A stretch of 64,000 nucleotides of DNA. Source: Haloferax elongans ATCC BAA-1513 (GTDB lineage: Archaea > Halobacteriota > Halobacteria > Halobacteriales > Haloferacaceae). The position numbers and the translations under genes were made by a program. The stretch spans positions 63,022 to 127,021 of the forward strand of contig NZ_AOLK01000015.1 of assembly GCF_000336755.1 (NCBI RefSeq). The letters are read 5' to 3'. Shown here piece by piece: positions 1 to 64,000 of this stretch; position 1 is the stretch's first letter; the number at the start of each line of letters is the position of its first letter. Under the pieces are notes generated by a model. That model saw only the letters and a program-made list of their open reading frames with translations, searched no databases and was not told the DNA's origin.

Positions 1-110
1 AGGTCGACGACGTCTTCGCCCTGCGCTTCCAGTTCGCTCGCGAGGTTCGAGATGGCGAGCGTGGCGCTCGGTTCGACCCGGTCTACCCGGGCGCTGAAGT
101 CGAAGTTCAT
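1..110 (-). CDS. PLP-dependent class I/II aminotransferase, N-terminal fragment (runs off the window)
   Basis: Only the first 36 residues are visible, beginning MNFDFSARVDRVEPSATLAI. The pattern of Arg-Val, Ser/Ala-Thr-Leu-Ala-Ile, then an alpha helix ending in GEDVVDL is the usual opening of aspartate/tyrosine aminotransferases of fold type I (AspC-like), which use pyridoxal phosphate to move amino groups between amino and keto acids. Its ATG overlaps the ribH stop codon by four bases (ATGA), so it is co-transcribed downstream of ribH. Catalytic residues lie outside the window, so the substrate cannot be judged. Confidence 0.75.
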   Translation of the reverse strand, partial: MNFDFSARVDRVEPSATLAISNLASELEAQGEDVVD

Positions 111-511
111 GCCAACGCCTCCACCAACTCAGTCGCTGCGTAAACCGCTTCCGCACCTTTGCTGACGCGCTCGCGTGCTTCGGCACCGCTCATCCCGGGG
201 CCGGAGACACCGAACGTGACTGGTTTGTCGCGGTCGAGCGAGACCTCCGTCAGGGACTTGGCCGTCGCGTCGGCGATAACCCGGTCGTGGTCGGTGTCAC
301 CGGTGACGATTGCGCCGACGACCGCGACTGCGTCGATATCGTCGCGGCGGGCCAGTCGGTCGGCCGCGAGGGGCGAGTCGTACGCGCCGGGGACGTGGAC
401 CGTTTCGGCCACCTCCGCGTCGCGCTCTGCGGCCGCTTCGTGGGCCGCCTCCTCCATCTGCTCGGTGACCGACGAGTTGAATCGGGCCACCACGAGTCCG
501 AGAGAGACCAT
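107..511 (-). CDS. ribH: 6,7-dimethyl-8-ribityllumazine synthase
   Basis: This 134-residue cytosolic enzyme joins 5-amino-6-ribitylaminouracil and dihydroxybutanone phosphate to make the lumazine precursor of riboflavin. Visible family marks are the substrate loop VPGAYD (about residues 40-45), the GAIVTGDTDHD segment (about 66-76) with the conserved His expected at the active site, and the GVSGPGMS loop that takes the place of the bacterial GVLT segment. Length fits archaeal RibH. The ATG is 25 bases downstream of a TTTTAG box, which suggests a leaderless transcript. It leads a two-gene operon with the aminotransferase. A second flavin gene, ribL, sits about 39 kb away. Confidence 0.93.
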   Translation of the reverse strand: MVSLGLVVARFNSSVTEQMEEAAHEAAAERDAEVAETVHVPGAYDSPLAADRLARRDDIDAVAVVGAIVTGDTDHDRVIADATAKSLTEVSLDRDKPVTFGVSGPGMSGAEARERVSKGAEAVYAATELVEALA

Positions 512-532
512 GCGCGACCCTTCCCGTGGCCG

Positions 533-538
533 CTAAAA
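533..538 (-). promoter_or_regulatory. TATA-like box for ribH
   Basis: TTTTAG on the minus strand lies about 25 bases before the ribH ATG, the spacing of a haloarchaeal leaderless promoter. Confidence 0.45.
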
Positions 539-626
539 GAACTACCGACACCAACTGATTTGGCCGCGACACCAGACGGTGTCGAACTCTCCTCTCGTCA
601 CAACATCAGGCGGAGTCGAACGTTCG

Positions 627-670
627 AGTCGCCCACACTGAACCATCAAGTCGCCCACACTGAACCGTCA
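627..670. repeat. 22-bp tandem repeat, two copies
   Basis: Copies at 627-648 and 649-670 differ at one base (AACCATCA versus AACCGTCA). A decayed third copy (AGTCACACTG) follows at about 675-684. The repeat lies between the divergent ribH and Agl23-like genes, and nothing else is evident in that 244-bp gap apart from the two promoters. Confidence 0.8.
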
Positions 671-755
671 GGCCAGTCACACTGTCTGTCTCGACAGAAC
701 GTGTCGCCGAGGCGTAAACACAAAAGTTGTATTAGTCGGGGCGGGAGGAAGGCAC

Positions 756-2510
756 ATGAGTACAGACAGTGGGCCCGGGATGGTCACTCGGTCCCGTGCC
801 CTCCTCGCGGTCTTCGGCATCGTCGCCGTGGGCCTCCTTGTCCGCCTCGTCGACCTCGGCGGGCGAATCTTCCACTGGGACGAAGGCCGCGTCGGCTACT
901 GGATTCTCCGGTATCACGAAACCGGCTCGTTCTCGTATCGACCTATCATCCACGGACCGTTCCTCCCTATCGTCAACGACTACGTCTTCGCAGTGCTGCC
1001 CGCGACGGACTTCACCGCCCGCTTGCCTGTGGCGCTCGTCGGCGGCCTGCTCCCGCTTTCGGTGTGGCTCTTCCGAAAGCACCTCCGACGGGACGAACTC
1101 GTTGCGCTCGCGCTCTTCTTCGCGTTCAATCCGCTTTTGGTCTACTACTCGCGGTTCATGCGCAACGACATCCTCGTCGCGACGTTCTCCTTCGTCGCCC
1201 TCGGATTCGTTGTCCGGGCGTACGACACTGGTCGCCTCGCCTACCTCATCCCGGCGGGCATCTCGTTCGCGACGGGCGCGGCGACGAAAGAGAACTACCT
1301 CGTCTACCTCCTGTGTTTCCTCGGTGCCGGGGCACTCGTCTTCGACCATCGCCTGCTTGCGCGAACGTCCGCCGGTGAATCAGCCCGCGACATCCTCTTC
1401 ACGGAAATCCCCGCGTCTCTCAAAGACCGACTCCGACGACGCGGTGCGGGGAGTCTCTCGGCGGGCACGTTCCGTGCTGGTGTCGGTATCCTCGGGGGTA
1501 TCGCAGCGTTCTTCGCCGTGTTCGTGTTCTTCTACGCGCCTCGCCCCGACCTGTGGAACGCCTTCGGGAACTCCGCCGCACTCCCCGGTGTCGTCGAAGC
1601 CGGGTCTCTCGGTGCCTTCGAGAGCATGGGCGGAAGCTGGCTCGACGGCAGCCACCAGTCCCACGAGTACCTCCCGTATCTGAAGGACTTCCTCGAAACG
1701 TTCGTCTACGGCGCGCCGGTGCTCATCGTCTTCGCACTCGTCGGCATCGTCGTGGACCGCTACGGCGTCGTCGCCGACCGTCTCCGATGGCTTGTGGTCT
1801 TCGCGACCTACTGGGGCGTCGTGAGCATCTTCGGCTACCCGCTCGCGACCGACATTCAAGCGCCGTGGGTCGTCGTCCACGCCGTCGTCCCGCTTGCCAT
1901 CCCGGCAGCCGTCGGCGTCGCATTCACCTTCCGTGCCGCCACGAACGCGGTTGACACACAGGACACCGTCGGTGTCGGACTCGCGGCACTCGTCTTGCTC
2001 GCGTCGGTCGGCGGCGTCGCTGCGGCCAACTACGACTACTGGAACGCCTCGACCGACGAAGACAAGGTCGTCCTCCAGTGGGCCCAACCCGAGAATGACC
2101 TGAAGCCCACGCTCGACGATATCGCGGCCGTCTCGGCCACCAACGGCGGCACGGACGTGCTCTTGTACGGGACGCACCCGCCGAACAACGCCGACGAGAC
2201 GCACTTCTACGTCAAAGACGAGTCGAACCCACTCGGTGGGCCGTCGTGGCACAGTCGCCTCCCGCTTCCGTGGTACTTCGAAGGCGCTGACGTCGAGCGC
2301 ACCAGTAGCGCACCCGAGACGTCCGCGAGCGAGATTGGACAGAATCCGCCGCCGGTCGTCGTCGCCTACGAATGGGACCGCGCGGAACTCGAATCCGAAC
2401 TCGACGGCTACGAAGTCCGCCAGCACGCGTTCAAACTCTGGAGCGAGGATGTCGTCGTCTTCATCGACCGCGACGCGCTCGCTGCGGCGAACGCAAACGC
2501 GAACGCCTGA
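756..2510 (+). CDS. Agl23-like flippase-associated membrane glycosyltransferase (TIGR03663 type)
   Basis: This 584-residue polytopic membrane protein belongs to the PMT/ArnT-like GT-C superfamily, haloarchaeal type annotated as flippase activity-associated protein Agl23. The first transmembrane helix (about 15-33) is followed by an extracytoplasmic loop with IFHWDEGRVGYW, the Asp-Glu signature GT-C enzymes use to bind metal and lipid-linked sugar. Roughly ten further hydrophobic helices follow, then a soluble C-terminal domain from about residue 440. A role in N-glycan or lipid-linked sugar handling at the membrane is inferred from the family. The gene is monocistronic. A TATA-like TATTAG lies 24 bases upstream and a GGAGG sits 7 bases before the ATG, so it could be leaderless or leadered. 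The C-terminus ends in an Ala-Asn run. Confidence 0.82.
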   Translation: MSTDSGPGMVTRSRALLAVFGIVAVGLLVRLVDLGGRIFHWDEGRVGYWILRYHETGSFSYRPIIHGPFLPIVNDYVFAVLPATDFTARLPVALVGGLLPLSVWLFRKHLRRDELVALALFFAFNPLLVYYSRFMRNDILVATFSFVALGFVVRAYDTGRLAYLIPAGISFATGAATKENYLVYLLCFLGAGALVFDHRLLARTSAGESARDILFTEIPASLKDRLRRRGAGSLSAGTFRAGVGILGGIAAFFAVFVFFYAPRPDLWNAFGNSAALPGVVEAGSLGAFESMGGSWLDGSHQSHEYLPYLKDFLETFVYGAPVLIVFALVGIVVDRYGVVADRLRWLVVFATYWGVVSIFGYPLATDIQAPWVVVHAVVPLAIPAAVGVAFTFRAATNAVDTQDTVGVGLAALVLLASVGGVAAANYDYWNASTDEDKVVLQWAQPENDLKPTLDDIAAVSATNGGTDVLLYGTHPPNNADETHFYVKDESNPLGGPSWHSRLPLPWYFEGADVERTSSAPETSASEIGQNPPPVVVAYEWDRAELESELDGYEVRQHAFKLWSEDVVVFIDRDALAAANANANA

Positions 2511-2673
2511 CTGGTCCGAACTTCCTCGACTCTCGCTCCTGTCGACCCCAGACACCTGCCGACTCCCGGCTGAACTTTTCCGTGGATTGGAAGACGCCTC
2601 CGAGCGACAGCTGGTTCGAAATGTCTGTTGTTTGAGCACGCTCGTGTATATTCTGGCACACAGTGTGGCAACA

Positions 2674-2679
2674 TTTATG
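2674..2679 (+). promoter_or_regulatory. TATA-like box setting the purK start
   Basis: TTTATG is centred 27 bases before a GTG at 2704. An upstream in-frame ATG at 2677 lies inside this box, so it is unlikely to be translated. Confidence 0.5.
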
Positions 2680-2703
2680 CACCAATATACTGAATCCGCG
2701 ACT

Positions 2704-3846
2704 GTGACCGTCTCCGTACCCGGACCCACACTCGGCGTCGTCGGCGGCGGCCAACTCGGGCGTATGCTCGCCGAGGCCGCGTCGCCGCTCGGCGTCGATG
2801 TCGTGGTTCTCGACCCGACGCCGGACTGTCCCGCAGCGACTGTCGCCGACCAAATCGTCGGGGCGTTCGACGACCCCGACGCGATGGCGGAACTCGCCGC
2901 GCGAGCCGACGTACTGACGTTCGAAATCGAACTCGCGGACCCCGACCTCCTCGACGAACTCGCCGCCGAGGAGGAAATCGAGGTCCATCCGTCGCCAGAC
3001 GCACTTCGGACTATCGAGGACAAACTGATTCAGAAAGACACCTTCGGCGAGGCCGGGATTCCGATTCCGCCGTTCCACCGCGTCGACGACGCCGACGACC
3101 TTCGGGCCGCACTCGACGAGTTCGGGTCGGTGATGCTGAAGGCGCGAACCGGTGGCTACGACGGCCGCGGCAACGTCCCCGTCACCGATCCCGACGACGC
3201 CGAGGCCGCCATCGAGGAAGTTGGCGGACCGGCGATGGCAGAGGCCTTCGTCGACTTCGAACGCGAACTCTCAGTCATCGGCGTCCGCGGCGACGACGAG
3301 ATTCGGACCTTCCCCGTCGGCGAGAACGTCCACGAAGCAGAGATTCTTCGGGAGACTATCGTCCCCGCACGGACGACCGACGATGTCCTCGACGAGGCCG
3401 ACCGCGTCGCGCGCGAAGTACTCTCGCACCTGCCCGGTCGCGGCGTCTTCGGCATCGAACTGTTCGAGACGAGCGAGGGCGAGGTGCTGGTGAACGAAGT
3501 CGCACCGCGCCCGCACAACTCCGGTCACTGGACCATCGAAGGGGCGCTCTCGTCGCAGTTCGAACAGCACGTCCGCGCCGTCCTCGGGTGGCCGCTGGGT
3601 GCGACCGACCGCCGTGCTCCGACCGTGATGGCGAACATTCTCGGAACCGTAGACGAACCCCGTGCCGCCCACCTCGGCGGTCTCGACGACCTCCTTTCCG
3701 AATCCGGTGTCTCGCTGCACTGGTACGGCAAAGAACAGGTCCGCCCGCTGCGGAAGATGGGCCACCTCACGGCCGTCGGCGACACCGACCTCGACGTGCT
3801 TCTCTCTCGCGCGCGAGACCTTCGTGACGGACTGCACTTCGAGTAA
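2704..3846 (+). CDS. purK: N5-carboxyaminoimidazole ribonucleotide synthase
   Basis: This ATP-grasp enzyme of 380 residues carboxylates aminoimidazole ribonucleotide with bicarbonate and ATP, giving N5-CAIR for purine synthesis. The N-terminal nucleotide-binding-like motif GVVGGGQLGR is at about 11-20, the ATP-grasp lysine segment VMLKARTGGYDGRG near 145-160, and the metal-binding FGIELFE and VNEVAPRPHNSGHWT segments near 250-280. I chose the GTG start because a TATA-like box sits 27 bases upstream and the PurK fold begins at once. The longer ATG form at 2677 would add nine residues. purE follows 45 bases later, so the two steps are encoded together. Confidence 0.93.
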   Translation: MTVSVPGPTLGVVGGGQLGRMLAEAASPLGVDVVVLDPTPDCPAATVADQIVGAFDDPDAMAELAARADVLTFEIELADPDLLDELAAEEEIEVHPSPDALRTIEDKLIQKDTFGEAGIPIPPFHRVDDADDLRAALDEFGSVMLKARTGGYDGRGNVPVTDPDDAEAAIEEVGGPAMAEAFVDFERELSVIGVRGDDEIRTFPVGENVHEAEILRETIVPARTTDDVLDEADRVAREVLSHLPGRGVFGIELFETSEGEVLVNEVAPRPHNSGHWTIEGALSSQFEQHVRAVLGWPLGATDRRAPTVMANILGTVDEPRAAHLGGLDDLLSESGVSLHWYGKEQVRPLRKMGHLTAVGDTDLDVLLSRARDLRDGLHFE

Positions 3847-3891
3847 CGAGCCGAAGACGACTCGCACACCACACGCTACCACTCTCGTTCC

Positions 3892-4503
3892 ATGACGACA
3901 GAACACGACCTCATCGACGAACTGCACGAACAGGCCGCCGCAGACACCGACCCCGAGACGACGCCCGACGTGGGTATCATCATGGGTTCAGACTCGGACC
4001 TCGACGTGATGTCCGGTGCCCACGAGGCGCTCGACACGCTCGGGTTCGGTGAACAGACGGACTACCACGACGCACCGGACGAGCGCTTTACCTACGAGAC
4101 GTACGTCGTCTCCGCACATCGGACGCCAGACCTGATGTACGCCTACGGCGAGACGGCTGCCGACCGCGGTATCGAGGTCATCATCGCCGGCGCGGGCGGG
4201 AAATCCGCAGACCTGCCGAACATGACTGCCTCTATCGCCTATCCGCTTCCCGTTGTTGGCGTTCCCGTCCAGGAGAAGTCGGTTGACTCTGTCATCGGAA
4301 TGCCGACGGGTGCACCCATCGTCGCCGTCGACGCGGGCAAGTCGTTCAACGCAGCACTCTCGGCGGTCCAAATGCTCGCGCGTGGCTACGACGAACTCGA
4401 AGACCGACTCGTCGAGTACCACGAAGACCTCGTCGCCGACGTCGCGGACACGTCGGCCCGACTTCACGACCTCGGCGTTTCGGGCTTCCGCGACTCGGTG
4501 TAG
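3892..4503 (+). CDS. purE: N5-carboxyaminoimidazole ribonucleotide mutase
   Basis: PurE (class I) moves the carboxylate of N5-CAIR to C4, giving CAIR, directly after PurK. The 203-residue protein has the nucleotide-binding IIMGSDSDLD (29-38), the catalytic-site SAHRTPD (74-80) and GAGGKSADLPNMTAS (about 100-114). It carries an acidic extension of about 25 residues before the core and a C-terminal tail of about 30 that bacterial PurE lacks. It is cotranscribed with purK. A GAAAGGGCCTTTTTC palindrome with a T-run downstream may end the transcript. Confidence 0.95.
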   Translation: MTTEHDLIDELHEQAAADTDPETTPDVGIIMGSDSDLDVMSGAHEALDTLGFGEQTDYHDAPDERFTYETYVVSAHRTPDLMYAYGETAADRGIEVIIAGAGGKSADLPNMTASIAYPLPVVGVPVQEKSVDSVIGMPTGAPIVAVDAGKSFNAALSAVQMLARGYDELEDRLVEYHEDLVADVADTSARLHDLGVSGFRDSV

Positions 4504-4581
4504 TCCAGTCTCAGTCGTGTCGCACTGATTTTCGCCGAACACGTTGGCCACGTCGCAGTCGGATACGCTCGCTCCCGCATT

Positions 4582-4597
4582 TGAAAGGGCCTTTTTC
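4582..4597 (+). terminator. Candidate terminator after purE
   Basis: A GAAAGG-CCTTTTTC inverted repeat ending in five T residues lies about 80 bases after the purE stop and before the nuoA promoter. T-rich ends are typical of haloarchaeal termination. Confidence 0.4.
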
Positions 4598-4708
4598 CGG
4601 GGCGTCGGCCGGTCATTCGGTCCAAACCGTCACCGGCGCACCGTTGCGGGCTTCTCTGGCGTATTTTCCAAATAGAAGGCTTCTCGCGCCCGAAACACAC
4701 AAATCAAT

Positions 4709-4717
4709 GTTTATAGG
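4709..4717 (+). promoter_or_regulatory. Promoter of the nuo operon
   Basis: GTTTATAGG is a good haloarchaeal TATA box. A start about 27 bases on (near 4740) would give a short leader with AGGGAGA 8 bases before the nuoA ATG. No other strong box is visible upstream of nuoA. Confidence 0.55.
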
Positions 4718-4756
4718 GGAGCGCTTCTAACCGCCGCACGTCAGGGAGACTACGGC

Positions 4757-5173
4757 ATGAGTGAATGGATTGCAATCGGTGCGATGGGCCTCGTCGCTGT
4801 CGGCATCCCGCTGGGGATGATGGCAGTCTCGGCGCTCCTGCGCCCAAGCGTACCGGAACAAGGAAAGAGTGCCACCTACGAGAGTGGTGAGGTGCCGACC
4901 GGCACGGCACGCGTCCAGTTTAACATTCAGTACTACATGGTCGCGTTGCTGTTCGTCGTGTTCGACATCGAGACTGTCCTCATTTTCCCGTGGACAGTCA
5001 TTTACCGCTCTGCCCTCGAACAGGGCGCGTCCCTGGCGACGATTCTGACGCCGATGCTCGTTTTCATCGGTGTGCTCGTCGTCGGGCTCGTGTGGGCGTG
5101 GCGCAACGGTGCTGTCAAGTGGGTCAAAAGCCCGCAGGCCAGTCGCCGTAAGACAGAGAGGAAAGACGCATGA
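4757..5173 (+). CDS. nuoA: NADH-quinone oxidoreductase (complex I-like) subunit A
   Basis: NuoA is a three-helix membrane subunit near the quinone-binding site at the joint between the peripheral and membrane arms. This 138-residue protein has one helix near 4-28, the conserved loop YESGEVPTGTARVQFNIQYY (about 42-61) and the acidic second helix VVFDIETVLIFPW (about 68-80), the best family marks. The basic C-terminal tail is ordinary for haloarchaea. It is first in an eleven-gene operon and overlaps nuoB by four bases (ATGA), implying coupled translation. Confidence 0.95.
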   Translation: MSEWIAIGAMGLVAVGIPLGMMAVSALLRPSVPEQGKSATYESGEVPTGTARVQFNIQYYMVALLFVVFDIETVLIFPWTVIYRSALEQGASLATILTPMLVFIGVLVVGLVWAWRNGAVKWVKSPQASRRKTERKDA

Positions 5174-5871
5174 GTAGCGAACAGAAACCCTTCGTCACAG
5201 ACGATTCACAGGTACTGACCGAGACCCGCGACGCGCGTATGGCTGGCGCGGACGACCGGTTCAACTCGAAGCTTCGGGAGGCGTTCGGCTCGTCGCCGTT
5301 CATCCTCACGAAGTTCGACAAGTTCATGAACTGGGTTCGTGGGTCTTCGATGTTCATGCTGCAGTTCGGTATCGCATGCTGCAGTATCGAGATGATGCAC
5401 ACGTACGCCATCAAGCACGACCTGGACCGCTTCGCGGCAGGTGTGCCCCGTGCGTCACCGAGACAGGCGGACGTCATCATCGTGCCAGGGACGATTGTCT
5501 CGAAGTTCGCCCCCCGTATGAAGCGGGTCTACGACCAGATGCCGGAGCCGAAGTTCGTCGTCGGCATGGGGTCGTGTACGATTTCCGGTGGCCCGTTCCA
5601 GGAAGGATACAACGTCATCAAGGGCGCAGAAGAGGTCATTCCGGTGGACATCCACATCCCCGGTTGCCCGCCGCGCCCCGAGGCGCTCATCTACGGCATC
5701 GCAAAGCTCCAAGAGCGTATTGCGAACGGCGAGTCCAGTCCCGTCACGGTCAAACCGTACGAACTGGAGCAGTTCGGCGACCTCCCGCGCGACGAGATCG
5801 TCGACAAACTCGCCGAACAGATCGACGAGGACGATCTCGTCATGCGATACAACTGGGCTGATTCACCATGA
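5170..5871 (+). CDS. nuoB: NADH-quinone oxidoreductase subunit B (N2 cluster)
   Basis: NuoB carries the terminal iron-sulfur cluster N2 that passes electrons to quinone. In this 233-residue protein the four ligands are visible: adjacent Cys70-Cys71 in [10 protein letters not shown], Cys136 in [10 protein letters not shown] and Cys166 in [10 protein letters not shown]. The first 45 residues are a hydrophilic extension. It overlaps nuoA by four bases and nuoCD by four bases. All ligands are intact, so the protein should be functional. Confidence 0.97.
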
Positions 5872-7535
5872 GCCTGGAAGAACAACAACCAGAAGCCGAA
5901 ATCGAGGCCGGAAAGACCCGTGGAGACGAACTGGCGGAACTCCTCGGAGACCTCGTCATCGGTCGCGAAGAGCACCTCAACGCGCCGGGTCTCGTCATCC
6001 GTCCGGATCAGGTGCAGGACGCGCTCTTCAAACTCCGCGACGAGGCTGGCTTCGACCACCTCTCGTGTGTTACCGCCGAGGAGTACGAGGACCGTTACGA
6101 GTCCATCTACCACCTCACGAAGTACGACGACCGGACCGACGAAGTCAGCGTCGTCGTACCCACGTCGAAAGACGACCCGGTCAGCCAGAGCGCCGAACCG
6201 GTCTTCCGAACGGCAGACTGGCACGAGCGTGAGGCGTACGACCTCGTCGGCATCAAGTACGAGGGACACCCGGACCTCCGTCGCATCCTGCTCCCCGAAA
6301 CGTGGCAGGGTCACCCGCTGGGGCTGGACTACGACCAAGACCGGCCACAGATTGCGACGCTTCGCGAACACGCGAACCCGCTTGAACAGGACCACACCGG
6401 TGAGCAGGGCAACACGATGTACATCAACATCGGACCTCACCACCCGGCGACCCACGGCGTGCTGCACGTCGAGACGGTCGTCGACGGAGAGCAGGTCGTC
6501 GACCTCGAACCCGACATCGGCTACCTCCACCGCTGTGAGGAGCAGATGTGTCAGCAGGGGACCTACCGGCACCAGATTATGCCGTACCCCGACCGCTGGG
6601 ACTACATCTCGGCCGGTCTCCTGAACGAGTGGGCGTACGCCCGCACCGCAGAGGACCTCGCGGACATCGAGGTGCCGGAGTACGCACAGATTATCCGCAC
6701 CATGAGCGCCGAACTGTGCCGCATCGCGTCGCACATGATTGCGCTCGGCACGTTCGCGCTCGACGTTTACGGCGACTTCACCGCCATCTTCATGTACGCC
6801 ATGCGGGACCGCGAAATCGTCCAGAACATTCTGGAGGACCTCACCGGTCAGCGCATGATGTTCAACTACTTCCGGCTCGGTGGCGTCGTCTGGGACCTCC
6901 CCGAACCGCGCGAGGAGTTCTTCGAGAAGATTCGTGACTTCCTCGATGACCTCCCGGAGGCACTCGAGGAGTACCACGACATGATTACCTCGAACGAGAT
7001 TCTCCAGGCCCGTACCGTCGGGACTGGCGTCCTGCCGCCGGAGGTTGCCAAGAGCTACGGTGCGACCGGCCCGGTCGCTCGCGGCTCCGGCATCGACTAC
7101 GACCTCCGCCGCGACGACTCCTACGGCTACTACGACGAACTCGATTGGGACGTCGTCGTCGAGGACGGGTGCGACAACTTCTCGCGCCTGCTCGTGCGCA
7201 TGCGCGAAGTCGAGGAGTCGGCCAAAATCATCCAGCAGTGTGTCGACCTGCTCGAAGACTGGCCCGAGGACGAACGGAACATCCAGGCGAACGTGCCGCG
7301 CACGCTCAAGCCCGAGGAAGACACCGAAATCTACCGCGCCGTCGAAGGTGCGAAGGGTGAACTCGGTATCTACATCCGGGCCGACGGCACCGACAAGCCG
7401 GGACGGTTCAAGATTCGGAGCCCGTGCTTCTCGAACCTGCAGACGCTCCCCGAGATGTCCGAAGGCGAGTACATCCCCGACATGATTGCGTCGCTCGGGA
7501 GCCTCGACATCGTTCTCGGTGAGGTGGACCGCTAA
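5868..7535 (+). CDS. nuoCD: NADH-quinone oxidoreductase fused subunits C and D
   Basis: This is a 555-residue fusion of NuoC (30 kDa type, about residues 20-165) and NuoD (49 kDa type, about 180-555). The C part shows the conserved [20 protein letters not shown] near 120 and the [13 protein letters not shown] motif. The D part begins with the quinone-site [12 protein letters not shown] and later has the LHRCEEQM segment; NuoD descends from the large subunit of NiFe hydrogenases but lacks its metal cysteines. Together they build the quinone chamber of the peripheral arm. Fusion of C and D is common in haloarchaea and some bacteria. The stop overlaps the nuoH ATG by one base (TAATG). Confidence 0.96.
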
Positions 7536-8590
7536 TGAGTGCGACACTGCAGACGACGCTCCCGGACACCATCAGCGGCCTCCTGGGGCTCGAAGGAGTC
7601 CTCGGCGACCTCGTCGGTGGCCTCGTTGGCGCATTCATTATCGCCAACATCATGCTCATCACGACGGCTATCGCCGGCCCGTGGGCAAAGCGGAAAATCA
7701 CCGCCGCGTTCGGTGACCGCATCGCAGTCAACCGTATCGGGCCGTTCGGGTTGCTCGTCATCATCCCGGACGCCGTTCGCCTGATGTCGAAGGAACTCAT
7801 CGTCCCCGAGGGCGTCGACCGTCCCGCATGGGACCTCGCCCCGATGGTGATTCCTTTCTCTGCACTGCTTGGATTCGCCGTCATCCCGATGGGAAGCGGC
7901 ATCCAACTCGCCGACCCCGAAACCGGCCTCGCGTTCGCGTTCGCGGCGGCATCGATTGCGTCGCTCGGCCTCGTGATGTCCGGCTACGCGTCGAACAACA
8001 AGTTCTCGCTCATCGGCGCACTGCGCGCCGTGGCGGCCAACATCGCCTACGAGATTCCGCTCGTCATCACCGCAGCGTCGGTGGTCATCTTCACCGGTTC
8101 GCTGCGCATGAGCGAAATCGTCGCCGTGCAGGCAGAGCCGCTTTTGACCATCGCCGGCGTCTCGATTCCGACGTGGTTCGCGTTCGTGAACCCGTTCGCG
8201 TTCGTCCTGTTCATCATCGCGAACCTCGCAGAAGTCGGACGGAACCCGTTCGACATCCCCGAAGCACCGACCGAGATTGTCGCCGGGTACCAGACTGAGT
8301 ACTCTTCGATCTACTTCGTGCTCATCTACCTCGGCGAGTTCATCCACATCTTCCTCGGCGGCGCTATCGCGGCGACGCTGTTCCTCGGCGGCCCCGCAGG
8401 TCCGTTCCTGCCCGGGTTCGTCTGGTTCGTCATCAAAATCTGGGCGTTCTTCCTGTTCACCCAGTGGGCACGGTCCGCAGTGCCGCGCCTTCGCGTCGAC
8501 CAGTTCCTCGAAGTTGGTTGGAAGGGCATGCTCGTGCTGTCCTTCGCTAACCTGGTTCTCACGGCCATCATCGTGGGGGTGATTGCATGA
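7535..8590 (+). CDS. nuoH: NADH-quinone oxidoreductase subunit H
   Basis: NuoH is the eight-helix membrane subunit that forms the roof of the quinone chamber. The 351-residue sequence has the expected hydrophobic helices, the loop GPWAKRKITAAFGDRIAVNR (about 48-67; the corresponding bacterial loop contacts quinone) and the acidic helix-loop AEVGRNPFDIPEAPTEIVAG (about 230-249), the most conserved stretch of the family. It overlaps nuoI by four bases. Confidence 0.96.
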   Translation: MSATLQTTLPDTISGLLGLEGVLGDLVGGLVGAFIIANIMLITTAIAGPWAKRKITAAFGDRIAVNRIGPFGLLVIIPDAVRLMSKELIVPEGVDRPAWDLAPMVIPFSALLGFAVIPMGSGIQLADPETGLAFAFAAASIASLGLVMSGYASNNKFSLIGALRAVAANIAYEIPLVITAASVVIFTGSLRMSEIVAVQAEPLLTIAGVSIPTWFAFVNPFAFVLFIIANLAEVGRNPFDIPEAPTEIVAGYQTEYSSIYFVLIYLGEFIHIFLGGAIAATLFLGGPAGPFLPGFVWFVIKIWAFFLFTQWARSAVPRLRVDQFLEVGWKGMLVLSFANLVLTAIIVGVIA

Positions 8591-9048
8591 TTGGAATCCT
8601 GAAGGGCATGGCAGTGACGCTGAAGCACGCGCTCGACGGGCAGACGTTCACGGTCGAGTACCCTGAACAAGCGCCCGAAGTGAGTCCGCGCTTCCGCGGT
8701 GTCCACAAGTTCAGCCAAGAGCGTTGTATCTGGTGTCGCCAGTGTGAGAACGTCTGTCCGAACGACACGATTCAGATCGTTCAGGACGACAAGCGCAACG
8801 GCGAGCAGTACAACCTCCACATCGGCCAGTGTATCTACTGCCGACTGTGTGAGGAGGTCTGTCCCGTCGACGCGATTCTGCTCACGCAGAACTTCGAGTT
8901 CACGGCCGACACCAAGAACGACTTCGTCTACAACAAAGAACAGCTCAAGAACGTCCCGTGGTACAAGGATATCGACCCGCTCAACTCCCGCAACCCCGAC
9001 CGCAACGCGTGGGTCGGCGAGGGCGAGAGAGAGGTCGACTATCAGTAA
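8587..9048 (+). CDS. nuoI: NADH-quinone oxidoreductase subunit I (two 4Fe-4S clusters)
   Basis: This ferredoxin-like subunit of 153 residues holds clusters N6a and N6b. The two CxxCxxCxxxCP motifs are complete: Cys47, 50, 53, 57 (CIWCRQCENVCP) and Cys82, 85, 88, 92 (CIYCRLCEEVCP). With no nuoEFG in the operon, NuoI may be the entry point for electrons from an unknown donor such as ferredoxin or another carrier; this is inference. After nuoI the operon has its only large gap, 105 bases, before nuoJ1. Confidence 0.96.
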   Translation: MIGILKGMAVTLKHALDGQTFTVEYPEQAPEVSPRFRGVHKFSQERCIWCRQCENVCPNDTIQIVQDDKRNGEQYNLHIGQCIYCRLCEEVCPVDAILLTQNFEFTADTKNDFVYNKEQLKNVPWYKDIDPLNSRNPDRNAWVGEGEREVDYQ

Positions 9049-9049
9049 C

Positions 9050-9106
9050 ATGACCCGGAACGAATCGTCCGAGGTTCGTCCGTTGCAACCCGCTGTGGGG
9101 TGCTGA
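9050..9106 (+). CDS. Possible 18-residue ORF in the nuoI-nuoJ gap
   Basis: An ATG directly after the nuoI stop opens an 18-residue frame ending in Gly-Cys (MTRNESSEVRPLQPAVGC). A GAGGT lies about 15 bases upstream, rather far for a ribosome site. No family is recognised. It may be chance coding in a spacer. Confidence 0.2.
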   Translation: MTRNESSEVRPLQPAVGC

Positions 9107-9138
9107 GGACGTTCTCGAAATGTTCAAAGGGATATCTC

Positions 9139-9145
9139 AAGGAGA
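9139..9145 (+). promoter_or_regulatory. Ribosome binding site deciding the nuoJ1 start
   Basis: AAGGAGA lies 8 bases before the ATG at 9154. It supports that start over an in-frame upstream start at 9100, which would add 18 hydrophilic residues not expected for NuoJ. Confidence 0.6.
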
Positions 9146-9153
9146 CACACACA

Positions 9154-9414
9154 ATGGTTTATGAAACCATCGCGTTCGCGCTGTTCGCCCTCATCACCGT
9201 GGGCTGCAGCCTGGGCGTCGTCCTCGTGCGGGACATCTGGCATTCCGCACTCCTGCTCGGGGGCGCGCTCTTGAGCGTCGCGGTGCACTACGTGATGTTG
9301 CAGGCGGAGTTCCTCGCCGCCATGCAGATCCTCGTCTACGTCGGCGGGGTACTGATTCTCATCACGTTCGCCGTGATGCTGACGCGTATCGACCCGGAGG
9401 TGAGTAGCACATGA
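9154..9414 (+). CDS. nuoJ1: NADH-quinone oxidoreductase subunit J, N-terminal half
   Basis: This 86-residue protein has three predicted helices and covers the first half of bacterial NuoJ, including the GGVLILITFAVML segment of transmembrane helix 3 near its end, where the pi-bulge helix of complex I lies. The start is set by a clear AAGGAGA. The missing half is encoded next door by nuoJ2, with a four-base overlap, so the two chains must come together in the membrane arm. Split NuoJ is known in haloarchaea. Confidence 0.92.
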   Translation: MVYETIAFALFALITVGCSLGVVLVRDIWHSALLLGGALLSVAVHYVMLQAEFLAAMQILVYVGGVLILITFAVMLTRIDPEVSST

Positions 9415-9776
9415 CCACGAAACCGCAGTTGAAGCTCGGTTCACACCTCGTACCCGGTCTGGCGGCCGTCGGACTGTTCGCCGTGATGGCGGCAGTGTTC
9501 CTCGGCGCGTCGTTCCCGAACCCACAGGGCTTCGCAGATGGTGCCAACCTGACCGCGAGCATCGGCTATACGATGTTCAACCTCGGGTTCGGCAGCGTCG
9601 AAGGCGAGAGCATGCTGGTCGCGTTCGAAATCATCGACCTCGTGCTCGTCGGCGCACTCGTCGGTGCCGTCCTCCTCGCTCGCCGCGACGAGGGTGGCTC
9701 GATGCGGACGATTCTGACCGACGGCGGTCGCGAACTCAAGCGCACGTTGTTCGACGACGAGGAGGGTGACCGATAA
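9411..9776 (+). CDS. nuoJ2: NADH-quinone oxidoreductase subunit J, C-terminal half
   Basis: The 121-residue protein has a helix at about 14-33 and a second at about 65-88 (IIDLVLVGALVGAVLLA), matching the last helices of NuoJ, then a charged cytoplasmic tail of about 30 residues. Its place between nuoJ1 and nuoK, with four-base and one-base overlaps, supports the assignment, since sequence similarity of this region between phyla is low. Confidence 0.85.
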   Translation: MTTKPQLKLGSHLVPGLAAVGLFAVMAAVFLGASFPNPQGFADGANLTASIGYTMFNLGFGSVEGESMLVAFEIIDLVLVGALVGAVLLARRDEGGSMRTILTDGGRELKRTLFDDEEGDR

Positions 9777-10078
9777 TGGTACCCGGACAGTATTACCTCG
9801 TCCTGTCGGCAGCCGTGTTCTGCATCGGTATCTTCGGCCTTCTCACCCGGAAGAACGCGCTGTTGTTCCTGATGTCGGTCGAACTGATGCTGAACGCCGC
9901 GAACATCAACCTCGTCGCGTTCTCCTACTACTGGGGCAACGTGACGGGACAGACGTTCGGTCTCTTCACGATGGCGCTCGCCGCCGCCGAAGTCGCGGTC
10001 GGTATCGGTATCATCCTCGTACTGTACCGCAACTTCGACGGCGTGGACGTCACGAAGGCGACCACGATGAGGTGGTAA
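9776..10078 (+). CDS. nuoK: NADH-quinone oxidoreductase subunit K
   Basis: NuoK is a three-helix, MrpC-like subunit with buried glutamates used in proton translocation. In this 100-residue protein the expected acids are visible in MSVELMLNAANINL (about 37-50) and AAAEVAVGIGI (about 70-80). Length equals that of bacterial NuoK. It starts within the nuoJ2 stop codon (TAATG). Confidence 0.95.
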   Translation: MVPGQYYLVLSAAVFCIGIFGLLTRKNALLFLMSVELMLNAANINLVAFSYYWGNVTGQTFGLFTMALAAAEVAVGIGIILVLYRNFDGVDVTKATTMRW

Positions 10079-10082
10079 CTCT

Positions 10083-12104
10083 ATGGCAGGCATACTCGAA
10101 TTCGCTCCGGCCATCGTCCTCCTCCCGTTCCTCTCGTTCCTGATCGCACTCGGAGCGGGGCGGTACATGCCGAAGGGAGGCGCACTGGCGGGTATCGGCG
10201 CAACGGCAGGCTCGTTCGTCCTCGCCGTGGCGACGTTCTTCGCCGTCAGTGGTGGACAGACGTACAACCAAACGATCTACACGTGGGCGGAGGGTCTCGA
10301 CGCAGTCAACCTGACGTTCGGTCTGCTCATCGACCCGCTGTCGGCGATGATGCTGGTCATCGTGACGCTCATCGCGTTCCTCGTCCACGTCTTCAGTCTT
10401 GGCTACATGAACGACGAAGGCGAGACGGGCCTCCCGCGGTACTACGCCGCACTCGGCCTGTTCAGCGCCTCCATGCTCGGGTTCGTCGTCTCCGACAACC
10501 TGCTCATGGCGTTCATGTTCTTCGAGCTTGTGGGACTGTGTTCCTACCTGCTCATCGGCTTCTGGTTCCGCCAGGACGGCCCGCCGAGTGCAGCGAAGAA
10601 GGCGTTCTTGGTCACCCGCTTCGGTGACTACTTCTTCCTCATCGGCGTCGTCGCGGTCTTCGCGACGTTCGGCTCTGCGGCCTTCGCTGGCCCCGACGCC
10701 TTCCCGGTGCTCGCCGAGGAAGCGCTCCACGGCGAACACTCGGTCAACACGTTCCTCGGCATGGGCGAAGAGGCGTGGTTCACTGTCGTCGGCCTCCTCG
10801 TTCTCGGGGGCGTCGTCGGCAAGTCCGCGCAGTTCCCCCTGCACACGTGGCTTCCGGACGCGATGGAAGGTCCGACCCCGGTCTCCGCACTCATCCACGC
10901 AGCGACGATGGTTGCGGCCGGTGTCTACCTCGTCGCCCGGATGTACGGCTTCTACGCACTGACGCCGACGACACTCGCCATTATCGCCCTCATCGGTGGC
11001 TTCACCGCCCTCTTCGCGGCGACGATGGGTGTCGTCAAAAAGGAAATCAAGCAGGTACTCGCGTACTCGACCATCAGCCAGTACGGCTACATGATGCTCG
11101 GCCTCGGTGCCGGTGGCTACGTCGCGGCGACGTTCCACCTCATGACGCACGCCTTCTTCAAGGCGCTGTTGTTCCTCGGTGCCGGTTCGGTCATCATCGC
11201 CATGCACCACAACGAAAACATGTGGGACATGGGTGGCCTCAAGGACAAGATGCCCGTGACGTACTACGCGTTCCTCTCCGGGTCGCTCGCACTCGCGGGT
11301 ATCGTCCCCTTCGCAGGCTTCTGGTCGAAAGACGAAGTCCTGTACGAGACGCTCATCCACGGCCTCGGCGGCAGCCCGATTCTGCTCGCCGCCTACGCGA
11401 TGGGCCTCCTCGCCGTCTTCTTCACCGGCTTCTACACCTTCCGAATGGTGTTCCTCACCTTCCACGGTGAGCCCCGGACCGAGACGGCACGCAACCCCCA
11501 CGGTGTTCGCTGGAACGTCAAGGCTCCGCTCGCCGTTCTCGGCGTGCTCGCCGCGACGGCAGGGTTCGTCAACATGGTTCCCGTCGAGAAACTCCTCGGC
11601 ATCAAGGGAATCGACTTCCTGCACCAGTTCCTCGACGGAAGCTTCAGTTCGCTGAACGCGCACCACTACGCCGAAATCCTCCCGTACAGTTCGAGTTACA
11701 TCGGCGGCGAGGCGACGACGGTCGCAATCGGTGCGGGTGTCTCGCTCGGCCTCGCACTCGCTGGTGCCGCACTCGCGTACGTACTGTACAACGTCCCCGA
11801 ACCCGTCGAACACACGGAGAAGCTCGGGAGCATCAAGACCGTACTGTACAACAACTACTACCAGGACGAGTATCAGGTCTGGATCGCAACGAGCGTCGTC
11901 CAGCCTATCTCGCGCGTCCTCGACAAGTTCGACCAGGGTATCGTCGACGGTGTCGTCAACGGCATCTCCAGCGTGAGCCTGTTCGCTGGCAGCCGCATGA
12001 AGCGCATCCAGACCGGTGTCGTGAGTAATTACGCCGCACTGCTCACGCTCGGCCTGACGGCGCTGCTCCTTGGTCTCGGTCTGATCGGAGGTTGGTTCGC
12101 ATGA
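10083..12104 (+). CDS. nuoL: NADH-quinone oxidoreductase subunit L (proton-pumping antiporter-like)
   Basis: NuoL is the distal antiporter-like subunit with the long lateral helix. At 673 residues it has the proton_antipo core, with the Glu of FMFFELVGLCSYLLIGFW (about 143-160), the lysine-bearing FPLHTWLPDAMEGPTPVSAL near 250-270 and the second lysine helix around IKQVLAYSTISQYGYM (about 322-337). The C-terminal 170 residues hold the amphipathic extension and last helix. It is separated from nuoK by four bases and overlaps nuoM by four. Confidence 0.96.
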   Translation: MAGILEFAPAIVLLPFLSFLIALGAGRYMPKGGALAGIGATAGSFVLAVATFFAVSGGQTYNQTIYTWAEGLDAVNLTFGLLIDPLSAMMLVIVTLIAFLVHVFSLGYMNDEGETGLPRYYAALGLFSASMLGFVVSDNLLMAFMFFELVGLCSYLLIGFWFRQDGPPSAAKKAFLVTRFGDYFFLIGVVAVFATFGSAAFAGPDAFPVLAEEALHGEHSVNTFLGMGEEAWFTVVGLLVLGGVVGKSAQFPLHTWLPDAMEGPTPVSALIHAATMVAAGVYLVARMYGFYALTPTTLAIIALIGGFTALFAATMGVVKKEIKQVLAYSTISQYGYMMLGLGAGGYVAATFHLMTHAFFKALLFLGAGSVIIAMHHNENMWDMGGLKDKMPVTYYAFLSGSLALAGIVPFAGFWSKDEVLYETLIHGLGGSPILLAAYAMGLLAVFFTGFYTFRMVFLTFHGEPRTETARNPHGVRWNVKAPLAVLGVLAATAGFVNMVPVEKLLGIKGIDFLHQFLDGSFSSLNAHHYAEILPYSSSYIGGEATTVAIGAGVSLGLALAGAALAYVLYNVPEPVEHTEKLGSIKTVLYNNYYQDEYQVWIATSVVQPISRVLDKFDQGIVDGVVNGISSVSLFAGSRMKRIQTGVVSNYAALLTLGLTALLLGLGLIGGWFA

Positions 12105-13630
12105 TAATCGAAGCGCTCATCGCAGTCACGTTCCTCGCCGCGCTGGTCACTTTCGTCGTGCCGGACCGGTACGCCGGCAAGGCGGCCTTCGCGCTGAGTC
12201 TGGTTCCCGTTCTCGGGAGCCTCTACATGTGGCAACAGTACGACGCGAGCGGGAACGCCCTTCTCGGCGGGTCTGCCGCGTTCGAGACAGACATCGTCTG
12301 GCTGCAACTCGGCCAGTACGACCTTCACTGGTTGGTCGGCGTCGACGGCATCAGCATGCCGCTTATCGTCCTGACCACCATCCTCACCACGCTCGCTATC
12401 GTCAGCGCGTGGACTCCCATCACAGAGCGTCAGTCCCAGTTCTTCGGTCTGATGCTCTTCATGGAGGCGAACCTGCTTGGCGTCTTCACGGCGCTCGACT
12501 TCTTCGTCTGGTTCGTCTTCTGGGAGGCCGTGCTCGTCCCGATGTACTTCCTCATCGGTGTCTGGGGCGGCCCCCGCCGCAAGTACGCGGCAATCAAGTT
12601 CTTCGTCTACACGAACATCGCGTCGCTCGTGATGTTCATCGGGTTCATCTCCCTCGTGTTCGGCCTCGGCGACTCCATTTCGTCGCTGCGTCTGCCCGAA
12701 ATCGCGCAGGCGCTGCAGGCCGGTCAACTCGGCGGCTTCGCCGGTCTCTCGGCCGGTGCGCTCGCGTCGGTCGCCTTCATCGCGATGTTCTTCGGATTCG
12801 CGGTGAAGGTCCCCGTCGCGCCGCTGCACACGTGGCTGCCCGACGCTCACGTTGAAGCACCCACGCCGGTGTCGGTCATGCTGGCGGGGGTTCTCCTGAA
12901 GATGGGTACCTACGCCCTGCTCCGGTTCAACTTCACGATGCTGCCGGAGACGGCGCGAAGCTTCGCGCTGCCCATCGCCCTGCTGGCCGTCGCAAGCGTC
13001 ATCTACGGCGCACTCCTCGCGCTGGCCCAGCAGGACCTCAAGCGCATCGTCGCGTACTCCTCCGTCTCGTCGATGGGGTACGTCATCCTCGGTCTCATCG
13101 CCTACACCACCTACGGTGTCGGCGGTGCGACCTTCCAGATGGTCGCCCACGGTCTCATCTCCGGTCTGATGTTCATGGCCGTCGGTGTCATCTACAACAC
13201 GACCCACACGCGCATGGTGACGGACATGTCCGGTGTGGCTGACAGAATGCCTGTCACGGCGGGTATCTTCGTCGCTGGCGCGTTCGGTTACATGGGCCTC
13301 CCGCTCATGGCTGGCTTCGCGGCAGAGTTCTTCATCTTCAAGGGCGCGTTCGAGTCCACGGTGATGGAGGCGATGCCGCTCTTTACGGCCGCAGCGATGT
13401 TCGGTATCGTCATCGTCGCGGGCTACCTGCTGTTCGCGATGCAGCGGACCCTGTTCGGACCGTTCGAGTTCGATGGTGACTACGAAATCACCGAGGCACC
13501 GTTCCACGACGTCGCGCCGCTTGCGGTGCTTCTGCTCCTCACCATCGTCCTCGGTGTCTCTCCGGACATCTTCTTCACGATGATTCAGGACGCAGTTAAT
13601 CCGATTCTCGAACTGGGAGGTGCGTTCTAA
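12101..13630 (+). CDS. nuoM: NADH-quinone oxidoreductase subunit M (proton-pumping antiporter-like)
   Basis: This 509-residue, roughly fourteen-helix subunit carries one of the proton channels. Marks are the Glu helix FVWFVFWEAVLVPMYFLIG (about 130-148), the VAPLHTWLPDAHVEAPTPVS loop (about 240-259) and LKRIVAYSSVSSMGYV (about 312-327). I start it at the ATG that overlaps the nuoL stop as ATGA. A TTG three codons earlier is in frame but unnecessary. It ends in TAATG overlap with nuoN. Confidence 0.96.
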   Translation: MIIEALIAVTFLAALVTFVVPDRYAGKAAFALSLVPVLGSLYMWQQYDASGNALLGGSAAFETDIVWLQLGQYDLHWLVGVDGISMPLIVLTTILTTLAIVSAWTPITERQSQFFGLMLFMEANLLGVFTALDFFVWFVFWEAVLVPMYFLIGVWGGPRRKYAAIKFFVYTNIASLVMFIGFISLVFGLGDSISSLRLPEIAQALQAGQLGGFAGLSAGALASVAFIAMFFGFAVKVPVAPLHTWLPDAHVEAPTPVSVMLAGVLLKMGTYALLRFNFTMLPETARSFALPIALLAVASVIYGALLALAQQDLKRIVAYSSVSSMGYVILGLIAYTTYGVGGATFQMVAHGLISGLMFMAVGVIYNTTHTRMVTDMSGVADRMPVTAGIFVAGAFGYMGLPLMAGFAAEFFIFKGAFESTVMEAMPLFTAAAMFGIVIVAGYLLFAMQRTLFGPFEFDGDYEITEAPFHDVAPLAVLLLLTIVLGVSPDIFFTMIQDAVNPILELGGAF

Positions 13631-15150
13631 TGACGCCACTGCAAACCGCTCCCGTCTGGACGGCAGCGGCCCCCGCGATTATCCTCGCGGCGACCGCGCT
13701 GCTCCTGTTGACCATCGACACCATCGACCCCGACACGACCAACAACGGTCTGCTCGCCACGACGGCGACCCTCGGGTCGCTCGCCGCTGGCGGTGTCGCC
13801 GCGCGGTTCCTCATGGCAGGAACCGGCATGGAGTCGACTGGTGGCGCAATCTCGCTGTACGGTGACGCCCTCATCGTCGACGGGATGAGCCTGTTCTTCA
13901 CGCTCATCTTCACCAGCGTCGCGGCGATGGTCTCTGTCGCCTCGTACGACTACCTCGCCGACGAGCAGTATCAGGGTGAGTTCTACTCGCTCGTACTCCT
14001 CGCCGCCACGGGGATGACGCTCATGGCGATGTCGAACTCGCTGGCGACGGTCTTCGTCAGCCTCGAACTCGCATCGCTGCCGTCGTACGCGCTCGTCGCG
14101 TTCCTCAAGAAGAACCGCGGCAGCGTCGAAGCGGGTCTGAAGTACTTCCTCATCGGCGCACTGTCGTCGGCGGTGTTCGCGTTCGGTATCAGCCTCGTGT
14201 ACGCTGTCACCGGGTCGCTCGTGCTGCCCGACATCGCAGCGGGCCTCTCGGGTGCTGACGAACTCGTCGGCGTGCTCGGACTCGGCGTGCTGATGATTGC
14301 CGGTGGGTTTGCGTTCAAGACCGCCTCCGTTCCGTTCCACTTCTGGGCACCGGAGGCTTACGAGGGCGCACCCGCACCCATCAGCGCGTTCCTCTCGTCG
14401 GCGTCGAAGGCGGCTGGCTTCGCCGTCGCCTTCCGCGTCTTCACGGTCGCATTCCCGCTTGGGACCATCTCATCGCTCGGTCCGGGCGGCATCGACTGGT
14501 CGCTGCTCTTCGCGATTCTCGCCGTCGTCACGATGACGCTCGGTAACTTCGCGGCAGCGACGCAGGAGAACGTCAAGCGCATGCTCGCGTACTCCTCGAT
14601 TGGCCACGCTGGCTACGCACTCATCGGTCTCGCGGCCATCACCGTGGATGGTGGTGCCGCGAACGGTAACGTGCTCGGCGCGAGTATGGCCCACCTGCTC
14701 GTCTACGGCTTCATGAACACGGGTGCGTTCCTGTTCATCGCCATGGTCGAAAAGTGGGGCATCGGCCGCACGTTCGAGGACTACAACGGTATCGCGTCGA
14801 AGGCACCCATCGCCGCGACGGCGATGACTGTCTTCATGTTCTCGCTCGCAGGGCTACCGCCGTTCGGCGGCTTCGTCTCGAAGTACGCCCTGTTCTACTC
14901 GGCCATCGAGTCCGGCTTCTGGTGGCTCGCCGCAGTCGGCGCGATGAACAGCGCACTGTCGCTGTTCTACTACAGTCGCGTCGTCAAGGCGATGTGGATC
15001 GAAGAGCCCGCGAAGTCGCTCGAAATCGGCAGCCAGCCGGTCGGTCTCTACGGCGCAGTCGTCTTCGCCGCCGTCGGGACGGTCCTGCTCCTGCCCGGCT
15101 TCCAGCCCGTCATCGAAACGGCCCAGACCGTCGCAGCGGCGCTCTTCTGA
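13630..15150 (+). CDS. nuoN: NADH-quinone oxidoreductase subunit N (proton-pumping antiporter-like)
   Basis: NuoN is the antiporter-like subunit next to NuoK. The 506-residue protein shows the Glu helix VSLELASLPSYALVAFLKK (about 138-156), the FKTASVPFHFWAPEAYEGAP segment (about 225-244) and VKRMLAYSSIGHAGYALIG (about 314-332), in proper order. It closes the nuo operon. A T-rich stretch within 40 bases of the stop, shared with the convergent gene at 15190, is the likely terminator. Confidence 0.96.
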   Translation: MTPLQTAPVWTAAAPAIILAATALLLLTIDTIDPDTTNNGLLATTATLGSLAAGGVAARFLMAGTGMESTGGAISLYGDALIVDGMSLFFTLIFTSVAAMVSVASYDYLADEQYQGEFYSLVLLAATGMTLMAMSNSLATVFVSLELASLPSYALVAFLKKNRGSVEAGLKYFLIGALSSAVFAFGISLVYAVTGSLVLPDIAAGLSGADELVGVLGLGVLMIAGGFAFKTASVPFHFWAPEAYEGAPAPISAFLSSASKAAGFAVAFRVFTVAFPLGTISSLGPGGIDWSLLFAILAVVTMTLGNFAAATQENVKRMLAYSSIGHAGYALIGLAAITVDGGAANGNVLGASMAHLLVYGFMNTGAFLFIAMVEKWGIGRTFEDYNGIASKAPIAATAMTVFMFSLAGLPPFGGFVSKYALFYSAIESGFWWLAAVGAMNSALSLFYYSRVVKAMWIEEPAKSLEIGSQPVGLYGAVVFAAVGTVLLLPGFQPVIETAQTVAAALF

Positions 15151-15182
15151 GCGCGCTGTCGGGCTGAAAAGACTCGACTGCG

Positions 15183-15192
15183 GTTTTCTTTA
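15183..15192 (+). terminator. T-rich terminator after nuoN
   Basis: TTTTCTTTAT lies 33 bases after the nuoN stop and overlaps the end of the convergent gene at 15190-15588, a common arrangement for haloarchaeal transcript ends. Confidence 0.4.
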
Positions 15193-15588
15193 TTCGGACT
15201 GCAACAACTCGCCGAGTGTCGACGCCAGTTCTTCGGACCGTCTGAGTGTCAGGCCGTCCGTCGTCACGAAGACGCCGGAATCGGCCACCGTCACGCGGGT
15301 CATGTACCCTTGGTCGAACGCTCGAACAGTGTATTGGTAGTTTCCAAGTTCCGAGCCTTTGTAGGCTGTTCGCGCATGGAAGCCGTCGGTTTCGTGCTCG
15401 ACGAAGCCTGCAAGGTCGGCGTCGGCTTCGAGGTCCGACCGTAAGTATAGCTGTTCGTACCGGTCGGGAGTAAAATACGTCACACTGCGGAGGTCGTCGC
15501 CGACAGTGGTTCGACACGCCCTGACCAGTGACTCCGAACGGGTGTCAGAGACGAGATGCGATTCGAGTTCCATCCTATCATTTGTCAT
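15190..15588 (-). CDS. Small haloarchaeal protein of unknown function
   Basis: This acidic 132-residue protein begins MTNDRMELESHLVS. It contains YFTPDRYEQLYLRSDLEADA and a beta-rich second half (YTVRAFDQGYMTRVTVADSG) ending in a helix. I do not recognise a characterised family; the shape resembles small conserved haloarchaeal proteins annotated only as DUFs. No signal, membrane helix or metal motif is seen. The start could also be the ATG at 15573 or 15603. It is transcribed divergently from the DHH gene 75 bases away and converges on nuoN. Confidence 0.65.
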   Translation of the reverse strand: MTNDRMELESHLVSDTRSESLVRACRTTVGDDLRSVTYFTPDRYEQLYLRSDLEADADLAGFVEHETDGFHARTAYKGSELGNYQYTVRAFDQGYMTRVTVADSGVFVTTDGLTLRRSEELASTLGELLQSE

Positions 15589-15663
15589 GTCATCACAGAC
15601 CATAACATCATCGGCGAACTGAATGACGGTAGGGTTTTGCGGCCAGAGACCGACCCTGAAAGT

Positions 15664-17121
15664 ATGGTCCGTCGTCTGGTTCTCGGGTGCAGCCTCTTCG
15701 GCGGTGACTTGCTGCGCACGCTCACCGACCGTCCTGGGTCGGTGACGGTCGTCACCGACCGAGAGAGTCGCGCCGAGGACCTCCGTGCCGAGGGTATCGA
15801 AGCGTTCCCCGGTGACCCAACAGACCCGGAGACGTTCCCCGATTCGGCCGACGTGGTCGTGGTCGCTGGAGACGACCCAGTAGCCAACCGCGACGCCGCC
15901 GCTGCCGCCCGCGACAACTTTCCCGACGCGGTCCTCGTCGTCCACCTTGGCGGGGGGCCGTCGAACACGATTCGGGACGAACTCGTCAACCTCGCAGACG
16001 AGGTTATCGACCCCCGGCAGGCGGTGCTCGACCGCATCGGCGACGCAATCGGGACGACACAGAGCGAACGCATCTACCGACTCATGCGGGTCCTTCGGAA
16101 TCTCAACGGCCCGCTGGCAGTCGTAATGCACGACAACCCCGACCCCGACGCCATCGCATCGGCGGTGGCACTGCAGGCGATTGCGAAGCGTGCGAACGTC
16201 GAGGCGACGGCGTGTTACTTCGGAGATATCAGCCACCAGGAGAACCGAGCGCTGGTCAATCTCCTCGACTTAGACTTGCACGTGTTTGACGAGACACCGA
16301 ATCTCGACGAGTTCGACGGAATCGCACTCGTCGACCACTCACGCCCCGGCGTCAACGACCGACTGCCGCCGGACACCGTCGTCGACATCGTCATCGACCA
16401 CCACCCGCCACGAGAGCCCGTCGAAGCGGCGTACGTGGACCTTCGGCAACGCGTCGGCGCGACGAGCACCGTCCTCGCGGAGTATCTAGACCGGTTGGGA
16501 ATCATCCCGGACGAGCACGTCGCGACCGCCCTCCTGTTCGGTATCCGCGTCGACACCAACGATTTCACCCGCGAAGTTTCGATGGCCGACTTTGAGGCCG
16601 CCGCCTCGCTCGTTCCGTACGTCAATACCGACCTGCTACAGCGCGTCGAAACTCCGAGTATGACCTCTGAGACGATGGAGACGTTAGCGCGTGCCATCTC
16701 GAACCGCGACCAGCGCGGTCCCGCACTGACGTCGAACGTCGGCGACGTTCGCGACCGAGACGCCATCGCGCAGGCGTGTGACTACCTGCTCGGAATGGAA
16801 GGCGTCGATATCGCCATCGTCTACGGGGTGATGGACGGCACTGTCTACGTCTCTGGACGAACACGCGGCACCGCAGTCGACCTCGGCGAGGTTCTGCGCG
16901 ACGCACTCGGGTCTATCGGGAGCGCTGGCGGCCACGCGGACATGGCCGGGGCGCAGATTCCGCTTGGTATCCTCGACGCTGTCGGCGGCGACTCTCGCGA
17001 GTCGTTGGCGACCATCGTGACGGACATCGTCGCCGGTCGCATCTTCGAGACGCTCGAACACGCACCGGCCGCACCGACTCTCGACTCGGACGTCGCCTTC
17101 GAATTCCCGCTCGACGAGTAG
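15664..17121 (+). CDS. DHH/DHHA1 phosphoesterase with N-terminal TrkA-N (NAD-binding) domain
   Basis: This 485-residue cytosolic protein has an N-terminal Rossmann-like domain (about 1-130; VLGCSLFGGDLLRTL and a conserved VVVAGDD strand), then a RecJ-type DHH domain. DHH motifs are complete: MHDNPDPDAIAS (about 155-166), LVDHSRPG, VIDHHPPR and, in DHHA1, GSAGGHADMAGAQ. DHH enzymes cleave phosphodiesters in small nucleotides (oligoribonucleotides, cyclic dinucleotides) or single-stranded DNA. Fusion to TrkA-N suggests a nucleotide-sensing or nano-RNase role, not recombination; that is inference. It may be cotranscribed with the CBS gene 41 bases downstream. Confidence 0.85.
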   Translation: MVRRLVLGCSLFGGDLLRTLTDRPGSVTVVTDRESRAEDLRAEGIEAFPGDPTDPETFPDSADVVVVAGDDPVANRDAAAAARDNFPDAVLVVHLGGGPSNTIRDELVNLADEVIDPRQAVLDRIGDAIGTTQSERIYRLMRVLRNLNGPLAVVMHDNPDPDAIASAVALQAIAKRANVEATACYFGDISHQENRALVNLLDLDLHVFDETPNLDEFDGIALVDHSRPGVNDRLPPDTVVDIVIDHHPPREPVEAAYVDLRQRVGATSTVLAEYLDRLGIIPDEHVATALLFGIRVDTNDFTREVSMADFEAAASLVPYVNTDLLQRVETPSMTSETMETLARAISNRDQRGPALTSNVGDVRDRDAIAQACDYLLGMEGVDIAIVYGVMDGTVYVSGRTRGTAVDLGEVLRDALGSIGSAGGHADMAGAQIPLGILDAVGGDSRESLATIVTDIVAGRIFETLEHAPAAPTLDSDVAFEFPLDE

Positions 17122-17162
17122 TGCCCACACGTTTTTCCGGTCGGTCGCCCTACGTCGGGGAG

Positions 17163-17945
17163 ATGAGTGCCAAAGCGACCGTCAAGGAGTACATGACTCG
17201 CGAGGTCCAAACCGTCTCCCCGAGCGATACGGTCGCGGACGTCGCCCGTCGCATCGCCGAAAGCGACGGCCACAACGGATTTCCGGTCTGTGACGGCCGA
17301 AAGGTCGAAGGCTTCGTGACTGCCCGTGACATTCTCCTCTCGGACGAGGGCGAGGCTATCGACACGGTGATGGCGACCGATTTGGTCGTCGCTCACCCGG
17401 AAATGGACGTAACCGACGCCGCGCGTGTGATTCTCCGTTCCGGTATCCAGAAACTCCCCGTCGTCGACGACACCGGCAACCTCGTCGGAATTATCTCGAA
17501 CACCGACGTGATACGGAGCCAAATCGAGCGTGCGACGCCGGAGAAAGTGGGGAAACTGATGCGCACCCTCGAACAGATACACGGCATCACTGTCCACCAA
17601 GAGCGCCGGACTGTCTCACTTTCGGACCTCATTCCGACGCAGGCGCGAGTGTACGCTGACGAGTTAGAGGGCAGACGGTACGAACTCGAACGCGGCTTGG
17701 CAGAACCTCTCGTCGTCATCGACAACAAGGGAACGCTCCTCCTCGCAGACGGCCACCACCGCGTCCTCGCTGCGGACCGCACCGGCATCGAGACGATGGA
17801 CGCGTACATCATCGTCATCGACGACCCCATCGAACTCGGCATGCAGCGAACCGCAGAGAAAGAGGGGCTCTCGTCTATCGACGACATCGATATCGTCGAT
17901 TACGCTCGCCACCCACTCGTCGAGAGCACGCGCCGCCTTCAGTAA
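17163..17945 (+). CDS. CBS-pair protein with C-terminal ParB/sulfiredoxin-like domain
   Basis: The protein has 260 residues. Two CBS motifs fill about residues 1-125 (VKEYMTREVQTVSPSDTV... VATDLVVAHPEMDV), a module that binds adenine nucleotides and regulates attached domains. Residues about 145-240 form a ParB-like domain with LIPTQARVYADELEGRRYEL and LLLADGHHRVLAADRTGI; the DGHHR motif is the nucleotide-binding core of ParB/sulfiredoxin folds, which hydrolyse CTP or ATP. This makes a ligand-regulated NTPase or kinase plausible. A T-rich TATA-like stretch is 27 bases upstream, but it could also share the transcript of the DHH gene. Confidence 0.85.
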   Translation: MSAKATVKEYMTREVQTVSPSDTVADVARRIAESDGHNGFPVCDGRKVEGFVTARDILLSDEGEAIDTVMATDLVVAHPEMDVTDAARVILRSGIQKLPVVDDTGNLVGIISNTDVIRSQIERATPEKVGKLMRTLEQIHGITVHQERRTVSLSDLIPTQARVYADELEGRRYELERGLAEPLVVIDNKGTLLLADGHHRVLAADRTGIETMDAYIIVIDDPIELGMQRTAEKEGLSSIDDIDIVDYARHPLVESTRRLQ

Positions 17946-18007
17946 GGCGCGGCAGTCGCAGACGAGAATGCGGTAGTAAGAACACGGCAGTCGAAGACGC
18001 GAGGGCG

Positions 18008-18232
18008 CTACTCGACGTCGTACTCGGTTTTCCACGCCTCGACAGCGTCGCGAGCGGCGGCTTCGTCGTCGAAGCGCTCGCTCTCGTAGCCGCGCCCGTC
18101 CGGTGCCTGATGGAGTCTATCGAATCTGACGTGCCACGCGTTCGGTCCGTGTCGGAGTCGAATCGTCGCGTGCCCGTCGCTTCGTTCCCACTCGACGATA
18201 CGGTCGTCTCGGCGGACCTCCGTCCAGCTCAT
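18008..18232 (-). CDS. Small haloarchaeal protein of unknown function (74 aa)
   Basis: The protein begins MSWTEVRRDDRIVEWERSDG and is a small alpha/beta domain: three beta strands (AWHVRFDRLHQA) and a final helix rich in Ala/Glu (AAARDAVEAWKTEYDVE). The layout resembles small single-domain haloarchaeal DUF proteins. It follows the zinc-finger microprotein gene at 18263 by 30 bases on the same strand, so they may be one transcript. Confidence 0.7.
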   Translation of the reverse strand: MSWTEVRRDDRIVEWERSDGHATIRLRHGPNAWHVRFDRLHQAPDGRGYESERFDDEAAARDAVEAWKTEYDVE

Positions 18233-18262
18233 ACCGTCACGTTGGACGCCGGAGCCAAGTGC

Positions 18263-18433
18263 CTACCCATCCACCATCGTCGAGGGTGTTGTCGCGGCGG
18301 CGGTCGTCGGTCGGGTTTCCGCGCCGCATGCGGGGCAGATTGCGTATCCGAGATGGTCGTATGGCACCTCTGGCGACGGTTTCTGGAGCCCGCAGTCGTG
18401 GCACGTGAAGTACGACACCCACTCGAAGGACAT
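18263..18433 (-). CDS. Zinc-finger microprotein (56 aa, two CxxC)
   Basis: This 56-residue protein is below usual gene-calling length. Cys11-His-Asp-Cys14 and Cys33-Pro-Ala-Cys36-Gly form the two zinc knuckles of a rubredoxin-like zinc ribbon. The ATG lies 29 bases downstream of ATTAATTAAG, which fits a leaderless transcript. Haloarchaea encode many such zinc-finger microproteins; in H. volcanii one with related CPxCG motifs (HVO_2753) has been shown to fold and affect biofilm and swarming. The function of this one is unknown. The 20-residue C-terminus is Thr/Ala-rich and probably disordered. Confidence 0.75.
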   Translation of the reverse strand: MSFEWVSYFTCHDCGLQKPSPEVPYDHLGYAICPACGAETRPTTAAATTPSTMVDG

Positions 18434-18457
18434 AGTCGAACTGACGACTTTCTCTAT

Positions 18458-18467
18458 CTTAATTAAT
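18458..18467 (-). promoter_or_regulatory. TATA-like box for the zinc-finger microprotein
   Basis: ATTAATTAAG on the minus strand is centred 29 bases before the start at 18433. It lies in the 101-bp gap shared with the divergent MFS gene. Confidence 0.5.
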
Positions 18468-18503
18468 GACTGCTTATGGCCCCGAATTCGAGGAATCGGT
18501 GTG

Positions 18504-18509
18504 ATTATC
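18504..18509 (+). promoter_or_regulatory. TATA-like box for the MFS transporter
   Basis: ATTATC is centred 28 bases before the ATG at 18535. It supports that start over the in-frame GTG at 18526. Confidence 0.4.
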
Positions 18510-18534
18510 GCTTCCCCGGCGAACAGTGACTTCG

Positions 18535-19842
18535 ATGACAGTCGAGAATCCGCGTCGAGCGCTCGGAGTGGTCTTTCTCATCGTGTTCGTCGACCTCCTC
18601 GGGTTCGGTATCCTGATTCCGGTCATTCCGCTGTACGCGCTTTCGTTCGGCGCGACGGAGTTCGTCGGGAGCCTCCTCATCGCCTCCTATTCGGCGATGC
18701 AGTTTCTCGCCGCACCATTTCTGGGCCGACTCTCGGATGCGCGCGGTCGCCGACCCGTGCTTTTGCTGTCTCTCACTGGGAGCGTCCTCGCGTGGACGCT
18801 CTTCGGTATCGCCGGGTCGCTCGCCGTTCTGTTCGCGGCGCGCATGCTCGCCGGGGCGATGGGCGGGAATATCGCCACGGCACAGGCGTACATCGCGGAC
18901 ATCACCAGTGCCGAAGAGCGCGCGAAGGGACTCGGACTTCTCGGCGCGGCCTTCGGGCTCGGATTCGTCTTCGGTCCGGCGTTAGGCGGCTTCTTCGCCA
19001 GTGAACCGGTCGTCGCACTCGCCCGCGACGTGCTCCCCGCCGCCGTGCCGGTCTCGGAGTTCTCGCTTCCGAGCTTTGCGGCGGCGCTCATCACCGGAAC
19101 CAACCTCCTTCTCGCGTACGTCGTCTTGCCAGAGTCGCGGCCGCCAGACGAGCGAACCGACGCGTCCGACTCCCGCGAGTCGCGAGTCGAGCAACTCCTG
19201 TCTGCGCTTCGAACGCCCGGGCTGGGGGCGCTCGTCGCAGCGTTCTTCCTCGTGTCGTTCGCGTTCTCGGCCCTCGAAAGTCAGTTTATCTTCCTCACCA
19301 ACGACCAGTACGCCTACGGTGCGACCGAGAACGCGGTTATCCTGACCTACGTCGGACTCGTGCTCGCGGTCGTTCAGGGCGGACTCGTCGGGCCACTCAC
19401 CGACCGATTCGGCGAGTACAGGCTGGCTGTCGGCGGCACTGCGATTCAGGTCCTCACGCTCGCCGCCGTTCCGTTTTCGCCGGTGCTAGGGCAGTTTGTT
19501 CCGTCAGTTGGCCCACTCGTTTCGGTCGGCCCCACGCTCCCCGCAGGTGTCGTCGCGCTGCTCGTCGTCATGACGCCGCTTTCGTTCGGCAACGCGCTCA
19601 CGAACGTCTCGTTGAACACGCTGGTCTCACGCTCGGCAGACGACGACGAGCAGGGAGGGGCGTTCGGCCTCACACAGAGCGCCGGCAGTCTGGCTCGGAC
19701 CTTCGGCCCCGCCCTCGCTGGCGGCCTCTACACTGGAATCGCGTTCTGGGCACCGTTCGTCGTCGGCGGACTGCTGATGCTTCCGATTCTCGCACTGCTC
19801 GCGCGGGTGGATAACCGAGTGATTGCGGCGACGACTGCGTAA
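18535..19842 (+). CDS. MFS transporter, TetA/drug-proton antiporter type
   Basis: The 435-residue protein has twelve predicted helices. The MFS motif A is clear between helices 2 and 3 (FLGRLSDARGRRPVLLLSL, about 62-80), and the family motif of helix 5 appears as GLLGAAFGLGFVFGPALGG (about 128-146), the antiporter motif C of drug/H+ exporters. A charged central loop (PPDERTDASDSRESR) separates the halves. Closest in style to TetA(G)-like efflux proteins; the substrate cannot be read from sequence. Stands alone, divergent from the microprotein gene. Confidence 0.88.
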   Translation: MTVENPRRALGVVFLIVFVDLLGFGILIPVIPLYALSFGATEFVGSLLIASYSAMQFLAAPFLGRLSDARGRRPVLLLSLTGSVLAWTLFGIAGSLAVLFAARMLAGAMGGNIATAQAYIADITSAEERAKGLGLLGAAFGLGFVFGPALGGFFASEPVVALARDVLPAAVPVSEFSLPSFAAALITGTNLLLAYVVLPESRPPDERTDASDSRESRVEQLLSALRTPGLGALVAAFFLVSFAFSALESQFIFLTNDQYAYGATENAVILTYVGLVLAVVQGGLVGPLTDRFGEYRLAVGGTAIQVLTLAAVPFSPVLGQFVPSVGPLVSVGPTLPAGVVALLVVMTPLSFGNALTNVSLNTLVSRSADDDEQGGAFGLTQSAGSLARTFGPALAGGLYTGIAFWAPFVVGGLLMLPILALLARVDNRVIAATTA

Positions 19843-19866
19843 AAACGGGGGACGAACCGGGGTTTC

Positions 19867-20919
19867 TCAGGCGGGCGTCGCGCCTTCGGGCGCGGACGAA
19901 TCGTCATCGGTGCGGAACTGCGAGACGAGGTCGAGTTCCTCGTCGGCACTTCCGAGTAAGAACAGCGAGTAGTACCGGAAGAACGTCACCACGGGCATCT
20001 GGACGAGGGCGCTGACGGCAATCGCGGTGATGACGAACAGAACCCCAAGCACGCCGAACACGGCGAGTGAGACGGGCGCGAAGAAGCCGAATCCGGCGGC
20101 GTTGAGTGCGAGGAACAGTGCCCCGCCGACGATAGCGAAGGGAATCGCGACGACGAGCAACACGAGCGCGGTGGCGATGCCGATACCGATGCTCGCGAGG
20201 ATACCGAGGACGAATCGGATGAGAACGTACAGGCCGAACTCGGAGAGTTCAGCGCGGAACAGCGGCGCGACTCGACGCCACGAAGAGAGCACGTGCTTGT
20301 CTTCGGCAATCATCGTCGGGACGACGAAGTCGGTCGTCAACTGCTGGATGAGACCGGCGACGAGGAACAGCAGTATCGCGAGGAAGACAAGCGGGATGGC
20401 GAGCAGGAACATGAGGCCAGAGACGGCGATGCCGCCGAGGACGACGGCCAGAATCGGGATGCCGATTACCAGGACGACGGCGAGGAAGATGCCGATTTGG
20501 AAGGCGAACAGTCTGGCACCGAGTCTGAGGCGCTCGCGGAACGGCGTGCGGATGCGAACGTCCTTCGAGACGACGCCGTCGACGAAGACGAACTGCATCA
20601 CTGCGCTGGCGAACATCCACACGAGGAGGAGGACGATAGCGGCAACGACGATTCCGCCGGCGATGAGCATGAGGTTCTCGGGTGTCGCAAATCCGGGGAG
20701 CCCATCTATCGGGAGGTCACTCGGCGGTGCGCCGGTGTCTCCGGGTGCAGTAACGCCAGTGTTTCCGGTGTTAGTGAACGACGTGCCACCGCTCCCGAGG
20801 CTCCCAACGAAGAGGCCGATAATCGCGAGGCGCGCCCATCGACCCGCGTCGAACGGGAGGAGGAGCGACGCCGTGGCGTCACGGGCGTCGTCGAGGGCGT
20901 CGATTGCTTTCCAACTCAT
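19867..20919 (-). CDS. Haloarchaeal polytopic membrane protein of unknown function
   Basis: This 350-residue integral membrane protein has about six to eight helices. It begins MSWKAIDALDDARDATASLL, which forms a conserved amphipathic N-terminus, followed by a first helix and a Gly/Thr/Pro-rich external loop (about 40-75). The rest alternates long hydrophobic stretches with a cytoplasmic loop LTTDFVVPTMIAEDKHVLSS, the pattern of glycerophosphoryl diester-associated or DUF4013-like membrane proteins. No catalytic motif is visible. The tail after the last helix is acidic. Convergent with the MFS gene, 24 bases apart. Confidence 0.75.
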   Translation of the reverse strand: MSWKAIDALDDARDATASLLLPFDAGRWARLAIIGLFVGSLGSGGTSFTNTGNTGVTAPGDTGAPPSDLPIDGLPGFATPENLMLIAGGIVVAAIVLLLVWMFASAVMQFVFVDGVVSKDVRIRTPFRERLRLGARLFAFQIGIFLAVVLVIGIPILAVVLGGIAVSGLMFLLAIPLVFLAILLFLVAGLIQQLTTDFVVPTMIAEDKHVLSSWRRVAPLFRAELSEFGLYVLIRFVLGILASIGIGIATALVLLVVAIPFAIVGGALFLALNAAGFGFFAPVSLAVFGVLGVLFVITAIAVSALVQMPVVTFFRYYSLFLLGSADEELDLVSQFRTDDDSSAPEGATPA

Positions 20920-21046
20920 ATCCTACAGTTCCCCGTCTCACGGCATAAAGCTGTTCGAGAGACGAGATGTTAGCATGGGGGTCGGCCCGACGCCCCGGGT
21001 CAGGGGTTCTGCGGAAGAGGTGCTGTTGGATGTGGACGCAGCGCTG

Positions 21047-22399
21047 TCAGGACTCCAGTGCGGCGAGTACGTCGAGGTAGCCAGCCCCGTAGTACTCCTT
21101 GCCGTACTCGGCTGGCACACTCGCAGTCCGCTTCAGCAGCGATTTGACTTGGTTGGCGTTGAGACCGGGCTTGACGGACTTCACGAGCGCGACAGCGCCA
21201 GCGACCTGCGGGGCCGCCATCGACGTGCCCGCCTTCCAGTCGTACCCGTGGGTCGCCCCCACGTACTCGCCGTTGTCGTCGAATTCCGGCTCCGAGATCG
21301 TGTTGTAGACGAGGTCGAAGAACCACGTGTCGGGGTGGGTCTCCTGCGCGTCGAGCAGTGCGTCACCGCCCGGTGCAGCGATGTCGATGGCGTTCGTCTC
21401 GTAGTTGGTGTAGAACGCCGGGCTCTCGGGACCCTCGGCGTCGTCGCCAGCGTCGAACATGAATCCTTTCGGGCCAGTCGCCGCGATGCTGAACGCCTGT
21501 GCGCCCTCGTTCGGGAGGCTGATGAAGTTCTTGTCGTGCTGGAGGTCGGCCGAGTCGTTGCCTGCCGCGATTGCGAGGACCGTGCCTTCCTTGTTCGCGT
21601 ACGTCAGCGTGCTGTTCAGTACCTTGCCGTAGAAGTCGCCTTCGCCCTGTCTGGGGACCGGATAGGCACCGAGGCTCAGGTTCGCCACGTCGCAGCCGAT
21701 TTCGACGCTGTAGACGATAGCCGCGAGGATGTCGGCGAAGGACGCTCCCCCGACAGGCGAGAAGACGCGACAATCGACGAGTTCCGTCCCGGGTGCGGAC
21801 CCGACGACGCCCTCGTCGTTGGCGTCGTTTGCGGCGATGATGCCCGCACAGTGCGTTCCGTGACTGCCGCCAGCAGGGACACCCGAACCAAAGCCGTCGC
21901 CGGTGAAGTTCCGCGAGAGGTCCTCGTTGACGGCGTGTTCGAGGTCAGGATGGTCAGCGGCGACACCGGAGTCGATGACAGCCACACGCGTTCCCTCGCC
22001 ACGAGTGATGCTGTGCGCGTCGGGAATCGAGAGGTCCTGTTTGTCCCACTGGGCTTGATACCCCGGTTCGTCGGTCGCCTCCGTCGGTGTGGCCTCGTTT
22101 ACCGACGGCTCTTGTAGTGTGACTTCGATGTCCGGTGCATACGACGAGTTGGTGGCAGACACGTCAGATTCGGTCCCCTTGACGACCGCGAACCCCGCGG
22201 CTGTGAGGTCGTAGACGACGTCGATTCCCTGTCGTTCTAACTTTGCTGCGTGTTTCGCCTTGACGACGAATCGGTCGGTTCGTTCGGCGGCGACGACGCT
22301 CGACCCCGCGAAGAGACCACCGAGCAGTGCGCCACTCGTCTTCAAGAAACTCCGTCTGTGTTGGTGCGACATACCACGTCCTGTGGAGTGTTTGAACAT
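21047..22399 (-). CDS. Tat-exported subtilisin-like serine protease (halolysin family)
   Basis: This 450-residue S8 protease is exported folded by the Tat path. The signal has HQHRRSFLKTSGALLGGLF with the Arg pair at 15-16 and an AAER cleavage region. An I9-like propeptide (about 40-110) is followed by the catalytic domain: Asp143 in VAVIDSGV, His180 in GSHGTHCAG, oxyanion Asn281 in AIAAGND and Ser393 in AGTSMAAPQ. It lacks the C-terminal extension found in halolysins such as R4, ending just after the catalytic domain. An ATTAAT box 27 bases before the ATG at 22399 supports that start; the ATG at 22372 would begin at MSHQHRR. It would act outside the cell on peptides or proteins. Confidence 0.9.
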   Translation of the reverse strand: MFKHSTGRGMSHQHRRSFLKTSGALLGGLFAGSSVVAAERTDRFVVKAKHAAKLERQGIDVVYDLTAAGFAVVKGTESDVSATNSSYAPDIEVTLQEPSVNEATPTEATDEPGYQAQWDKQDLSIPDAHSITRGEGTRVAVIDSGVAADHPDLEHAVNEDLSRNFTGDGFGSGVPAGGSHGTHCAGIIAANDANDEGVVGSAPGTELVDCRVFSPVGGASFADILAAIVYSVEIGCDVANLSLGAYPVPRQGEGDFYGKVLNSTLTYANKEGTVLAIAAGNDSADLQHDKNFISLPNEGAQAFSIAATGPKGFMFDAGDDAEGPESPAFYTNYETNAIDIAAPGGDALLDAQETHPDTWFFDLVYNTISEPEFDDNGEYVGATHGYDWKAGTSMAAPQVAGAVALVKSVKPGLNANQVKSLLKRTASVPAEYGKEYYGAGYLDVLAALES

Positions 22400-22422
22400 G
22401 GTTGTTATGGCACACGACACCA

Positions 22423-22428
22423 ATTAAT
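22423..22428 (-). promoter_or_regulatory. TATA-like box for the Tat-exported protease
   Basis: ATTAAT is centred 27 bases before the ATG at 22399 on the minus strand, as in leaderless genes. Confidence 0.45.
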
Positions 22429-22534
22429 CCAAATTCAAAGGACACAATTAGTCGGGGAAGGCAGCCAGTGTCCACGTCTCTCGCGTTCGTGATGGACCGC
22501 CTACGCTTTTCTCCTCGGCCGCGTAGCCACCGAT

Positions 22535-23641
22535 ATGACGCCCTTCGAGCGACGGACCCGCGCCTGTCAGGACCGACTGGCTACAGAAGACGCAGACGCC
22601 GCCGTCTTCTTTCCCAGTAGAAACCTGCTGTACCTCGCCGGGTTCGACGAAGAACCCGCCGAGCGACATCTGTTCTTGTTCGTGCCCCGAAACGGCGACC
22701 CGGTCTTTCTCGTCCCCGACCTCTACGAGACACAGATTCGGACTGAATCGTGGGTCGCAGACGTTCGAACGTGGAGCGACGACGACGACCCAGTCGCGGC
22801 CGTCAGGGCTGTCGCCTCGGACCTCGAACTGGCCGAAGGTCGAATCCTCGTCGACGATACGATGTGGGCGCGCTTCACGCAGGACCTCCGAGCAGTGCTC
22901 CCTGACGCCGAGTTCGGTCTCGCCAGCGACGTCGTCGCCCCGCTTCGAGCGACCAAAGACGAGGCGGAACTCGACGCCTTGCGCCGTGCTGGCCGGGCCG
23001 CGGACGCTGCCGTCGAGCGCGTGCGTGCCATGGGCGAGGCCGTTATCGGAATGACCGAAACCGAACTCGCAGCCGAAATCGAGCGACTGCTGGCCGACGA
23101 AGGCGGCGAGAGGATTCCGTTCGGGCCAATCGTCGGGTCGGGACCGAACGGCGCGATGCCACATCACACCGACAGCGACCGTATCATCGAGTCGGGCGAC
23201 CCAGTCGTCCTCGACTTTGGGACGCGCGTGGACCACTACCCGAGCGACCAGACCAGAACCGTCGTCTTCGCCGGCGACCCGCCAGCCGAGTTCGAGCGCG
23301 TCCACGAAGTCGTCCAAGAAGCGCGAACCGCGGCAGTCGAAGCCGTCGAACCCGGCGTGGCCGCTGGCGACATCGACGCCGCGGCCCGCGAAGTCATCGA
23401 GGATGCGGGCTACGGCGACCGATTTATCCACCGCACCGGCCACGGAGTCGGCCTCGACGTGCACGAAGAACCGTACATCGTCGCCGGGAGCGACCGCGAA
23501 CTCGACGTGGGGAACGTCTTCAGCGTCGAACCCGGTATCTATCTCCCCGACGAGTTCGGCGTCCGTATCGAAGATCTGGTGGTCGTCACCGAGGACGGCG
23601 CAGAACTGTTGAACGACACCGACCGCGGTTGGCGAGTCTGA
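22535..23641 (+). CDS. M24 family metallopeptidase, Xaa-Pro aminopeptidase/dipeptidase type
   Basis: The 368-residue cytosolic enzyme has a creatinase-type N-terminal domain (about 1-140) and a pita-bread catalytic domain. All five metal ligands can be placed: Asp in VVLDFGTRVDHYPSDQTRT (two Asp), His in HRTGHGVGLDVHEE, and the Glu pair in VEPGIYLPDEFGVRIEDLVV. It should remove N-terminal residues next to proline or split Xaa-Pro dipeptides. A GCTTTTCTC box about 27 bases upstream suggests a leaderless message. It is divergent from the secreted protease, so peptide breakdown may be shared, though that is inference. Confidence 0.9.
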   Translation: MTPFERRTRACQDRLATEDADAAVFFPSRNLLYLAGFDEEPAERHLFLFVPRNGDPVFLVPDLYETQIRTESWVADVRTWSDDDDPVAAVRAVASDLELAEGRILVDDTMWARFTQDLRAVLPDAEFGLASDVVAPLRATKDEAELDALRRAGRAADAAVERVRAMGEAVIGMTETELAAEIERLLADEGGERIPFGPIVGSGPNGAMPHHTDSDRIIESGDPVVLDFGTRVDHYPSDQTRTVVFAGDPPAEFERVHEVVQEARTAAVEAVEPGVAAGDIDAAAREVIEDAGYGDRFIHRTGHGVGLDVHEEPYIVAGSDRELDVGNVFSVEPGIYLPDEFGVRIEDLVVVTEDGAELLNDTDRGWRV

Positions 23642-23659
23642 CTCGGGGAGAACCGGCGG

Positions 23660-25354
23660 TTACGCCACCGTCTCATCGTCGGGTCTCGCCCGTTTGAGGC
23701 GTACGGTGACGACTGTCCCCTCGTCGGTGGCGTCGAACTCGATTGTACCGCTGGACTGCCGGACGAGCCAGGTGACAAGCCAGAGGCCGATACCGCTGGC
23801 GTGTGCTAACTGCGTCTCCCCGGATTCGATGGCGTCGAGTTCCTTTTTCGGGATGCCAGGCCCGTCGTCGGCCACTTCGACAGTCACCCACTCGTCGCTC
23901 GCTGTTACCTCCACGTCGATTGTCGGAGACTGACCACCGTGTTCTGCGGCGTTCTCGACGAGGTTGTGAAACAGCGATTCGACGATTGGCGTCGTGAGGA
24001 CAGTCACCTCGTCAGGTCCGGAGAGTGTGACCGTCGTGGCGGGCCAGTCTTGGTCGATTCGGTCGGTGACGGTCCTGAGAACGCCCATCAGTTCTGCCGA
24101 TTGGCGTTCGTTCTGTCGGTCAAGTCCTTTCTCTATCGCCCGGATTTTCTCCGCGATGTCGAGGAGTTCGTCGGTTCGGTGTTTGATACGTGAGGCGGCG
24201 TGCTGACGCATTTCGGCGTTGGTATCGGTGTCTGCGACGAGGTCAGCGAAGCCACCGACCACGTTGAGTCCATTTCTGATGTCGTGTCTGAGGATACGGT
24301 TGAGAACGGAGAGGCGTTCTTCTCGCTGTCGTGCCTCACTGATGTCGTGGAGCGTCACAATCCGCCCTTGCAGTCCGTTTCTCGGGCGAGAAAACGGGGA
24401 CACTCGGACGTCGTAGGTGACGTCTCCCGACGCGTGATAGTACGTCTCGATTTCGGAGTCGGAACTCTCGATGCGAGTCGCGAAGGCCGGCAGGACCGCG
24501 TCCAGTTCCTCACCGATGACGCTTTGGGGTGACACGTCGAGCGCCGTTGCGGCCGCCGGGTTGACGTCGGTGATGATGTTGGCTCTGTCGACGACGAGCA
24601 CGCCGTCGACCATCTCCTCGATGACGTGTTCGCGGGCGACGTCGCGGGCGAGTGGGTGTGCTCTGAACAGCCCGTACCGGAGGTCAGCGATGACGAACAG
24701 CAACACCGAGAGGGTAAAGACGAACGGTGTCGGGTCGAATTTGAACGGGGCGAAACCGAGGTTGAACGCCGCGTTCGGCACTAACACGATGAACAACGCG
24801 ACCCCGATAACCCGGGTTTGATTCCAGAGCGCGCCATGACTCGTGATGGCGTGTCGTCCGATTCGAACCGCACCCCAGAGCAAGAGCACGTAGGTGTACC
24901 CGATAAAGACGTAGAACACCGGCCCCTTTTCGAGCGAGAGCGTTCGAAGTGAGCCGAGTGAGACGACCGCCACGTCAGTCCAGACGAGCGTCGTTTCGGG
25001 CCACAGCAGTGCCCCGAGGAAGTACGCGACCGAGATGATGCCTGCGACGAGCCACCCTAGCAGTGGGAGTGACTGTCTTCCGGTGTACGACGACGCGAAT
25101 AGGAACCAAAGCGGTGGAACCGCGACGATACAGAGGTAGATGAGTTGGTACAGAAAGACCATCGTCGCCGTCGTGGTTGCCGCAAGCTGCGCAGCGTAGA
25201 GCCCACACCACGTCGCGACAACCGCGAGCAGAGCTCCCAGCTCAGTCGCTCCCGGGCGGTCTCGCCGCCGATTCACGAACGCCCTCGCAACACACAGTGC
25301 GGCGAGGGAAACACCCACGAGGAGTACAATGGGTGCTGGTGGCACACCAGCCAT
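23660..25354 (-). CDS. Membrane histidine kinase with 7TM sensor and PAS domain
   Basis: This 564-residue sensor kinase has seven N-terminal helices (about 1-225; the histidine kinase N-terminal 7TM type common in haloarchaea), a PAS domain (about 235-345, VDGVLVVDRANIITDVNPAA), a dimerisation helix with the phospho-acceptor His in LNRILRHDIRNGLNVV, and a HATPase domain with N box HNLVENAAEHG, G1 DDGPGIP and G2 ASGIGLWL. No response regulator lies next to it, which is usual in haloarchaea where kinases are often orphans. The signal is not known. It converges on the M24 peptidase. Confidence 0.9.
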   Translation of the reverse strand: MAGVPPAPIVLLVGVSLAALCVARAFVNRRRDRPGATELGALLAVVATWCGLYAAQLAATTTATMVFLYQLIYLCIVAVPPLWFLFASSYTGRQSLPLLGWLVAGIISVAYFLGALLWPETTLVWTDVAVVSLGSLRTLSLEKGPVFYVFIGYTYVLLLWGAVRIGRHAITSHGALWNQTRVIGVALFIVLVPNAAFNLGFAPFKFDPTPFVFTLSVLLFVIADLRYGLFRAHPLARDVAREHVIEEMVDGVLVVDRANIITDVNPAAATALDVSPQSVIGEELDAVLPAFATRIESSDSEIETYYHASGDVTYDVRVSPFSRPRNGLQGRIVTLHDISEARQREERLSVLNRILRHDIRNGLNVVGGFADLVADTDTNAEMRQHAASRIKHRTDELLDIAEKIRAIEKGLDRQNERQSAELMGVLRTVTDRIDQDWPATTVTLSGPDEVTVLTTPIVESLFHNLVENAAEHGGQSPTIDVEVTASDEWVTVEVADDGPGIPKKELDAIESGETQLAHASGIGLWLVTWLVRQSSGTIEFDATDEGTVVTVRLKRARPDDETVA

Positions 25355-25450
25355 TGACGAGTCGTTAGTCTATAATGACATGACTGCTTCGGTGATTCTC
25401 AATCTGTTGACTACTTGTGTAGAAAAGAATCGAAAAGAGAGGGTGAAAAG

Positions 25451-26548
25451 TTACTCGTCGTCGCCGTCGGGTTCGTTCGATGGCTCGATACCACCGATGA
25501 TGGCGTCGACGTCGGCGTGTTCGAACAGCAGGTCACGCATCCGCTGGACGGTGCGCTCGTCGCGTGTGCGGCCCGTGCTGACGATGTCTTCGGCGCGGTC
25601 AGTCACAGAGAGCGTGTCGCCGGTGACGAGGAGGACGGGGACGCCCTTCTCTTCGGCCTTGCCGATGACGGCTCCGACAGGTCGGTGGCCACCGGTGAGG
25701 ATGATACATTTGACACCGGGGGCTTCGAGCGCGGCGCGCTGGATGTTGGCGCGGTCGCCGCCGGTGATGACCGCGGCGTCCTTGGTACGGCGGAAGTATC
25801 GCAGGGCAGCGTCGCCGCCCATGGCACCCACGAGGAAGCGCTCGACGAAGGCGTCGGTCGGCGCGTCGGTCGCGAGGTCGGCACCGAGTTCGTCGGCGAG
25901 TTCCTGGACCGTAACACCCGCGAGGTCTTTCTCGGCAGGCACGACACCGAGAACGGGGACGTTGCGCGCTTCGAGGAACGGCGCAACTTCGGTCTCCAGT
26001 TCGTCGTAGACGGAGTCGTTGACGCGGTTGAAGACGATGCCAGCGAGTCGGTCCGAGCCGATGTCTTCGACGGCCGCGACGAGGTCGTCGAGGTCGCTCG
26101 GGTGGCTGTAGTCGGCGACGAGAACGACTTCGGCGTCGAGCAGCGAGGCAACGTCGGCGTCGGTGAGGTCGACGATGCCGCCGGTGCGGTACGACCCGCC
26201 GCCCTCGACGAGCATGAGGTCCTTGTCGGCCGAGAGGTCGTCGAAGTGGTGCGAGATGACCTCAGAGAGTTCTTCGTTGTTCTCCTTGCCGCGGATGGCA
26301 CCTTGGATAAACGTCGGCGAGTAGACGACGGGTTCGAGTTGGTGCATCTCGGCGTCGATGTCGAGGAGTTCACGCGCCAGCATCGGGTCTTCGTCGAGCG
26401 TCTTGCCGGTGCTGGACTGCAGGCGCGTCCCCTTGGGCTTCATGTAGCCCACGTCGAGACCGCGTTCCTTCGCGAGCAGGCCGAGTGCGAGCGTGATGGC
26501 CGTCTTGCCGGTGCTTTCTCCGGTCGAAGTGACGAGTACCGTGTTCAT
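25451..26548 (-). CDS. Phosphotransacetylase-like regulatory protein: BioD-type P-loop plus DRTGG domain
   Basis: The 365-residue protein begins with a P-loop ATPase of the dethiobiotin/cobyrinate synthase type: VLVTSTGESTGKTAITLALG (about 4-23) and LMLVEGGGSYRTGG near 115. Residues about 205-320 form a DRTGG domain, as found between the P-loop and acyltransferase parts of some bacterial Pta proteins. The catalytic phosphotransacetylase domain is absent, so it cannot make acetyl phosphate. It lies 27 bases downstream of ADP-forming acetyl-CoA synthetase on the same strand; regulation of acetate metabolism or partner binding is a reasonable inference. The acidic C-terminus ends DGDDE. Confidence 0.85.
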   Translation of the reverse strand: MNTVLVTSTGESTGKTAITLALGLLAKERGLDVGYMKPKGTRLQSSTGKTLDEDPMLARELLDIDAEMHQLEPVVYSPTFIQGAIRGKENNEELSEVISHHFDDLSADKDLMLVEGGGSYRTGGIVDLTDADVASLLDAEVVLVADYSHPSDLDDLVAAVEDIGSDRLAGIVFNRVNDSVYDELETEVAPFLEARNVPVLGVVPAEKDLAGVTVQELADELGADLATDAPTDAFVERFLVGAMGGDAALRYFRRTKDAAVITGGDRANIQRAALEAPGVKCIILTGGHRPVGAVIGKAEEKGVPVLLVTGDTLSVTDRAEDIVSTGRTRDERTVQRMRDLLFEHADVDAIIGGIEPSNEPDGDDE

Positions 26549-26575
26549 TGTTGACTGATTAGGTTGGTGAGGTGT

Positions 26576-28669
26576 TTAAAGTTCGTCCGGGTCCACCGTC
26601 AGGCGCACGTCGACCGCTTTGACGCCGTCTGGGAGTGCGACGAGGGGGTTGATGTCGAGTTCGAGGATGGCCGGGAAGTCGGTGACCAACTGCGAGAGAC
26701 GCTGGATGGTCTCCGCGATGCCCTCGGTGTCGACGGGGTCGTTGCCGCGAGCGCCGCGGAGCATCGGTGCGGCGTCGATTTCCTTGGTCATCTCGTCGGC
26801 TTCGGACTCGGAGACGGGGGCGACGCGGAACGTCGTGTCTTCGAGAATCTCGACGAAGATACCGCCGAGACCGAACATCATGAGCGGGCCGAACTGCGGG
26901 TCGCGGTTCATGCCGACGATGGTCTCGACGCCGTTGTCGAGGTCGACCATCTCTTGGACCTGCACGCCGAGGATGTTGGCGTCTGGCTGGTAGTTCTTCG
27001 CTCGCGTGATGAGGTCCTCGTAGGCGTCGAAGACGTCCTCGTTTTCGACGCCAACCTTGACGCCGCCGATGTCGGACTTGTGGAGGATGTCCGGGCTGAC
27101 GATTTTCATGACGACGTTGCCGTCGATTTCCTCGGCGACTTCGAGGGCGTCGGCTGGGTCGTCGACGATTTCGCCGTGGGGCGTCTCGATGCCGTAGGCG
27201 TCGAGCAGTTCCATGGCCTCGACGCCGAGGCGGGTGTCGTCGCGCTCTTTGACGGATTCGAGAATCTCGCGGGCACGTTCTCGGTCCACGTCGAAGTCCG
27301 TCGGTTCGTCGTACTCACGCTGCTTGATGTCGGCGTACTGCGCGAGGGCTTCGAGACCGTCGACGGCGCGCGAGGGGTCGAAGTAGTTCGGAATTCCGGC
27401 GTCCTTCATCAGGTCCGAAGCTGGCTCGACGCGCTCGCCACCCATGAAACAGGCGGCGATTGGCTTTCCGTACTTCTCTTGGAGTTCGACGGTGTCCTCG
27501 GCGAGTTGTTCGTAGTCGAGGATGGCCGTCGGTGCTGTCAAAACGATTGCGCTGCCGACGTTCTCGTCGGAGAGCGCCACGTCGAGTGCGTCCTTGAACC
27601 GGGCGTTGTCGGCGTCGCCGACGATGTCGACCGGGTTGTAGATGTTGCCTTCCGGCGGGAGCGTCTCGGAGAACTGTTCGAGCGTCTCGTCGGTGAAGTC
27701 GGCCATTTCGAGGTCCGACTCGCCGATAGCGTCGGTCGTCATGACGCCAGGGCCACCGGCGTTCGTGATGACGGCGACGTCCTTGTTCTCGGGGAGTGGC
27801 TGGTGTTCGAGGACGCGTGCCGTGTCGAAGAGATGCTGGACGGAGTCGGCGCGGATGACGCCCGCCTGTTCGAGACCGGCCTCGTACGCGGCGTCGGAGC
27901 CGGCGATGGTGCCCGTGTGAGAGGACGCGGCCTGCGCACCGGCGTCGGTCTTCCCGGACTTCACGAGGACGATGGGCGTCTCTTTGGTCACCTCGCGGGC
28001 GGAGTCGATGAACTCGCGGCCCGCGCTGATGCCTTCGAGGTAGCCGATGACGACCTCGGTGTCGGGGTCGTCGTTCCACGCTTCGATGAAGTCGGCCTCG
28101 TCGAGGACGGCCTTGTTACCCAGCGAGACGATGTCCTTGAAGCCGATGTCTTCGTCGTTGGCCCAGTCGATGACGGCGGTGATGAACGCGCCAGACTGGC
28201 TCATGAAGGACATCTTGCCGTCGAGCGCCATGTCCGGGCCGAACGTCGCGTTCATACCGACGTCGGTGTTCATGATGCCCAGACTGTTGGGGCCGACGAC
28301 GTTCATGTCGTACTTCTCGGCGATGTCGCGGAGTTCCTGTTCGCGAGCAGCGCCTTCGCTTCCGGTCTCACCGAACCCGGCGGTGATGACCACGACGTTC
28401 TCGATGCCTGCTTCGCCCGCGGACTCCATCGCGGGGAGGACGACCTTCGGCGGAACGACGATGACAGCGACATCGGCGTCGGTCTCGCCGACGTCGCCGT
28501 AGCACTGCAGGCCGAACAGTTCGTCGTACTTGGGGTTGACCGGGACCACGTCGCCGTCGAAATCGGCGATGAGGTTGTCCATGATTGCCCGGCCGATGGC
28601 CCCGTCGCGCTCTGTCGCACCGACCACTGCGATGCGCGTCGGTGCGAACAACTCAGATAGATCTCCCAT
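26576..28669 (-). CDS. acd: Acetate-CoA ligase (ADP-forming), fused alpha-beta subunits
   Basis: ACD converts acetyl-CoA, ADP and phosphate to acetate, CoA and ATP, the archaeal route of acetate overflow and substrate-level ATP. The 697-residue protein has an alpha part with a CoA-binding Rossmann domain (LFAPTRIAVVGATERDGAIG, about 6-25) and succinyl-CoA synthetase-like domains; the catalytic His lies in the HTGTIAGSD segment near 255. The beta part (about 465-697) is an ATP-grasp domain opening with LDAYGIETPHGEIV and continuing VVMKIVSPDILHKSDIGGV, including the second conserved His. The ATG at 28669 is 28 bases from a TTTATC box. The antisense strand also holds a 698-codon open frame, a GC-bias artefact. 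Confidence 0.93.
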   Translation of the reverse strand: MGDLSELFAPTRIAVVGATERDGAIGRAIMDNLIADFDGDVVPVNPKYDELFGLQCYGDVGETDADVAVIVVPPKVVLPAMESAGEAGIENVVVITAGFGETGSEGAAREQELRDIAEKYDMNVVGPNSLGIMNTDVGMNATFGPDMALDGKMSFMSQSGAFITAVIDWANDEDIGFKDIVSLGNKAVLDEADFIEAWNDDPDTEVVIGYLEGISAGREFIDSAREVTKETPIVLVKSGKTDAGAQAASSHTGTIAGSDAAYEAGLEQAGVIRADSVQHLFDTARVLEHQPLPENKDVAVITNAGGPGVMTTDAIGESDLEMADFTDETLEQFSETLPPEGNIYNPVDIVGDADNARFKDALDVALSDENVGSAIVLTAPTAILDYEQLAEDTVELQEKYGKPIAACFMGGERVEPASDLMKDAGIPNYFDPSRAVDGLEALAQYADIKQREYDEPTDFDVDRERAREILESVKERDDTRLGVEAMELLDAYGIETPHGEIVDDPADALEVAEEIDGNVVMKIVSPDILHKSDIGGVKVGVENEDVFDAYEDLITRAKNYQPDANILGVQVQEMVDLDNGVETIVGMNRDPQFGPLMMFGLGGIFVEILEDTTFRVAPVSESEADEMTKEIDAAPMLRGARGNDPVDTEGIAETIQRLSQLVTDFPAILELDINPLVALPDGVKAVDVRLTVDPDEL

Positions 28670-28694
28670 CACGTGCAGATACCCAGCTTTGCTT

Positions 28695-28700
28695 GATAAA
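28695..28700 (-). promoter_or_regulatory. TATA-like box for acd
   Basis: TTTATC is centred 28 bases before the ATG at 28669. It excludes a longer reading frame that starts upstream of the box. Confidence 0.55.
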
Positions 28701-28873
28701 TTCGGTGGTGTGGGCCGTCTCACGGCCTTTGGTGGCACTCTACAGTGCCGCAATTAATCGGGAAGATTGCTGATTAATGAGGAGCAATTCGAGGAGGAAT
28801 ATCCTTCGATTCGTCGCAACTCGAAGCCGTCTGCCCCCGAACCGATATACGTGTGTCCAGAAAATGGCGGGGT

Positions 28874-29140
28874 ATGTCGTCCTCCACTGATAGGACACCG
28901 CTCCACCAGACGACCGGTGCGAAAATTAGCATCGCCGTCTTTCTGCTCTTGACGTTCATCTACGCGATTGTCATCGCACAGCAGATACTCCTCTGGGTGT
29001 TTCTCGCCCTCGGAGTCGTCGTACTGTGGTACGCCGCGCGCCTCGTCATCGCGTTCGAGCAAATCGCGAGACACCTCGGCGAAATCGCGGCAGCACAGTC
29101 GGACGCGACCACGGCGCCCGACGACACAGGAGAAGATTAA
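28874..29140 (+). CDS. Small two-helix membrane protein (88 aa)
   Basis: The start MSSSTDRTPLHQTTGA is followed by two adjacent hydrophobic helices (about 17-37 and 41-60), then an amphipathic segment LVIAFEQIARHLGEIAAAQ and an acidic tail DDTGED. No family is recognised. It stands alone between acd and the channel-like gene. An in-frame start at 28853 (GTG) would add seven residues. Confidence 0.65.
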   Translation: MSSSTDRTPLHQTTGAKISIAVFLLLTFIYAIVIAQQILLWVFLALGVVVLWYAARLVIAFEQIARHLGEIAAAQSDATTAPDDTGED

Positions 29141-29282
29141 TTCCGACGACTGGGTGTCGAACTGAGAGACGTTCCTGCGGTCGAGTCACTCTATCCGACG
29201 AGAGAGTCTCAAGCCCAAGACTGCCGTTCGTCCCGATTCCCCCGAATATCGAAAAATTCGGAGCGTACGGATTAGTAGAGTG

Positions 29283-29289
29283 TTTTATA
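29283..29289 (+). promoter_or_regulatory. Candidate TATA box for the channel-like gene
   Basis: TTTTATA lies 53-59 bases before the ATG at 29342, implying a leader of about 30 bases, with AGGT upstream of the start codon. Confidence 0.35.
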
Positions 29290-29341
29290 CAAAGTCACTG
29301 ACCCCTAACTAATCCATCTGAGGTCGTATCATCCGGTGGCT

Positions 29342-30094
29342 ATGTACGTCCTACAAGTCACAATTCCAGATACAATCACCGAGGTCGTAAACTCAGCACT
29401 GGCGTTCACGCCGCGTCTCGTCGGCGCAGTTATCGTCCTGCTCATTGGGTGGTTCCTCGGGCAGATTGCCGCGAGTCTCATCACGCGCCTCGCAGACCGC
29501 ATTCAGATAGACAAGGCCGTCCTCGAAACCCCGGTCGGAAAGATTCTTGGCGGCACAGAGAAGGCCGTCTCGAAGTCCTTCGGAACGCTCGGGAAGTGGT
29601 TCGTCTACGCCGTCGCCACGCTCGCCGCGGCGAACGTACTGGCGATAGACCTGCTCTCTGAGTGGGTCGCGACCGCCGTCTCCTACGCGCCGTCGTTCGT
29701 CGCCGGGCTGTTGGTCATCGTTCTCGGGTTCGTCGTCGCCGACTTCATCGGTGACGCCATCATGCGCACCCGCGCGGCGACCGAGACCTCGTACACGAGC
29801 TTCTTCGCCATTGGGACGCGGATGTTCCTGTACTTCACCGCCGTCGTCATCGGCCTGAGCACGATGGGTATCGACGTGGCCATCCTGTTCACCATCGCCC
29901 AGGCGTTCGCGTGGGGCCTCGCCGCCGCGCTCGCTATCGGTGTCGGTGGTGCAGTCGCCTTCGGAGCCCGCGACTACGTCGCTGCCAACGTCGAGCGCTG
30001 GATGGGTTCGGCACGCAACGTCGCGGCCTCGCCGGTCTCGCCGATGGGCAGTGACTCCGACTCACCGGAAGGTGCGTCGGCGGCCGACGACTGA
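29342..30094 (+). CDS. Conserved TM-helix repeat protein, mechanosensitive-channel related
   Basis: This 250-residue membrane protein has four to five helices. Two copies of the TM_helix repeat found in bacterial MscS-like proteins are visible: GAVIVLLIGWFLGQIAASL (about 29-47) and FVAGLLVIVLGFVVADFIGD (about 119-138), and a further pair ends in GLAAALAIGVGGAVAFGARD. The beta domain of true MscS channels is missing. The C-terminus is Ser/Pro/Asp-rich and soluble. A role in osmotic response is only suggested by the family. Confidence 0.75.
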   Translation: MYVLQVTIPDTITEVVNSALAFTPRLVGAVIVLLIGWFLGQIAASLITRLADRIQIDKAVLETPVGKILGGTEKAVSKSFGTLGKWFVYAVATLAAANVLAIDLLSEWVATAVSYAPSFVAGLLVIVLGFVVADFIGDAIMRTRAATETSYTSFFAIGTRMFLYFTAVVIGLSTMGIDVAILFTIAQAFAWGLAAALAIGVGGAVAFGARDYVAANVERWMGSARNVAASPVSPMGSDSDSPEGASAADD

Positions 30095-30326
30095 GCGAGC
30101 CTCCGAACCGAACACTGTTTTTGTCGCTCCTTCGCACCGAGCTGTGCCTCTCACGAGTCGTCTCCCGAGGGCATCGAACTGAGCGCCAGATGGAACCCAG
30201 ATTCTGAACAAATATCATATACCATATACAATCTCTCGCCTCGATTTTAGGCCAGACGAAACTACAATCGCACGTTTTTGCCGCTTTCACAGTTTAGGCC
30301 CGCCAAAATCTATCTGTAATATGATA

Positions 30327-30334
30327 ATATTTAT
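30327..30334 (+). promoter_or_regulatory. TATA box for the ZIP transporter
   Basis: ATATTTAT is centred 28 bases before the ATG at 30359, so the transcript is likely leaderless from that codon and not from the GTG at 30353. A tandem CATATAC pair lies about 100 bases further upstream (30216-30229). Nothing else is apparent in the 30095-30358 spacer. Confidence 0.55.
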
Positions 30335-30358
30335 CGGCACCCAACTGGTAGTGTGAGT

Positions 30359-31156
30359 ATGGACCCATTTGCCGCTCTCGTCTTCGTGTTTGTTGCTGGT
30401 CTCATCACGGCTATCGCGACTGGTCTGGGAGCGTTGCCGTTCTTCTTCGTCTCGGACGTGAGCGACCGCTGGAACGTCGCCCTTTGGGGCGTCGCGTCGG
30501 GAATTATGGTGTCTGCGTCGGTGTTCGGACTCATCTTCGAAGGACTCGCCAACGGCACGCCACTGCAACTGGGAATCGGGTTACTGGCCGGCGTCGTCCT
30601 CGTCGTGGTCGCCCACTACGTCATTGAGGGTGCCGAGGTCAACCCGAAGAACTACGAGGAGGCTGACTTCCGAAAACTGGTGATGATTCTCGGCATCCTC
30701 ACTGTCCACAGTTTCCCCGAGGGCGTCGCCGTCGGCGTCTCCTTCGCTGACCTCGGATTAGAAGGTGGATTCGAAGTCTTCGGGCTCGCCGTCCCGCTGC
30801 TCGCGGTGTTCATGACTATCGCCATCTCCATCCACAACATCCCCGAGGGGCTGGCTATCTCCATCCCGCTTCGGTCGATGAACGTCCCGAACTGGAAGCT
30901 CGTCTGGTGGGCAATCTTCTCCAGCCTGCCGCAACCAATCGGCGCGGTCATCGCGTTTTACTTCGTCCGCATCGCCCGTGAGTTCCTCCCCTTCGGATTC
31001 GGCTTCGCGGCGGGCGCGATGGTGTTTCTCGTCCTCACCGAGTTCATCCCCGAGGCGCTGGAACTCGGCGAACACCTCCCTCGCGGTGGGAAGGCAGAAC
31101 TCCTCGCTGGCCTCGCTGCCGGATTCGCGGTGATGGTCCCGCTGGCGTTCATCTAG
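30359..31156 (+). CDS. ZIP family divalent metal transporter
   Basis: The 265-residue transporter imports zinc or related divalent cations into the cytosol. Eight helices are predicted. The two metal-site motifs are complete: HSFPEG (117-122) in helix 4 and HNIPEG (159-164) in helix 5, which form the binuclear M1/M2 centre. It resembles the GufA/ZupT branch. No regulator gene is adjacent; a sharp, AT-rich promoter region could hold a metal-dependent operator, though none is obvious. Confidence 0.9.
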   Translation: MDPFAALVFVFVAGLITAIATGLGALPFFFVSDVSDRWNVALWGVASGIMVSASVFGLIFEGLANGTPLQLGIGLLAGVVLVVVAHYVIEGAEVNPKNYEEADFRKLVMILGILTVHSFPEGVAVGVSFADLGLEGGFEVFGLAVPLLAVFMTIAISIHNIPEGLAISIPLRSMNVPNWKLVWWAIFSSLPQPIGAVIAFYFVRIAREFLPFGFGFAAGAMVFLVLTEFIPEALELGEHLPRGGKAELLAGLAAGFAVMVPLAFI

Positions 31157-31293
31157 ACTGCCTCTCTCTTCTTCGTATCCCTCACCTCTGACCGCACCAG
31201 TAGCGTCTCGACTACCGGAATCCCTCGCTTCTCCACTGCGTCTCGCTCCCCGCGAAAAGAATCGCTGCAAAAACGGCTGCTTCGACTCGTCGC

Positions 31294-31578
31294 TTAGTGC
31301 GAGTGACCGAGCGCGTCGGCGAGGGCGACGCCGAACCGCTCTTCGAACAGGTCTTCCATCGTGTCGTTGATTGCGGCGATGTCGCTCGCAACCTCACCTT
31401 CGCTGTGGTGGGCGACGACGTGTGCCTGCTGTGCGAACGCCTGGACGAGAACGTCGGCGACGACGTCCGTGGGCTCTTCGCCCTGCTCCGCGAAGATGTC
31501 GACGAGACCTTCTGGGAGTTCGATTTCTTCGGAGTCACCGCTCGGTCCTTCGATGGTGTACGTCTCAGTATCGACCAT
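31294..31578 (-). CDS. Small acidic haloarchaeal protein (94 aa)
   Basis: The protein starts MVDTETYTIEGPSGDSEEIE and is mostly helical after residue 20, with a His-rich centre (AHVVAHHSEGEV) and C-terminus ALGHSH. No characterised family is recognised. A TTAA box about 27 bases upstream of the ATG supports the start. It lies downstream of the ABC exporter on the same strand but 120 bases away, so it is probably separate. The 31157-31293 spacer shows only convergent gene ends. Confidence 0.7.
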   Translation of the reverse strand: MVDTETYTIEGPSGDSEEIELPEGLVDIFAEQGEEPTDVVADVLVQAFAQQAHVVAHHSEGEVASDIAAINDTMEDLFEERFGVALADALGHSH

Positions 31579-31701
31579 GCCCCCACGTGGGAGCGGCCGT
31601 GGGTTAAGGCTTGAGTTTGCGGGCGTCGGCGGTGCCCTCGCGTGAGGGCGTTGGTCGCCCGCAGTCGGTCTGTGTCTCCCGCAGTCCGCCTGTGTTTCCC
31701 T

Positions 31702-32457
31702 TCAGTCAGTCTGCGGAATCACCAGCGTCCCCGCGACGAAGAAGGCCACAGAGAGCGCGGCGAGGATGCCGAGATTGGTCGTCCACTCTCCGCCCGAGTA
31801 CGTCAGGGCTCGCACACCGCGCGCGAAGAACGTCAGCGGCGAGAGATTCAGTGCCGGAACGAACCACGCCGGGAGCAAGTCGGGCGTGACGAACGTCTCG
31901 GAGAGGAACAACAGGGGAAGCGCGATAGCGTTCGACGCGGCGATGACGCCGTCTTGGGAGTCGGCGAGGCTCCCGATGATAGCTCCGAGGCCACAGAAGA
32001 GCGTGACGCCGAGCGCGACGAACGGAATCACCGCGAGCGTTGCGGCCGACACGGGAATCGACGCACCCGTCACAAGTACCGAGAGACCGAGGAGCAACAA
32101 GGCAGCAAGGCCGATGACGACGACGTTGACGAGCGAGTGGGCGAGCAGCCACTCCGCACGTGTGAGCGGGGTCGTCGCCAACTTCTCGAATCGGTTGCCG
32201 TCGCGGTGGCGGGCGATGGTACTACCGACCCGCGACAGCGGCGTGAAGAGCACGACGACGGCGAGATAGCCCGCGATGTAGTACTCTTTCGGCTCGGCGA
32301 AGAGGCCGCCACCGGTCGGTTGGGTCTGCACCAGCGCGCCGAAGATGACGACGATGATGGCGGGGAAGAAGAACGTGAAGAACACGGCCGTTCGCCGCCG
32401 GAGGAACGAGTGCCACGAGGCGACGAACTCCGAGGCGACGCGGGTGAGGGCGCTCAT
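31702..32457 (-). CDS. ABC-2 type transporter permease
   Basis: The 251-residue membrane protein has six helices: one at about 23-43, then five between 65 and 250. The ABC-2 signature region ASIPVSAATLAVIPFVALG and the later SETFVTPDLLPAWFVPALNLSPL, a re-entrant loop before the last helix, match DrrB/NodJ-like exporters. It overlaps the ATPase gene by four bases and works with it as a two-gene exporter, so two copies of each chain are expected. The substrate is unknown; drugs, lipids or peptides are typical. Confidence 0.88.
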   Translation of the reverse strand: MSALTRVASEFVASWHSFLRRRTAVFFTFFFPAIIVVIFGALVQTQPTGGGLFAEPKEYYIAGYLAVVVLFTPLSRVGSTIARHRDGNRFEKLATTPLTRAEWLLAHSLVNVVVIGLAALLLLGLSVLVTGASIPVSAATLAVIPFVALGVTLFCGLGAIIGSLADSQDGVIAASNAIALPLLFLSETFVTPDLLPAWFVPALNLSPLTFFARGVRALTYSGGEWTTNLGILAALSVAFFVAGTLVIPQTD

Positions 32458-33395
32458 TGGCTCCCTCCTGCGACCGCGGCGGCGGTCGGTCTGGCACCCT
32501 CGAACTGCTCGCCGGTAAGCGAGAGGTACACCTCTTCGAGGCCGGGCTGTTTCCAGACGAGCGATTCGTAGACGATACCGGCGTCGTCGAGCGCGGAGAC
32601 GGTCGTACCAATCTCACGCGGGCCGACGCCGTAGACGGTGACTCCTTCAGCGGTCACTTCAGCAGCGAGCGACGCGGGGAGCGACACGTCGTCGAGAGAA
32701 ATCGAATCGGCAGTCTGCACCACGAGCCTGTTTTCGCCGCCGTGTTCGGCCACGAGGTCGTCGGGGTGGCCGACCGTGACCAACTGGCCTTCGTTGAGCA
32801 GGCCGACGCGGTCGGCGAGTCGTTCGACTTCGGCCATCGAGTGGCTCGTGAGGAAGACCGTCGTTCCGCGTGCTGCGAGGTCGTCGATGAGCGACCACAG
32901 GGACCGCCGCCCGGCAGGGTCGATGCCGGTCGTCGGCTCGTCCAAAAAGAGCACGTCAGGGTCGTTCGCTAGCGTGAGCGCGATGCAGGCGCGGCGCTGC
33001 TGGCCACCTGAGAGGTTCTCGTACCACGTGTCGGCGGCGTCCGCGAGACCGACATCTGAGAGGAGTTCGTCGGGGTCGCGCGCGTCGTCGTAGAGTCCGG
33101 CGTAGTAGGCGACGAGTTCGCGCGCCGTCAACCGACCGGCTGGTGTGAAGTCCTGCGGGAGCAGTCCGAGTCGCTGGCGGTCCACGCTCGTCGGGTCGCT
33201 GCCGAGGACAGATGCAGACCCCGAATCGGGCGTCGTCGTGCCTGTGAGCGCGCGGACGAGCGTCGTCTTCCCCGCGCCGTTCGGGCCGATGAGACCGAAG
33301 ACCTCACCTTCGGCGACAGAGAGCGAGACGCCCGACAGCGCCTCCACGTCTCCGTAGGATTTCCTGAGGTCGTCGGCGACGAGTACCTCGTTCAT
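32454..33395 (-). CDS. ABC transporter ATP-binding protein (DrrA/CcmA type)
   Basis: The 313-residue ATPase has Walker A GPNGAGKTTLV (about 36-46), the signature LSGGQQRR (about 134-141), Walker B DVLFLDEPTTGID and the H-loop FLTSHSMAEVE. About 90 C-terminal residues form the DUF4162-like domain of drug-export ATPases. I start it at MNEVLVADDLRKSYG because upstream in-frame residues are not part of the domain. It drives the permease encoded four bases in overlap. Confidence 0.92.
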   Translation of the reverse strand: MNEVLVADDLRKSYGDVEALSGVSLSVAEGEVFGLIGPNGAGKTTLVRALTGTTTPDSGSASVLGSDPTSVDRQRLGLLPQDFTPAGRLTARELVAYYAGLYDDARDPDELLSDVGLADAADTWYENLSGGQQRRACIALTLANDPDVLFLDEPTTGIDPAGRRSLWSLIDDLAARGTTVFLTSHSMAEVERLADRVGLLNEGQLVTVGHPDDLVAEHGGENRLVVQTADSISLDDVSLPASLAAEVTAEGVTVYGVGPREIGTTVSALDDAGIVYESLVWKQPGLEEVYLSLTGEQFEGARPTAAAVAGGSQ

Positions 33396-33506
33396 GTCGT
33401 ATCGGACGGACGCGTCGGGTGGTAAGGGATTCGGAATCAACGCTCGATTCGACGGCCATCGACAGCGTTCGCCCGGAGTGCTGAGTCGGCTTCCTGTGGC
33501 CTGAAA

Positions 33507-34505
33507 CTACGCGTCGCCGTCGACGTTGACGCGCCGCCCGGTCGTCGACGACTCGTAGGCCGCCTCTGTCAGCGCCGTCACGTAGAGTCCATCGGTCGCG
33601 GGAATCGCGAGGACAGCCTCGTCGCGTGCGGCGTCGACGAAATTTCGGAGTTTCTTCCGCGTCAACGTCTCGAAGTCGGGTTCGTCCGGTGTCGCCCGGT
33701 ACGTGACGTTTCCTTCCGTCACTTCGATGGTCTCGCCGTCGAACGTGACCATCCCTTCGGTGCCAATGATTCTGAGCGATTCGCCGGGTTCGGGGATACT
33801 CGACCCTTCTCCCGAGACGGCGATGCTGGCGGTGAGACTCGCGCCGTCTCTGTCGAGGACGGCCGCCAGCGCCGAGTTCACGTCCACGTCGTACCCGCGG
33901 TGGTCGACTGCGGCCGAGACGGTGACTGGCTTCGACCGCGTTACCCAGAGCACCGCATCGAGCAGGTGCGACCCGGAGTCGTACAACTGACCCCCGCCGG
34001 ACAGTGAGGGGTCGCTGCGCCACTCGTTTTCAGTCCACTGAATCCACTCCTGTTCGAGGTGGCAGACGACCATGTGCGGGTCGCCGATTCGCCCGGAGTC
34101 GACGATGCGCCGGAGTTCGACGTACCGCGGGTCGAAGTGTCGTTGGTAGCCGACAGCGAGCGTGAGTCCTTCTGCGTCGGCGCGGTCGATGAGCACCCGA
34201 GCACCGGCGAGGTCCGTCACCATCGGCTTTTCCAGATGGACGTGGACCCCGGCTTCGAGCGCCGCGAGCGCCTGGTCGAAGTGCTCTGTGTGGGGTGATG
34301 CGATTGTCACGGCGTCGAGAAACTCCCCGTCGAGAAGCTCTTCGACCGTCTCGTAGACGGGGACGTCGAACTCGTCTGCGAACTGCTCGCGTGCATCGTC
34401 GTTCGGGTCGACCCCGGCGACGATACTCACGCCATCCATCTCGTCGAGGAGGCGGCATTCTACAAGTCCGAGTGTCCCGACTCCGACACCTGCGACTCTA
34501 AACAT
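33507..34505 (-). CDS. Gfo/Idh/MocA family NAD(P)-dependent oxidoreductase
   Basis: This 332-residue cytosolic enzyme begins with a Rossmann motif (VAGVGVGTLGLVECRLL, 4-20), then the conserved LEKPMVTDL (about 93-101) whose Lys is catalytic in the family, and GGQLYDSGSHLLDAVLWVT (about 172-190) with the likely proton-relay Asp/His. Members oxidise or reduce sugars, inositols or related polyols; the substrate is unclear. It is divergent from an aldo/keto reductase; the 146-bp space between them holds two inverted repeats that might be a shared operator. Confidence 0.88.
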   Translation of the reverse strand: MFRVAGVGVGTLGLVECRLLDEMDGVSIVAGVDPNDDAREQFADEFDVPVYETVEELLDGEFLDAVTIASPHTEHFDQALAALEAGVHVHLEKPMVTDLAGARVLIDRADAEGLTLAVGYQRHFDPRYVELRRIVDSGRIGDPHMVVCHLEQEWIQWTENEWRSDPSLSGGGQLYDSGSHLLDAVLWVTRSKPVTVSAAVDHRGYDVDVNSALAAVLDRDGASLTASIAVSGEGSSIPEPGESLRIIGTEGMVTFDGETIEVTEGNVTYRATPDEPDFETLTRKKLRNFVDAARDEAVLAIPATDGLYVTALTEAAYESSTTGRRVNVDGDA

Positions 34506-34560
34506 ACCTTACATGTCGTCGGGAGGACGCAAAAGCGTGCGGGGGAGTCCCACACTTGAC

Positions 34561-34596
34561 GTTCGAGTCGAACACACTGGTCGTTCGGTTCGAACC
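34561..34596. promoter_or_regulatory. Two inverted repeats between divergent oxidoreductase genes
   Basis: GTTCGAGTCGAAC (34561-34573) and GGTTCGAACC (34587-34596) share the TTCGA core and have centres about 24-25 bases apart, roughly two helical turns. This looks like a repressor operator for one or both divergent genes. No regulator is next to it. Confidence 0.3.
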
Positions 34597-34651
34597 CGCG
34601 TCACTCGCCGCAACTTCCACCCTTTAGTCGCCGGACACCGTGACGTCTGGT

Positions 34652-35674
34652 ATGAGCCTCGACTATCGACGACTCGGTTCAACCGGGACGCGCGTCTCCG
34701 AACTCTGTTTCGGCACGTGGCGCTTCGGTCGCCAGACGGGTGGCGTACTGGAAACAGACGAAGAAGACGCACACGAACTCCTCGACACGTTCGAAGAACT
34801 CGGTGGGAACTTCATCGACACGGCGAACGTCTACGGCTCCGTCAACGGGACCTCAGAGGAATACATCGGCAACTGGCTCGCCGAGCGCGACCGCGAAAAC
34901 TACGTCGTCGCCTCGAAGGTGTACTTCCCCTTCGACGAGGATAACCCGAACGGGCGCGGTCTCTCACGGACGCACATCCGCAACCAAATCGAGGGGACGC
35001 TCGACCGCCTCGGAACGGATTACCTCGACCTCTACTACATCCACCGCTGGGACGACGAGACGCCAATCGAGGAGACACTCCAGACGCTGAACGCGCTCGT
35101 CGAGGAGGGGAAAGTGAACTACCTCGGTGCCTCGACGATGGCGTCGTGGCAACTCACGAAGGCGCTCTGGAAGTCCGACGTCAACGACTACGCCCGGTTC
35201 GACGTGACCCAGCCGCTGTTCCACGCGGGCTACTACGAGGACGTGGAAGACTACCTCGACGTGTGTGAGGACCAGGAACTCGCCATCTGCCCGTATTCGC
35301 CGCTTGCGGGTGGCTTCCTGACGGGGAAGTACGAGCGCGCCGACCCGGACGACCCCTCGCAGTACGTCGCTCCCGACGGCGCACGCGGGTCGTTCGACGA
35401 CCGATTCGAGCAGTTCTACGTCTCCGAGCGCGGGTGGCACATCCTCGATGAGATTCGCGCCGTCGCAGACGAGGTGGACGCGAGTCCCGCACAGGTCGCC
35501 CTGCGCTGGCTGATGGAGTACCCGGACGCGACCGTCGTGCCCATCATCGGCGCGCGGACGCCTGAGCAACTCCGTGAGAACGTCGGTGCCGCCGACGTCG
35601 ACCTCTCGGATGACCAGTGGCAGCGCATCATGAACGCCCGGTACGACGAAGACGGTCGGCGCTGGGGGCACTGA
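34652..35674 (+). CDS. Aldo/keto reductase (voltage-gated K-channel beta-like branch)
   Basis: The 340-residue TIM-barrel NADPH enzyme has the catalytic tetrad Asp56 (NFIDTANVYG), Tyr61, Lys89 (VASKVYF) and His131 (YYIHRWD). The insertion after Lys89 (FPFDEDNPNGRGLSRTHIRN) and the C-terminal VPIIGARTPEQLRENVGA fit the YajO/AKR11-13-like branch acting on aldehydes or sugars. The ATG is preceded by CTTTAGTC at 28 bases, so it is likely leaderless. An in-frame GTG at 34640 would add four residues. Confidence 0.9.
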   Translation: MSLDYRRLGSTGTRVSELCFGTWRFGRQTGGVLETDEEDAHELLDTFEELGGNFIDTANVYGSVNGTSEEYIGNWLAERDRENYVVASKVYFPFDEDNPNGRGLSRTHIRNQIEGTLDRLGTDYLDLYYIHRWDDETPIEETLQTLNALVEEGKVNYLGASTMASWQLTKALWKSDVNDYARFDVTQPLFHAGYYEDVEDYLDVCEDQELAICPYSPLAGGFLTGKYERADPDDPSQYVAPDGARGSFDDRFEQFYVSERGWHILDEIRAVADEVDASPAQVALRWLMEYPDATVVPIIGARTPEQLRENVGAADVDLSDDQWQRIMNARYDEDGRRWGH

Positions 35675-35704
35675 CGTAACGTCGCTGGCTGCGGCGCTCC
35701 CCTT

Positions 35705-36109
35705 TTAGGCCAGTTCGAGGTCTCTGAGGAAGTCACAGACGACGTGCGCGTAGAGGACGATGCCGACGAAGGCCGCGAACGTCGCCGCGCCAGCGACTGC
35801 GAGTCCGCCGACCGCGACACCGCCGATGAGGTGGTGACTCAGGAGTCGCTTCAGATTGAATCGCGGGCCGAACTCGGGGAACACGCCTTCTTGGTCGACG
35901 AGCCCGACGCGCGGGTTGGTGACGGCCGTTCGGAGATTCTGCCAATCGCCGCGCTCGAAGCGGGCGATGAGAAAGTGGTCGAGGTCGATGAAGACGCTGA
36001 GGAAGACGGCCCCGACGACCAGAAACGGCACGCCACCGGGCGGTTGCAGTGCGACAGCCGCGATGCTGCCCACGACCGCACCGACGACCGCGTGTTCGAG
36101 CGATTTCAC
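35705..36109 (-). CDS. YdjM/DUF457-like membrane metal-dependent hydrolase
   Basis: The 134-residue membrane protein has four helices. Metal-binding candidates are FIDLDHFL (about 40-47), SHHLIGG (about 91-97) and AHVVCDFLRDL near the end, the His/Asp pattern of YdjM-type inner-membrane hydrolases. It starts MKSLEHAVVGAVVGSI. It is 12 bases downstream of the Rdx gene on the same strand, so it could end that transcript. Actual hydrolase activity in the family is mostly predicted. Confidence 0.75.
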   Translation of the reverse strand: MKSLEHAVVGAVVGSIAAVALQPPGGVPFLVVGAVFLSVFIDLDHFLIARFERGDWQNLRTAVTNPRVGLVDQEGVFPEFGPRFNLKRLLSHHLIGGVAVGGLAVAGAATFAAFVGIVLYAHVVCDFLRDLELA

Positions 36110-36121
36110 GGGGCTACCGGC

Positions 36122-36358
36122 TCAGGTACCCACGTGCGGGCGAACCCGCCGGAGAACGAGGTCCGGGTCGTACTCGTCTTCGGATTTGTCCCAGACTCGC
36201 TCGCCGTCGACTGTGACTGTCAGCACGCCGTGGTCACCGGTCACGAGCGCGACGCGTTCGATTTGCTGGCCGAACTGCTGGAGGAGCGTGTGTTGAATCT
36301 CCTCTGCGCGGTCGAGAAAGCCGCAGGGGACGCAGTACTCGATTTCGATGGCGGTCAT
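36122..36358 (-). CDS. SelT/SelW/SelH (Rdx) family thioredoxin-like protein
   Basis: This 78-residue protein starts MTAIEIEYCVPCGF with the redox motif Cys9-Val-Pro-Cys12, in the position of the selenocysteine of mammalian SelW, followed by a helix (RAEEIQHTLLQQFGQQIERV) and beta strands. Family members have a thioredoxin-like fold and are thought to act in thiol redox control. It lies downstream of a membrane protein with a CxxC and the heme synthase gene, all on one strand, next to coxB; a part in cytochrome oxidase assembly is inferred. Confidence 0.85.
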   Translation of the reverse strand: MTAIEIEYCVPCGFLDRAEEIQHTLLQQFGQQIERVALVTGDHGVLTVTVDGERVWDKSEDEYDPDLVLRRVRPHVGT

Positions 36359-36430
36359 AGGCGGTCGTACTCGTCGGAGACTGAAAAACGAGACGGCGGC
36401 CAGCACACCACTGACCACGGTCGAAAACAG

Positions 36431-37087
36431 TTATCGACCGAAGCCGGGTCGCCAGCGCAGCAAGACCACCGTGACGAGGAAGACGGCAGTCGAGAGGTCG
36501 TACGAGAGCGTCGTCACCGTGGCGACGATGGCGGTTCCACTCCCGAAGACACTGGTCATGAGTGAGGCGACGATGGGCCACGAACACGAGACACAAGAGA
36601 ACAGTCCCACGATGCCCGAGACGGCGGCTCCCGCTGCTTCGATGACCGTCTCGTAGACGAGGTATGCGAGCGCGGCGTAGCCGACGACGCGAGCGGGCAT
36701 GAGGACGAGGTTGAACAGGTCGCCGCCGTAGATGAGCGCCGGACCCCATCCCGGAGGCAGGAACGCGACACGGAATCCGCCCGTGCCGCCCGGAACGGGA
36801 GTTGTGACGAGGCCACCAGCGCCCGCAAGCAGTACGAAGTAGCCGAATCCGACCGCCGCAGCCTTTCGTCTCGTCGCTGTCGATGCCGGAACGACTTCCG
36901 TGTCGAACAGCACCCAGAGACCGACTGCGACCCACGTCACGCCGTAGATGGCGTATCGCGGCGCGCCGACGCTCGCCTGCGTGAAGAGCAGATAGACGAA
37001 CGCGAGAATTAGCGTGGTGTTGACCGCGAATGCGGCGCGGAAGAGTGTCGACCGCGACGGGGACGGAAATGCGCGTGCAGTTGCCAT
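36431..37087 (-). CDS. Membrane protein with CxxC helix, next to heme synthase
   Basis: The 218-residue protein has six predicted helices. The fifth region contains GLFSCVSCSWPIVASLMTSV, a Cys-Val-Ser-Cys at the membrane edge, a feature of thiol or copper-handling proteins. I do not recognise a characterised family, only a haloarchaeal DUF that commonly sits beside ctaB. It starts 24 bases after the heme synthase stop on the same strand. A role in oxidase maturation is inferred from the location and the cysteines. Confidence 0.75.
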   Translation of the reverse strand: MATARAFPSPSRSTLFRAAFAVNTTLILAFVYLLFTQASVGAPRYAIYGVTWVAVGLWVLFDTEVVPASTATRRKAAAVGFGYFVLLAGAGGLVTTPVPGGTGGFRVAFLPPGWGPALIYGGDLFNLVLMPARVVGYAALAYLVYETVIEAAGAAVSGIVGLFSCVSCSWPIVASLMTSVFGSGTAIVATVTTLSYDLSTAVFLVTVVLLRWRPGFGR

Positions 37088-37111
37088 GATTGAACGGTAG
37101 TTGGAGTCGTA

Positions 37112-38530
37112 TCAGACCGCGAGCGTGTCCACGACGATTGCGAGGAGCAACATGCCGAGGTACGCGTTCGAGGCGTGGAAGGCGCGGAACGCGGCCGTGT
37201 CGTCCTGTTCGTAGTGCAGGCGGACGACGAAGTAGAGGAACACGCCGCCGAGAAGCAGGCTCGTGACGACGTACACCACGCCGAGCGCGTCCATGACGGC
37301 CAGTCCTGCGGCGGTGATGAGCGTCGCGCCCAGCCACCAGATGATGTGCTTTCGCGTCTCCGTCTCACCGCGGACGACCGGCATCATCGGGAAGCCGCCG
37401 CGGGCGTAGTCGTCCTTGTAGGCCAACGCGAGGTTGTAGAAGTGCGCCGGGGTCCACATGAAGATGACACCTGCGAGGGCGAAGCCGCCGAGTCCGACGT
37501 TGCCCGTGACGGCCACCCAGCCGATGAGTGCCGGGAGTGCGCCTGCCGCGCCACCGATGACCGTGTTCTGGACGGTGTTCGGCTTCAAGATGAGCGTGTA
37601 GACGACGCTGTAGAACGCGATGGCTATGAGTCCGAGGACGGCCGCCAGCCAGTTCACGGACGCGAACAGGCCGACCGAGATAACCGTCAGCGCGAGGCCG
37701 AACGCGATAGCGTTGCGGACGGGGACGAAGTCGACCGCCAGCGGGCGGTCGCTCGTGCGTTGCATCCGGCGGTCGATGTCGCGTTCGAGGACGTGGTTGA
37801 ACGTCCCCGACGCGCCGATAGACAGGACGCCACCGCCGAGCGTGGCGACGATTACTTGTGGCGTCAGCCCGGGCGAGACGGTTCCGGCGAGTGCCATCGC
37901 CGCCGACGCGACGAGACAGAGGAGCCACATCAGCCGCGGCTTCATGAGGCGGAAGTACGCCCACGCGGTCGCCTTGGCCCGTGCGACTGGCTCGGTCGGA
38001 ATCGGCGGGCGTTCGCCGTTGTCTTCCAGCGGTTCGTCCATCGATGGCTGCTCTGCTGGTCGGTCGGTCGGGTCGCCGGTGACCTCTTCGAGCGTCCACG
38101 CGAGCGCGACGAGGAGGCCGCCGAAGATGGCCATCCCGACGACGAGGTGGACTGTCGAGAGCAGTTGGGTCGTGCCCGCCGTCGCGACGAGCGCACCCAT
38201 TCCGGCCTGTACCGGATAGAGGACGGCCGCCACAGTCACTGCCGCTTTCACTCGGCGCGACGAGTCACTCAGCCACGCCGAGATGAGCGTTGCGACCGAG
38301 AGCAGTCCGACGAAGACGGCTGCGAGACGGTGTCCGAGCGCAATCCAGCCGTCGGTCGACGTCGGAAGCGAGAGCCCGTCCCCGCACGCCGGCCACGCGG
38401 CGCACGCGGCTGTCGCGTCCGTGAGCGCCGTGGTCGCGCCGACGAGCAAGAGAAGATAGACCCCCATCGCCGTCGCGGCGAGAAGGCCGTGGAATCTGTT
38501 CGAAGCGCGAGTCGTGGCCACGTAATTCAC
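37112..38530 (-). CDS. ctaB: Fused CtaA-like (half) and CtaB: heme o/a synthase
   Basis: The 472-residue membrane protein has two parts. Residues about 1-165 have four helices with CtaA/Cox15 marks: CAAWPACGDG (about 33-42; two cysteines as in CtaA), ALGHRLAA and TVHLVVG with histidines for heme. Residues about 185-472 are a UbiA-type prenyltransferase, CtaB: FRLMKPRLMWLLC, the first Asp-rich motif NHVLERDIDRRMQRTSDRP, and YKDDYARGGFPMM. CtaB adds a farnesyl group to heme b giving heme o; the CtaA-like half could then oxidise it to heme a. The linker is acidic. It heads a minus-strand cluster and is divergent from coxB. Confidence 0.9.
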   Translation of the reverse strand: MNYVATTRASNRFHGLLAATAMGVYLLLLVGATTALTDATAACAAWPACGDGLSLPTSTDGWIALGHRLAAVFVGLLSVATLISAWLSDSSRRVKAAVTVAAVLYPVQAGMGALVATAGTTQLLSTVHLVVGMAIFGGLLVALAWTLEEVTGDPTDRPAEQPSMDEPLEDNGERPPIPTEPVARAKATAWAYFRLMKPRLMWLLCLVASAAMALAGTVSPGLTPQVIVATLGGGVLSIGASGTFNHVLERDIDRRMQRTSDRPLAVDFVPVRNAIAFGLALTVISVGLFASVNWLAAVLGLIAIAFYSVVYTLILKPNTVQNTVIGGAAGALPALIGWVAVTGNVGLGGFALAGVIFMWTPAHFYNLALAYKDDYARGGFPMMPVVRGETETRKHIIWWLGATLITAAGLAVMDALGVVYVVTSLLLGGVFLYFVVRLHYEQDDTAAFRAFHASNAYLGMLLLAIVVDTLAV

Positions 38531-38651
38531 CTACGATTCGTTTGGACCGTCCCGTATTTAGGACCCGCGCTTTTTCCTACCGCAAAGGTACCGAAAGAGC
38601 CATCGTATACAGGGGGTGGGTACAACCATCTGGCGTGAGAGTCGGTACGCA

Positions 38652-38657
38652 TTTATG
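38652..38657 (+). promoter_or_regulatory. TATA box for coxB
   Basis: TTTATG is centred 28 bases before the coxB ATG at 38683, giving a leaderless message. The 152-bp spacer to the divergent heme synthase gene holds nothing else that is clear. Confidence 0.5.
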
Positions 38658-38682
38658 CGGTTGTTCCTAACTCCCGTTCAGC

Positions 38683-39402
38683 ATGAGAAAGACGCGTTTC
38701 GCGCTCGCGTCCCTGCTTGCGACGGTCGCGATGGCGCTTGTCGCCACCCCCGTTGCGGCGCAGGCGTCTGCCACATCGGAACTCATCAACCAGCTGAACG
38801 GGAAGCTCCTCTACGTAGCAATCCCGATTACAGTGCTGGTCGAGGCCATCCTCATCTATACGGTCATCAAGTACCGTAACAGCGAGCGCGCTCTGCCGAC
38901 CAAGGAGAACCGGCGTCTCGAAATCACATGGACTATCGCCACCGCGATTGTGCTGCTGTTCGTCGGTGTCGCGTCGTACGGTGTCCTCGCCGACGAGAAC
39001 GTTACCCACCAGGGGAACGACATCGACATGAACGACGACCCAGTCGTCGTCACGGCGGAGGCCTACCAGTGGGGGTGGAACATGTACTACCCCGAAGAAG
39101 GCAACTTCACGACGGGTAACAAAATCGTCGTCCCGAAGGACCGCCCCGTCTACTTCCAGGTGACATCACAGGACGTGATACATGGATTCCACGTCCCCAA
39201 ACTCGGCCTCAAGCAGGACGCGATGCCGCGTGCGACGGACACGATAAAGACCGTCGCCTACGAGGAAGGCACCTACCAGGGCTACTGTACTGAGTACTGT
39301 GGCGTCGCCCACTCGCAGATGTACTTCACGGTCGAAGTCGTCTCGCAGGACGAGTACCAAGACTGGCTCGACGAGCAGAAGCAGCAGAGCTCCAGCCAGT
39401 AA
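38683..39402 (+). CDS. coxB: Cytochrome c oxidase-type subunit II (CuA)
   Basis: Subunit II takes electrons into the heme-copper oxidase. The 239-residue protein has a signal peptide (1-26, ending VAAQA), two helices (about 43-63 and 81-103) and an extracytoplasmic cupredoxin domain. The CuA ligands are all present: His167 (DVIHGFH), Cys202, Glu204, Cys206, His210 and Met213 in YCTEYCGVAHSQM. The donor is probably a halocyanin or a bc-type complex, as in other haloarchaea. It lies across from the heme synthase, an arrangement that couples subunit and cofactor supply. The catalytic subunit I gene is not in this window. Confidence 0.95.
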   Translation: MRKTRFALASLLATVAMALVATPVAAQASATSELINQLNGKLLYVAIPITVLVEAILIYTVIKYRNSERALPTKENRRLEITWTIATAIVLLFVGVASYGVLADENVTHQGNDIDMNDDPVVVTAEAYQWGWNMYYPEEGNFTTGNKIVVPKDRPVYFQVTSQDVIHGFHVPKLGLKQDAMPRATDTIKTVAYEEGTYQGYCTEYCGVAHSQMYFTVEVVSQDEYQDWLDEQKQQSSSQ

Positions 39403-39517
39403 GCGTCTCCTTCCTTCCTTCCACATTCTCCACCGCCGAGTTGCGACGCTGACTGTCACACTGTCAGTCGGTAGGTACTCGGCCGGTATCGCGCTGCGTG
39501 AGAATACGATGTGAGCC

Positions 39518-39946
39518 TTAGCAGCGACGCTCGACGATGCGGTCGATGATGCGCCCGCTCGAAAGGAGTTCGTCGTCGTGGGAGGGGTCACGGGGGCTCG
39601 CGCGGGCGACTTCGCAGTCGATGCCACGCTCTGCGAGCGCCGACTCGATGGCGGCTTCTTCGTGGTGTTGGTCGTAGCCGAGGACGATGACGTCCGGCGC
39701 AATTTCCTCGATTGGAACGAAGATGTCGTCGGGATGGCCGAGGTGTGCTTCGTCGACGACGTCGAGGGCGGCAACCATGTCCGTTCGCTGTTGGTCGCTC
39801 AAAATCGGTCGCGGTTTGTGCGTCACGTTTGCTGCACGGGCGACGATGACGTGGAGCTCGTCACCCATCGCGGCCGCGTCCGAGAGATAGTGGACGTGGC
39901 CGGGGTGGAGAATGTCGAACGTCCCCTGTGCGATAACTCGTCTCAT
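39518..39946 (-). CDS. ribL: FAD synthetase, archaeal RibL type
   Basis: RibL transfers AMP from ATP (or CMP from CTP) to FMN to make FAD. The 142-residue nucleotidyltransferase has the HPGH motif (14-17) and the C-terminal SSGRIIDRI, matching the cytidylyltransferase SSTxI/R-x motif. Extra cysteines (Cys near 114 and the final residue) recall the air-sensitive methanogen RibL. It overlaps the JAMM gene by four bases, so it is translated in the same operon. Together with RibH it shows flavin synthesis in this region. Confidence 0.9.
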
Positions 39947-40428
39947 GTATCCAGCTCCTCGTCGATATCTTCCTGTGTGAAGTCGAAGAACGATTCGGGG
40001 TCCGGGAGGTCGACGTTGTACACCGGCAGGTCGCGGACTTCACCGGACTGGTCGAACACCTCCCAGTCGTTCTGGCCGTACGGTGCGCCGATGATGATGT
40101 GGACCGTGCCGCTTCCGAACGTATCGAGGTCCGCATCGCTCGGGCGAAGCACGCCGTTCGGGTGTGAGTGAACCGACCCGACCGCACGGAAGTCGTTCGG
40201 CACGAGGTCGTTTCTGACCGTCGCACTGTACGGGTCGGAGACGGTCCCCGGGATGATGAGGACGTCAGTCACGACGAGACCATCGCGGTCGAGTCCGACT
40301 CGACGGGCATCTTCGCCGCGGAGCAGTCCCATGTACTCGTTCGGGTGGGTCTCCGCGGAGGCTTCGAGCGCGAAGTCGAGCGCGTCGGCGGCGATGCCGA
40401 TGACCTCCCGCGACCGGAAGAGTCGCAT
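39943..40428 (-). CDS. JAMM/MPN+ metalloprotease, desampylase-like
   Basis: The 161-residue protein is a single JAMM domain with all zinc ligands: Glu31 (NEYMGLL), His87 and His89 (GSVHSHP), Ser97 and Asp100 (RPSDADLD). Enzymes of this type in Haloferax remove ubiquitin-like SAMP proteins from targets. From gene order this is probably the HvJAMM2 orthologue, whose activity is less clear than that of HvJAMM1; that identity is recalled, not tested. The start [12 protein letters not shown] is chosen since upstream residues are outside the domain. It overlaps ribL by four bases. Confidence 0.88.
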
Positions 40429-40532
40429 ACCGGTTCGTCGGCGGGCGCTCCATCTAAGGGTTCCGAAACGGCGACTCATCGCCTCCGAGTTCTACCGTCA
40501 TACTGAGGTCCCCGCCACGCGGAACGCGACCT

Positions 40533-41387
40533 GTGACCCCGACCGCCACTGTCGCCGAACGCGTCGCCAACGCACTCGGGACAGACCACGCCCCGGACAC
40601 CGTCACAGAACTCGACGGTGGCCACGTTGGCCACGTGTACGTCCTCGACTTTGCAGACCGAGAGCCAGTCGTCGCGAAAACCGGCCCGACCCCGCTCGAC
40701 GTCGAGGGACAGATGCTCGACTCGCTCGCGCAAGCTGGCCTCCCGGTTCCGACCGTCCACCACGCGGACTCGGACCTGCTCGTCCTCGACTACGTTGCGG
40801 GCGACGACGACCTCGATGCGGACGCCGAACGCGACTTCGCCGCCCACCTCGCGTCACTACACGACGAAAGCGCCCCCGAATTCGGATTCCCGTACGACAC
40901 GCTCTCCGGGCCGTACCGACAGCCCAACCCGTGGACCGACTCGTGGATCTCGTTCTTCCGAGACCAGCGCCTCCGCCCGTGGTGCGACGCTGCCCGCTCC
41001 GCTGGACTCCCCGACTCGACCGCCGAGCGAATCGAGGACGTCGCCCGCGACCTCGACGACCTCGTCTCTGAGCCCGACGAACCCGGTCTCGTTCACGGCG
41101 ACGCGTGGGCGGGAAATCTCGTCGTGCGCGACGGTCGCGTCGTCGCGTTTCTCGACCCGGCGTGTTACTACGGCCACCCGGAGGTCGAACTCGCCTACGT
41201 CTACTGGTTCGACAGTGCTGGTGACGCCTTCTTCGACGCCTACACCAACAAGCGGCCCATCGAACCCGGATTCTTCGACGACCGGGCGCCCGTCTACGCA
41301 CTCTTTCCGCTCCTCGAACACGTCCGGGTCTTCGGGTCTGAGTACGTCCCGGAAGTTCGAGCGGCACTGAACGCGATTGGATACTGA
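40533..41387 (+). CDS. Fructosamine/ketosamine-3-kinase family protein
   Basis: The 284-residue APH-fold kinase starts at GTG. Kinase features are the Lys of PVVAKTGPTPLD (about 46-57), the catalytic loop GLVHGDAWAGNLVV (about 190-203; His-Gly-Asp) and the metal Asp in AFLDPACYYGHPEVELAY (about 210-227), the last being the FN3K signature. Such kinases phosphorylate protein-bound ketosamines and start repair of glycated proteins. It is divergent from the JAMM-ribL pair by 104 bases. The haloarchaeal substrate has not been established. Confidence 0.87.
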   Translation: MTPTATVAERVANALGTDHAPDTVTELDGGHVGHVYVLDFADREPVVAKTGPTPLDVEGQMLDSLAQAGLPVPTVHHADSDLLVLDYVAGDDDLDADAERDFAAHLASLHDESAPEFGFPYDTLSGPYRQPNPWTDSWISFFRDQRLRPWCDAARSAGLPDSTAERIEDVARDLDDLVSEPDEPGLVHGDAWAGNLVVRDGRVVAFLDPACYYGHPEVELAYVYWFDSAGDAFFDAYTNKRPIEPGFFDDRAPVYALFPLLEHVRVFGSEYVPEVRAALNAIGY

Positions 41388-41493
41388 GACGCCCGACAGA
41401 GGGGTGTCACCCCCACGAAACGACGAAAACTGTGGTTCGAACGCGCGAAACGCTTTTGTAAAGCTTAACACTACCCCCGGACCTAGCGAACCT

Positions 41494-43395
41494 ATGAGCG
41501 ACGAGCACGCCGGGTATTCCGGCGCCGACTCGGGTCCGAATTCGGACTCACGACCTATCGTCTTCGATCTTGCACCGAATTGTACAGTTGACGACGTCGA
41601 GACCGACGCGTACTACCACGCAGTCGTCAACGGCGTGGTCGAATACGGCATCTTCGTGGACATCTCCGACTCGGTCTCTGGACTCATTCACGAATCGAAC
41701 CTCTCGACCGACTACGAGGTCGGCGACCGTCTCGTCGTCCGTCTGGACGACATCCGTGAGAACGGCGACATCGCGTTCGCGGAGGAGACACCCGACGACT
41801 ACCGAACGCGGACGGTCGAACACGAACCGACGATTACGCCTATCGCTGACCTGACGGTCGGTGAGACGGTCACCATCGAGGGAACGGTCGCCCAGATTAA
41901 GCAGACCGGCGGCCCGACCGTCTTCCGCATCGCAGACGACTCGGGTATCGTCGCCGCAGCAGCGTTCGAAGAAGCTGGCGTCCGAGCGTTCCCCAACGTC
42001 GAACTCGACGACGCGGTCCGCATGACCGGCAACGTCGAAGACCACGAGGGAACGCGCCAACTCGAAGTCGACGGCCTCACGCTGCTCGAAGGCGAGAAAG
42101 CCGACGACGTGCGCAGCCGTATCGAGGACGCGTTGGACGAACGCGCCGCCCCTAAGTCGGTCGAACCCCTTGTAGAGTGGCCCGCATTCGAGAAGCTCCG
42201 AGACGACCTCGAAGACGTTGCCAAACTGCTCCGCCGGACCGTCCTCGAAGGGCGTCCGATTCGCGTGCGCCACCACGCAGACGGTGACGGGATGTGCGCG
42301 TCGGTGCCGGTTCAACTGGCGCTCGAACGCCTCATCACCGAGGTCCACGACGACCCCGACGCACCGCGACACCTGTTCAAGCGCCTGCCGAGTAAGGCGC
42401 CGTTCTACGAGATGGAGGACGTGACGCGCGACCTGAACTTCGCGCTGGAAGGCCGCGCCCGTCACGGACAGAAGCTTCCGTTCCTCCTGATGCTCGACAA
42501 CGGGTCGACCGAGGAGGACGTGCCTGCCTACGAGAACCTCGCGCACTACGACGTGCCCATCGCCGTCGTCGACCACCACCACCCCGACCCCGAGGCGGTC
42601 GACCCGCTTCTCGACGCGCACGTCAACCCGTACCTGCACGACGAGGACTACCGCATCACGACGGGCATGATGTGTGTCGAACTCGCGCGGATGATTCACC
42701 CCGACGTGACCGACGACCTTCGTCACGTCCCCGCCGTCGCCGGGCTCTCGGACCGCTCGAAGGCCGAGGTCATGGACGACTACGTCGCGCTGGCCGAAGC
42801 GGAAGGCTACGACCGCGAAGGGCTCCTCGACATCGGCGAGGCACTCGACTACGCCGCCCACTGGCTGCGCTACAACGACGGTGCGTCCATCGTCAACGAC
42901 GTGCTCAACGTCGGCTGCGACGACCGCGCCCGCCACGAGGAACTCGTCGAATTCCTCTCGACGCGCGCCGAGCGCGACGTCGACCGCCAACTCGAAGCGG
43001 CCGAGCCCAACCTCGAACACGAGCGACTCGACAGTGGTGCGAACCTCTACCGCATCGACCTCGACAAGTGGGCCCACCGCTTTACCTACCCCGCGCCGGG
43101 GAAGACGACGGGCAAGCTTCACGACCGAAAGGTCCAGGAGACGGGCGAGCCGGTCATCACCATCGGATACGGCCCTGACTTCGCCGTGCTCCGCTCCGAC
43201 GGCGTCCGCCTCGACATCCCGCGGATGGTCGCCGAACTGAACGAGGAAGTCGTCGGCGGCGGCGTCTCCGGCGGTGGCCACCTCGTCGTCGGTTCCATCA
43301 AGTTCGTCAGCGGCATGCGCGAGGAAGTCATCGACAGCCTCGTCGAGAAGATGGCCGAAGCCGACATCGACGAAGAACTGTCGACGACGGCGTAA
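41494..43395 (+). CDS. RecJ-like DHH phosphoesterase with S1 and OB nucleic acid-binding domains
   Basis: The 633-residue protein has an S1 domain (about 25-100; AVVNGVVEYGIFVDISDSVSG), an OB-fold (about 110-195; VTIEGTVAQIKQTGGPTVFRI) and a DHH-DHHA1 catalytic part. DHH motifs: HHADGDGMCAS near 268-278, MLDNGST, VVDHHHPD near 360, and GGGVSGGGHLVVGSIKF at the C-terminus. The layout matches archaeal RecJ/GAN-like nucleases that work on single-stranded DNA or RNA; the S1 domain points to RNA or replication-linked substrates. A CTTAAC box is centred 27 bases before the ATG at 41494. It is the second DHH protein of the window. Confidence 0.87.
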   Translation: MSDEHAGYSGADSGPNSDSRPIVFDLAPNCTVDDVETDAYYHAVVNGVVEYGIFVDISDSVSGLIHESNLSTDYEVGDRLVVRLDDIRENGDIAFAEETPDDYRTRTVEHEPTITPIADLTVGETVTIEGTVAQIKQTGGPTVFRIADDSGIVAAAAFEEAGVRAFPNVELDDAVRMTGNVEDHEGTRQLEVDGLTLLEGEKADDVRSRIEDALDERAAPKSVEPLVEWPAFEKLRDDLEDVAKLLRRTVLEGRPIRVRHHADGDGMCASVPVQLALERLITEVHDDPDAPRHLFKRLPSKAPFYEMEDVTRDLNFALEGRARHGQKLPFLLMLDNGSTEEDVPAYENLAHYDVPIAVVDHHHPDPEAVDPLLDAHVNPYLHDEDYRITTGMMCVELARMIHPDVTDDLRHVPAVAGLSDRSKAEVMDDYVALAEAEGYDREGLLDIGEALDYAAHWLRYNDGASIVNDVLNVGCDDRARHEELVEFLSTRAERDVDRQLEAAEPNLEHERLDSGANLYRIDLDKWAHRFTYPAPGKTTGKLHDRKVQETGEPVITIGYGPDFAVLRSDGVRLDIPRMVAELNEEVVGGGVSGGGHLVVGSIKFVSGMREEVIDSLVEKMAEADIDEELSTTA

Positions 43396-43443
43396 GCCGC
43401 CGACACCGCAGAAACACCCGCGACTGCGACTCCACGATTCATT

Positions 43444-45006
43444 TTATTCCGCGAACTCCACCCGTCTGAGCGCCAGCAGTCCGACGAGTGCTGCGACACC
43501 GACACCTGCGAGGAGGCTCGTCGGTGGTCCGCGTTCGCTCGCCCGCCAGTCGGCCGCGAACACGCCCCGATAGTAGTCGGCCGCAGCGGGGTCGTCGATA
43601 GCGAGTGCGATTTCGCGGTTCTCCCGCGCGGAGTGACGATTCCAGTTCATACTTCCGACGATGGCTGTGTCGTCGGCGACGACGCCTTTCGCGTGGACTG
43701 CGCCGTACCGTCCCGCTGGCCGGGCGATGCGGACCGTGAATGGGTTTCCGGTTCGGTCGGCCCAGTCGTTCAATCGCGTCGCCAGCGCCCGGTTCTCTTC
43801 TTCGACGTACCACGCGCTGCCAAGCAGGAGACGGACGCGTACCCCACGCGCTGCAGCGCGCTTGAGCGCGAGGACGAACGGGCCGTCCGCCTCGACACTC
43901 GGTTGTATCACGTCGATTCGGTCGCTCGCGCCATCGAGGTGGTCGATAACCGCCCGTTCGGCGTTGTCTGGTGCGCGCAGGACAGCGATGCGGTCGGCCC
44001 GGACCGTCTCCGGACCGACGCGCGTCTGGTACGTTCCGTTCGACACGTCTGTGACGACGAACTGGCGGCCGACGCGGAACGTCTCCCACGGTCGAGTTGC
44101 TGGCAGTGAGCCGTCGTCGCGGAACGTGTTCGAGAGGTCTGCCGCGACGCCAGATGAATCGACGACGACGCCCCAGCCCCGGCTCTTTTTCCCACCTGTT
44201 CCGGCGGGCTTCCAGTTCTCCGTCGTGACGAGCGCCCTGTCGTCGACGACGGCGTACTTCGCGTGGTGAAACGAGTGCGGGTCGCCGACGACGCGAACGG
44301 TAACGCCCGCGGCGACGAGTCTGTCGAGTACGCGAGCGGAGTGCTTCGGAAAGCCGCCGACTGGTGCGTCGTCGACGAGTACTTCCACGCGGACGCCGCG
44401 CTCGTGGGCTGCAATGAGTTCGTCGGCGACGCGGGACGACGAGACGACGTATCCGGCGAGGAGGAGTCTCTCGTCGGCACTACGGAGTGTCTCGATGGGG
44501 ACCGCGGGGGAGTCAGGGAGGGCGAACAGTGTAGCGTTCGCCTCGTGGTGGGTCGTGACAGGTCTTCGGGGGAGCGTTCTGGGCCACCATGTCCAGCGGC
44601 CGTCACGGCGGGTGAGGACCGCCCCTTCCTCGCTTCGGTCGTAGACGAGTCGGTCGGCGACGTGGCCATCGACGCGGAGTGTAATCGTCTCTCCACTGTT
44701 GGCGAGCGAGAGGCCGGGTGAGACGATTGGGTGGTCGGTGAGGGCTGCGGCTGCGTCCGGGTCAGATGCGACGGCGACAGGACCGCCGGGCGCGACGATA
44801 GAAACACGCTGTTCGCCATCGTCGAGTGTGAGGTTCGCGCCTTTTGGGGCGTCTACGACGACGAACTCGCCGCTGTCGTCCGGTGTCGTTGGGTTGGGGA
44901 GTGCGGCGGTGATACGGGCGTCGGGATGGTCGGTTGCCGCCGCTATCGGAGCAGGCGCGACGGTGGCGACGATGAGGAGTGTGGTGAGGACGACCCGGTG
45001 GAACAC
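43444..45006 (-). CDS. Secreted or surface phospholipase D-like protein
   Basis: This 520-residue exported protein has a Sec signal (MFHRVVLTTLLIVATVAPAP), an N-terminal lamin-tail-like beta domain (about 28-120) and two PLD halves with the HKD motifs HHAKYAVVDDRALVTTENW (about 245) and VHAKGVVADDTAIVGSMNWN (about 440). Near the C-terminus SLLAGVGVAALVGLLALRR is a membrane anchor followed by a short charged tail. It therefore sits outside the membrane. PLD enzymes cleave phosphodiesters of lipids or nucleic acid; endonuclease use is possible. The target is not known. It converges on the DHH gene. Confidence 0.88.
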   Translation of the reverse strand: MFHRVVLTTLLIVATVAPAPIAAATDHPDARITAALPNPTTPDDSGEFVVVDAPKGANLTLDDGEQRVSIVAPGGPVAVASDPDAAAALTDHPIVSPGLSLANSGETITLRVDGHVADRLVYDRSEEGAVLTRRDGRWTWWPRTLPRRPVTTHHEANATLFALPDSPAVPIETLRSADERLLLAGYVVSSSRVADELIAAHERGVRVEVLVDDAPVGGFPKHSARVLDRLVAAGVTVRVVGDPHSFHHAKYAVVDDRALVTTENWKPAGTGGKKSRGWGVVVDSSGVAADLSNTFRDDGSLPATRPWETFRVGRQFVVTDVSNGTYQTRVGPETVRADRIAVLRAPDNAERAVIDHLDGASDRIDVIQPSVEADGPFVLALKRAAARGVRVRLLLGSAWYVEEENRALATRLNDWADRTGNPFTVRIARPAGRYGAVHAKGVVADDTAIVGSMNWNRHSARENREIALAIDDPAAADYYRGVFAADWRASERGPPTSLLAGVGVAALVGLLALRRVEFAE

Positions 45007-45099
45007 ACGCCGCGATGGGACCGGTATGGGTCAAAAAGGTTCGCAGGCTAGCTGTCGCTCTCGTCGATTGGTCGCGTCAGAAAACGAAGCGGTCTCGTC

Positions 45100-46359
45100 T
45101 CAGACCGTCGCTTCGGTTTCGACGTCGTCACCGAGGAACTCGGCGGCGAGTTCGGACTCGCGCTGGACGATGTACGAGCGGTCGTCGGTGTATTCGGCGG
45201 CGGATTCGAGGGCCGTCTGCGTGCCAATCTGGCGGAGCGCCCACGCGGCGCTGGCGCGCACCGAATCGACGTCGTCGTCCGCGAGAACGTCCGTGAGCGG
45301 GTCGACGGCGCGGGTGTCGCCGAGAAGGCCGAGCGAACGCGCAGCGGCCGAGCGCACGTTTTCGTTCTCCGTGACGAGTTTGTCCGCGATAGGCTGGGTC
45401 GCTTCCTCGGAGCCGATTTCGCCGAGCGCCTTGAAGACGACCTTCTGAAGCGCCGGGTCGTTGTCGCTGTCGACGTAGTCGACGAGCATCTCGATGCCGT
45501 CTTCGGCGGCCATCTTACCGATTGCCTTGATAGCGCCCTTGTCGCGGCGCTTGGCCTGCGGTTCGACGGCGTCGAAGGCCGCATCGTCGTTCATTCGCGT
45601 GAACGCCTCGATGCAGTACTCCTCCATGAAGTCGGACTGGAAGCTGTCGAAGGCGAGGGCAATCATGTCGACGTTGCCGCGCTTTTCGTGTTCCTTGAGC
45701 GCCGAGAGCTCCGGCGGGTAGTCCTTGTAGTGGCCGAGCACGTCGTAGAAGCCCTGCGCTTGGAGCTTCTCGCGGGTTTCGAGGTCGTCCCACTCCTGGG
45801 AGTCGTCGAGACCGGTCGTGAGGGTGTCGGCCACGTCGAGGAGGTCCGCGATGGTCTCTGCGTCCTCGTCGGCGTCGAGGGACGCCGCTTCGATAGCCTC
45901 GATAGCGTCGTCGATAGCGCTGTTGAGGGCGTCTGCGCCCTTTCCTTCGAGCGTGACGCTCGCGTCGAGCACGTCGTTGAGGTCCTCGACGAACGCTTCG
46001 ACGACCTCGACGATTTCGCCTTCACCCTGTTCGGTCCACCGGGTGTCGGAAATCGTGGACTCGGCGTCTTCGAGTTCAGAAACGGCGTCTTCGGCGTACG
46101 GGCCGCGCTGGTCTTCGAGGTCGTCGCGAAGGTCCGAGAGGCGCGAGGAAAGCTCCTCGGCAGGGTCCTCGTCGTCTTCGTCTTCGGCCTCGGGCAGGTC
46201 GGCGGCGTCGATGTCTGCGTCGATGTCGTCGAGTGTGGCCTCGACGTCATCGAGGTCGGCTTCGGTCTCAGCCGCTTCGAGGGCCTCTTCGGCCTCGGTC
46301 AGACGCTCGTCGAGGCTCTCGGGCGAGAGTGCTGTCGTATCGTCGTCCCCGTCACTCAT
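45100..46359 (-). CDS. HEAT-repeat (PBS lyase-type) protein with acidic coiled-coil N-terminus
   Basis: The 419-residue protein is very acidic. Residues about 12-130 are Glu/Asp/Ala/Leu-rich and probably coiled coil (SPESLDERLTEAEEALEAAE). Residues about 225-400 hold five or so HEAT-like repeats, for example ALQKVVFKALGEIGSEEATQ, NVRSAAARSLGLLGDTRAVD and SVRASAAWALRQIGTQTALE. HEAT proteins are scaffolds; no enzyme motif is present. A TTTTTAC box sits 26 bases upstream. It is divergent from the nitrilase-like gene. Not linked to phycobilin here, despite the PBS lyase label such repeats often receive. Confidence 0.85.
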   Translation of the reverse strand: MSDGDDDTTALSPESLDERLTEAEEALEAAETEADLDDVEATLDDIDADIDAADLPEAEDEDDEDPAEELSSRLSDLRDDLEDQRGPYAEDAVSELEDAESTISDTRWTEQGEGEIVEVVEAFVEDLNDVLDASVTLEGKGADALNSAIDDAIEAIEAASLDADEDAETIADLLDVADTLTTGLDDSQEWDDLETREKLQAQGFYDVLGHYKDYPPELSALKEHEKRGNVDMIALAFDSFQSDFMEEYCIEAFTRMNDDAAFDAVEPQAKRRDKGAIKAIGKMAAEDGIEMLVDYVDSDNDPALQKVVFKALGEIGSEEATQPIADKLVTENENVRSAAARSLGLLGDTRAVDPLTDVLADDDVDSVRASAAWALRQIGTQTALESAAEYTDDRSYIVQRESELAAEFLGDDVETEATV

Positions 46360-46477
46360 ATGCCGGAAGTCCGTCCGTCTGTAAAAAGAGCGTTTCCCTT
46401 CGCTTCGCGTCGCGGCGGCCGGAGATGGGTGCCGTCATGACGGGGTGTTTTTTGGCTTGCTCACCGTCTCTCAGGGC

Positions 46478-47248
46478 GTGACCCATCCGACCGTTGCCGT
46501 CCCGCAACTCTCGGTCGCCGACCTCGACACGGCCGCGAACGAGGCAGCGATTCAGGAGCGAACGGCCGAACTGTCCGATAGCGTCGACGTTGCGCTCTTT
46601 CCCGAATACGCCCTGACGGGCTTCGTCTCCGACACCCGCGCCTACAGCGCCGCGCTCACAACCGCGCAGGCGACCGAGAAACTCTCGGCGGTCGCCACCG
46701 AAAACGACGTGGCTGTCCTCGCGGGCTACCTCGAACAGGCTGGCGAGACTCTCTACAATGCGGTTGCCTACGTGCGCCCCGACGGGGCTGCCACGACCTA
46801 CCGAAAGCGACACCTCTGGGGCGACGAGGCCGCCGTCGTCACGCCCGGTGACGAACTCGTCACCGTCGAGACGCCAGTCGGAAAGACGGGACTCCTGACG
46901 TGCTACGACCTCAATTTCGTCGCCGACAGCGCTGCCATGACCGAGAAGGGCGTGGACGCGCTGTTCGTCGCCGGTGCGTGGCCCGCAGCGCACTCTGAGA
47001 ATTGGCGGCTTCTCTGTCGCGCTCGCGCCCTCGACGGCGTCCGATGGCTCGTCGGCGCGAATCGGACCGGAACCGGCGGGAGCGACCGCACGGGGCCCGC
47101 GGAGTCTGAGTACGCCGGTCGATCTCTCGTCGTGAGGCCGGACGGGGCTGTCGCCGCGGCACTGAACCGAGACGAACGCGACCTCGTGTGGACGCTCGAC
47201 CCTGACGTCCTCGCCGAGCAACGCGCGTTCGTCGGCTCCGTCGACTAG
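46478..47248 (+). CDS. Carbon-nitrogen hydrolase (nitrilase superfamily)
   Basis: The 256-residue enzyme has the catalytic triad Glu43 (ALFPEYALTG), Lys110 (TYRKRHLW) and Cys142 (GLLTCYDLNF), so it should split a C-N bond of an amide. It resembles omega-amidase/beta-ureidopropionase relatives but the substrate cannot be fixed. I prefer the GTG at 46478, since the fold begins THPTVAVPQL and a T-rich TATA-like stretch lies 27 bases upstream; an in-frame start at 46445 would add eleven residues. Confidence 0.85.
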   Translation: MTHPTVAVPQLSVADLDTAANEAAIQERTAELSDSVDVALFPEYALTGFVSDTRAYSAALTTAQATEKLSAVATENDVAVLAGYLEQAGETLYNAVAYVRPDGAATTYRKRHLWGDEAAVVTPGDELVTVETPVGKTGLLTCYDLNFVADSAAMTEKGVDALFVAGAWPAAHSENWRLLCRARALDGVRWLVGANRTGTGGSDRTGPAESEYAGRSLVVRPDGAVAAALNRDERDLVWTLDPDVLAEQRAFVGSVD

Positions 47249-47303
47249 GACTGCGACCGACACGGCTCGAACGCTTATCCCTGCGGCCGCCTAATCCACG
47301 GCC

Positions 47304-48065
47304 ATGAGTGACCGACGCCGGGACGACGACGTGCTCGATTTGCTCGACGAACTCGGTGACACGCTCGACGAACTCGGAACGGAGCTTCGTGAGGAACGCG
47401 ACCGCGAGGGTCGCCGCAGGACGCGAACACCGCAACCGCCGAGCTTCGGCGAGATACTCCGCTTTACCGAATCGTACACCATCCCGACGGTCATCGCCGT
47501 CCTCGAAGCGACTATCGCCTCGCTCGAACTCCTCCGGCGGCTGATGCGCCTTTCGGACCCGTCTCGTGCGATGGAGGACACCCGAAACGACGTCGACGCG
47601 CGAATACGCGACGTCCCGCGGAGCGCCGTCACGGGCGTCGACCGCGCTCTGACCGAACTGCGAACCGCACTCTCGGAGGCTGACCTGCCGTCGAATCCGG
47701 AAGCGCGAGACGTACTGGAGCGCGCCCGGTCGCTCGCGGACGAACTCGACGAGCGCATCGCCGACGCGGAACGCGAGCGAACCACGCGCGAACGCCGCTG
47801 GCGGCAGGACGAACAGCGGTTCGAGTCGCAGTGGCGGCGCGGCAGTGACGACCGGCGCGCTCGCGACGACGACCGCACGGACCACGGGACCGGCCCAGTC
47901 CGCATCGACGTGACCGAAGAAGGCTCTGAGTCGGTCGACGACACCGAAGACGAGCCAACGGTCGATGTCGACGCCGAACTGGAGTCTATCAAGCAAGAGG
48001 TCAACGGCGACGACAGTGATGCCGGTGGCGACGACGGCGACGACAAAGAGCCGAGCGACTACTGA
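47304..48065 (+). CDS. Haloarchaeal protein with membrane-proximal helix and charged coiled coil
   Basis: The 253-residue protein begins with acidic heptads (DDDVLDLLDELGDTLDELG), then Arg-rich linker and a moderately hydrophobic segment TIPTVIAVLEATIASLELLR (about 60-79) that could associate with membrane. The remainder is a long Arg/Glu coiled coil ending in a Asp-rich tail. I recognise it only as a conserved haloarchaeal DUF. A CTTATCC box lies 29 bases before the ATG. Its 3' end overlaps the next, convergent gene by seven bases. Confidence 0.75.
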   Translation: MSDRRRDDDVLDLLDELGDTLDELGTELREERDREGRRRTRTPQPPSFGEILRFTESYTIPTVIAVLEATIASLELLRRLMRLSDPSRAMEDTRNDVDARIRDVPRSAVTGVDRALTELRTALSEADLPSNPEARDVLERARSLADELDERIADAERERTTRERRWRQDEQRFESQWRRGSDDRRARDDDRTDHGTGPVRIDVTEEGSESVDDTEDEPTVDVDAELESIKQEVNGDDSDAGGDDGDDKEPSDY

Positions 48066-48526
48066 GCCGGTCCGATTTCGACACGGAGGAGTCCAGAGAC
48101 CCATCCTGCCAGCGCGATAAGTGTGAGTCCGACAGCGCCGGTAAGCAACACGGTCGTCGTCTGCGTAGTGGTGACGAGCACACCCAGGGCGAACAGGAAC
48201 GAGAGGACGCCGACGAGAGCCAGCGCGCCCGCGACACCGAGTTTCCATTGCGGGACGTCAGTTCGTCGGTTCCCGAGGCGGAGTAACTGGGCTGCCGCCG
48301 CGCCGACGACGCCGAGGCCGACGATGTACGCGCCAAACACGAGGTCGAAGTGACGCTGGACCGGGCCGAAGACGACCTCAAGCAGGTCGAAGCCGACGAT
48401 GAGCAGGTAGCCCGGAATTTGGAAGGGTTGGAACTGAACGCCATACGCGAGGCCGTACAACCCGGCAAGCACGGCCGTTGCGACGACTGTGTCGCGGGCG
48501 AAGGTGACGCTGCGCGGGTGGCTCAT
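48059..48526 (-). CDS. Haloarchaeal four-helix membrane protein
   Basis: The 155-residue protein has four helices at about 12-32, 45-70, 85-105 and 115-140, with an Asn-Arg-Arg-Thr-Asp cytoplasmic loop. It starts MSHPRSVTFARDTVVATAVL. There is no signature of a known transporter. It is convergent with, and overlaps by seven bases, the coiled-coil gene; the pairing is conserved in haloarchaea as far as I recall, so a joint role is possible. Confidence 0.72.
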   Translation of the reverse strand: MSHPRSVTFARDTVVATAVLAGLYGLAYGVQFQPFQIPGYLLIVGFDLLEVVFGPVQRHFDLVFGAYIVGLGVVGAAAAQLLRLGNRRTDVPQWKLGVAGALALVGVLSFLFALGVLVTTTQTTTVLLTGAVGLTLIALAGWVSGLLRVEIGPAQ

Positions 48527-48636
48527 ACACGACGTTGAACGTGTAGCAGTATCAACATTGGCTCGGTCGGTTCGGACCCCAAAAGTGGATTCGAACCGTG
48601 AAGCGATTCGGACTGTGAGTGCAGGACAGAACCGAC

Positions 48637-49011
48637 TCAGACCGGCGTAAACCGGTAGCCGTCCCACTCCTGGCTCTCCGGCTCGCGGATGCCAGCACCG
48701 GGTTCGCGGAGTTCCTCAGCGTAGACCGGTTCGACTTCGTCGCCGATTTCGACGTCCTCGGTTGTCACCTGTCCGATAGCACGTACTGGCTCGCCGTCGA
48801 CGTCGAACTCGACGATAGCGAGCGTGTTAGGCTGGCGAACGCCCGGCGGGGTCGCCGTCGACGTGGTCCACGTGAGGACCGTCGCGGTGTATTCGCTCAG
48901 GTCGACGGTGCCGACCGGTTCTTCGCCGCCCGGGCCGACCGGGTGGCCGGGGTAGGTGATGCTCCCGTCGGGGTAGCGGTACGCTTCCATCGGTGGGATG
49001 TCGTCGGACAT
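48637..49011 (-). CDS. DUF35/OB-fold partner of thiolase, without zinc ribbon cysteines
   Basis: The 124-residue protein resembles the DUF35 OB-fold proteins that stick to thiolases and channel acyl-CoA. The OB part is seen in VGTVDLSEYTATVLTWTTST and LAIVEFDVDGEPVRAIGQV. The N-terminal rubredoxin-like zinc ribbon common in the family is present in outline (AYRYPDGSITYPGHPVGPGG) but contains no cysteine, and the whole protein has none. Its ATG overlaps the thiolase stop (TAATG), so the two are made together. Confidence 0.83.
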   Translation of the reverse strand: MSDDIPPMEAYRYPDGSITYPGHPVGPGGEEPVGTVDLSEYTATVLTWTTSTATPPGVRQPNTLAIVEFDVDGEPVRAIGQVTTEDVEIGDEVEPVYAEELREPGAGIREPESQEWDGYRFTPV

Positions 49012-50162
49012 TATCGGGACTCCATGATGGTGGTCGTGACGCAGTTGCCGAAGCCGCCGACGTTGCACGCGAGGCCGACGTCCGCTTCGACCTGTCGCTT
49101 GCCTGCGTCACCGATGAGTTGCTTGTAAATCTCGTACACCTGTGCGACACCGGACGCGCCGAGCGGGTGACCCTTCGACTTCAGGCCGCCCGAGGTGTTG
49201 ATTGGCAGTTCGCCGTCGCGGTCCGTGACGCCCTCTTCGACGGCCTTCCAGCCTTCGCCCTTCTCGAAGAAGCCGAGGTCCTCAGACTGGAGAAATTCGA
49301 GGATGGTGAACATGTCGTGGAGTTCCGCGACATCCACGTCGTCGGGTTCGAGGTCGGCCATCTCGTAGGCGATTTCGGAGGAGTTGACGACGCCGCCCAT
49401 GGTGGTCGGGTCGGCACGCTCGTGGACGACGTGGGTGTCCGTTGCGCCGCCGATACCGGAGATGACGGCGTAGTCGTCGGTGTACTCGCGGGCGACCGAC
49501 TCGGGACAGAAGACGAGCGCCGCCGAGCCGTCCGTGATGGGACAGAAGTCGTAGAGGCGAAGCGGGTCAGCGACGATAGGCGAGTCGAGGACGGTGTCGA
49601 GGTCGACTTCCTTGCGGAACTGCGCGTGCGGGTTGTCGAGACCGTTCTTGTGGTTCTTGACGGCGACTTTCCCCAGCGACTCGCGCGGGGCGTCGTACGT
49701 GTCGAGGTAGAGACGCGCCGTGAGTCCCGCGAAGGAAGGCAGCGTCACGCCGTGTTTGTACTCGACCGGGTGTGTCAGCGAGGCGATGACGTCTGTCGCC
49801 TCGGCGGTCGAGCGATGGGTCATCTTCTCGCCGCCGACGAGCATCGTCATGTCGGACGCGCCGGAGGCGACCGACTGCCACGCGGCGTAGACGCCCGCGC
49901 CGCCGGACGAAGAGGTCTGGTCGATTCGGGCGGTGTAGGCTGGCATCGCCGCGAGGTCGTGGGCGAGGGCGTTCGGGACGCCGGTCTGCCCTTCGAACTC
50001 GCCGCTTGCCATGTTCGAGACGTAGAGGTGCTCGACTTCGTCGGGCGAGACGTTGGCGTCCGCGAGTGCTTCCTGTCCCGCCTCGGCGAGCAGTTCGCGA
50101 ATCCAGGCGTCTCGTTGCCCGAACTGGGTCATCGATGCGCCGATAATCGCTACGCGGTCCAT
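49011..50162 (-). CDS. Thiolase family protein (SCP-x/acetyl-CoA acetyltransferase type)
   Basis: The 383-residue enzyme is a thiolase of the archaeal SCP-x-like branch. Visible marks are the acylated-Cys position (QTSSSGGAGVYAAWQSV, about 78-94, where the Cys expected before the Gly-Ala is replaced by Ser), the HDMFTILEF segment, GGLKSKGHPLGASGVAQVYE with the catalytic His (about 331-350) and the terminal NVGGFGNCVTTTIM with the second catalytic Cys. It starts MDRVAIIGASMTQFGQ. Together with the OB partner it probably acts in short-chain acyl-CoA or isoprenoid-linked metabolism. The Ser at the nucleophile position deserves checking. Confidence 0.85.
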   Translation of the reverse strand: MDRVAIIGASMTQFGQRDAWIRELLAEAGQEALADANVSPDEVEHLYVSNMASGEFEGQTGVPNALAHDLAAMPAYTARIDQTSSSGGAGVYAAWQSVASGASDMTMLVGGEKMTHRSTAEATDVIASLTHPVEYKHGVTLPSFAGLTARLYLDTYDAPRESLGKVAVKNHKNGLDNPHAQFRKEVDLDTVLDSPIVADPLRLYDFCPITDGSAALVFCPESVAREYTDDYAVISGIGGATDTHVVHERADPTTMGGVVNSSEIAYEMADLEPDDVDVAELHDMFTILEFLQSEDLGFFEKGEGWKAVEEGVTDRDGELPINTSGGLKSKGHPLGASGVAQVYEIYKQLIGDAGKRQVEADVGLACNVGGFGNCVTTTIMESR

Positions 50163-50215
50163 ACGCGCACGTCGTCGCACCGAGATTTAAAACCGGGCAA
50201 TCCCCTCGCGGTCAC

Positions 50216-50273
50216 GCCTCGACGACCTGCCTCGACGACCTGCCTCGACGACCTGCCTCGACGACCTGCCTCG
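50216..50273. repeat. 13-bp tandem repeat, 4.5 copies
   Basis: GCCTCGACGACCT is repeated four times without change (50216-50267), with half a fifth copy to about 50273. It lies between the thiolase promoter and the next gene. The 13-bp period is not a multiple of three, so it is not a coding repeat. Confidence 0.9.
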
Positions 50274-50340
50274 AATCACTGCCACCTGCTCTCGACCACG
50301 TCTCAAACCGTTTATCAGTCGGTCTTTCGAACGGGTTTCT

Positions 50341-50754
50341 ATGGATATCGAACGCACCGCCCCGGCTGTCGGCCTCGTCGGCTCGGTCCTTCTCGCGGCC
50401 GCCGTCGCGGTGCCAGCAGTCGCCGTCGAATCCGGAGCAGGTCCGATGGCCGCCTACTACGCCTCGGGTCCCGTCGGAATCGCTATCGTCGGATTGCTGG
50501 CGCTCGTCGAGGTCATCGTTCTCCTCTCCGGGCGGCAAGAACGCACCGACCCTGCGACCGCTGCCGGTCTGGCGTTCGTTCTCGCGCTCACGATGCTCGG
50601 TATCTCGGTCACGTGGGCGTTCGCAATCGACCCAACGGTCCTGTTTAGTTTCCCAGAGCAGTACTCGTGGATTAGCTATCACCGCTGGAGCGTCCTCGGA
50701 GCCGCCTCGCTCCTCTTCGTCGGGACCGCGGGATACGCCAGAAGCGTCCTCTAA
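50341..50754 (+). CDS. Haloarchaeal four-helix membrane protein
   Basis: The 137-residue protein starts MDIERTAPAVGLVGSVLLAA and has four helices at about 9-29, 43-62, 74-95 and 112-133. The loop DPTVLFSFPEQYSWISYHRWS lies outside between helices 3 and 4. No functional motif is recognised. TTTATC about 28 bases before the ATG supports a leaderless start. It lies just upstream of the 7S RNA gene. Confidence 0.75.
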   Translation: MDIERTAPAVGLVGSVLLAAAVAVPAVAVESGAGPMAAYYASGPVGIAIVGLLALVEVIVLLSGRQERTDPATAAGLAFVLALTMLGISVTWAFAIDPTVLFSFPEQYSWISYHRWSVLGAASLLFVGTAGYARSVL

Positions 50755-50867
50755 GCGAACCACAACGTCACTCCGAACGAATCGTCGCTGGAGCTATCTG
50801 TGGCTGTACTACCACTGGAGACACCCCGACGGTGTCCCACGATTTTCCTTCCGACGAGTCGAAAGGC

Positions 50868-50873
50868 CCTTAA
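50868..50873 (+). promoter_or_regulatory. Promoter box of the SRP 7S RNA
   Basis: CCTTAA preceded by a purine-rich CGAAAGG (BRE-like) lies about 25 bases before the predicted 5' end of the 7S RNA at about 50892. Confidence 0.45.
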
Positions 50874-50891
50874 CAGTCCGTGGATTAGGAA

Positions 50892-51207
50892 GGGGTGGAC
50901 TAGGTCGGGCAGTTAGGCCCTGCTCTTCACCCGCGAAATAGGTCTTTAGCGGGGACCGAACACGGGCGCGTCCGGTCAGACCGGCGCGGGCCTCGGAAGC
51001 CAACGTAGAAACCTCGTCCTTCGGGGACAGCGGTTCCGCGTACCCCTTCCGCAGGGAAGGGTTCGCGCGGTTCATCGGTGGTACCCCGCCAGGCGCGGAA
51101 GCGAGCAGCGGACCATCGGACGTGCGTCGCTCGAGGGATCGCGGGGTGGAGAAGGCAACCGAGATTCCCCACGTCGGAACGCCGGGCAACCTCACTGTCC
51201 ACCCATT
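50892..51207 (+). ncRNA. ffs: Signal recognition particle 7S RNA
   Basis: About 316 bases, with ends that pair: GGGTGGAC at 50893-50900 and GTCCACCC at 51197-51204. The SRP S-domain helix 8 core CCAGGCGCGGAAGCGAGCAG is at 51089-51108 and matches the conserved asymmetric loop bound by SRP54. The Alu-like 5' domain with GGGCAGTTAGGCCC is near 50907-50920. It binds SRP19 and SRP54 and guides ribosomes making membrane or secreted proteins to the membrane. Ends are inferred from pairing and may be off by a few bases. tatA lies 190 bases downstream on the other strand. Confidence 0.93.
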
Positions 51208-51256
51208 CATACCTCATTCACACGCTGAGCGAGAGCCCCGTTACTCGCTCTATTCG

Positions 51257-51316
51257 GACGATAGTGACCAAGACAACAGTGAGTAGGACGACAGTGAGTA
51301 GGACGACAGCGCAGCA
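51257..51316. repeat. 15-bp degenerate tandem repeat, four copies
   Basis: Units at 51257, 51272, 51287 and 51302 follow GACGACAGTGAGTAG with one to six changes. It lies between the 7S RNA 3' end and the tatA stop; nothing else is seen in that spacer. Confidence 0.75.
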
Positions 51317-51394
51317 TGCAGCTTCCGTCTACGTGCAGCGTCGCTACTCACACGTCTTGGGTGTCGAAGCGGAAGTGACCCGCTAAAAACGCGA

Positions 51395-51667
51395 TTAGTT
51401 CTCGTCTTTCGCTTCGGCCGTCTCCGATTCGGACTCGGCGGCCGTCGTGGTTTCGTCTTCGTCTTCGTCCTCGCTGCCCTCAACGCCTTCCTTCAGCTCC
51501 TCTTCGATTTCCTGACGGCCGCGGCGGAACTCTCCCATCGCCTGTCCGGACGAGCGAGCGAGTTGCGGGAGCTTGTTCGCACCGAAGAGTAGGACGACGA
51601 TGAGCAGGACGATGAGTAGTTCTGGGCCGCCGGGGAGCCCCGGAAACAGTGGGATGGGTGTCAACAT
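51395..51667 (-). CDS. tatA: Twin-arginine translocase TatA family protein
   Basis: This 90-residue TatA-type protein has a short periplasm-side N-terminus with Pro/Gly, one helix (ELLIVLLIVVLLFGANKLPQ, about 16-35) that includes the family FGxxKLP hinge, an amphipathic helix (LARSSGQAMGEFRRGRQEIE) and a very acidic C-terminal tail. It forms the pore of the Tat path, which carries most secreted proteins in haloarchaea, for example the RR-signal protease of this window. It converges on the 7S RNA gene. Confidence 0.92.
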   Translation of the reverse strand: MLTPIPLFPGLPGGPELLIVLLIVVLLFGANKLPQLARSSGQAMGEFRRGRQEIEEELKEGVEGSEDEDEDETTTAAESESETAEAKDEN

Positions 51668-51947
51668 TATGTTCGGTTACGTTCGCGGGGAAGATAAGAG
51701 AGGCGGTCTGTCGCGCTGGTATTTCGCGCCGTTGTGACTCTCCCAAAGAGCCGCACAGCCACACTATCGGCAGTTGTGGGCGTTTAAGGGTGTAAAACGT
51801 GGACGCGGGTGGTCGCAGCACTGGGGAACGGACTCACGTGTTGCCACCGCGACAGCAATAGTGCCCTCGCTGGAGAGCGAGCGCCACTCGGAATTTTCGT
51901 GGTGGCACCACCGAAGCCACCAGTTGTCAGGACGATTTTTCTCGACG

Positions 51948-52103
51948 TTAGAGACCTGTCATTACGTCGGTGCTCCCGCATTCGGGACACTGTGTCATCG
52001 TCCCGAGTGACGACTCCACTCGACTCCACTCGGTCCCACCCGAGATAGCCGAGTAGCCACACTTTCGGCAGCGAGACATCGGTTCTGAGGAACTGCTTGC
52101 CAT
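51948..52103 (-). CDS. Zinc-finger microprotein (51 aa, two CxxCG)
   Basis: The 51-residue protein starts MASSSSEPMSRCRKCGYSAI. Two CxxCG knuckles, Cys12/Cys15 and Cys39/Cys42, should bind one zinc as a ribbon. The 23-residue spacer includes GGTEWSRVESSLGTM. It is short enough to be missed by routine calling. An ACTATG sequence about 26 bases upstream may serve as promoter. It belongs with the haloarchaeal zinc-finger microproteins; no function is known. A decayed copy of its first zinc-finger codons appears about 300 bases away (51748-51773). The rest of the 51668-51947 and 52104-52246 spacers shows nothing clear. Confidence 0.72.
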   Translation of the reverse strand: MASSSSEPMSRCRKCGYSAISGGTEWSRVESSLGTMTQCPECGSTDVMTGL

Positions 52104-52246
52104 ACTGATTCAACTATCACGATTCCACATAGTCGTTACTCTGGTTGGTGGAAATGTACAGAAAAAAGACGGTCAATTAGTGTATCAGGACGCGAGTTGT
52201 GCGCTGATCGTCGCCGAGGGAGTGATGTCACACCGCGACGTTCGGG

Positions 52247-54235
52247 TCACACCGTACAAATCGGCGGGTCGCCGTTGCCGGACCCCGGTTGACCGTCGGG
52301 GTGTGAATCGTCCTGTCCCGGCGGCACGTTCACGTCGACGTTTGCGACCGCATGCTGGAAGTAGCCGTCGCCGTAGACGGGACTGTCGTATCCGGCGTAC
52401 AGTTCGAGTTCTTGACTGTCGTCACTCAGCCGTCGGAACTCGTCTTGGTCGAACGTCACGACGAGTTCGCCGTCTTCGACAGTTGCTGACTCGGCGTCGA
52501 GCGCCCCTGTGGTCGCGTTCTGGAGGACGACAGACGAGGCGTTCACCCCGTCGATATCAGAGGAAACCGCCTTCCGGACAGTGACTGTCTCCTTCGCCGC
52601 GTGGGCTGGCGGGTTCGCGACTGTCACGTTTCCGAGGTGGCTATCGACGCGCCGAATTCGGTTGGTGTCCTCGGGTGCAACCGGCGAGTTGGCGTCGATA
52701 TACTGCGCAACGACGGTCCCGTAGAGCGTGTAATCCTCGCTCGTGGTCGGGAGTTCCGCCATGCTCCATCCGTACCGGTCCTCGAAGGCCCACCCGGCCA
52801 TGTACGAGTTGACGGTGACGTTGTAGTGAGCATCCTCGTCGAGTTGCTCGCCGTTCACGTACACGTCTCGGACGACCGGACTGGCGTTTTCGGACGGGAC
52901 GTACTCGTAGGAGACGCCGCTTACCTGCAGTTGTGCCTGTGCGCCGTAGTTGTCGTCCGTGGTCGAGACTTGGCTCGCGAGGAGTTCCCGCAATTGCTCA
53001 CCGGTCATTCGTTTGGTGACGAGGTAGTTTCCGAACGGGAGCGAGGTGTAGACGTCGTCGTAGGTGACGTTCCCGCGGTCGATGACGAAGTCGCCGCGGA
53101 TTCCACCGGCGTTCGTCACCGCGACGTCCGACCCGGTCTGGTTGCGGAAGGCGTCGGTGATGAGGTTGCCCCACGCAGTCTCGTCTTTGTAGTTGGACGT
53201 GAACCGCGAGTCGAGGGTCGTGTTGGTTCGTCCGACGACTTCACCGAGCTGTGCCGACCGCGCGTCGGAGACGATTGTCTCGGCGGTCTGGTTCACCGAC
53301 GAATTCTCGCCGACCGTGACGAGTCGCCCACTTGCGAGCGAGACATCGTCGTCGGTCACGGAGAGGTTGACCTCGCCGACGTACGCGCCGCGAGCCTCGG
53401 CCTCGACGATAGTGGTTCCATCGACGGTCTTCGGGGCGTAGGCGACTTCGTCGTCACCGGTGACGATGAGGTCGATATTGTCGGTGTTGCGCGCGAGTTC
53501 TTTGGACTCGGGCACGCCGATGTGGGCCGCTGCGACCACGACATCGACGTTCTTCTCGTCTTTGAGTTTCGTCGCCACGCGACTCCCGACGCGGGAGAAG
53601 TCGGCGACGCGGTATCCCTGTTCGTCGAAGTCGACTGCCGTCTTCGACTTGATGGCGTCGTCGACCAGTCCGACGATGCCGACTCGGACGCCGTCGCGCT
53701 CGACGATGGTGTAGTTCTTCGTTCCGGGGATGCCGCTGCCGTCCTCGTGGACGACGTTCGCGACCAACCACGGGAACTCCGAGGCGGCGCTGTAGTTCTC
53801 GACCGCACCGAATCCGTAGTCGAGGTCGTGATTACCGACGACTTCCGCGTCCGGCCCGAGCGTGTTGAGCACGTCCACGGGGACGCGCCACTGACTCGTC
53901 GGCGAGAAGGAACTCGGACTCACCTGGTCGCCGCCACCGACGACGACGGTCGGGTTATCGTGTGCCTGCCGTCGGTCGTTGACGACGCCGACCAACCGAC
54001 CCATCCGCGTCGGGTTCGACGCGGCGGTCTGCACGTCGTTGTACGTCAATACTGTGAGTGTTGTCGCGTTCGTTGCGTTCGTGGTCGCGTTCGAATCGAC
54101 GTCCGCCGGGGCGGTGGGACCGGCGTTCGTACCGGCCGGGCCTGCGGTCAGAGCGGCCGCAGGCGACGTCGTAGCCACGAGAAGCAGTACTGCTACTGTG
54201 AGTATGGTTCGAAGAGTATCGGAACGTGATTCCAC
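52247..54235 (-). CDS. Secreted 5'-nucleotidase/metallophosphatase family protein with altered metal ligands
   Basis: The 662-residue exported protein has a Sec signal (about 8-30), a calcineurin-like metallophosphatase domain (about 55-300) and a C-terminal 5'-nucleotidase domain (about 315-520) with NAGGIRGDFV and TSLPFGNYLVTKRMTGEQL. In UshA-like enzymes the metals are held by DxH, D, NH, H and HxQ. Here the first motif reads NDVQ (His lost), GGGDQ, GNHD and AAHIG are kept, and the last reads GDDE in place of GHSQ. It may be inactive or use another metal set. The start is GTG, with TTAAATTAT about 23 bases upstream. A Gly/Pro/Asp tail ends the protein. Confidence 0.85.
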   Translation of the reverse strand: MESRSDTLRTILTVAVLLLVATTSPAAALTAGPAGTNAGPTAPADVDSNATTNATNATTLTVLTYNDVQTAASNPTRMGRLVGVVNDRRQAHDNPTVVVGGGDQVSPSSFSPTSQWRVPVDVLNTLGPDAEVVGNHDLDYGFGAVENYSAASEFPWLVANVVHEDGSGIPGTKNYTIVERDGVRVGIVGLVDDAIKSKTAVDFDEQGYRVADFSRVGSRVATKLKDEKNVDVVVAAAHIGVPESKELARNTDNIDLIVTGDDEVAYAPKTVDGTTIVEAEARGAYVGEVNLSVTDDDVSLASGRLVTVGENSSVNQTAETIVSDARSAQLGEVVGRTNTTLDSRFTSNYKDETAWGNLITDAFRNQTGSDVAVTNAGGIRGDFVIDRGNVTYDDVYTSLPFGNYLVTKRMTGEQLRELLASQVSTTDDNYGAQAQLQVSGVSYEYVPSENASPVVRDVYVNGEQLDEDAHYNVTVNSYMAGWAFEDRYGWSMAELPTTSEDYTLYGTVVAQYIDANSPVAPEDTNRIRRVDSHLGNVTVANPPAHAAKETVTVRKAVSSDIDGVNASSVVLQNATTGALDAESATVEDGELVVTFDQDEFRRLSDDSQELELYAGYDSPVYGDGYFQHAVANVDVNVPPGQDDSHPDGQPGSGNGDPPICTV

Positions 54236-54308
54236 TGCGTTCGTTCGTGTTCGATAATTTAAGAAAAAGATGACGGCCGATTGTGATATCGGGCGTACGT
54301 ACTGCTAT

Positions 54309-54324
54309 GTATGGCTCCATATAC
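54309..54324. promoter_or_regulatory. Inverted repeat upstream of aldo/keto reductase
   Basis: GTATGG-CT-CCATATAC is an imperfect inverted repeat in the AT-richer 222-bp gap between divergent genes. It could be an operator, or it may be chance. Confidence 0.2.
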
Positions 54325-54457
54325 GGTGGTTTTGGGTGATGCCGAGTCTACCTGCTATCTGGTTCGGACTGTGTCACCAGGCTGAACTACCCCCAAAATT
54401 CGTCAGTGACCCCCCACCAGCAGCATCTTCTTGCATTCTTGACTCGAAATACAGCTT

Positions 54458-55270
54458 ATGGAGTCCGTTTCGGTGCACGGGGTGGCGGTCACGGCGTTGG
54501 GGCTCGGAACCGCCCGCATGAGGGGTGACGAGTGTCGTCAGGCGGTGACGACCGGGTTGGAACTTGGGTATCGACACATCGACACCGCGCAGATGTACAA
54601 AAACGAGGATGCGGTCGGCGACGCGGTGGCCCAGTCGGGCGTCGACCGCGACGAGGCTTTCTTGGTCACGAAGATTCTCCGGGGGAACCTCCGATACGAC
54701 GACGTGCTGGATTCATTCGCGGAGAGCCTCGAACGCTTGCAGATGGAGTACGTGGACTTGCTGTTGATTCACGCCCCGAGTCGGTCGGTTCCCGTCAGTG
54801 AGTCGGTGCGGGCGATGAACGAACTGCAAGAGCAGGGAGCGGTGAAACACATCGGCGTCAGCAACTTCTCGGTGAGTCAGTTACGGGAGGCGATGCAGGC
54901 GTCCGCGACTCCGATACTCACCAATCAGGTCGAGTACCACCCGTTCAAGAGTCAGCGCAGCCTCTTGGAGTTCTGCATCGAAAACGACGTGTTGCTGACG
55001 GCGTACAGTCCGTTGAATCTGGGGTCCGGACTGTCGGACGAGACGCTCCAAGAGATTGGGGCTCGCCACGGAAAGACGCCAGCGCAAGTCGCCCTGCGAT
55101 GGCTCGTCCAACAGGAGCACGTCGCTGCAATCCCCAAGGCGTCTCAGGAGCGCCACTTGGCAGAGAACATCGATATCTTCGACTTCCAACTGTCCGAAGA
55201 CGAGATGGAGCAGGTCTTCGAGTTGCAAGGCGGGTTGCTCACCCGGCTTCGTTCGTTGCTGCAACTGTGA
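54458..55270 (+). CDS. Aldo/keto reductase (2,5-diketogluconate reductase-like)
   Basis: The 270-residue TIM-barrel reductase has the tetrad Asp42 and Tyr47 (RHIDTAQMYKNE), Lys72 (LVTKIL) and His105 (LLLIHAP). The NADPH site is seen in IPKASQERHLAENI. It reduces carbonyl compounds; the physiological substrate is unknown. Its leucine codons are often TTG, while neighbours use CTC/CTG almost only, a sign that it came from elsewhere. It ends two bases before the 54-bp repeat next to tRNA-Gly, so it may be cargo left by an integration there. Confidence 0.88.
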   Translation: MESVSVHGVAVTALGLGTARMRGDECRQAVTTGLELGYRHIDTAQMYKNEDAVGDAVAQSGVDRDEAFLVTKILRGNLRYDDVLDSFAESLERLQMEYVDLLLIHAPSRSVPVSESVRAMNELQEQGAVKHIGVSNFSVSQLREAMQASATPILTNQVEYHPFKSQRSLLEFCIENDVLLTAYSPLNLGSGLSDETLQEIGARHGKTPAQVALRWLVQQEHVAAIPKASQERHLAENIDIFDFQLSEDEMEQVFELQGGLLTRLRSLLQL

Positions 55271-55272
55271 GT

Positions 55273-55326
55273 TCGGAGTCTAACGACTCCTCGTTTGGTT
55301 CCGTTCAGAAAGTGCGCCGGCCGGGA
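55273..55326. repeat. 54-bp direct repeat, distal copy
   Basis: This copy is identical to 55631-55684. It includes the last 14 bases of the tRNA-Gly gene (GCGCCGGCC region) and 40 bases beyond it. It is placed as an attachment-site scar would be. A 16-base piece recurs at 55478-55493. Confidence 0.9.
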
Positions 55327-55540
55327 GTTCACCGATCGAAGCGAGGTGAACGTCGGTGAGGCTCTGCCTCACCGGGAGTCCCGCGAGCGTATGCGAGCGG
55401 GATATCGGGCGGCAAACGACCGCAGGGAGTCCCGTGAGCAACGCGAACGGGACGTCGGCGAGACGTGTCTCGCCGGAAGTGCGCCGGCCGGGACTGAGCA
55501 AACCGAAGGTTTGCGAAGGTCGGTGAAGCAGGGCTTCACC
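55323..55540. repeat. Tandem hairpin-pair repeat, four ~50-bp units with covarying stems
   Basis: Units begin at 55323, 55374, 55425 and 55490. Each has GGGA(C/G)T, hairpin A, GTCGG (ATCGG in unit 2) and hairpin B. Hairpin A stems: GTTCACC/GGTGAAC (55327-55351), GTCCCGC/GCGGGAT (55378-55403), GTCCCGT/ACGGGAC (55429-55453), GCAAACC/GGTTTGC (55498-55514). Hairpin B stems: GGTGAGGC/GCCTCACC (55355-55373), a weak GCGG/CCGC (55409-55423), GGCGAGAC/GTCTCGCC (55457-55474), GGTGAAGC/GCTTCACC (55522-55540). Stem sequence differs between units while pairing is kept. The loops of A share a GAxC...GCGA pattern. Confidence 0.8.
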
Positions 55541-55600
55541 GGGATTTGAACCTCGGTCGCTCTGCTCGCTTCGCTCGCGTCGCTCCCTGATTCAAATCCC
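55541..55600. repeat. Inverted pair of tRNA T-arm-like sequences
   Basis: GGGATTTGAA at 55541-55550 and TTCAAATCCC at 55591-55600 are perfect inverted copies and both look like a tRNA T arm. The 40-base loop between is a TCGCT-rich run. No full tRNA can be folded here. Confidence 0.7.
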
Positions 55601-55630
55601 TCTGGGTCGCACTTCTTCACTCCACGGAAC

Positions 55631-55684
55631 TCGGAGTCTAACGACTCCTCGTTTGGTTCCGTTCAGAAAGTGCGCCGGCCGGGA
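55631..55684. repeat. 54-bp direct repeat, tRNA-proximal copy
   Basis: This copy spans the tRNA-Gly 3' end (55671-55684) and its downstream flank. It contains a nested hairpin, GGAGT/ACTCC; the outer CGGAAC/GTTCCG stem begins at 55625, just outside the repeat. On the minus strand this follows the tRNA and may also shape its 3' processing or termination. Confidence 0.9.
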
Positions 55685-55741
55685 TTTGAACCCGGGCCAT
55701 GAGCTTGGAAGGCTCAGGTCCTGCCACTAGACCACCGGCGC
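55671..55741 (-). tRNA. tRNA-Gly, anticodon UCC
   Basis: A complete cloverleaf of 71 bases: acceptor GCGCCGG/CCGGCGC with discriminator A, D arm with AGTGGCAGG, anticodon stem TGAGC/GCTCA around CTTCCAA (anticodon TCC), and T arm CCGGG-TTCAAAT-CCCGG. CCA is not encoded. The 3' end is duplicated in the 54-bp repeat and the 5' end recurs twice upstream, so the gene is the hub of the local repeats. Confidence 0.95.
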
Positions 55742-55860
55742 TCATTGCATTCGCACCGAGCATCGACGGACGCCGTCCGTCTCAACACCGGCGCTCACTC
55801 GTTACACTCGTTCGCGCCGAGCCTCGACCGACCTTCGGTCGGCCGAGACACCGGCGCTCT
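55733..55860. repeat. Tandem repeat on the tRNA 5' side with the tRNA start thrice
   Basis: CACCGGCGCT, the complement of the tRNA 5' end, occurs at 55733, 55788 and 55850. Between them lie units of about 55 and 62 bases that share GC(A/G)CCGAGC-TCGAC and carry hairpins with different stems: GACGGAC/GTCCGTC and CCGACC/GGTCGG. There is no gene here; with the remainder up to 55916 the spacer is otherwise empty. Confidence 0.8.
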
Positions 55861-55916
55861 GAGGCAACGTCTATTCCCTCATTCTCGACGCCCCAATAAG
55901 GATGTTACCTTTTTCG

Positions 55917-56942
55917 TCAGGCGTCCGTGTCTCCCGATTTTCCGGGGTTATCGGGCTTCTTCTCGTCGTCTTCGCCGAATTCGTACTCCAACTCGGCTTC
56001 TGCGTCGCCGTCAGTGACTTTCACCGTCACCTCGTCGGCGTCGGGGATGGAGACCACGAGTCCCCCGTCGGCGTCTGTCGTCCCGACGTCCTCACCGTTC
56101 ACGTTGACGGTGGCGTTCTCGACGGGCGTCTCGTTCTGGGAGACCACGAGCGTCGCGTTCTCACCGGCCGTGACGTTGCCATCGAAACTGGCGGTTACTT
56201 CTGCGTCCGAGGACTCGTCCTCAGATTCGTGCTCGCCTTCAGAGTCGGCCGCATCTGCGCCGACGTCCTCGATGGGGACGTTCGTCCCGGACTCGCTGAT
56301 AACGGGCTTAAGGATGTACTTCCCGCTCTTGCCAGCCTTGAACGCGGTGATGTCGAAGACGAAGTCCACGTCCTCACCGTTGCCGACTTCGAAGTTCGAG
56401 TTGAGGTGGAGCTTCTCGCTCGGAAGCTTGACGTTCACCTGCTCGCCCGTCTTGAGCGTCCCGTTGACCTCGCCCACGTGGACGAACACCTTCGTGTAGT
56501 TGCCTTCGGGCACGTCGTAGCTTCCCACGAGCGATGCCTTGTCGCCCTGCAGTTGGGTCAGGTCCACGGTCACGTTGTCGACCTCGTAGGTGACTTTCCC
56601 ACTGTCGTCCGCGTCGTCGTCTGCTTCGGCTTCCGCTTCAGCTTCTGCTTCGGCCTCAGCCTCGGCGTCGGCGTCTTCGGAGTCACCATCCGAGTCACTG
56701 TTCGCCTTCATCAACGTCACGCGCTCGATGGTGACGTTGAGGTGTTCGAAGTCGGCGATTGCGTTCTGCTCGTCGCTCACGTAGAAGTTCAGTGTGCCCG
56801 TCTGGGTGGCTTGGTCTCCAGAAGCGGTGCCGTCACCGTCTGCGCCAGATGGCGCATCAGTCAGTGTTCCACTCCCGCCTGCACACCCGGCCAAGAGGAC
56901 CAGGAGTGCGACGAGAACAGTCGCAAATCTGTGAGTGTTCAT
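55917..56942 (-). CDS. DUF4382-type lipoprotein with Glu-Ala repeat
   Basis: The 341-residue protein has a lipoprotein signal with lipobox LLAGC (Cys about 20), so it is anchored to the outer face of the membrane. Residues about 48-220 match the DUF4382 beta domain (TLNFYVSDEQNAIADFEHLN ... VKLPSEKLHL), interrupted by an uninterrupted (Glu-Ala)n run of about eight pairs encoded by a GCTTCn hexamer repeat at 56622-56670. A second, carboxypeptidase-regulatory-like beta domain covers about 245-315 (ENATVNVNGEDVGTTDADGG). The tail is Asp/Lys/Pro-rich. The function is unknown; surface adhesion is a guess. The hexamer run may vary in length between strains. Confidence 0.83.
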   Translation of the reverse strand: MNTHRFATVLVALLVLLAGCAGGSGTLTDAPSGADGDGTASGDQATQTGTLNFYVSDEQNAIADFEHLNVTIERVTLMKANSDSDGDSEDADAEAEAEAEAEAEAEADDDADDSGKVTYEVDNVTVDLTQLQGDKASLVGSYDVPEGNYTKVFVHVGEVNGTLKTGEQVNVKLPSEKLHLNSNFEVGNGEDVDFVFDITAFKAGKSGKYILKPVISESGTNVPIEDVGADAADSEGEHESEDESSDAEVTASFDGNVTAGENATLVVSQNETPVENATVNVNGEDVGTTDADGGLVVSIPDADEVTVKVTDGDAEAELEYEFGEDDEKKPDNPGKSGDTDA

Positions 56943-57047
56943 CGTAACAGACACTACTCGCTCCGAGAACTTGAGGAGGGTATTTACGAACCCCGAATTT
57001 CCCCGGATTTCGCCGAATTACGGGGTCAATAACCCGAATAGCCCGTG

Positions 57048-58076
57048 TTAGTCGTCAGCGTGGGAAGCGTTGAACTGCTTTGCTTTCGCCAGCAACTCCG
57101 GCGAGATGCCGGGCACGTCTGCCTCGCCGACGGACCCCTCGGTGCGAATCTCGTCGAGACTCTTCGGGAACTCGCGGAGTTCCATGTGGATGGCGATGCC
57201 GGCTTTCGCTCCCTTCCCCATTGCGACGGGAATCTGGTTGTGCCCGGGCGTGATGTCGCCGACGGCGAAGACGCCCTCGACGTTCGTCCGGCCGTGGTCG
57301 TCGACCGGGACCGTCTCGTCGTCGTTCAGTTCCACGCCGAGTTGTTCGAAGAGCGCCGTGTTGTACTCCGAACCGTACATCGCGAAGCCACCTTTGTACT
57401 CGCGGACGGTCCCGTCTTCGAACTCGAAGCTCTCCAGCCAGCCGTCGTCGCGCTTGTTCATGCCCAAAATCTCCTCGGAGACGATACCGACAGGGTGCGC
57501 GCGCACGAGTTCGTCCGTCTCGTCGGACCACGACGGCTCCTCACCGCGAAGGAGAATGTCCACGTCGTCGGTGAAGTTGAGCATAATCATCGCCACGTAG
57601 GCCGCGGAGTCCGAGTGGCCCATGACGTACACCGACTCGTCGACGAACATGTAGGCGTCACAGTGGAGACAGTAGTGCAGTCCCTTGCCAGTCCGCGGAA
57701 GCGGCGGCTCTGGACGTTTGTCGTTGAATCCGACGCCGAGAACGACGCGCTCTGCGACGAACTCACCGTCGTTCGCGACGAGGCGGAATCGACCGTCGTC
57801 CAACTGTTCGGCTTCGGTCACGAAGTCGCGGTGGATGTCGGTGCCGTAGTCTTCGAGTTGGGTTCGTGCGGTTTCGAGAAATTCGTTTCCAGAGACGTCC
57901 TCGGTGACGCCGATGACGTTGTGGGTGTCGAGCATCATCGCCGCGCGGCCGCCACCGCGGTCGACGAGTGCGGTGTCGTGTCCCAGTCGCGTCGTGTAGA
58001 GCGCAGTTTGCAACCCCGCAGGGCCGCCACCTACGACGACAACCTCGTACTCCTGTCGTTCGTCGGCTTCGGTCAT
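57048..58076 (-). CDS. Thioredoxin-reductase-like NAD(P)/FAD oxidoreductase
   Basis: The 342-residue flavoprotein has FAD-binding GGGPAG (16-21), a redox-active Cys136-Leu-His-Cys139 pair in HYCLHCDAY, placed as in thioredoxin reductases, and the second FAD motif VFAVGDITPGHNQI (about 268-281). The pyridine nucleotide-binding motif of true TrxR (GxGxxA) is changed to VMGHSDSAAY, so the electron donor may differ from NADPH. It probably reduces a thioredoxin- or glutaredoxin-like partner. CTTAAG is 27-32 bases upstream of the ATG. Confidence 0.87.
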   Translation of the reverse strand: MTEADERQEYEVVVVGGGPAGLQTALYTTRLGHDTALVDRGGGRAAMMLDTHNVIGVTEDVSGNEFLETARTQLEDYGTDIHRDFVTEAEQLDDGRFRLVANDGEFVAERVVLGVGFNDKRPEPPLPRTGKGLHYCLHCDAYMFVDESVYVMGHSDSAAYVAMIMLNFTDDVDILLRGEEPSWSDETDELVRAHPVGIVSEEILGMNKRDDGWLESFEFEDGTVREYKGGFAMYGSEYNTALFEQLGVELNDDETVPVDDHGRTNVEGVFAVGDITPGHNQIPVAMGKGAKAGIAIHMELREFPKSLDEIRTEGSVGEADVPGISPELLAKAKQFNASHADD

Positions 58077-58181
58077 ACAATCTGATTTGTCGCACCCGTC
58101 TTAAGCCCACACCTCCTGTGCGCTCGCAGTATCCACTCGCTACATGTTACCAACAGTCGTAGGAGGCGAGACGGCCGCCGC

Positions 58182-58829
58182 TTACAACCCAGACACAACA
58201 GCGTAACAGTTCCCGCTCGAAACCCGCGATTCGACGACAGACAGGTCGCTCGCGGCGAGGTCGTCGTCGAACTCGTCGGGCGCGTAGATGTGGTAAAAAC
58301 GGGGCACAGTCTCGCCACCGGGGAGCGTCCAGTCGACTTCGGTGTCGAAACCGTCCTCCCGGTCGAAGGTGTCGTGGGCGGTGCTCCACGCGCTGACGAC
58401 CGCTCGCCCGTCCGAATCGAGGACGCGCGCGAGTTCGTTCAGGCTCTCGACGCGGGTCTCCCGGGGTGCGAGGTGGTGGAGCGTCGCCACGTAGACGGCC
58501 AAATCGAAGGCGTCGTCCGAAAACGGGAGACGCGCCGCGTCTCCTTGCACGAGTCGCGCCTCGAAGTCTCGCTCGCTCGCCCGCGACGTCGCTTCGAGCA
58601 GTAAGCCGCGACTCACGTCCAGTCCGACCACTTCGTCGGCGTGCGAGGAGAGCAGTTCGACGTGCCGCCCGTTTCCACACCCGAGGTCGAGCGCGCGCGT
58701 TGCAGGCGAGTCCGCCGTCGATTCGGTGACGAACGACTCCACTTCGGGCCACGGATACTCGCGCGTGGACGCGAAGTGCGATGCGATGCGGTCGTACGTC
58801 TCGCGAACCGCCGCTCGGGATTCGTCCAT
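58182..58829 (-). CDS. Class I SAM methyltransferase, Trm9/ABH8-like
   Basis: The 215-residue enzyme has motif I LDLGCGNGRH (48-57), the acidic loop GLDVSRGLL and LVQGDAARLPF. The N-terminus TYDRIASHFASTREYPWPEV (11-30) and AVYVATLHHLAPRETRVESL (about 114-133) closely follow eukaryotic Trm9 and ABH8, which methylate carboxymethyluridine at tRNA position 34. So a tRNA wobble methyltransferase is a good candidate, though small-molecule activity is not excluded. I start at MDESRAAV; a longer in-frame start at 58949 is out of character with the family. Confidence 0.8.
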   Translation of the reverse strand: MDESRAAVRETYDRIASHFASTREYPWPEVESFVTESTADSPATRALDLGCGNGRHVELLSSHADEVVGLDVSRGLLLEATSRASERDFEARLVQGDAARLPFSDDAFDLAVYVATLHHLAPRETRVESLNELARVLDSDGRAVVSAWSTAHDTFDREDGFDTEVDWTLPGGETVPRFYHIYAPDEFDDDLAASDLSVVESRVSSGNCYAVVSGL

Positions 58830-58910
58830 GTCGGTCGATAGAGACACCACGACAAAGACCGCACGGGTCGTTGCCGGTGTCACAGTCGGGTGCAGCGTGG
58901 ACACGCCGAA

Positions 58911-58950
58911 CCACATCACACCGCGCCACACCACGCCGCGCCACATCACC
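58911..58950. repeat. Short degenerate repeat of CCACACCGCGCC type
   Basis: Four near copies of CCACAYCRCGCC with a period of about 10-11 bases lie between the methyltransferase and pilC genes. There is no protein meaning. Confidence 0.6.
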
Positions 58951-58967
58951 TCCTCCCGGTCGCGCAG

Positions 58968-61073
58968 TCAGATAAAGAGGAAGACGGCGTAGGTGATTAT
59001 CAACAGGACCGCTGCGTGTTTGATGCCGTCGGCGACCTGTCCTTCGCCCAGTTGGCCCGCGATGAGGCCGGAACAGAGGCCCTGAATCACCGAGAGGTGG
59101 TAAAACAGGACGGTGTAGGCGGTCGTGTCTACGTCACGGAGACCGGAGAACGCCCCCGAAGAGACGCCAGCAACCTCGCCAGCCCCGACGTTGCCGGCGC
59201 TCGCCTGCTCGACTGCAGGAATGAACGAGACCGTCAGAGCGACGACGATGCCGAGGAAGACGAAAAACGAGATGTAGATAACGATGAGGTAGGTGACCAT
59301 CTCCTGTCGGCGTTCGCGGGCGAGACGGCGACTGTCCTGTGCCTCGTCGGCCGCGATTCGGAGCACGGGCGCGAGGTCGCCACTCGCGCGCATGGCGTTC
59401 GTGATGAGCGTGACGGAGCGTGAGACCATCGGGCTTTGCGTCCGCTGGTCCATCCGGTGAAGCGCCGTCCGAGCGTCTGCGCCCCAGTCGATGTCGCGGA
59501 CGGTGCGCGAAATCTCTTCGCCGAGCGGTCCGAGGTCGGACGACGACACGCGACGGAGACTCTGAATAATCGTCAGTCCCGCCTCGTTGACGCTGGCGAG
59601 TCGGTCGAGGAAGTCAGGCATGCTCCGCTCGATAGCCCGAATCCGACGTTTTCGAATCTCGTGGACGCCCGCGATGACGAGCAGCGCGACGATGGTCGCT
59701 TCGACCACGTGGCGGTCGACCGCCGCGACGATGTCGACCGGCGACATACCGGGTGCCACGTTCGACTGGAGGACGACCCAGACGATACCGAGCGGGGCGG
59801 TCACCACCAGCGTCGCGGCGGGGTAGCGGCTGAGCGTTTCCAGCGGGCGATTGAGCCACTTACGGACCCAGTACAGGCGGTCGTAGGCCTCGAGTAGTTC
59901 CCGATGTCGCTGTACGGTCGTCGACTCTCCCCCGTCTGTCACCGAGTGTTGTTGGCCTGCCTGCACCCCGCCTGCACTCAGCACTGAGTCGCCTGCCGTG
60001 CTCTCGTCGTCGGTCGCGACCGTTCCGCGAAGTGATTGGGTGACGCTGTCGATGTAGACGACGAAGCCGAAACTCGCCAGCGGGATGCCGACGTAGCCGA
60101 CGAACCTGATGAACGTGAGCGTCTCCGCGAGGACGAGGCCGATGACCACGAGGACGGTGATGAAAAACAGCGGGCCAGCGACGAGGACGGTGACGTACAC
60201 CTCGGCGAACGTCGAGAGGAGTTCGAGGTATTGTTGTTGTTGAGCCTCTGCTTCTGCTTCGAATCGTTCGTACTGTTCGTGGAGGAACGACGAGAGGTTC
60301 CGACCGCTTCCGAGGACGCTCGCGAGGTTCTCTGCGAACTCTTCGAGGCTCGGACTCGGGGTCCGTTCGGACATCGTCTGCAACGCGGTGAGCACGTCGG
60401 TCCCGAACCCGTCCATGTCGCGGACGACGATTGCGACCTCACGTGCGGCCTCTCCGTACACGGCTTCGTTCCGCGCGAGCGTTTCGAGCACCTGCGGAAA
60501 CGGCATCCCCGAGCGCGACAGCGCGAAGATGAACGCGACCGTTCGCGGCATCGTCGCCTCGATCTCGGTCGAGCGGGTCTTCGTCCGCTCGGTGAGGTAG
60601 TACCACCGAATCCAGTACACGCCAAGCGAGAGAAGCGCCCCAATCGTCGCACTGGAGAACAACAAGAGCACGAACAGGTCGCGAAGTGAGAGTTCGTCGA
60701 GCGTCGTGAGGTTTCCGAGGAACTGTAGCGCCGGTGGAAGGCTGGTCCGAATCGCCTCGCCCGAGACCGAGAGCGCCTGAAGCACCCCTCCCGCGGCGTA
60801 GACGCCGAAGACGCTCCCGGCGATACCGAAGACTGCGGCCATGAGAAGCGTTCGAGACGCATAGACGCGGTGGGTCACGTCGACGTGGGCAGCACGGAGT
60901 CGCCAGCGTTGCATGCGCCGTCGCGGGTTCTCGTTTGCGACGTAGAAGCCGAAGATTGGGAGTGCGACCTGCGAGACGAGCAAGTCGGCGCGGCGGCTTA
61001 CCGGGGCGAGGACGACCGGTAAGACGAGAAGCACCGCGGCGACAAGCGGGAGGTAGTACAGGCCGAAGTCCAT
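58968..61073 (-). CDS. pilC: Type IV pilus assembly membrane protein PilC (two T2SSF domains)
   Basis: The 701-residue polytopic protein is the membrane platform that works with the PilB ATPase to build type IV pilus-like fibres. It has two T2SSF modules, about 185-330 (TMPRTVAFIFALSRSGMPFP) and about 480-625 (SMPDFLDRLASVNEAGLTII), each followed by helices, and around eight to ten helices in all. The double module is usual for archaeal TadC/FlaJ-type proteins. The start ATG is one base from the pilB stop on the same strand. From order it matches H. volcanii pilC1; no pilin or prepilin peptidase gene is nearby. Confidence 0.9.
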   Translation of the reverse strand: MDFGLYYLPLVAAVLLVLPVVLAPVSRRADLLVSQVALPIFGFYVANENPRRRMQRWRLRAAHVDVTHRVYASRTLLMAAVFGIAGSVFGVYAAGGVLQALSVSGEAIRTSLPPALQFLGNLTTLDELSLRDLFVLLLFSSATIGALLSLGVYWIRWYYLTERTKTRSTEIEATMPRTVAFIFALSRSGMPFPQVLETLARNEAVYGEAAREVAIVVRDMDGFGTDVLTALQTMSERTPSPSLEEFAENLASVLGSGRNLSSFLHEQYERFEAEAEAQQQQYLELLSTFAEVYVTVLVAGPLFFITVLVVIGLVLAETLTFIRFVGYVGIPLASFGFVVYIDSVTQSLRGTVATDDESTAGDSVLSAGGVQAGQQHSVTDGGESTTVQRHRELLEAYDRLYWVRKWLNRPLETLSRYPAATLVVTAPLGIVWVVLQSNVAPGMSPVDIVAAVDRHVVEATIVALLVIAGVHEIRKRRIRAIERSMPDFLDRLASVNEAGLTIIQSLRRVSSSDLGPLGEEISRTVRDIDWGADARTALHRMDQRTQSPMVSRSVTLITNAMRASGDLAPVLRIAADEAQDSRRLARERRQEMVTYLIVIYISFFVFLGIVVALTVSFIPAVEQASAGNVGAGEVAGVSSGAFSGLRDVDTTAYTVLFYHLSVIQGLCSGLIAGQLGEGQVADGIKHAAVLLIITYAVFLFI

Positions 61074-61074
61074 C

Positions 61075-62769
61075 TCAAAGCCCCACGCCAGCGTCTGAAA
61101 CGTCTTCGTCCGCCTCGACGCGCTTCATCACGGCGTCCGAGTCGGCGTAGTACTCGTTGATGAGGGCGGTAAAGCGGCGGTAGTCCGAGACGTCTTTGTC
61201 GAGCAGATACTGGAGGAAGCGCTCGCGCTGTCGCAGTTCGCGGCGGAGTTCCGTCCGTGACCACCCGTTTTCGCGTTGAATCTGGTCGAGAAGCGAACTG
61301 TCGCTCTGGTCGAACGAGTCGTTTTCTGGGTCCCACGAAAACGCCGCCGAGTAGTCGAGTTCGCCAGTTCGCTGGTCGATAGTCCCGATTTCGCCGATGG
61401 CTTTCGACCGGCGCACACGCTCTCCATCGAGGCGGGTGAGCGTCTGGACACACAGCAGGTCGAGCGACTGGACCATCGCACGCGGGACGTTGATTGGTTC
61501 GTTTTCCAGTCGGTTGATGACCGTCTCGATGCTGTCTGCGTGCATCGTCGAGAACGTCGTGTGGCCCGTGTTCATCGCCTGAAAGAGCGTCACGGCCTCG
61601 TTCCCGCGCACCTCACCCACGATGATGTACTCGGGGCGATGGCGGAGCGCCGACCGCAACAGGTCGTACATCGTGATGTCTGTCCCCTCGTGGATGCGGT
61701 CGCGCGTGACCGACGACAGCCAGTTGTCGTGGTAGAGGGCCAGTTCGCGGGTGTCCTCGATAGAGAGGACCTTCGACCGCGGAGGGACGAACATCGACAC
61801 CGCGTTCATCGAAGTGGTCTTCCCGGACGCGGTCCCGCCCGCGAAGATGAGGCTCTTGTTGTTCTCGATACAGAGCCACAGGTACGCCATCTGCTCGATA
61901 GAGAACGTCCCGTATTCGACGAGGTCGATGGGCGTAAACGGCTCTTCGGCGTACATACGGATGGTGAACGCCGACCCGCGCGGGGTCACTTCTTCGCCGA
62001 GTGCGAGTTCGGCACGGGCACCGTTCGGAAGCGTCGTCCCGAGAACCGGGTCGCCGACGCTGATGTGGCGACCGGAGCGTTGGGCGAGTCGAATGACGAA
62101 GTTGTCGAGTTCTTCCTTCTCGAAGATGACGCTCGTCACGATGTCGGTGTAGTCGTCGTGGTAGACGAAAAGCGGGAGGTCGTACCCGTCACAGGAGATG
62201 TCCTCGATGTGTGGGTCGTGCATCAAGGGGTCGAGACGACCGTACCCGTGGAAGTCGCGCCGGAGGTAGTACAGGAGCGTGTAAAACGAGTTCATGTCGA
62301 GTTCCAGCCCGTACTGCTCCAGCAGCGTCGTGAGTTCCGAAATGAGGGCGCTTTCTTGTGTGGGGTCGGCGTTCTGACGATACAACAGCGGGTCGCGGAT
62401 GTCTGTGCGGACGCGTTGAAGGAGTTCGACTTCGAACGCGTCGAGGTCCGGTTCGACCACGTGGTACTCGTGTGCGGTCGCGTCCGTATCGTAGGTGATG
62501 ACCACGTACGCGAACGGGGCGTTCACCCAGTAGCGGTCGATTTCCTCGTGGTTGTCCGGCACCTCGAACGACCCGAGGGGAGTGTCGTCCGGATTCAACG
62601 GCCGAACGTCGACCTGTGACCCGCGAAGCATCTCTGCGGTGCGCCGGAGGAGGCGCTCGGTCTCGGCTGCGGCCGCATCGAAGTCGCCGTCGCGGAGGAG
62701 ACGGAAAATGCCCCGCTCAGACGGAGTCTCGATAGGCTGTCCCGCGTCGTTCGCAGTATCTCGTTGCAT
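61075..62769 (-). CDS. pilB: Type IV pilus assembly ATPase PilB (VirB11/TadA type)
   Basis: The 564-residue secretion ATPase has Walker A GGTASGKTTS, Walker B-type IIVGEVRGNEA, an Asp box with SIEDTRELALYHDNW, and the His box TTFSTMHADSIETVINRLEN. The N-terminal domain (about 1-200) is the archaeal type that links to the membrane protein. It forms a hexamer at the cytoplasmic face and powers pilus assembly by PilC. A GTG two codons upstream is an alternative start; CTATTTAAG about 50 bases upstream is the probable promoter box. From order this is the pilB1 orthologue. Confidence 0.92.
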   Translation of the reverse strand: MQRDTANDAGQPIETPSERGIFRLLRDGDFDAAAAETERLLRRTAEMLRGSQVDVRPLNPDDTPLGSFEVPDNHEEIDRYWVNAPFAYVVITYDTDATAHEYHVVEPDLDAFEVELLQRVRTDIRDPLLYRQNADPTQESALISELTTLLEQYGLELDMNSFYTLLYYLRRDFHGYGRLDPLMHDPHIEDISCDGYDLPLFVYHDDYTDIVTSVIFEKEELDNFVIRLAQRSGRHISVGDPVLGTTLPNGARAELALGEEVTPRGSAFTIRMYAEEPFTPIDLVEYGTFSIEQMAYLWLCIENNKSLIFAGGTASGKTTSMNAVSMFVPPRSKVLSIEDTRELALYHDNWLSSVTRDRIHEGTDITMYDLLRSALRHRPEYIIVGEVRGNEAVTLFQAMNTGHTTFSTMHADSIETVINRLENEPINVPRAMVQSLDLLCVQTLTRLDGERVRRSKAIGEIGTIDQRTGELDYSAAFSWDPENDSFDQSDSSLLDQIQRENGWSRTELRRELRQRERFLQYLLDKDVSDYRRFTALINEYYADSDAVMKRVEADEDVSDAGVGL

Positions 62770-62836
62770 CGTCACCCGAATCAGTCGGTTGGGTGGTATG
62801 GTCGGTCAGAACTTAAATAGTCCACGCCGTTCACTG

Positions 62837-63340
62837 TCAGGCTCGCTCCACAGTCAGGAGGACGCCAGCGAAGACGAAGAGGAGAACCACGCCGAGCGGG
62901 ACCGGAATCCCGGGGAACCCGCGGGTAGCGAGGAGATACGTCGAGGCGGCGAGAACCACTCCCGCGAGGCCGAGCAGACCCCCAAGCACTCGAACCGGGT
63001 CGACCGGTCCGTCCTCGACGCGCTCTTCTTGGGTGTAGTACACGACCGAAAAGAGGACAGCAACCGCCATCACCGCGGCACCGACCGACCACACTTTATA
63101 GCCGACGGCGATGGACTGTCCGGCTTGAAACGCCGTGGCGGAGAGCGGGTCCGACAGGGCGACTCGTTGGGCCACGTCGATACCCCACGCGAACCGAACC
63201 TGAAAGAACGGAAACCGGACGAAAAGCAGGCTTCCACCGGCAATATTCGGAGAATACATCAGATTCCACGGGAGGAATGCACAGACCCACGTCGCGACGA
63301 CCGAGAGGGCACCCGCGTGTTCGGAACGGACCCAGACCAT
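62837..63340 (-). CDS. Haloarchaeal four-helix membrane protein
   Basis: The 167-residue protein starts MVWVRSEHAGALSVVATWVC. Helices are at about 9-26, 83-103, 119-138 and 145-163, with a 50-residue external loop rich in Phe and Pro between the first two. There is no motif of known function. CTTTTAC lies about 27 bases upstream of the ATG. It precedes pilB on the same strand by 67 bases, but pilB has its own promoter box. Confidence 0.75.
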   Translation of the reverse strand: MVWVRSEHAGALSVVATWVCAFLPWNLMYSPNIAGGSLLFVRFPFFQVRFAWGIDVAQRVALSDPLSATAFQAGQSIAVGYKVWSVGAAVMAVAVLFSVVYYTQEERVEDGPVDPVRVLGGLLGLAGVVLAASTYLLATRGFPGIPVPLGVVLLFVFAGVLLTVERA

Positions 63341-63484
63341 ACCGAATTGCCACGTGCCGATGGGTAAAAGCTACCGACAGTGGTGACGGCCACACCGCGT
63401 CGTCGGAGACGCCGCAGTCGCTCGATACTCACGTTAAAAACTCGACACGCAAATGGCGTCACGTTAATAGGTGGCGCAATATAA

Positions 63485-63490
63485 CGAGGT
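63485..63490 (+). promoter_or_regulatory. Ribosome binding site deciding the start of the last gene
   Basis: GAGGTG, matching the haloarchaeal anti-Shine-Dalgarno, lies seven bases before the ATG at 63498. It supports this start over the GTG at 63471. Confidence 0.5.
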
Positions 63491-63497
63491 GTACGGA

Positions 63498-63971
63498 ATG
63501 CGGCGTGACTACTTCGAACTTGACGTCCGTGACGTCGATTGGTACGGGGAAGACGAGCCCCCTCTCCAACCGACGGTTTCTATCGACTTCTACGGCCCCG
63601 CCGAGGAACTCCGAGAGCGGTTCGTAGGCCCTGACGGTGAACTTCTCGCTGCCGAGGAACTCGACGCCACACTGCGCTTGCAGGGGTCCGTCGACGACCC
63701 GGAGACCACAGGGGTCGTAAGCGTCACAAACCGGGTGACCGGGGATTACGTGATGGAACTCAACGCACCCGCAGAGGACGTACTCCAGTTTATCGGTGCT
63801 GCGCGCGAGTACGGTCGAACCTCCGATCACGACGACGGTCGGTACCGCGTCGACGTCGCAATCGAGGGCGACCACTTCGCGACGTTCGAGAAGTCCACGT
63901 TCTTGGTCTACGACGTGGACGGAAACCTGCTTCGCGGCCAGAGTCTCATCCCCTCTGGGGTCGAACTCTAG
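63498..63971 (+). CDS. Haloarchaeal DUF5793-type protein
   Basis: The 157-residue soluble protein starts MRRDYFELDVRDVDWYGEDE. It is beta-rich (PTVSIDFYGPAEELRERF, TTGVVSVTNRVTGDYVMEL) with a helix EDVLQFIGAAREYGR near 96-110. I recognise it only as a conserved haloarchaeal family of unknown function. No signal, metal or nucleotide motif is seen. One of few genes here with a plain Shine-Dalgarno site. The gene is complete; the stop is at 63969-63971. Confidence 0.8.
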   Translation: MRRDYFELDVRDVDWYGEDEPPLQPTVSIDFYGPAEELRERFVGPDGELLAAEELDATLRLQGSVDDPETTGVVSVTNRVTGDYVMELNAPAEDVLQFIGAAREYGRTSDHDDGRYRVDVAIEGDHFATFEKSTFLVYDVDGNLLRGQSLIPSGVEL

Positions 63972-64000
63972 GTAACGACAATTACACTCGTTCGTGTCAA

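Follow-up and report, generated by a model that had tools for sequence, protein, structure and literature searches.

Our analysis of the window, that is, the whole 64-kb stretch of DNA under study (G000:C15:63022-127021, from a Halobacteria genome of 3.95 Mb), suggests that a block of four double-hairpin units behind a tRNA-Gly gene is probably a row of four copies of one haloarchaeal mobile element, miniature, palindromic and non-coding, that inserts beside CGG-containing sites and accumulates behind tRNA genes. What is conserved among copies of the unit is structure, not sequence.

Results

The four-unit block and its setting

The block lies between a 270-aa open reading frame (54458-55270), which by its look we take to resemble an aldo/keto reductase, and the minus-strand gene for tRNA-Gly(TCC) (Table 1). 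A 57-nt direct repeat, made up of the 3' end of this tRNA and its trailer, encloses the block on both sides and, with shorter 3'-end copies, gives the array a duplicated tRNA 3' end on the side away from the gene. The 358-nt array holds no open reading frame longer than 86 aa, and hence no integrase gene. Elsewhere in the window we saw an archaeal SRP RNA gene (RF01857, 195 bits, 50893-51204) and 4.5 perfect tandem copies of a 13-bp sequence (GCCTCGACGACCT, 50216-50274); SRP RNA and tRNA are the only Rfam matches in the window.

Table 1. Features of the array, in window positions. R1 is the covariance model of the double hairpin, built partly from units 1 and 3, with unit 4 left out of the building.
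Feature	Position	Strand	Details
Unit 1	55323..55375	+	Hairpin A 55327-55351 (7 bp, GATCGAAGCGA loop; arms GTTCACC 55327-55333 and GGTGAAC 55345-55351); hairpin B 55354-55374 (9 bp); R1 73.4 bits
Unit 2	55374..55425	+	Hairpin A TCCCGC GAGCGTATGCGA GCGGGA, 55379-55402; GA-capped scan; R1 31.5 bits, weak
Unit 3	55425..55476	+	Hairpin A GTCCCGT GAGCAACGCGA ACGGGAC, 55429-55453 (arms 55429-55435 and 55447-55453); hairpin B 55456-55475 (8 bp; arms GGCGAGAC 55457-55464 and GTCTCGCC 55467-55474); R1 74.0 bits; GA-capped scan
Unit 4	55490..55542	+	GA-flanked hairpin GCAAACC GAA GGTTTGC, 55498-55514; hairpin B GGTGAAGC AGG GCTTCACC, 55521-55541 (arms 55522-55529 and 55533-55540); R1 32.8 bits
tRNA-Gly (TCC), host gene of the array	55670..55741	-	ARAGORN; Rfam RF00005, 68.5 bits
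57-nt direct repeat (tRNA 3' end and trailer), outer copy	55273..55329	-	Repeat search; 98% identical to 55631-55687
57-nt direct repeat, copy at the tRNA	55631..55687	-	Repeat search
tRNA-Gly 3'-end copy, far end of the array	55310..55326	-	Repeat search; AAGTGCGCCGGCCGGGA on the + strand
Second tRNA-Gly 3'-end copy, between units 3 and 4	55477..55493	-	Repeat search
Direct T-arm copy D	55541..55552	-	GGTTCAAATCCC on the tRNA strand; 12/12 identical
Spacer hairpin between I and D	55553..55588	-	Alternating GC pairs and tandem GA (GAGCGACGCGAGCGAAGCGAGCAGAGCGACC)
Inverted T-arm copy I	55589..55600	-	GGGATTTGAATC on the tRNA strand; 11/12

The preliminary description of this DNA had reported four repeat units of roughly 50 nt with a set of named stems, and all of these stems are present. 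In our delineation a unit of about 51 nt runs from a GA-capped hairpin A through (G/C)TCG to a hairpin B. That each unit has two hairpins is borne out in so far as 55323-55545 holds 7 non-overlapping hairpins with stems of at least 6 bp (300 dinucleotide shuffles gave a mean of 0.68 and a maximum of 4), but unit 2 has just 4 bp in its weak second hairpin (GCGG CAAACGA CCGC, 55409-55423). The GAxC...GCGA loop formerly assigned to a 7-bp hairpin A is better written as a rule, namely stem, GA, 2 bp, a loop of 3-7 nt, 2 bp, GA, stem; in unit 4 the stem inside the GA...GA pair has 7 bp instead of 2. We dropped a kink-turn interpretation of the tandem GA on inspection, the 3-nt bulge being absent. 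A strict scan for the stem-GA-2bp-loop-2bp-GA-stem arrangement returns 2 sites in the 64-kb window, both inside the four-unit block, and since uniform shuffles of the window average 1.3 sites, these are notable by position and not by number. Folding, which had been proposed as a check, supports the structure: as RNA, 55310-55560 reaches -138.1 kcal/mol (z = -6.4), a value matched by 0 of 200 shuffles.

Covariation

Because R1 finds loci by structure, pairing at those loci is no independent support. The covariation set consists of 12 homologous units from arrays of the window's genus, picked by position and not by pairing. These units align almost gap-free, and across them 96.3% of cells are paired in the two-hairpin structure. 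Both sides have changed in 12 of the 18 base pairs (shuffled mean 7.1), and there are 41 double-changed cells against 12.3 in shuffles; neither figure is attained in any of 500 shuffles, and the signal is lost if the partner is shifted by one column. The unpaired GA...GA beside the 2-bp inner helix is constant, and one pair of the inner helix itself covaries (CG, UA). The earlier suggestion that structure rather than sequence has been kept thus stands. Its alternative, in which one arm of a stem is a copy of its partner, may hold for the inverted copies of tRNA and gene 3' ends.

Spread of the unit

The covariance search that had been recommended for further copies finds many of them: R1 matches 84 of 116 Halobacteria genomes at E<=0.01, so that a want of structured copies elsewhere cannot be held against the pattern. 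At E<=0.001 it matches 20 of 26 Halobacteria and, in the same run, 0 of 132 genomes from the rest of the phylum, a zero that has to be read with the far fewer first-look candidates in many of those genomes, as expected of a different base composition. Among the best 30 R1 loci, 17 are linked to tRNAs and 13 do not lie beside them. The unit is antisense to the tRNA in 16 of the 17 linked loci, an orientation bias that may follow from the asymmetry of the target TCCCGG. In contrast to most young mobile families, near-identity is often lacking among the copies of a single genome.

We also agree with the preliminary description in finding no named element of such a design. Six dispersed loci gave no Rfam match at the gathering score, and no description turned up in a literature search that missed most subscription journals. 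Similar hairpins occur at five further loci (L251, L260, L261, L265 and L280, near 1300-1600), where a conserved GC-rich flank common to several genomes is perhaps an undescribed non-coding RNA; a reading of these loci as RNase P RNA was dropped, there being no Rfam match.

Arrays behind tRNA genes

On the tRNA strand the array of the window runs from the tRNA and trailer through an inverted T-arm copy (I), a spacer hairpin, and a direct copy of T-arm and 3' end (D) to further modules, each of which ends in a copy of the 3' end of that tRNA. Many other tRNAs of the genome are followed by an array on this plan: of its 49 tRNAs, 19 have a downstream inverted T-arm match (at least 10/12, within 300 nt) and 1 has an upstream one; with tRNAs exchanged between loci, the mean is 5.4 matches and the maximum 10. 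In a genome of another family (G032) the corresponding figures are 16 of 26 downstream and 2 upstream, with a maximum of 7 after swapping. Many tRNA 3' flanks (L040-L087 in the former genome, L208-L237 in the latter) carry an inverted T-arm, a spacer hairpin and a direct 3'-end copy that match the resident tRNA.

Such agreement between the inverted arms and the resident tRNA is what one would expect if the arrays were a by-product of replication, in which fold-back template switching at hairpins copies the strand's own end and so creates a direct-inverted-direct series, the loops being leftovers and nothing being mobile. We consider this unlikely. Spacer types at tRNA flanks are common across the class Halobacteria, and spacer and unit sequences (CAGGGAG...CGACCGTGG; GGNNGT...TCGG) are common to different tRNAs, genera and families, which disfavours purely local copying. 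Of 292 Halobacteria genomes, 232 contain the pattern TTTGAAYC-N15-45-GGTTCAAA, and only a few contain its reversed form. By our count, of 242 genomes of the phylum outside the class about 15 had hits. A tRNA lies close by in 29 of 30 sampled loci of this pattern, oriented with the palindrome on its 3' side.

Could the hairpins instead function as RNA, within extended tRNA transcripts or antisense ones, and act in stability, termination or processing? Transcription in Haloferax volcanii can end at hairpins (PMC7237163), and one strand is favoured in our data, since 79 of 91 T-arm palindromes fold more stably on the tRNA strand than on the antisense strand; in these 91, G.U outnumbers A.C by 57 to 27. 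GA-capped hairpins likewise prefer the tRNA strand, by 11:4 in the window's genome and 13:0 in G032. The double-hairpin units, however, are antisense to the tRNA at nearly all linked loci, number zero to several at a single orthologous locus, and are found inside coding genes as well. We therefore regard such a function as improbable, and the structured RNA array that the preliminary description had entertained is not the best reading, because of this antisense placement and because the unit recurs in unrelated places.

The composition of the arrays differs between relatives. At the orthologous tRNA-Gly(CCC) locus, congeners carry zero to four modules in varying order and with recurring lengths (e.g. 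65, 114, 130, 167 nt), and the window's own tRNA locus has an array of other composition in a congener (L194). Within arrays, a copy of the tRNA 3' end is either intact (GGTTCAATTCCCGGTCGGCGCA) or interrupted by exactly 45 nt that lie between two TCCCGG. Unit 4 is such an interrupted case, ATCCCGG[45]TCCCGGCCGGCGCA, and units 1-3 come in succession, each adjoining CCGGGA or a variant of it. With unit 4 splitting its target and units 1-3 at TCCCGG-like sites, the block is most simply taken as four neighbouring copies of one type of element. The order of events in the block is one that we infer, and tandem duplication together with recombination could also produce neighbouring units without new insertions.

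The duplicated tRNA 3' end, with the original trailer shifted to the array's far end, also recalls the attachment sites of integrases. Haloarchaeal integrated elements have partial tRNAs at their flanks and carry XerC/D integrases (PMC7921747; PMC3119063), so that tRNA-targeting elements or viruses might have left tandem attR remnants, the hairpins being attP arms or decoys that protect the tRNA. This we consider unlikely as well: there is no integrase at the arrays examined, the unit also lies inside protein genes, the viral contigs lack the haloarchaeal type of palindrome, and there was no match in phages and one weak match in plasmids. Several viral contigs (L140, L146, L149, L153, L159, L166 and L170) do hold near-perfect palindromes of their own, TTTGAACC(A/G)TG...CA(C/T)GGTTCAAATCC around CCTCTGG/CCAGAGG, with spacers unrelated to the haloarchaeal element; pattern matches in viral contigs with GC above 50% resemble unrelated palindromes and were set aside.

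One degenerate T-arm palindrome (L110, G169:C4:13589-13626) lies between reading frames that look like an ADP-ribosylglycohydrolase and a DUF262 protein, with no tRNA in the 53 kb examined. It is possibly the end of an island.

Copies in protein genes and empty sites

The unit occurs in frame in UvrA, GARS/PurD, MoaA, an acyl-CoA dehydrogenase and the tail of COX1, and its reading frame is constant. In UvrA of one genus, GSSASDASGTSSEVSSD is added between VLVD and GTSITEV, and when UvrA without the insert is used as query, 57 of 58 matching genomes align straight across. In moaA of G035, a 48-nt insert is flanked by ACGGTGG and is absent from the congeners G003 and G012; empty and filled sites are in all cases compared between species. 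The MoaA loop appears to be generally variable, since the GA hairpin is present only in the insert that bears the element, three of the other MoaA inserts having been examined. A tblastn search of plasmids with the inserted peptide returned nothing. In L283, a reverse-strand reading frame, the C-terminal tail of COX1 carries two copies of the peptide, with SGTSSDLRSDG occurring twice.

Four genomes show a plan like that of the tRNA arrays where a DUF5815 gene (assigned by Pfam in L263) ends: the gene end is followed by an inverted gene end, a unit and a direct gene end. The direct repeats there score 22-36, and shuffles reach at most 10. At the DUF5815-like loci L252, L256, L262 and L263, around 1340-1700, the inverted copy tracks the local sequence of each genome. 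This arrangement is a further point in favour of fold-back copying during replication, but the clean, in-frame insertions in uvrA and moaA count against it.

Flanking direct repeats are clear in moaA (ACGGTGG) and in the tRNA arrays (TCCCGG). Over 45 loci, the string common to both ends averages 5.36, compared with 4.46 for mispaired ends and a maximum of 4.96 in 200 trials, a modest excess.

Discussion

How could a unit whose letters are so free to vary come to stand both behind tRNA genes and inside proteins? On our preferred reading, that of a mobile palindromic element, selection would act on the fold of one strand of DNA (or RNA), and the letters of the stems would drift with pairing kept. 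Insertion would take place beside a CGG-containing site and leave a direct repeat of about 4-8 bp, such as those at tRNA-Gly and in moaA. Copies that arrive in the right frame would be read through as a soluble peptide, GGxASDASGTSS...SDG, and for this reason would be tolerated inside proteins. Accumulation behind tRNA genes would follow from the many TCCCGG-like targets that repeated tRNA 3' ends offer, and recombination between the 3'-end copies would then allow modules to be gained, lost and reordered. We infer that the element moves, that it passes through a single-stranded intermediate, that an enzyme acts on it in trans, and that its presence at tRNA flanks is neutral. In a bolder version, which we think rather doubtful, the class-wide element spreads in a folded, single-stranded form and rewrites its arms from the adjacent gene end, be it a tRNA T-arm or the 3' end of a protein gene, such that shape is inherited and sequence is taken from the target. 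The preliminary description was right that structure is what has been conserved; it missed the setting at tRNA 3' ends and the dispersed in-frame copies.

If the reading as a mobile element is correct, a seemingly undescribed family of miniature elements, selected for shape, is present in most Halobacteria, where it adds peptides to housekeeping proteins and marks the 3' flanks of many tRNAs. As an archaeal counterpart of the Rickettsia palindromic elements, it would offer natural pairs of empty and filled sites in a host group with good genetics (Haloferax), so that the enzyme that moves it could be sought. It would also suggest that haloarchaeal partial tRNAs beside full tRNAs are often parts of arrays and not scars of prophages.

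Several known systems share features with the element. Rickettsia palindromic elements are likewise short palindromes, spread within one lineage, that lie in frame in unrelated protein genes and are read as a peptide in a constant frame (PMC10969869). They measure about 150 bp and belong to Rickettsia, whereas the element described here measures about 51 nt, has two hairpins, belongs to Halobacteria, is stacked behind tRNA genes, and has stems that covary far beyond what shared sequence would allow. We do not file it with the Rickettsia family because length and host differ. With REP/BIME sequences and MITEs it shares miniature size, the lack of coding capacity, imperfect hairpins, intergenic arrays and, in moaA and the tRNA arrays, short flanking direct repeats (PMC10969869), but it differs in sharing no terminal inverted repeats with a known IS, in standing in frame in coding genes and in having arrays tied to tRNA 3' ends. 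The duplicated tRNA 3' end is shared with haloarchaeal tRNA-targeting integrative elements, and partial tRNAs beside full copies have been described in Haloferax gibbonsii (PMC7921747). Unlike those elements, the units here are gene-free and 45-190 nt long, alternate between inverted and direct copies, are absent from the haloviruses searched, and have hairpins conserved class-wide. In the attC arrays of integrons, modules lie between repeated sites, hairpins are conserved by shape, and the order of modules varies among relatives. By analogy the arrays described here work in a similar way, with repeated sites, shape-conserved hairpins and varying order, but they hold no cassette genes, no IntI is seen, and the repeated site is the 3' end of a tRNA.
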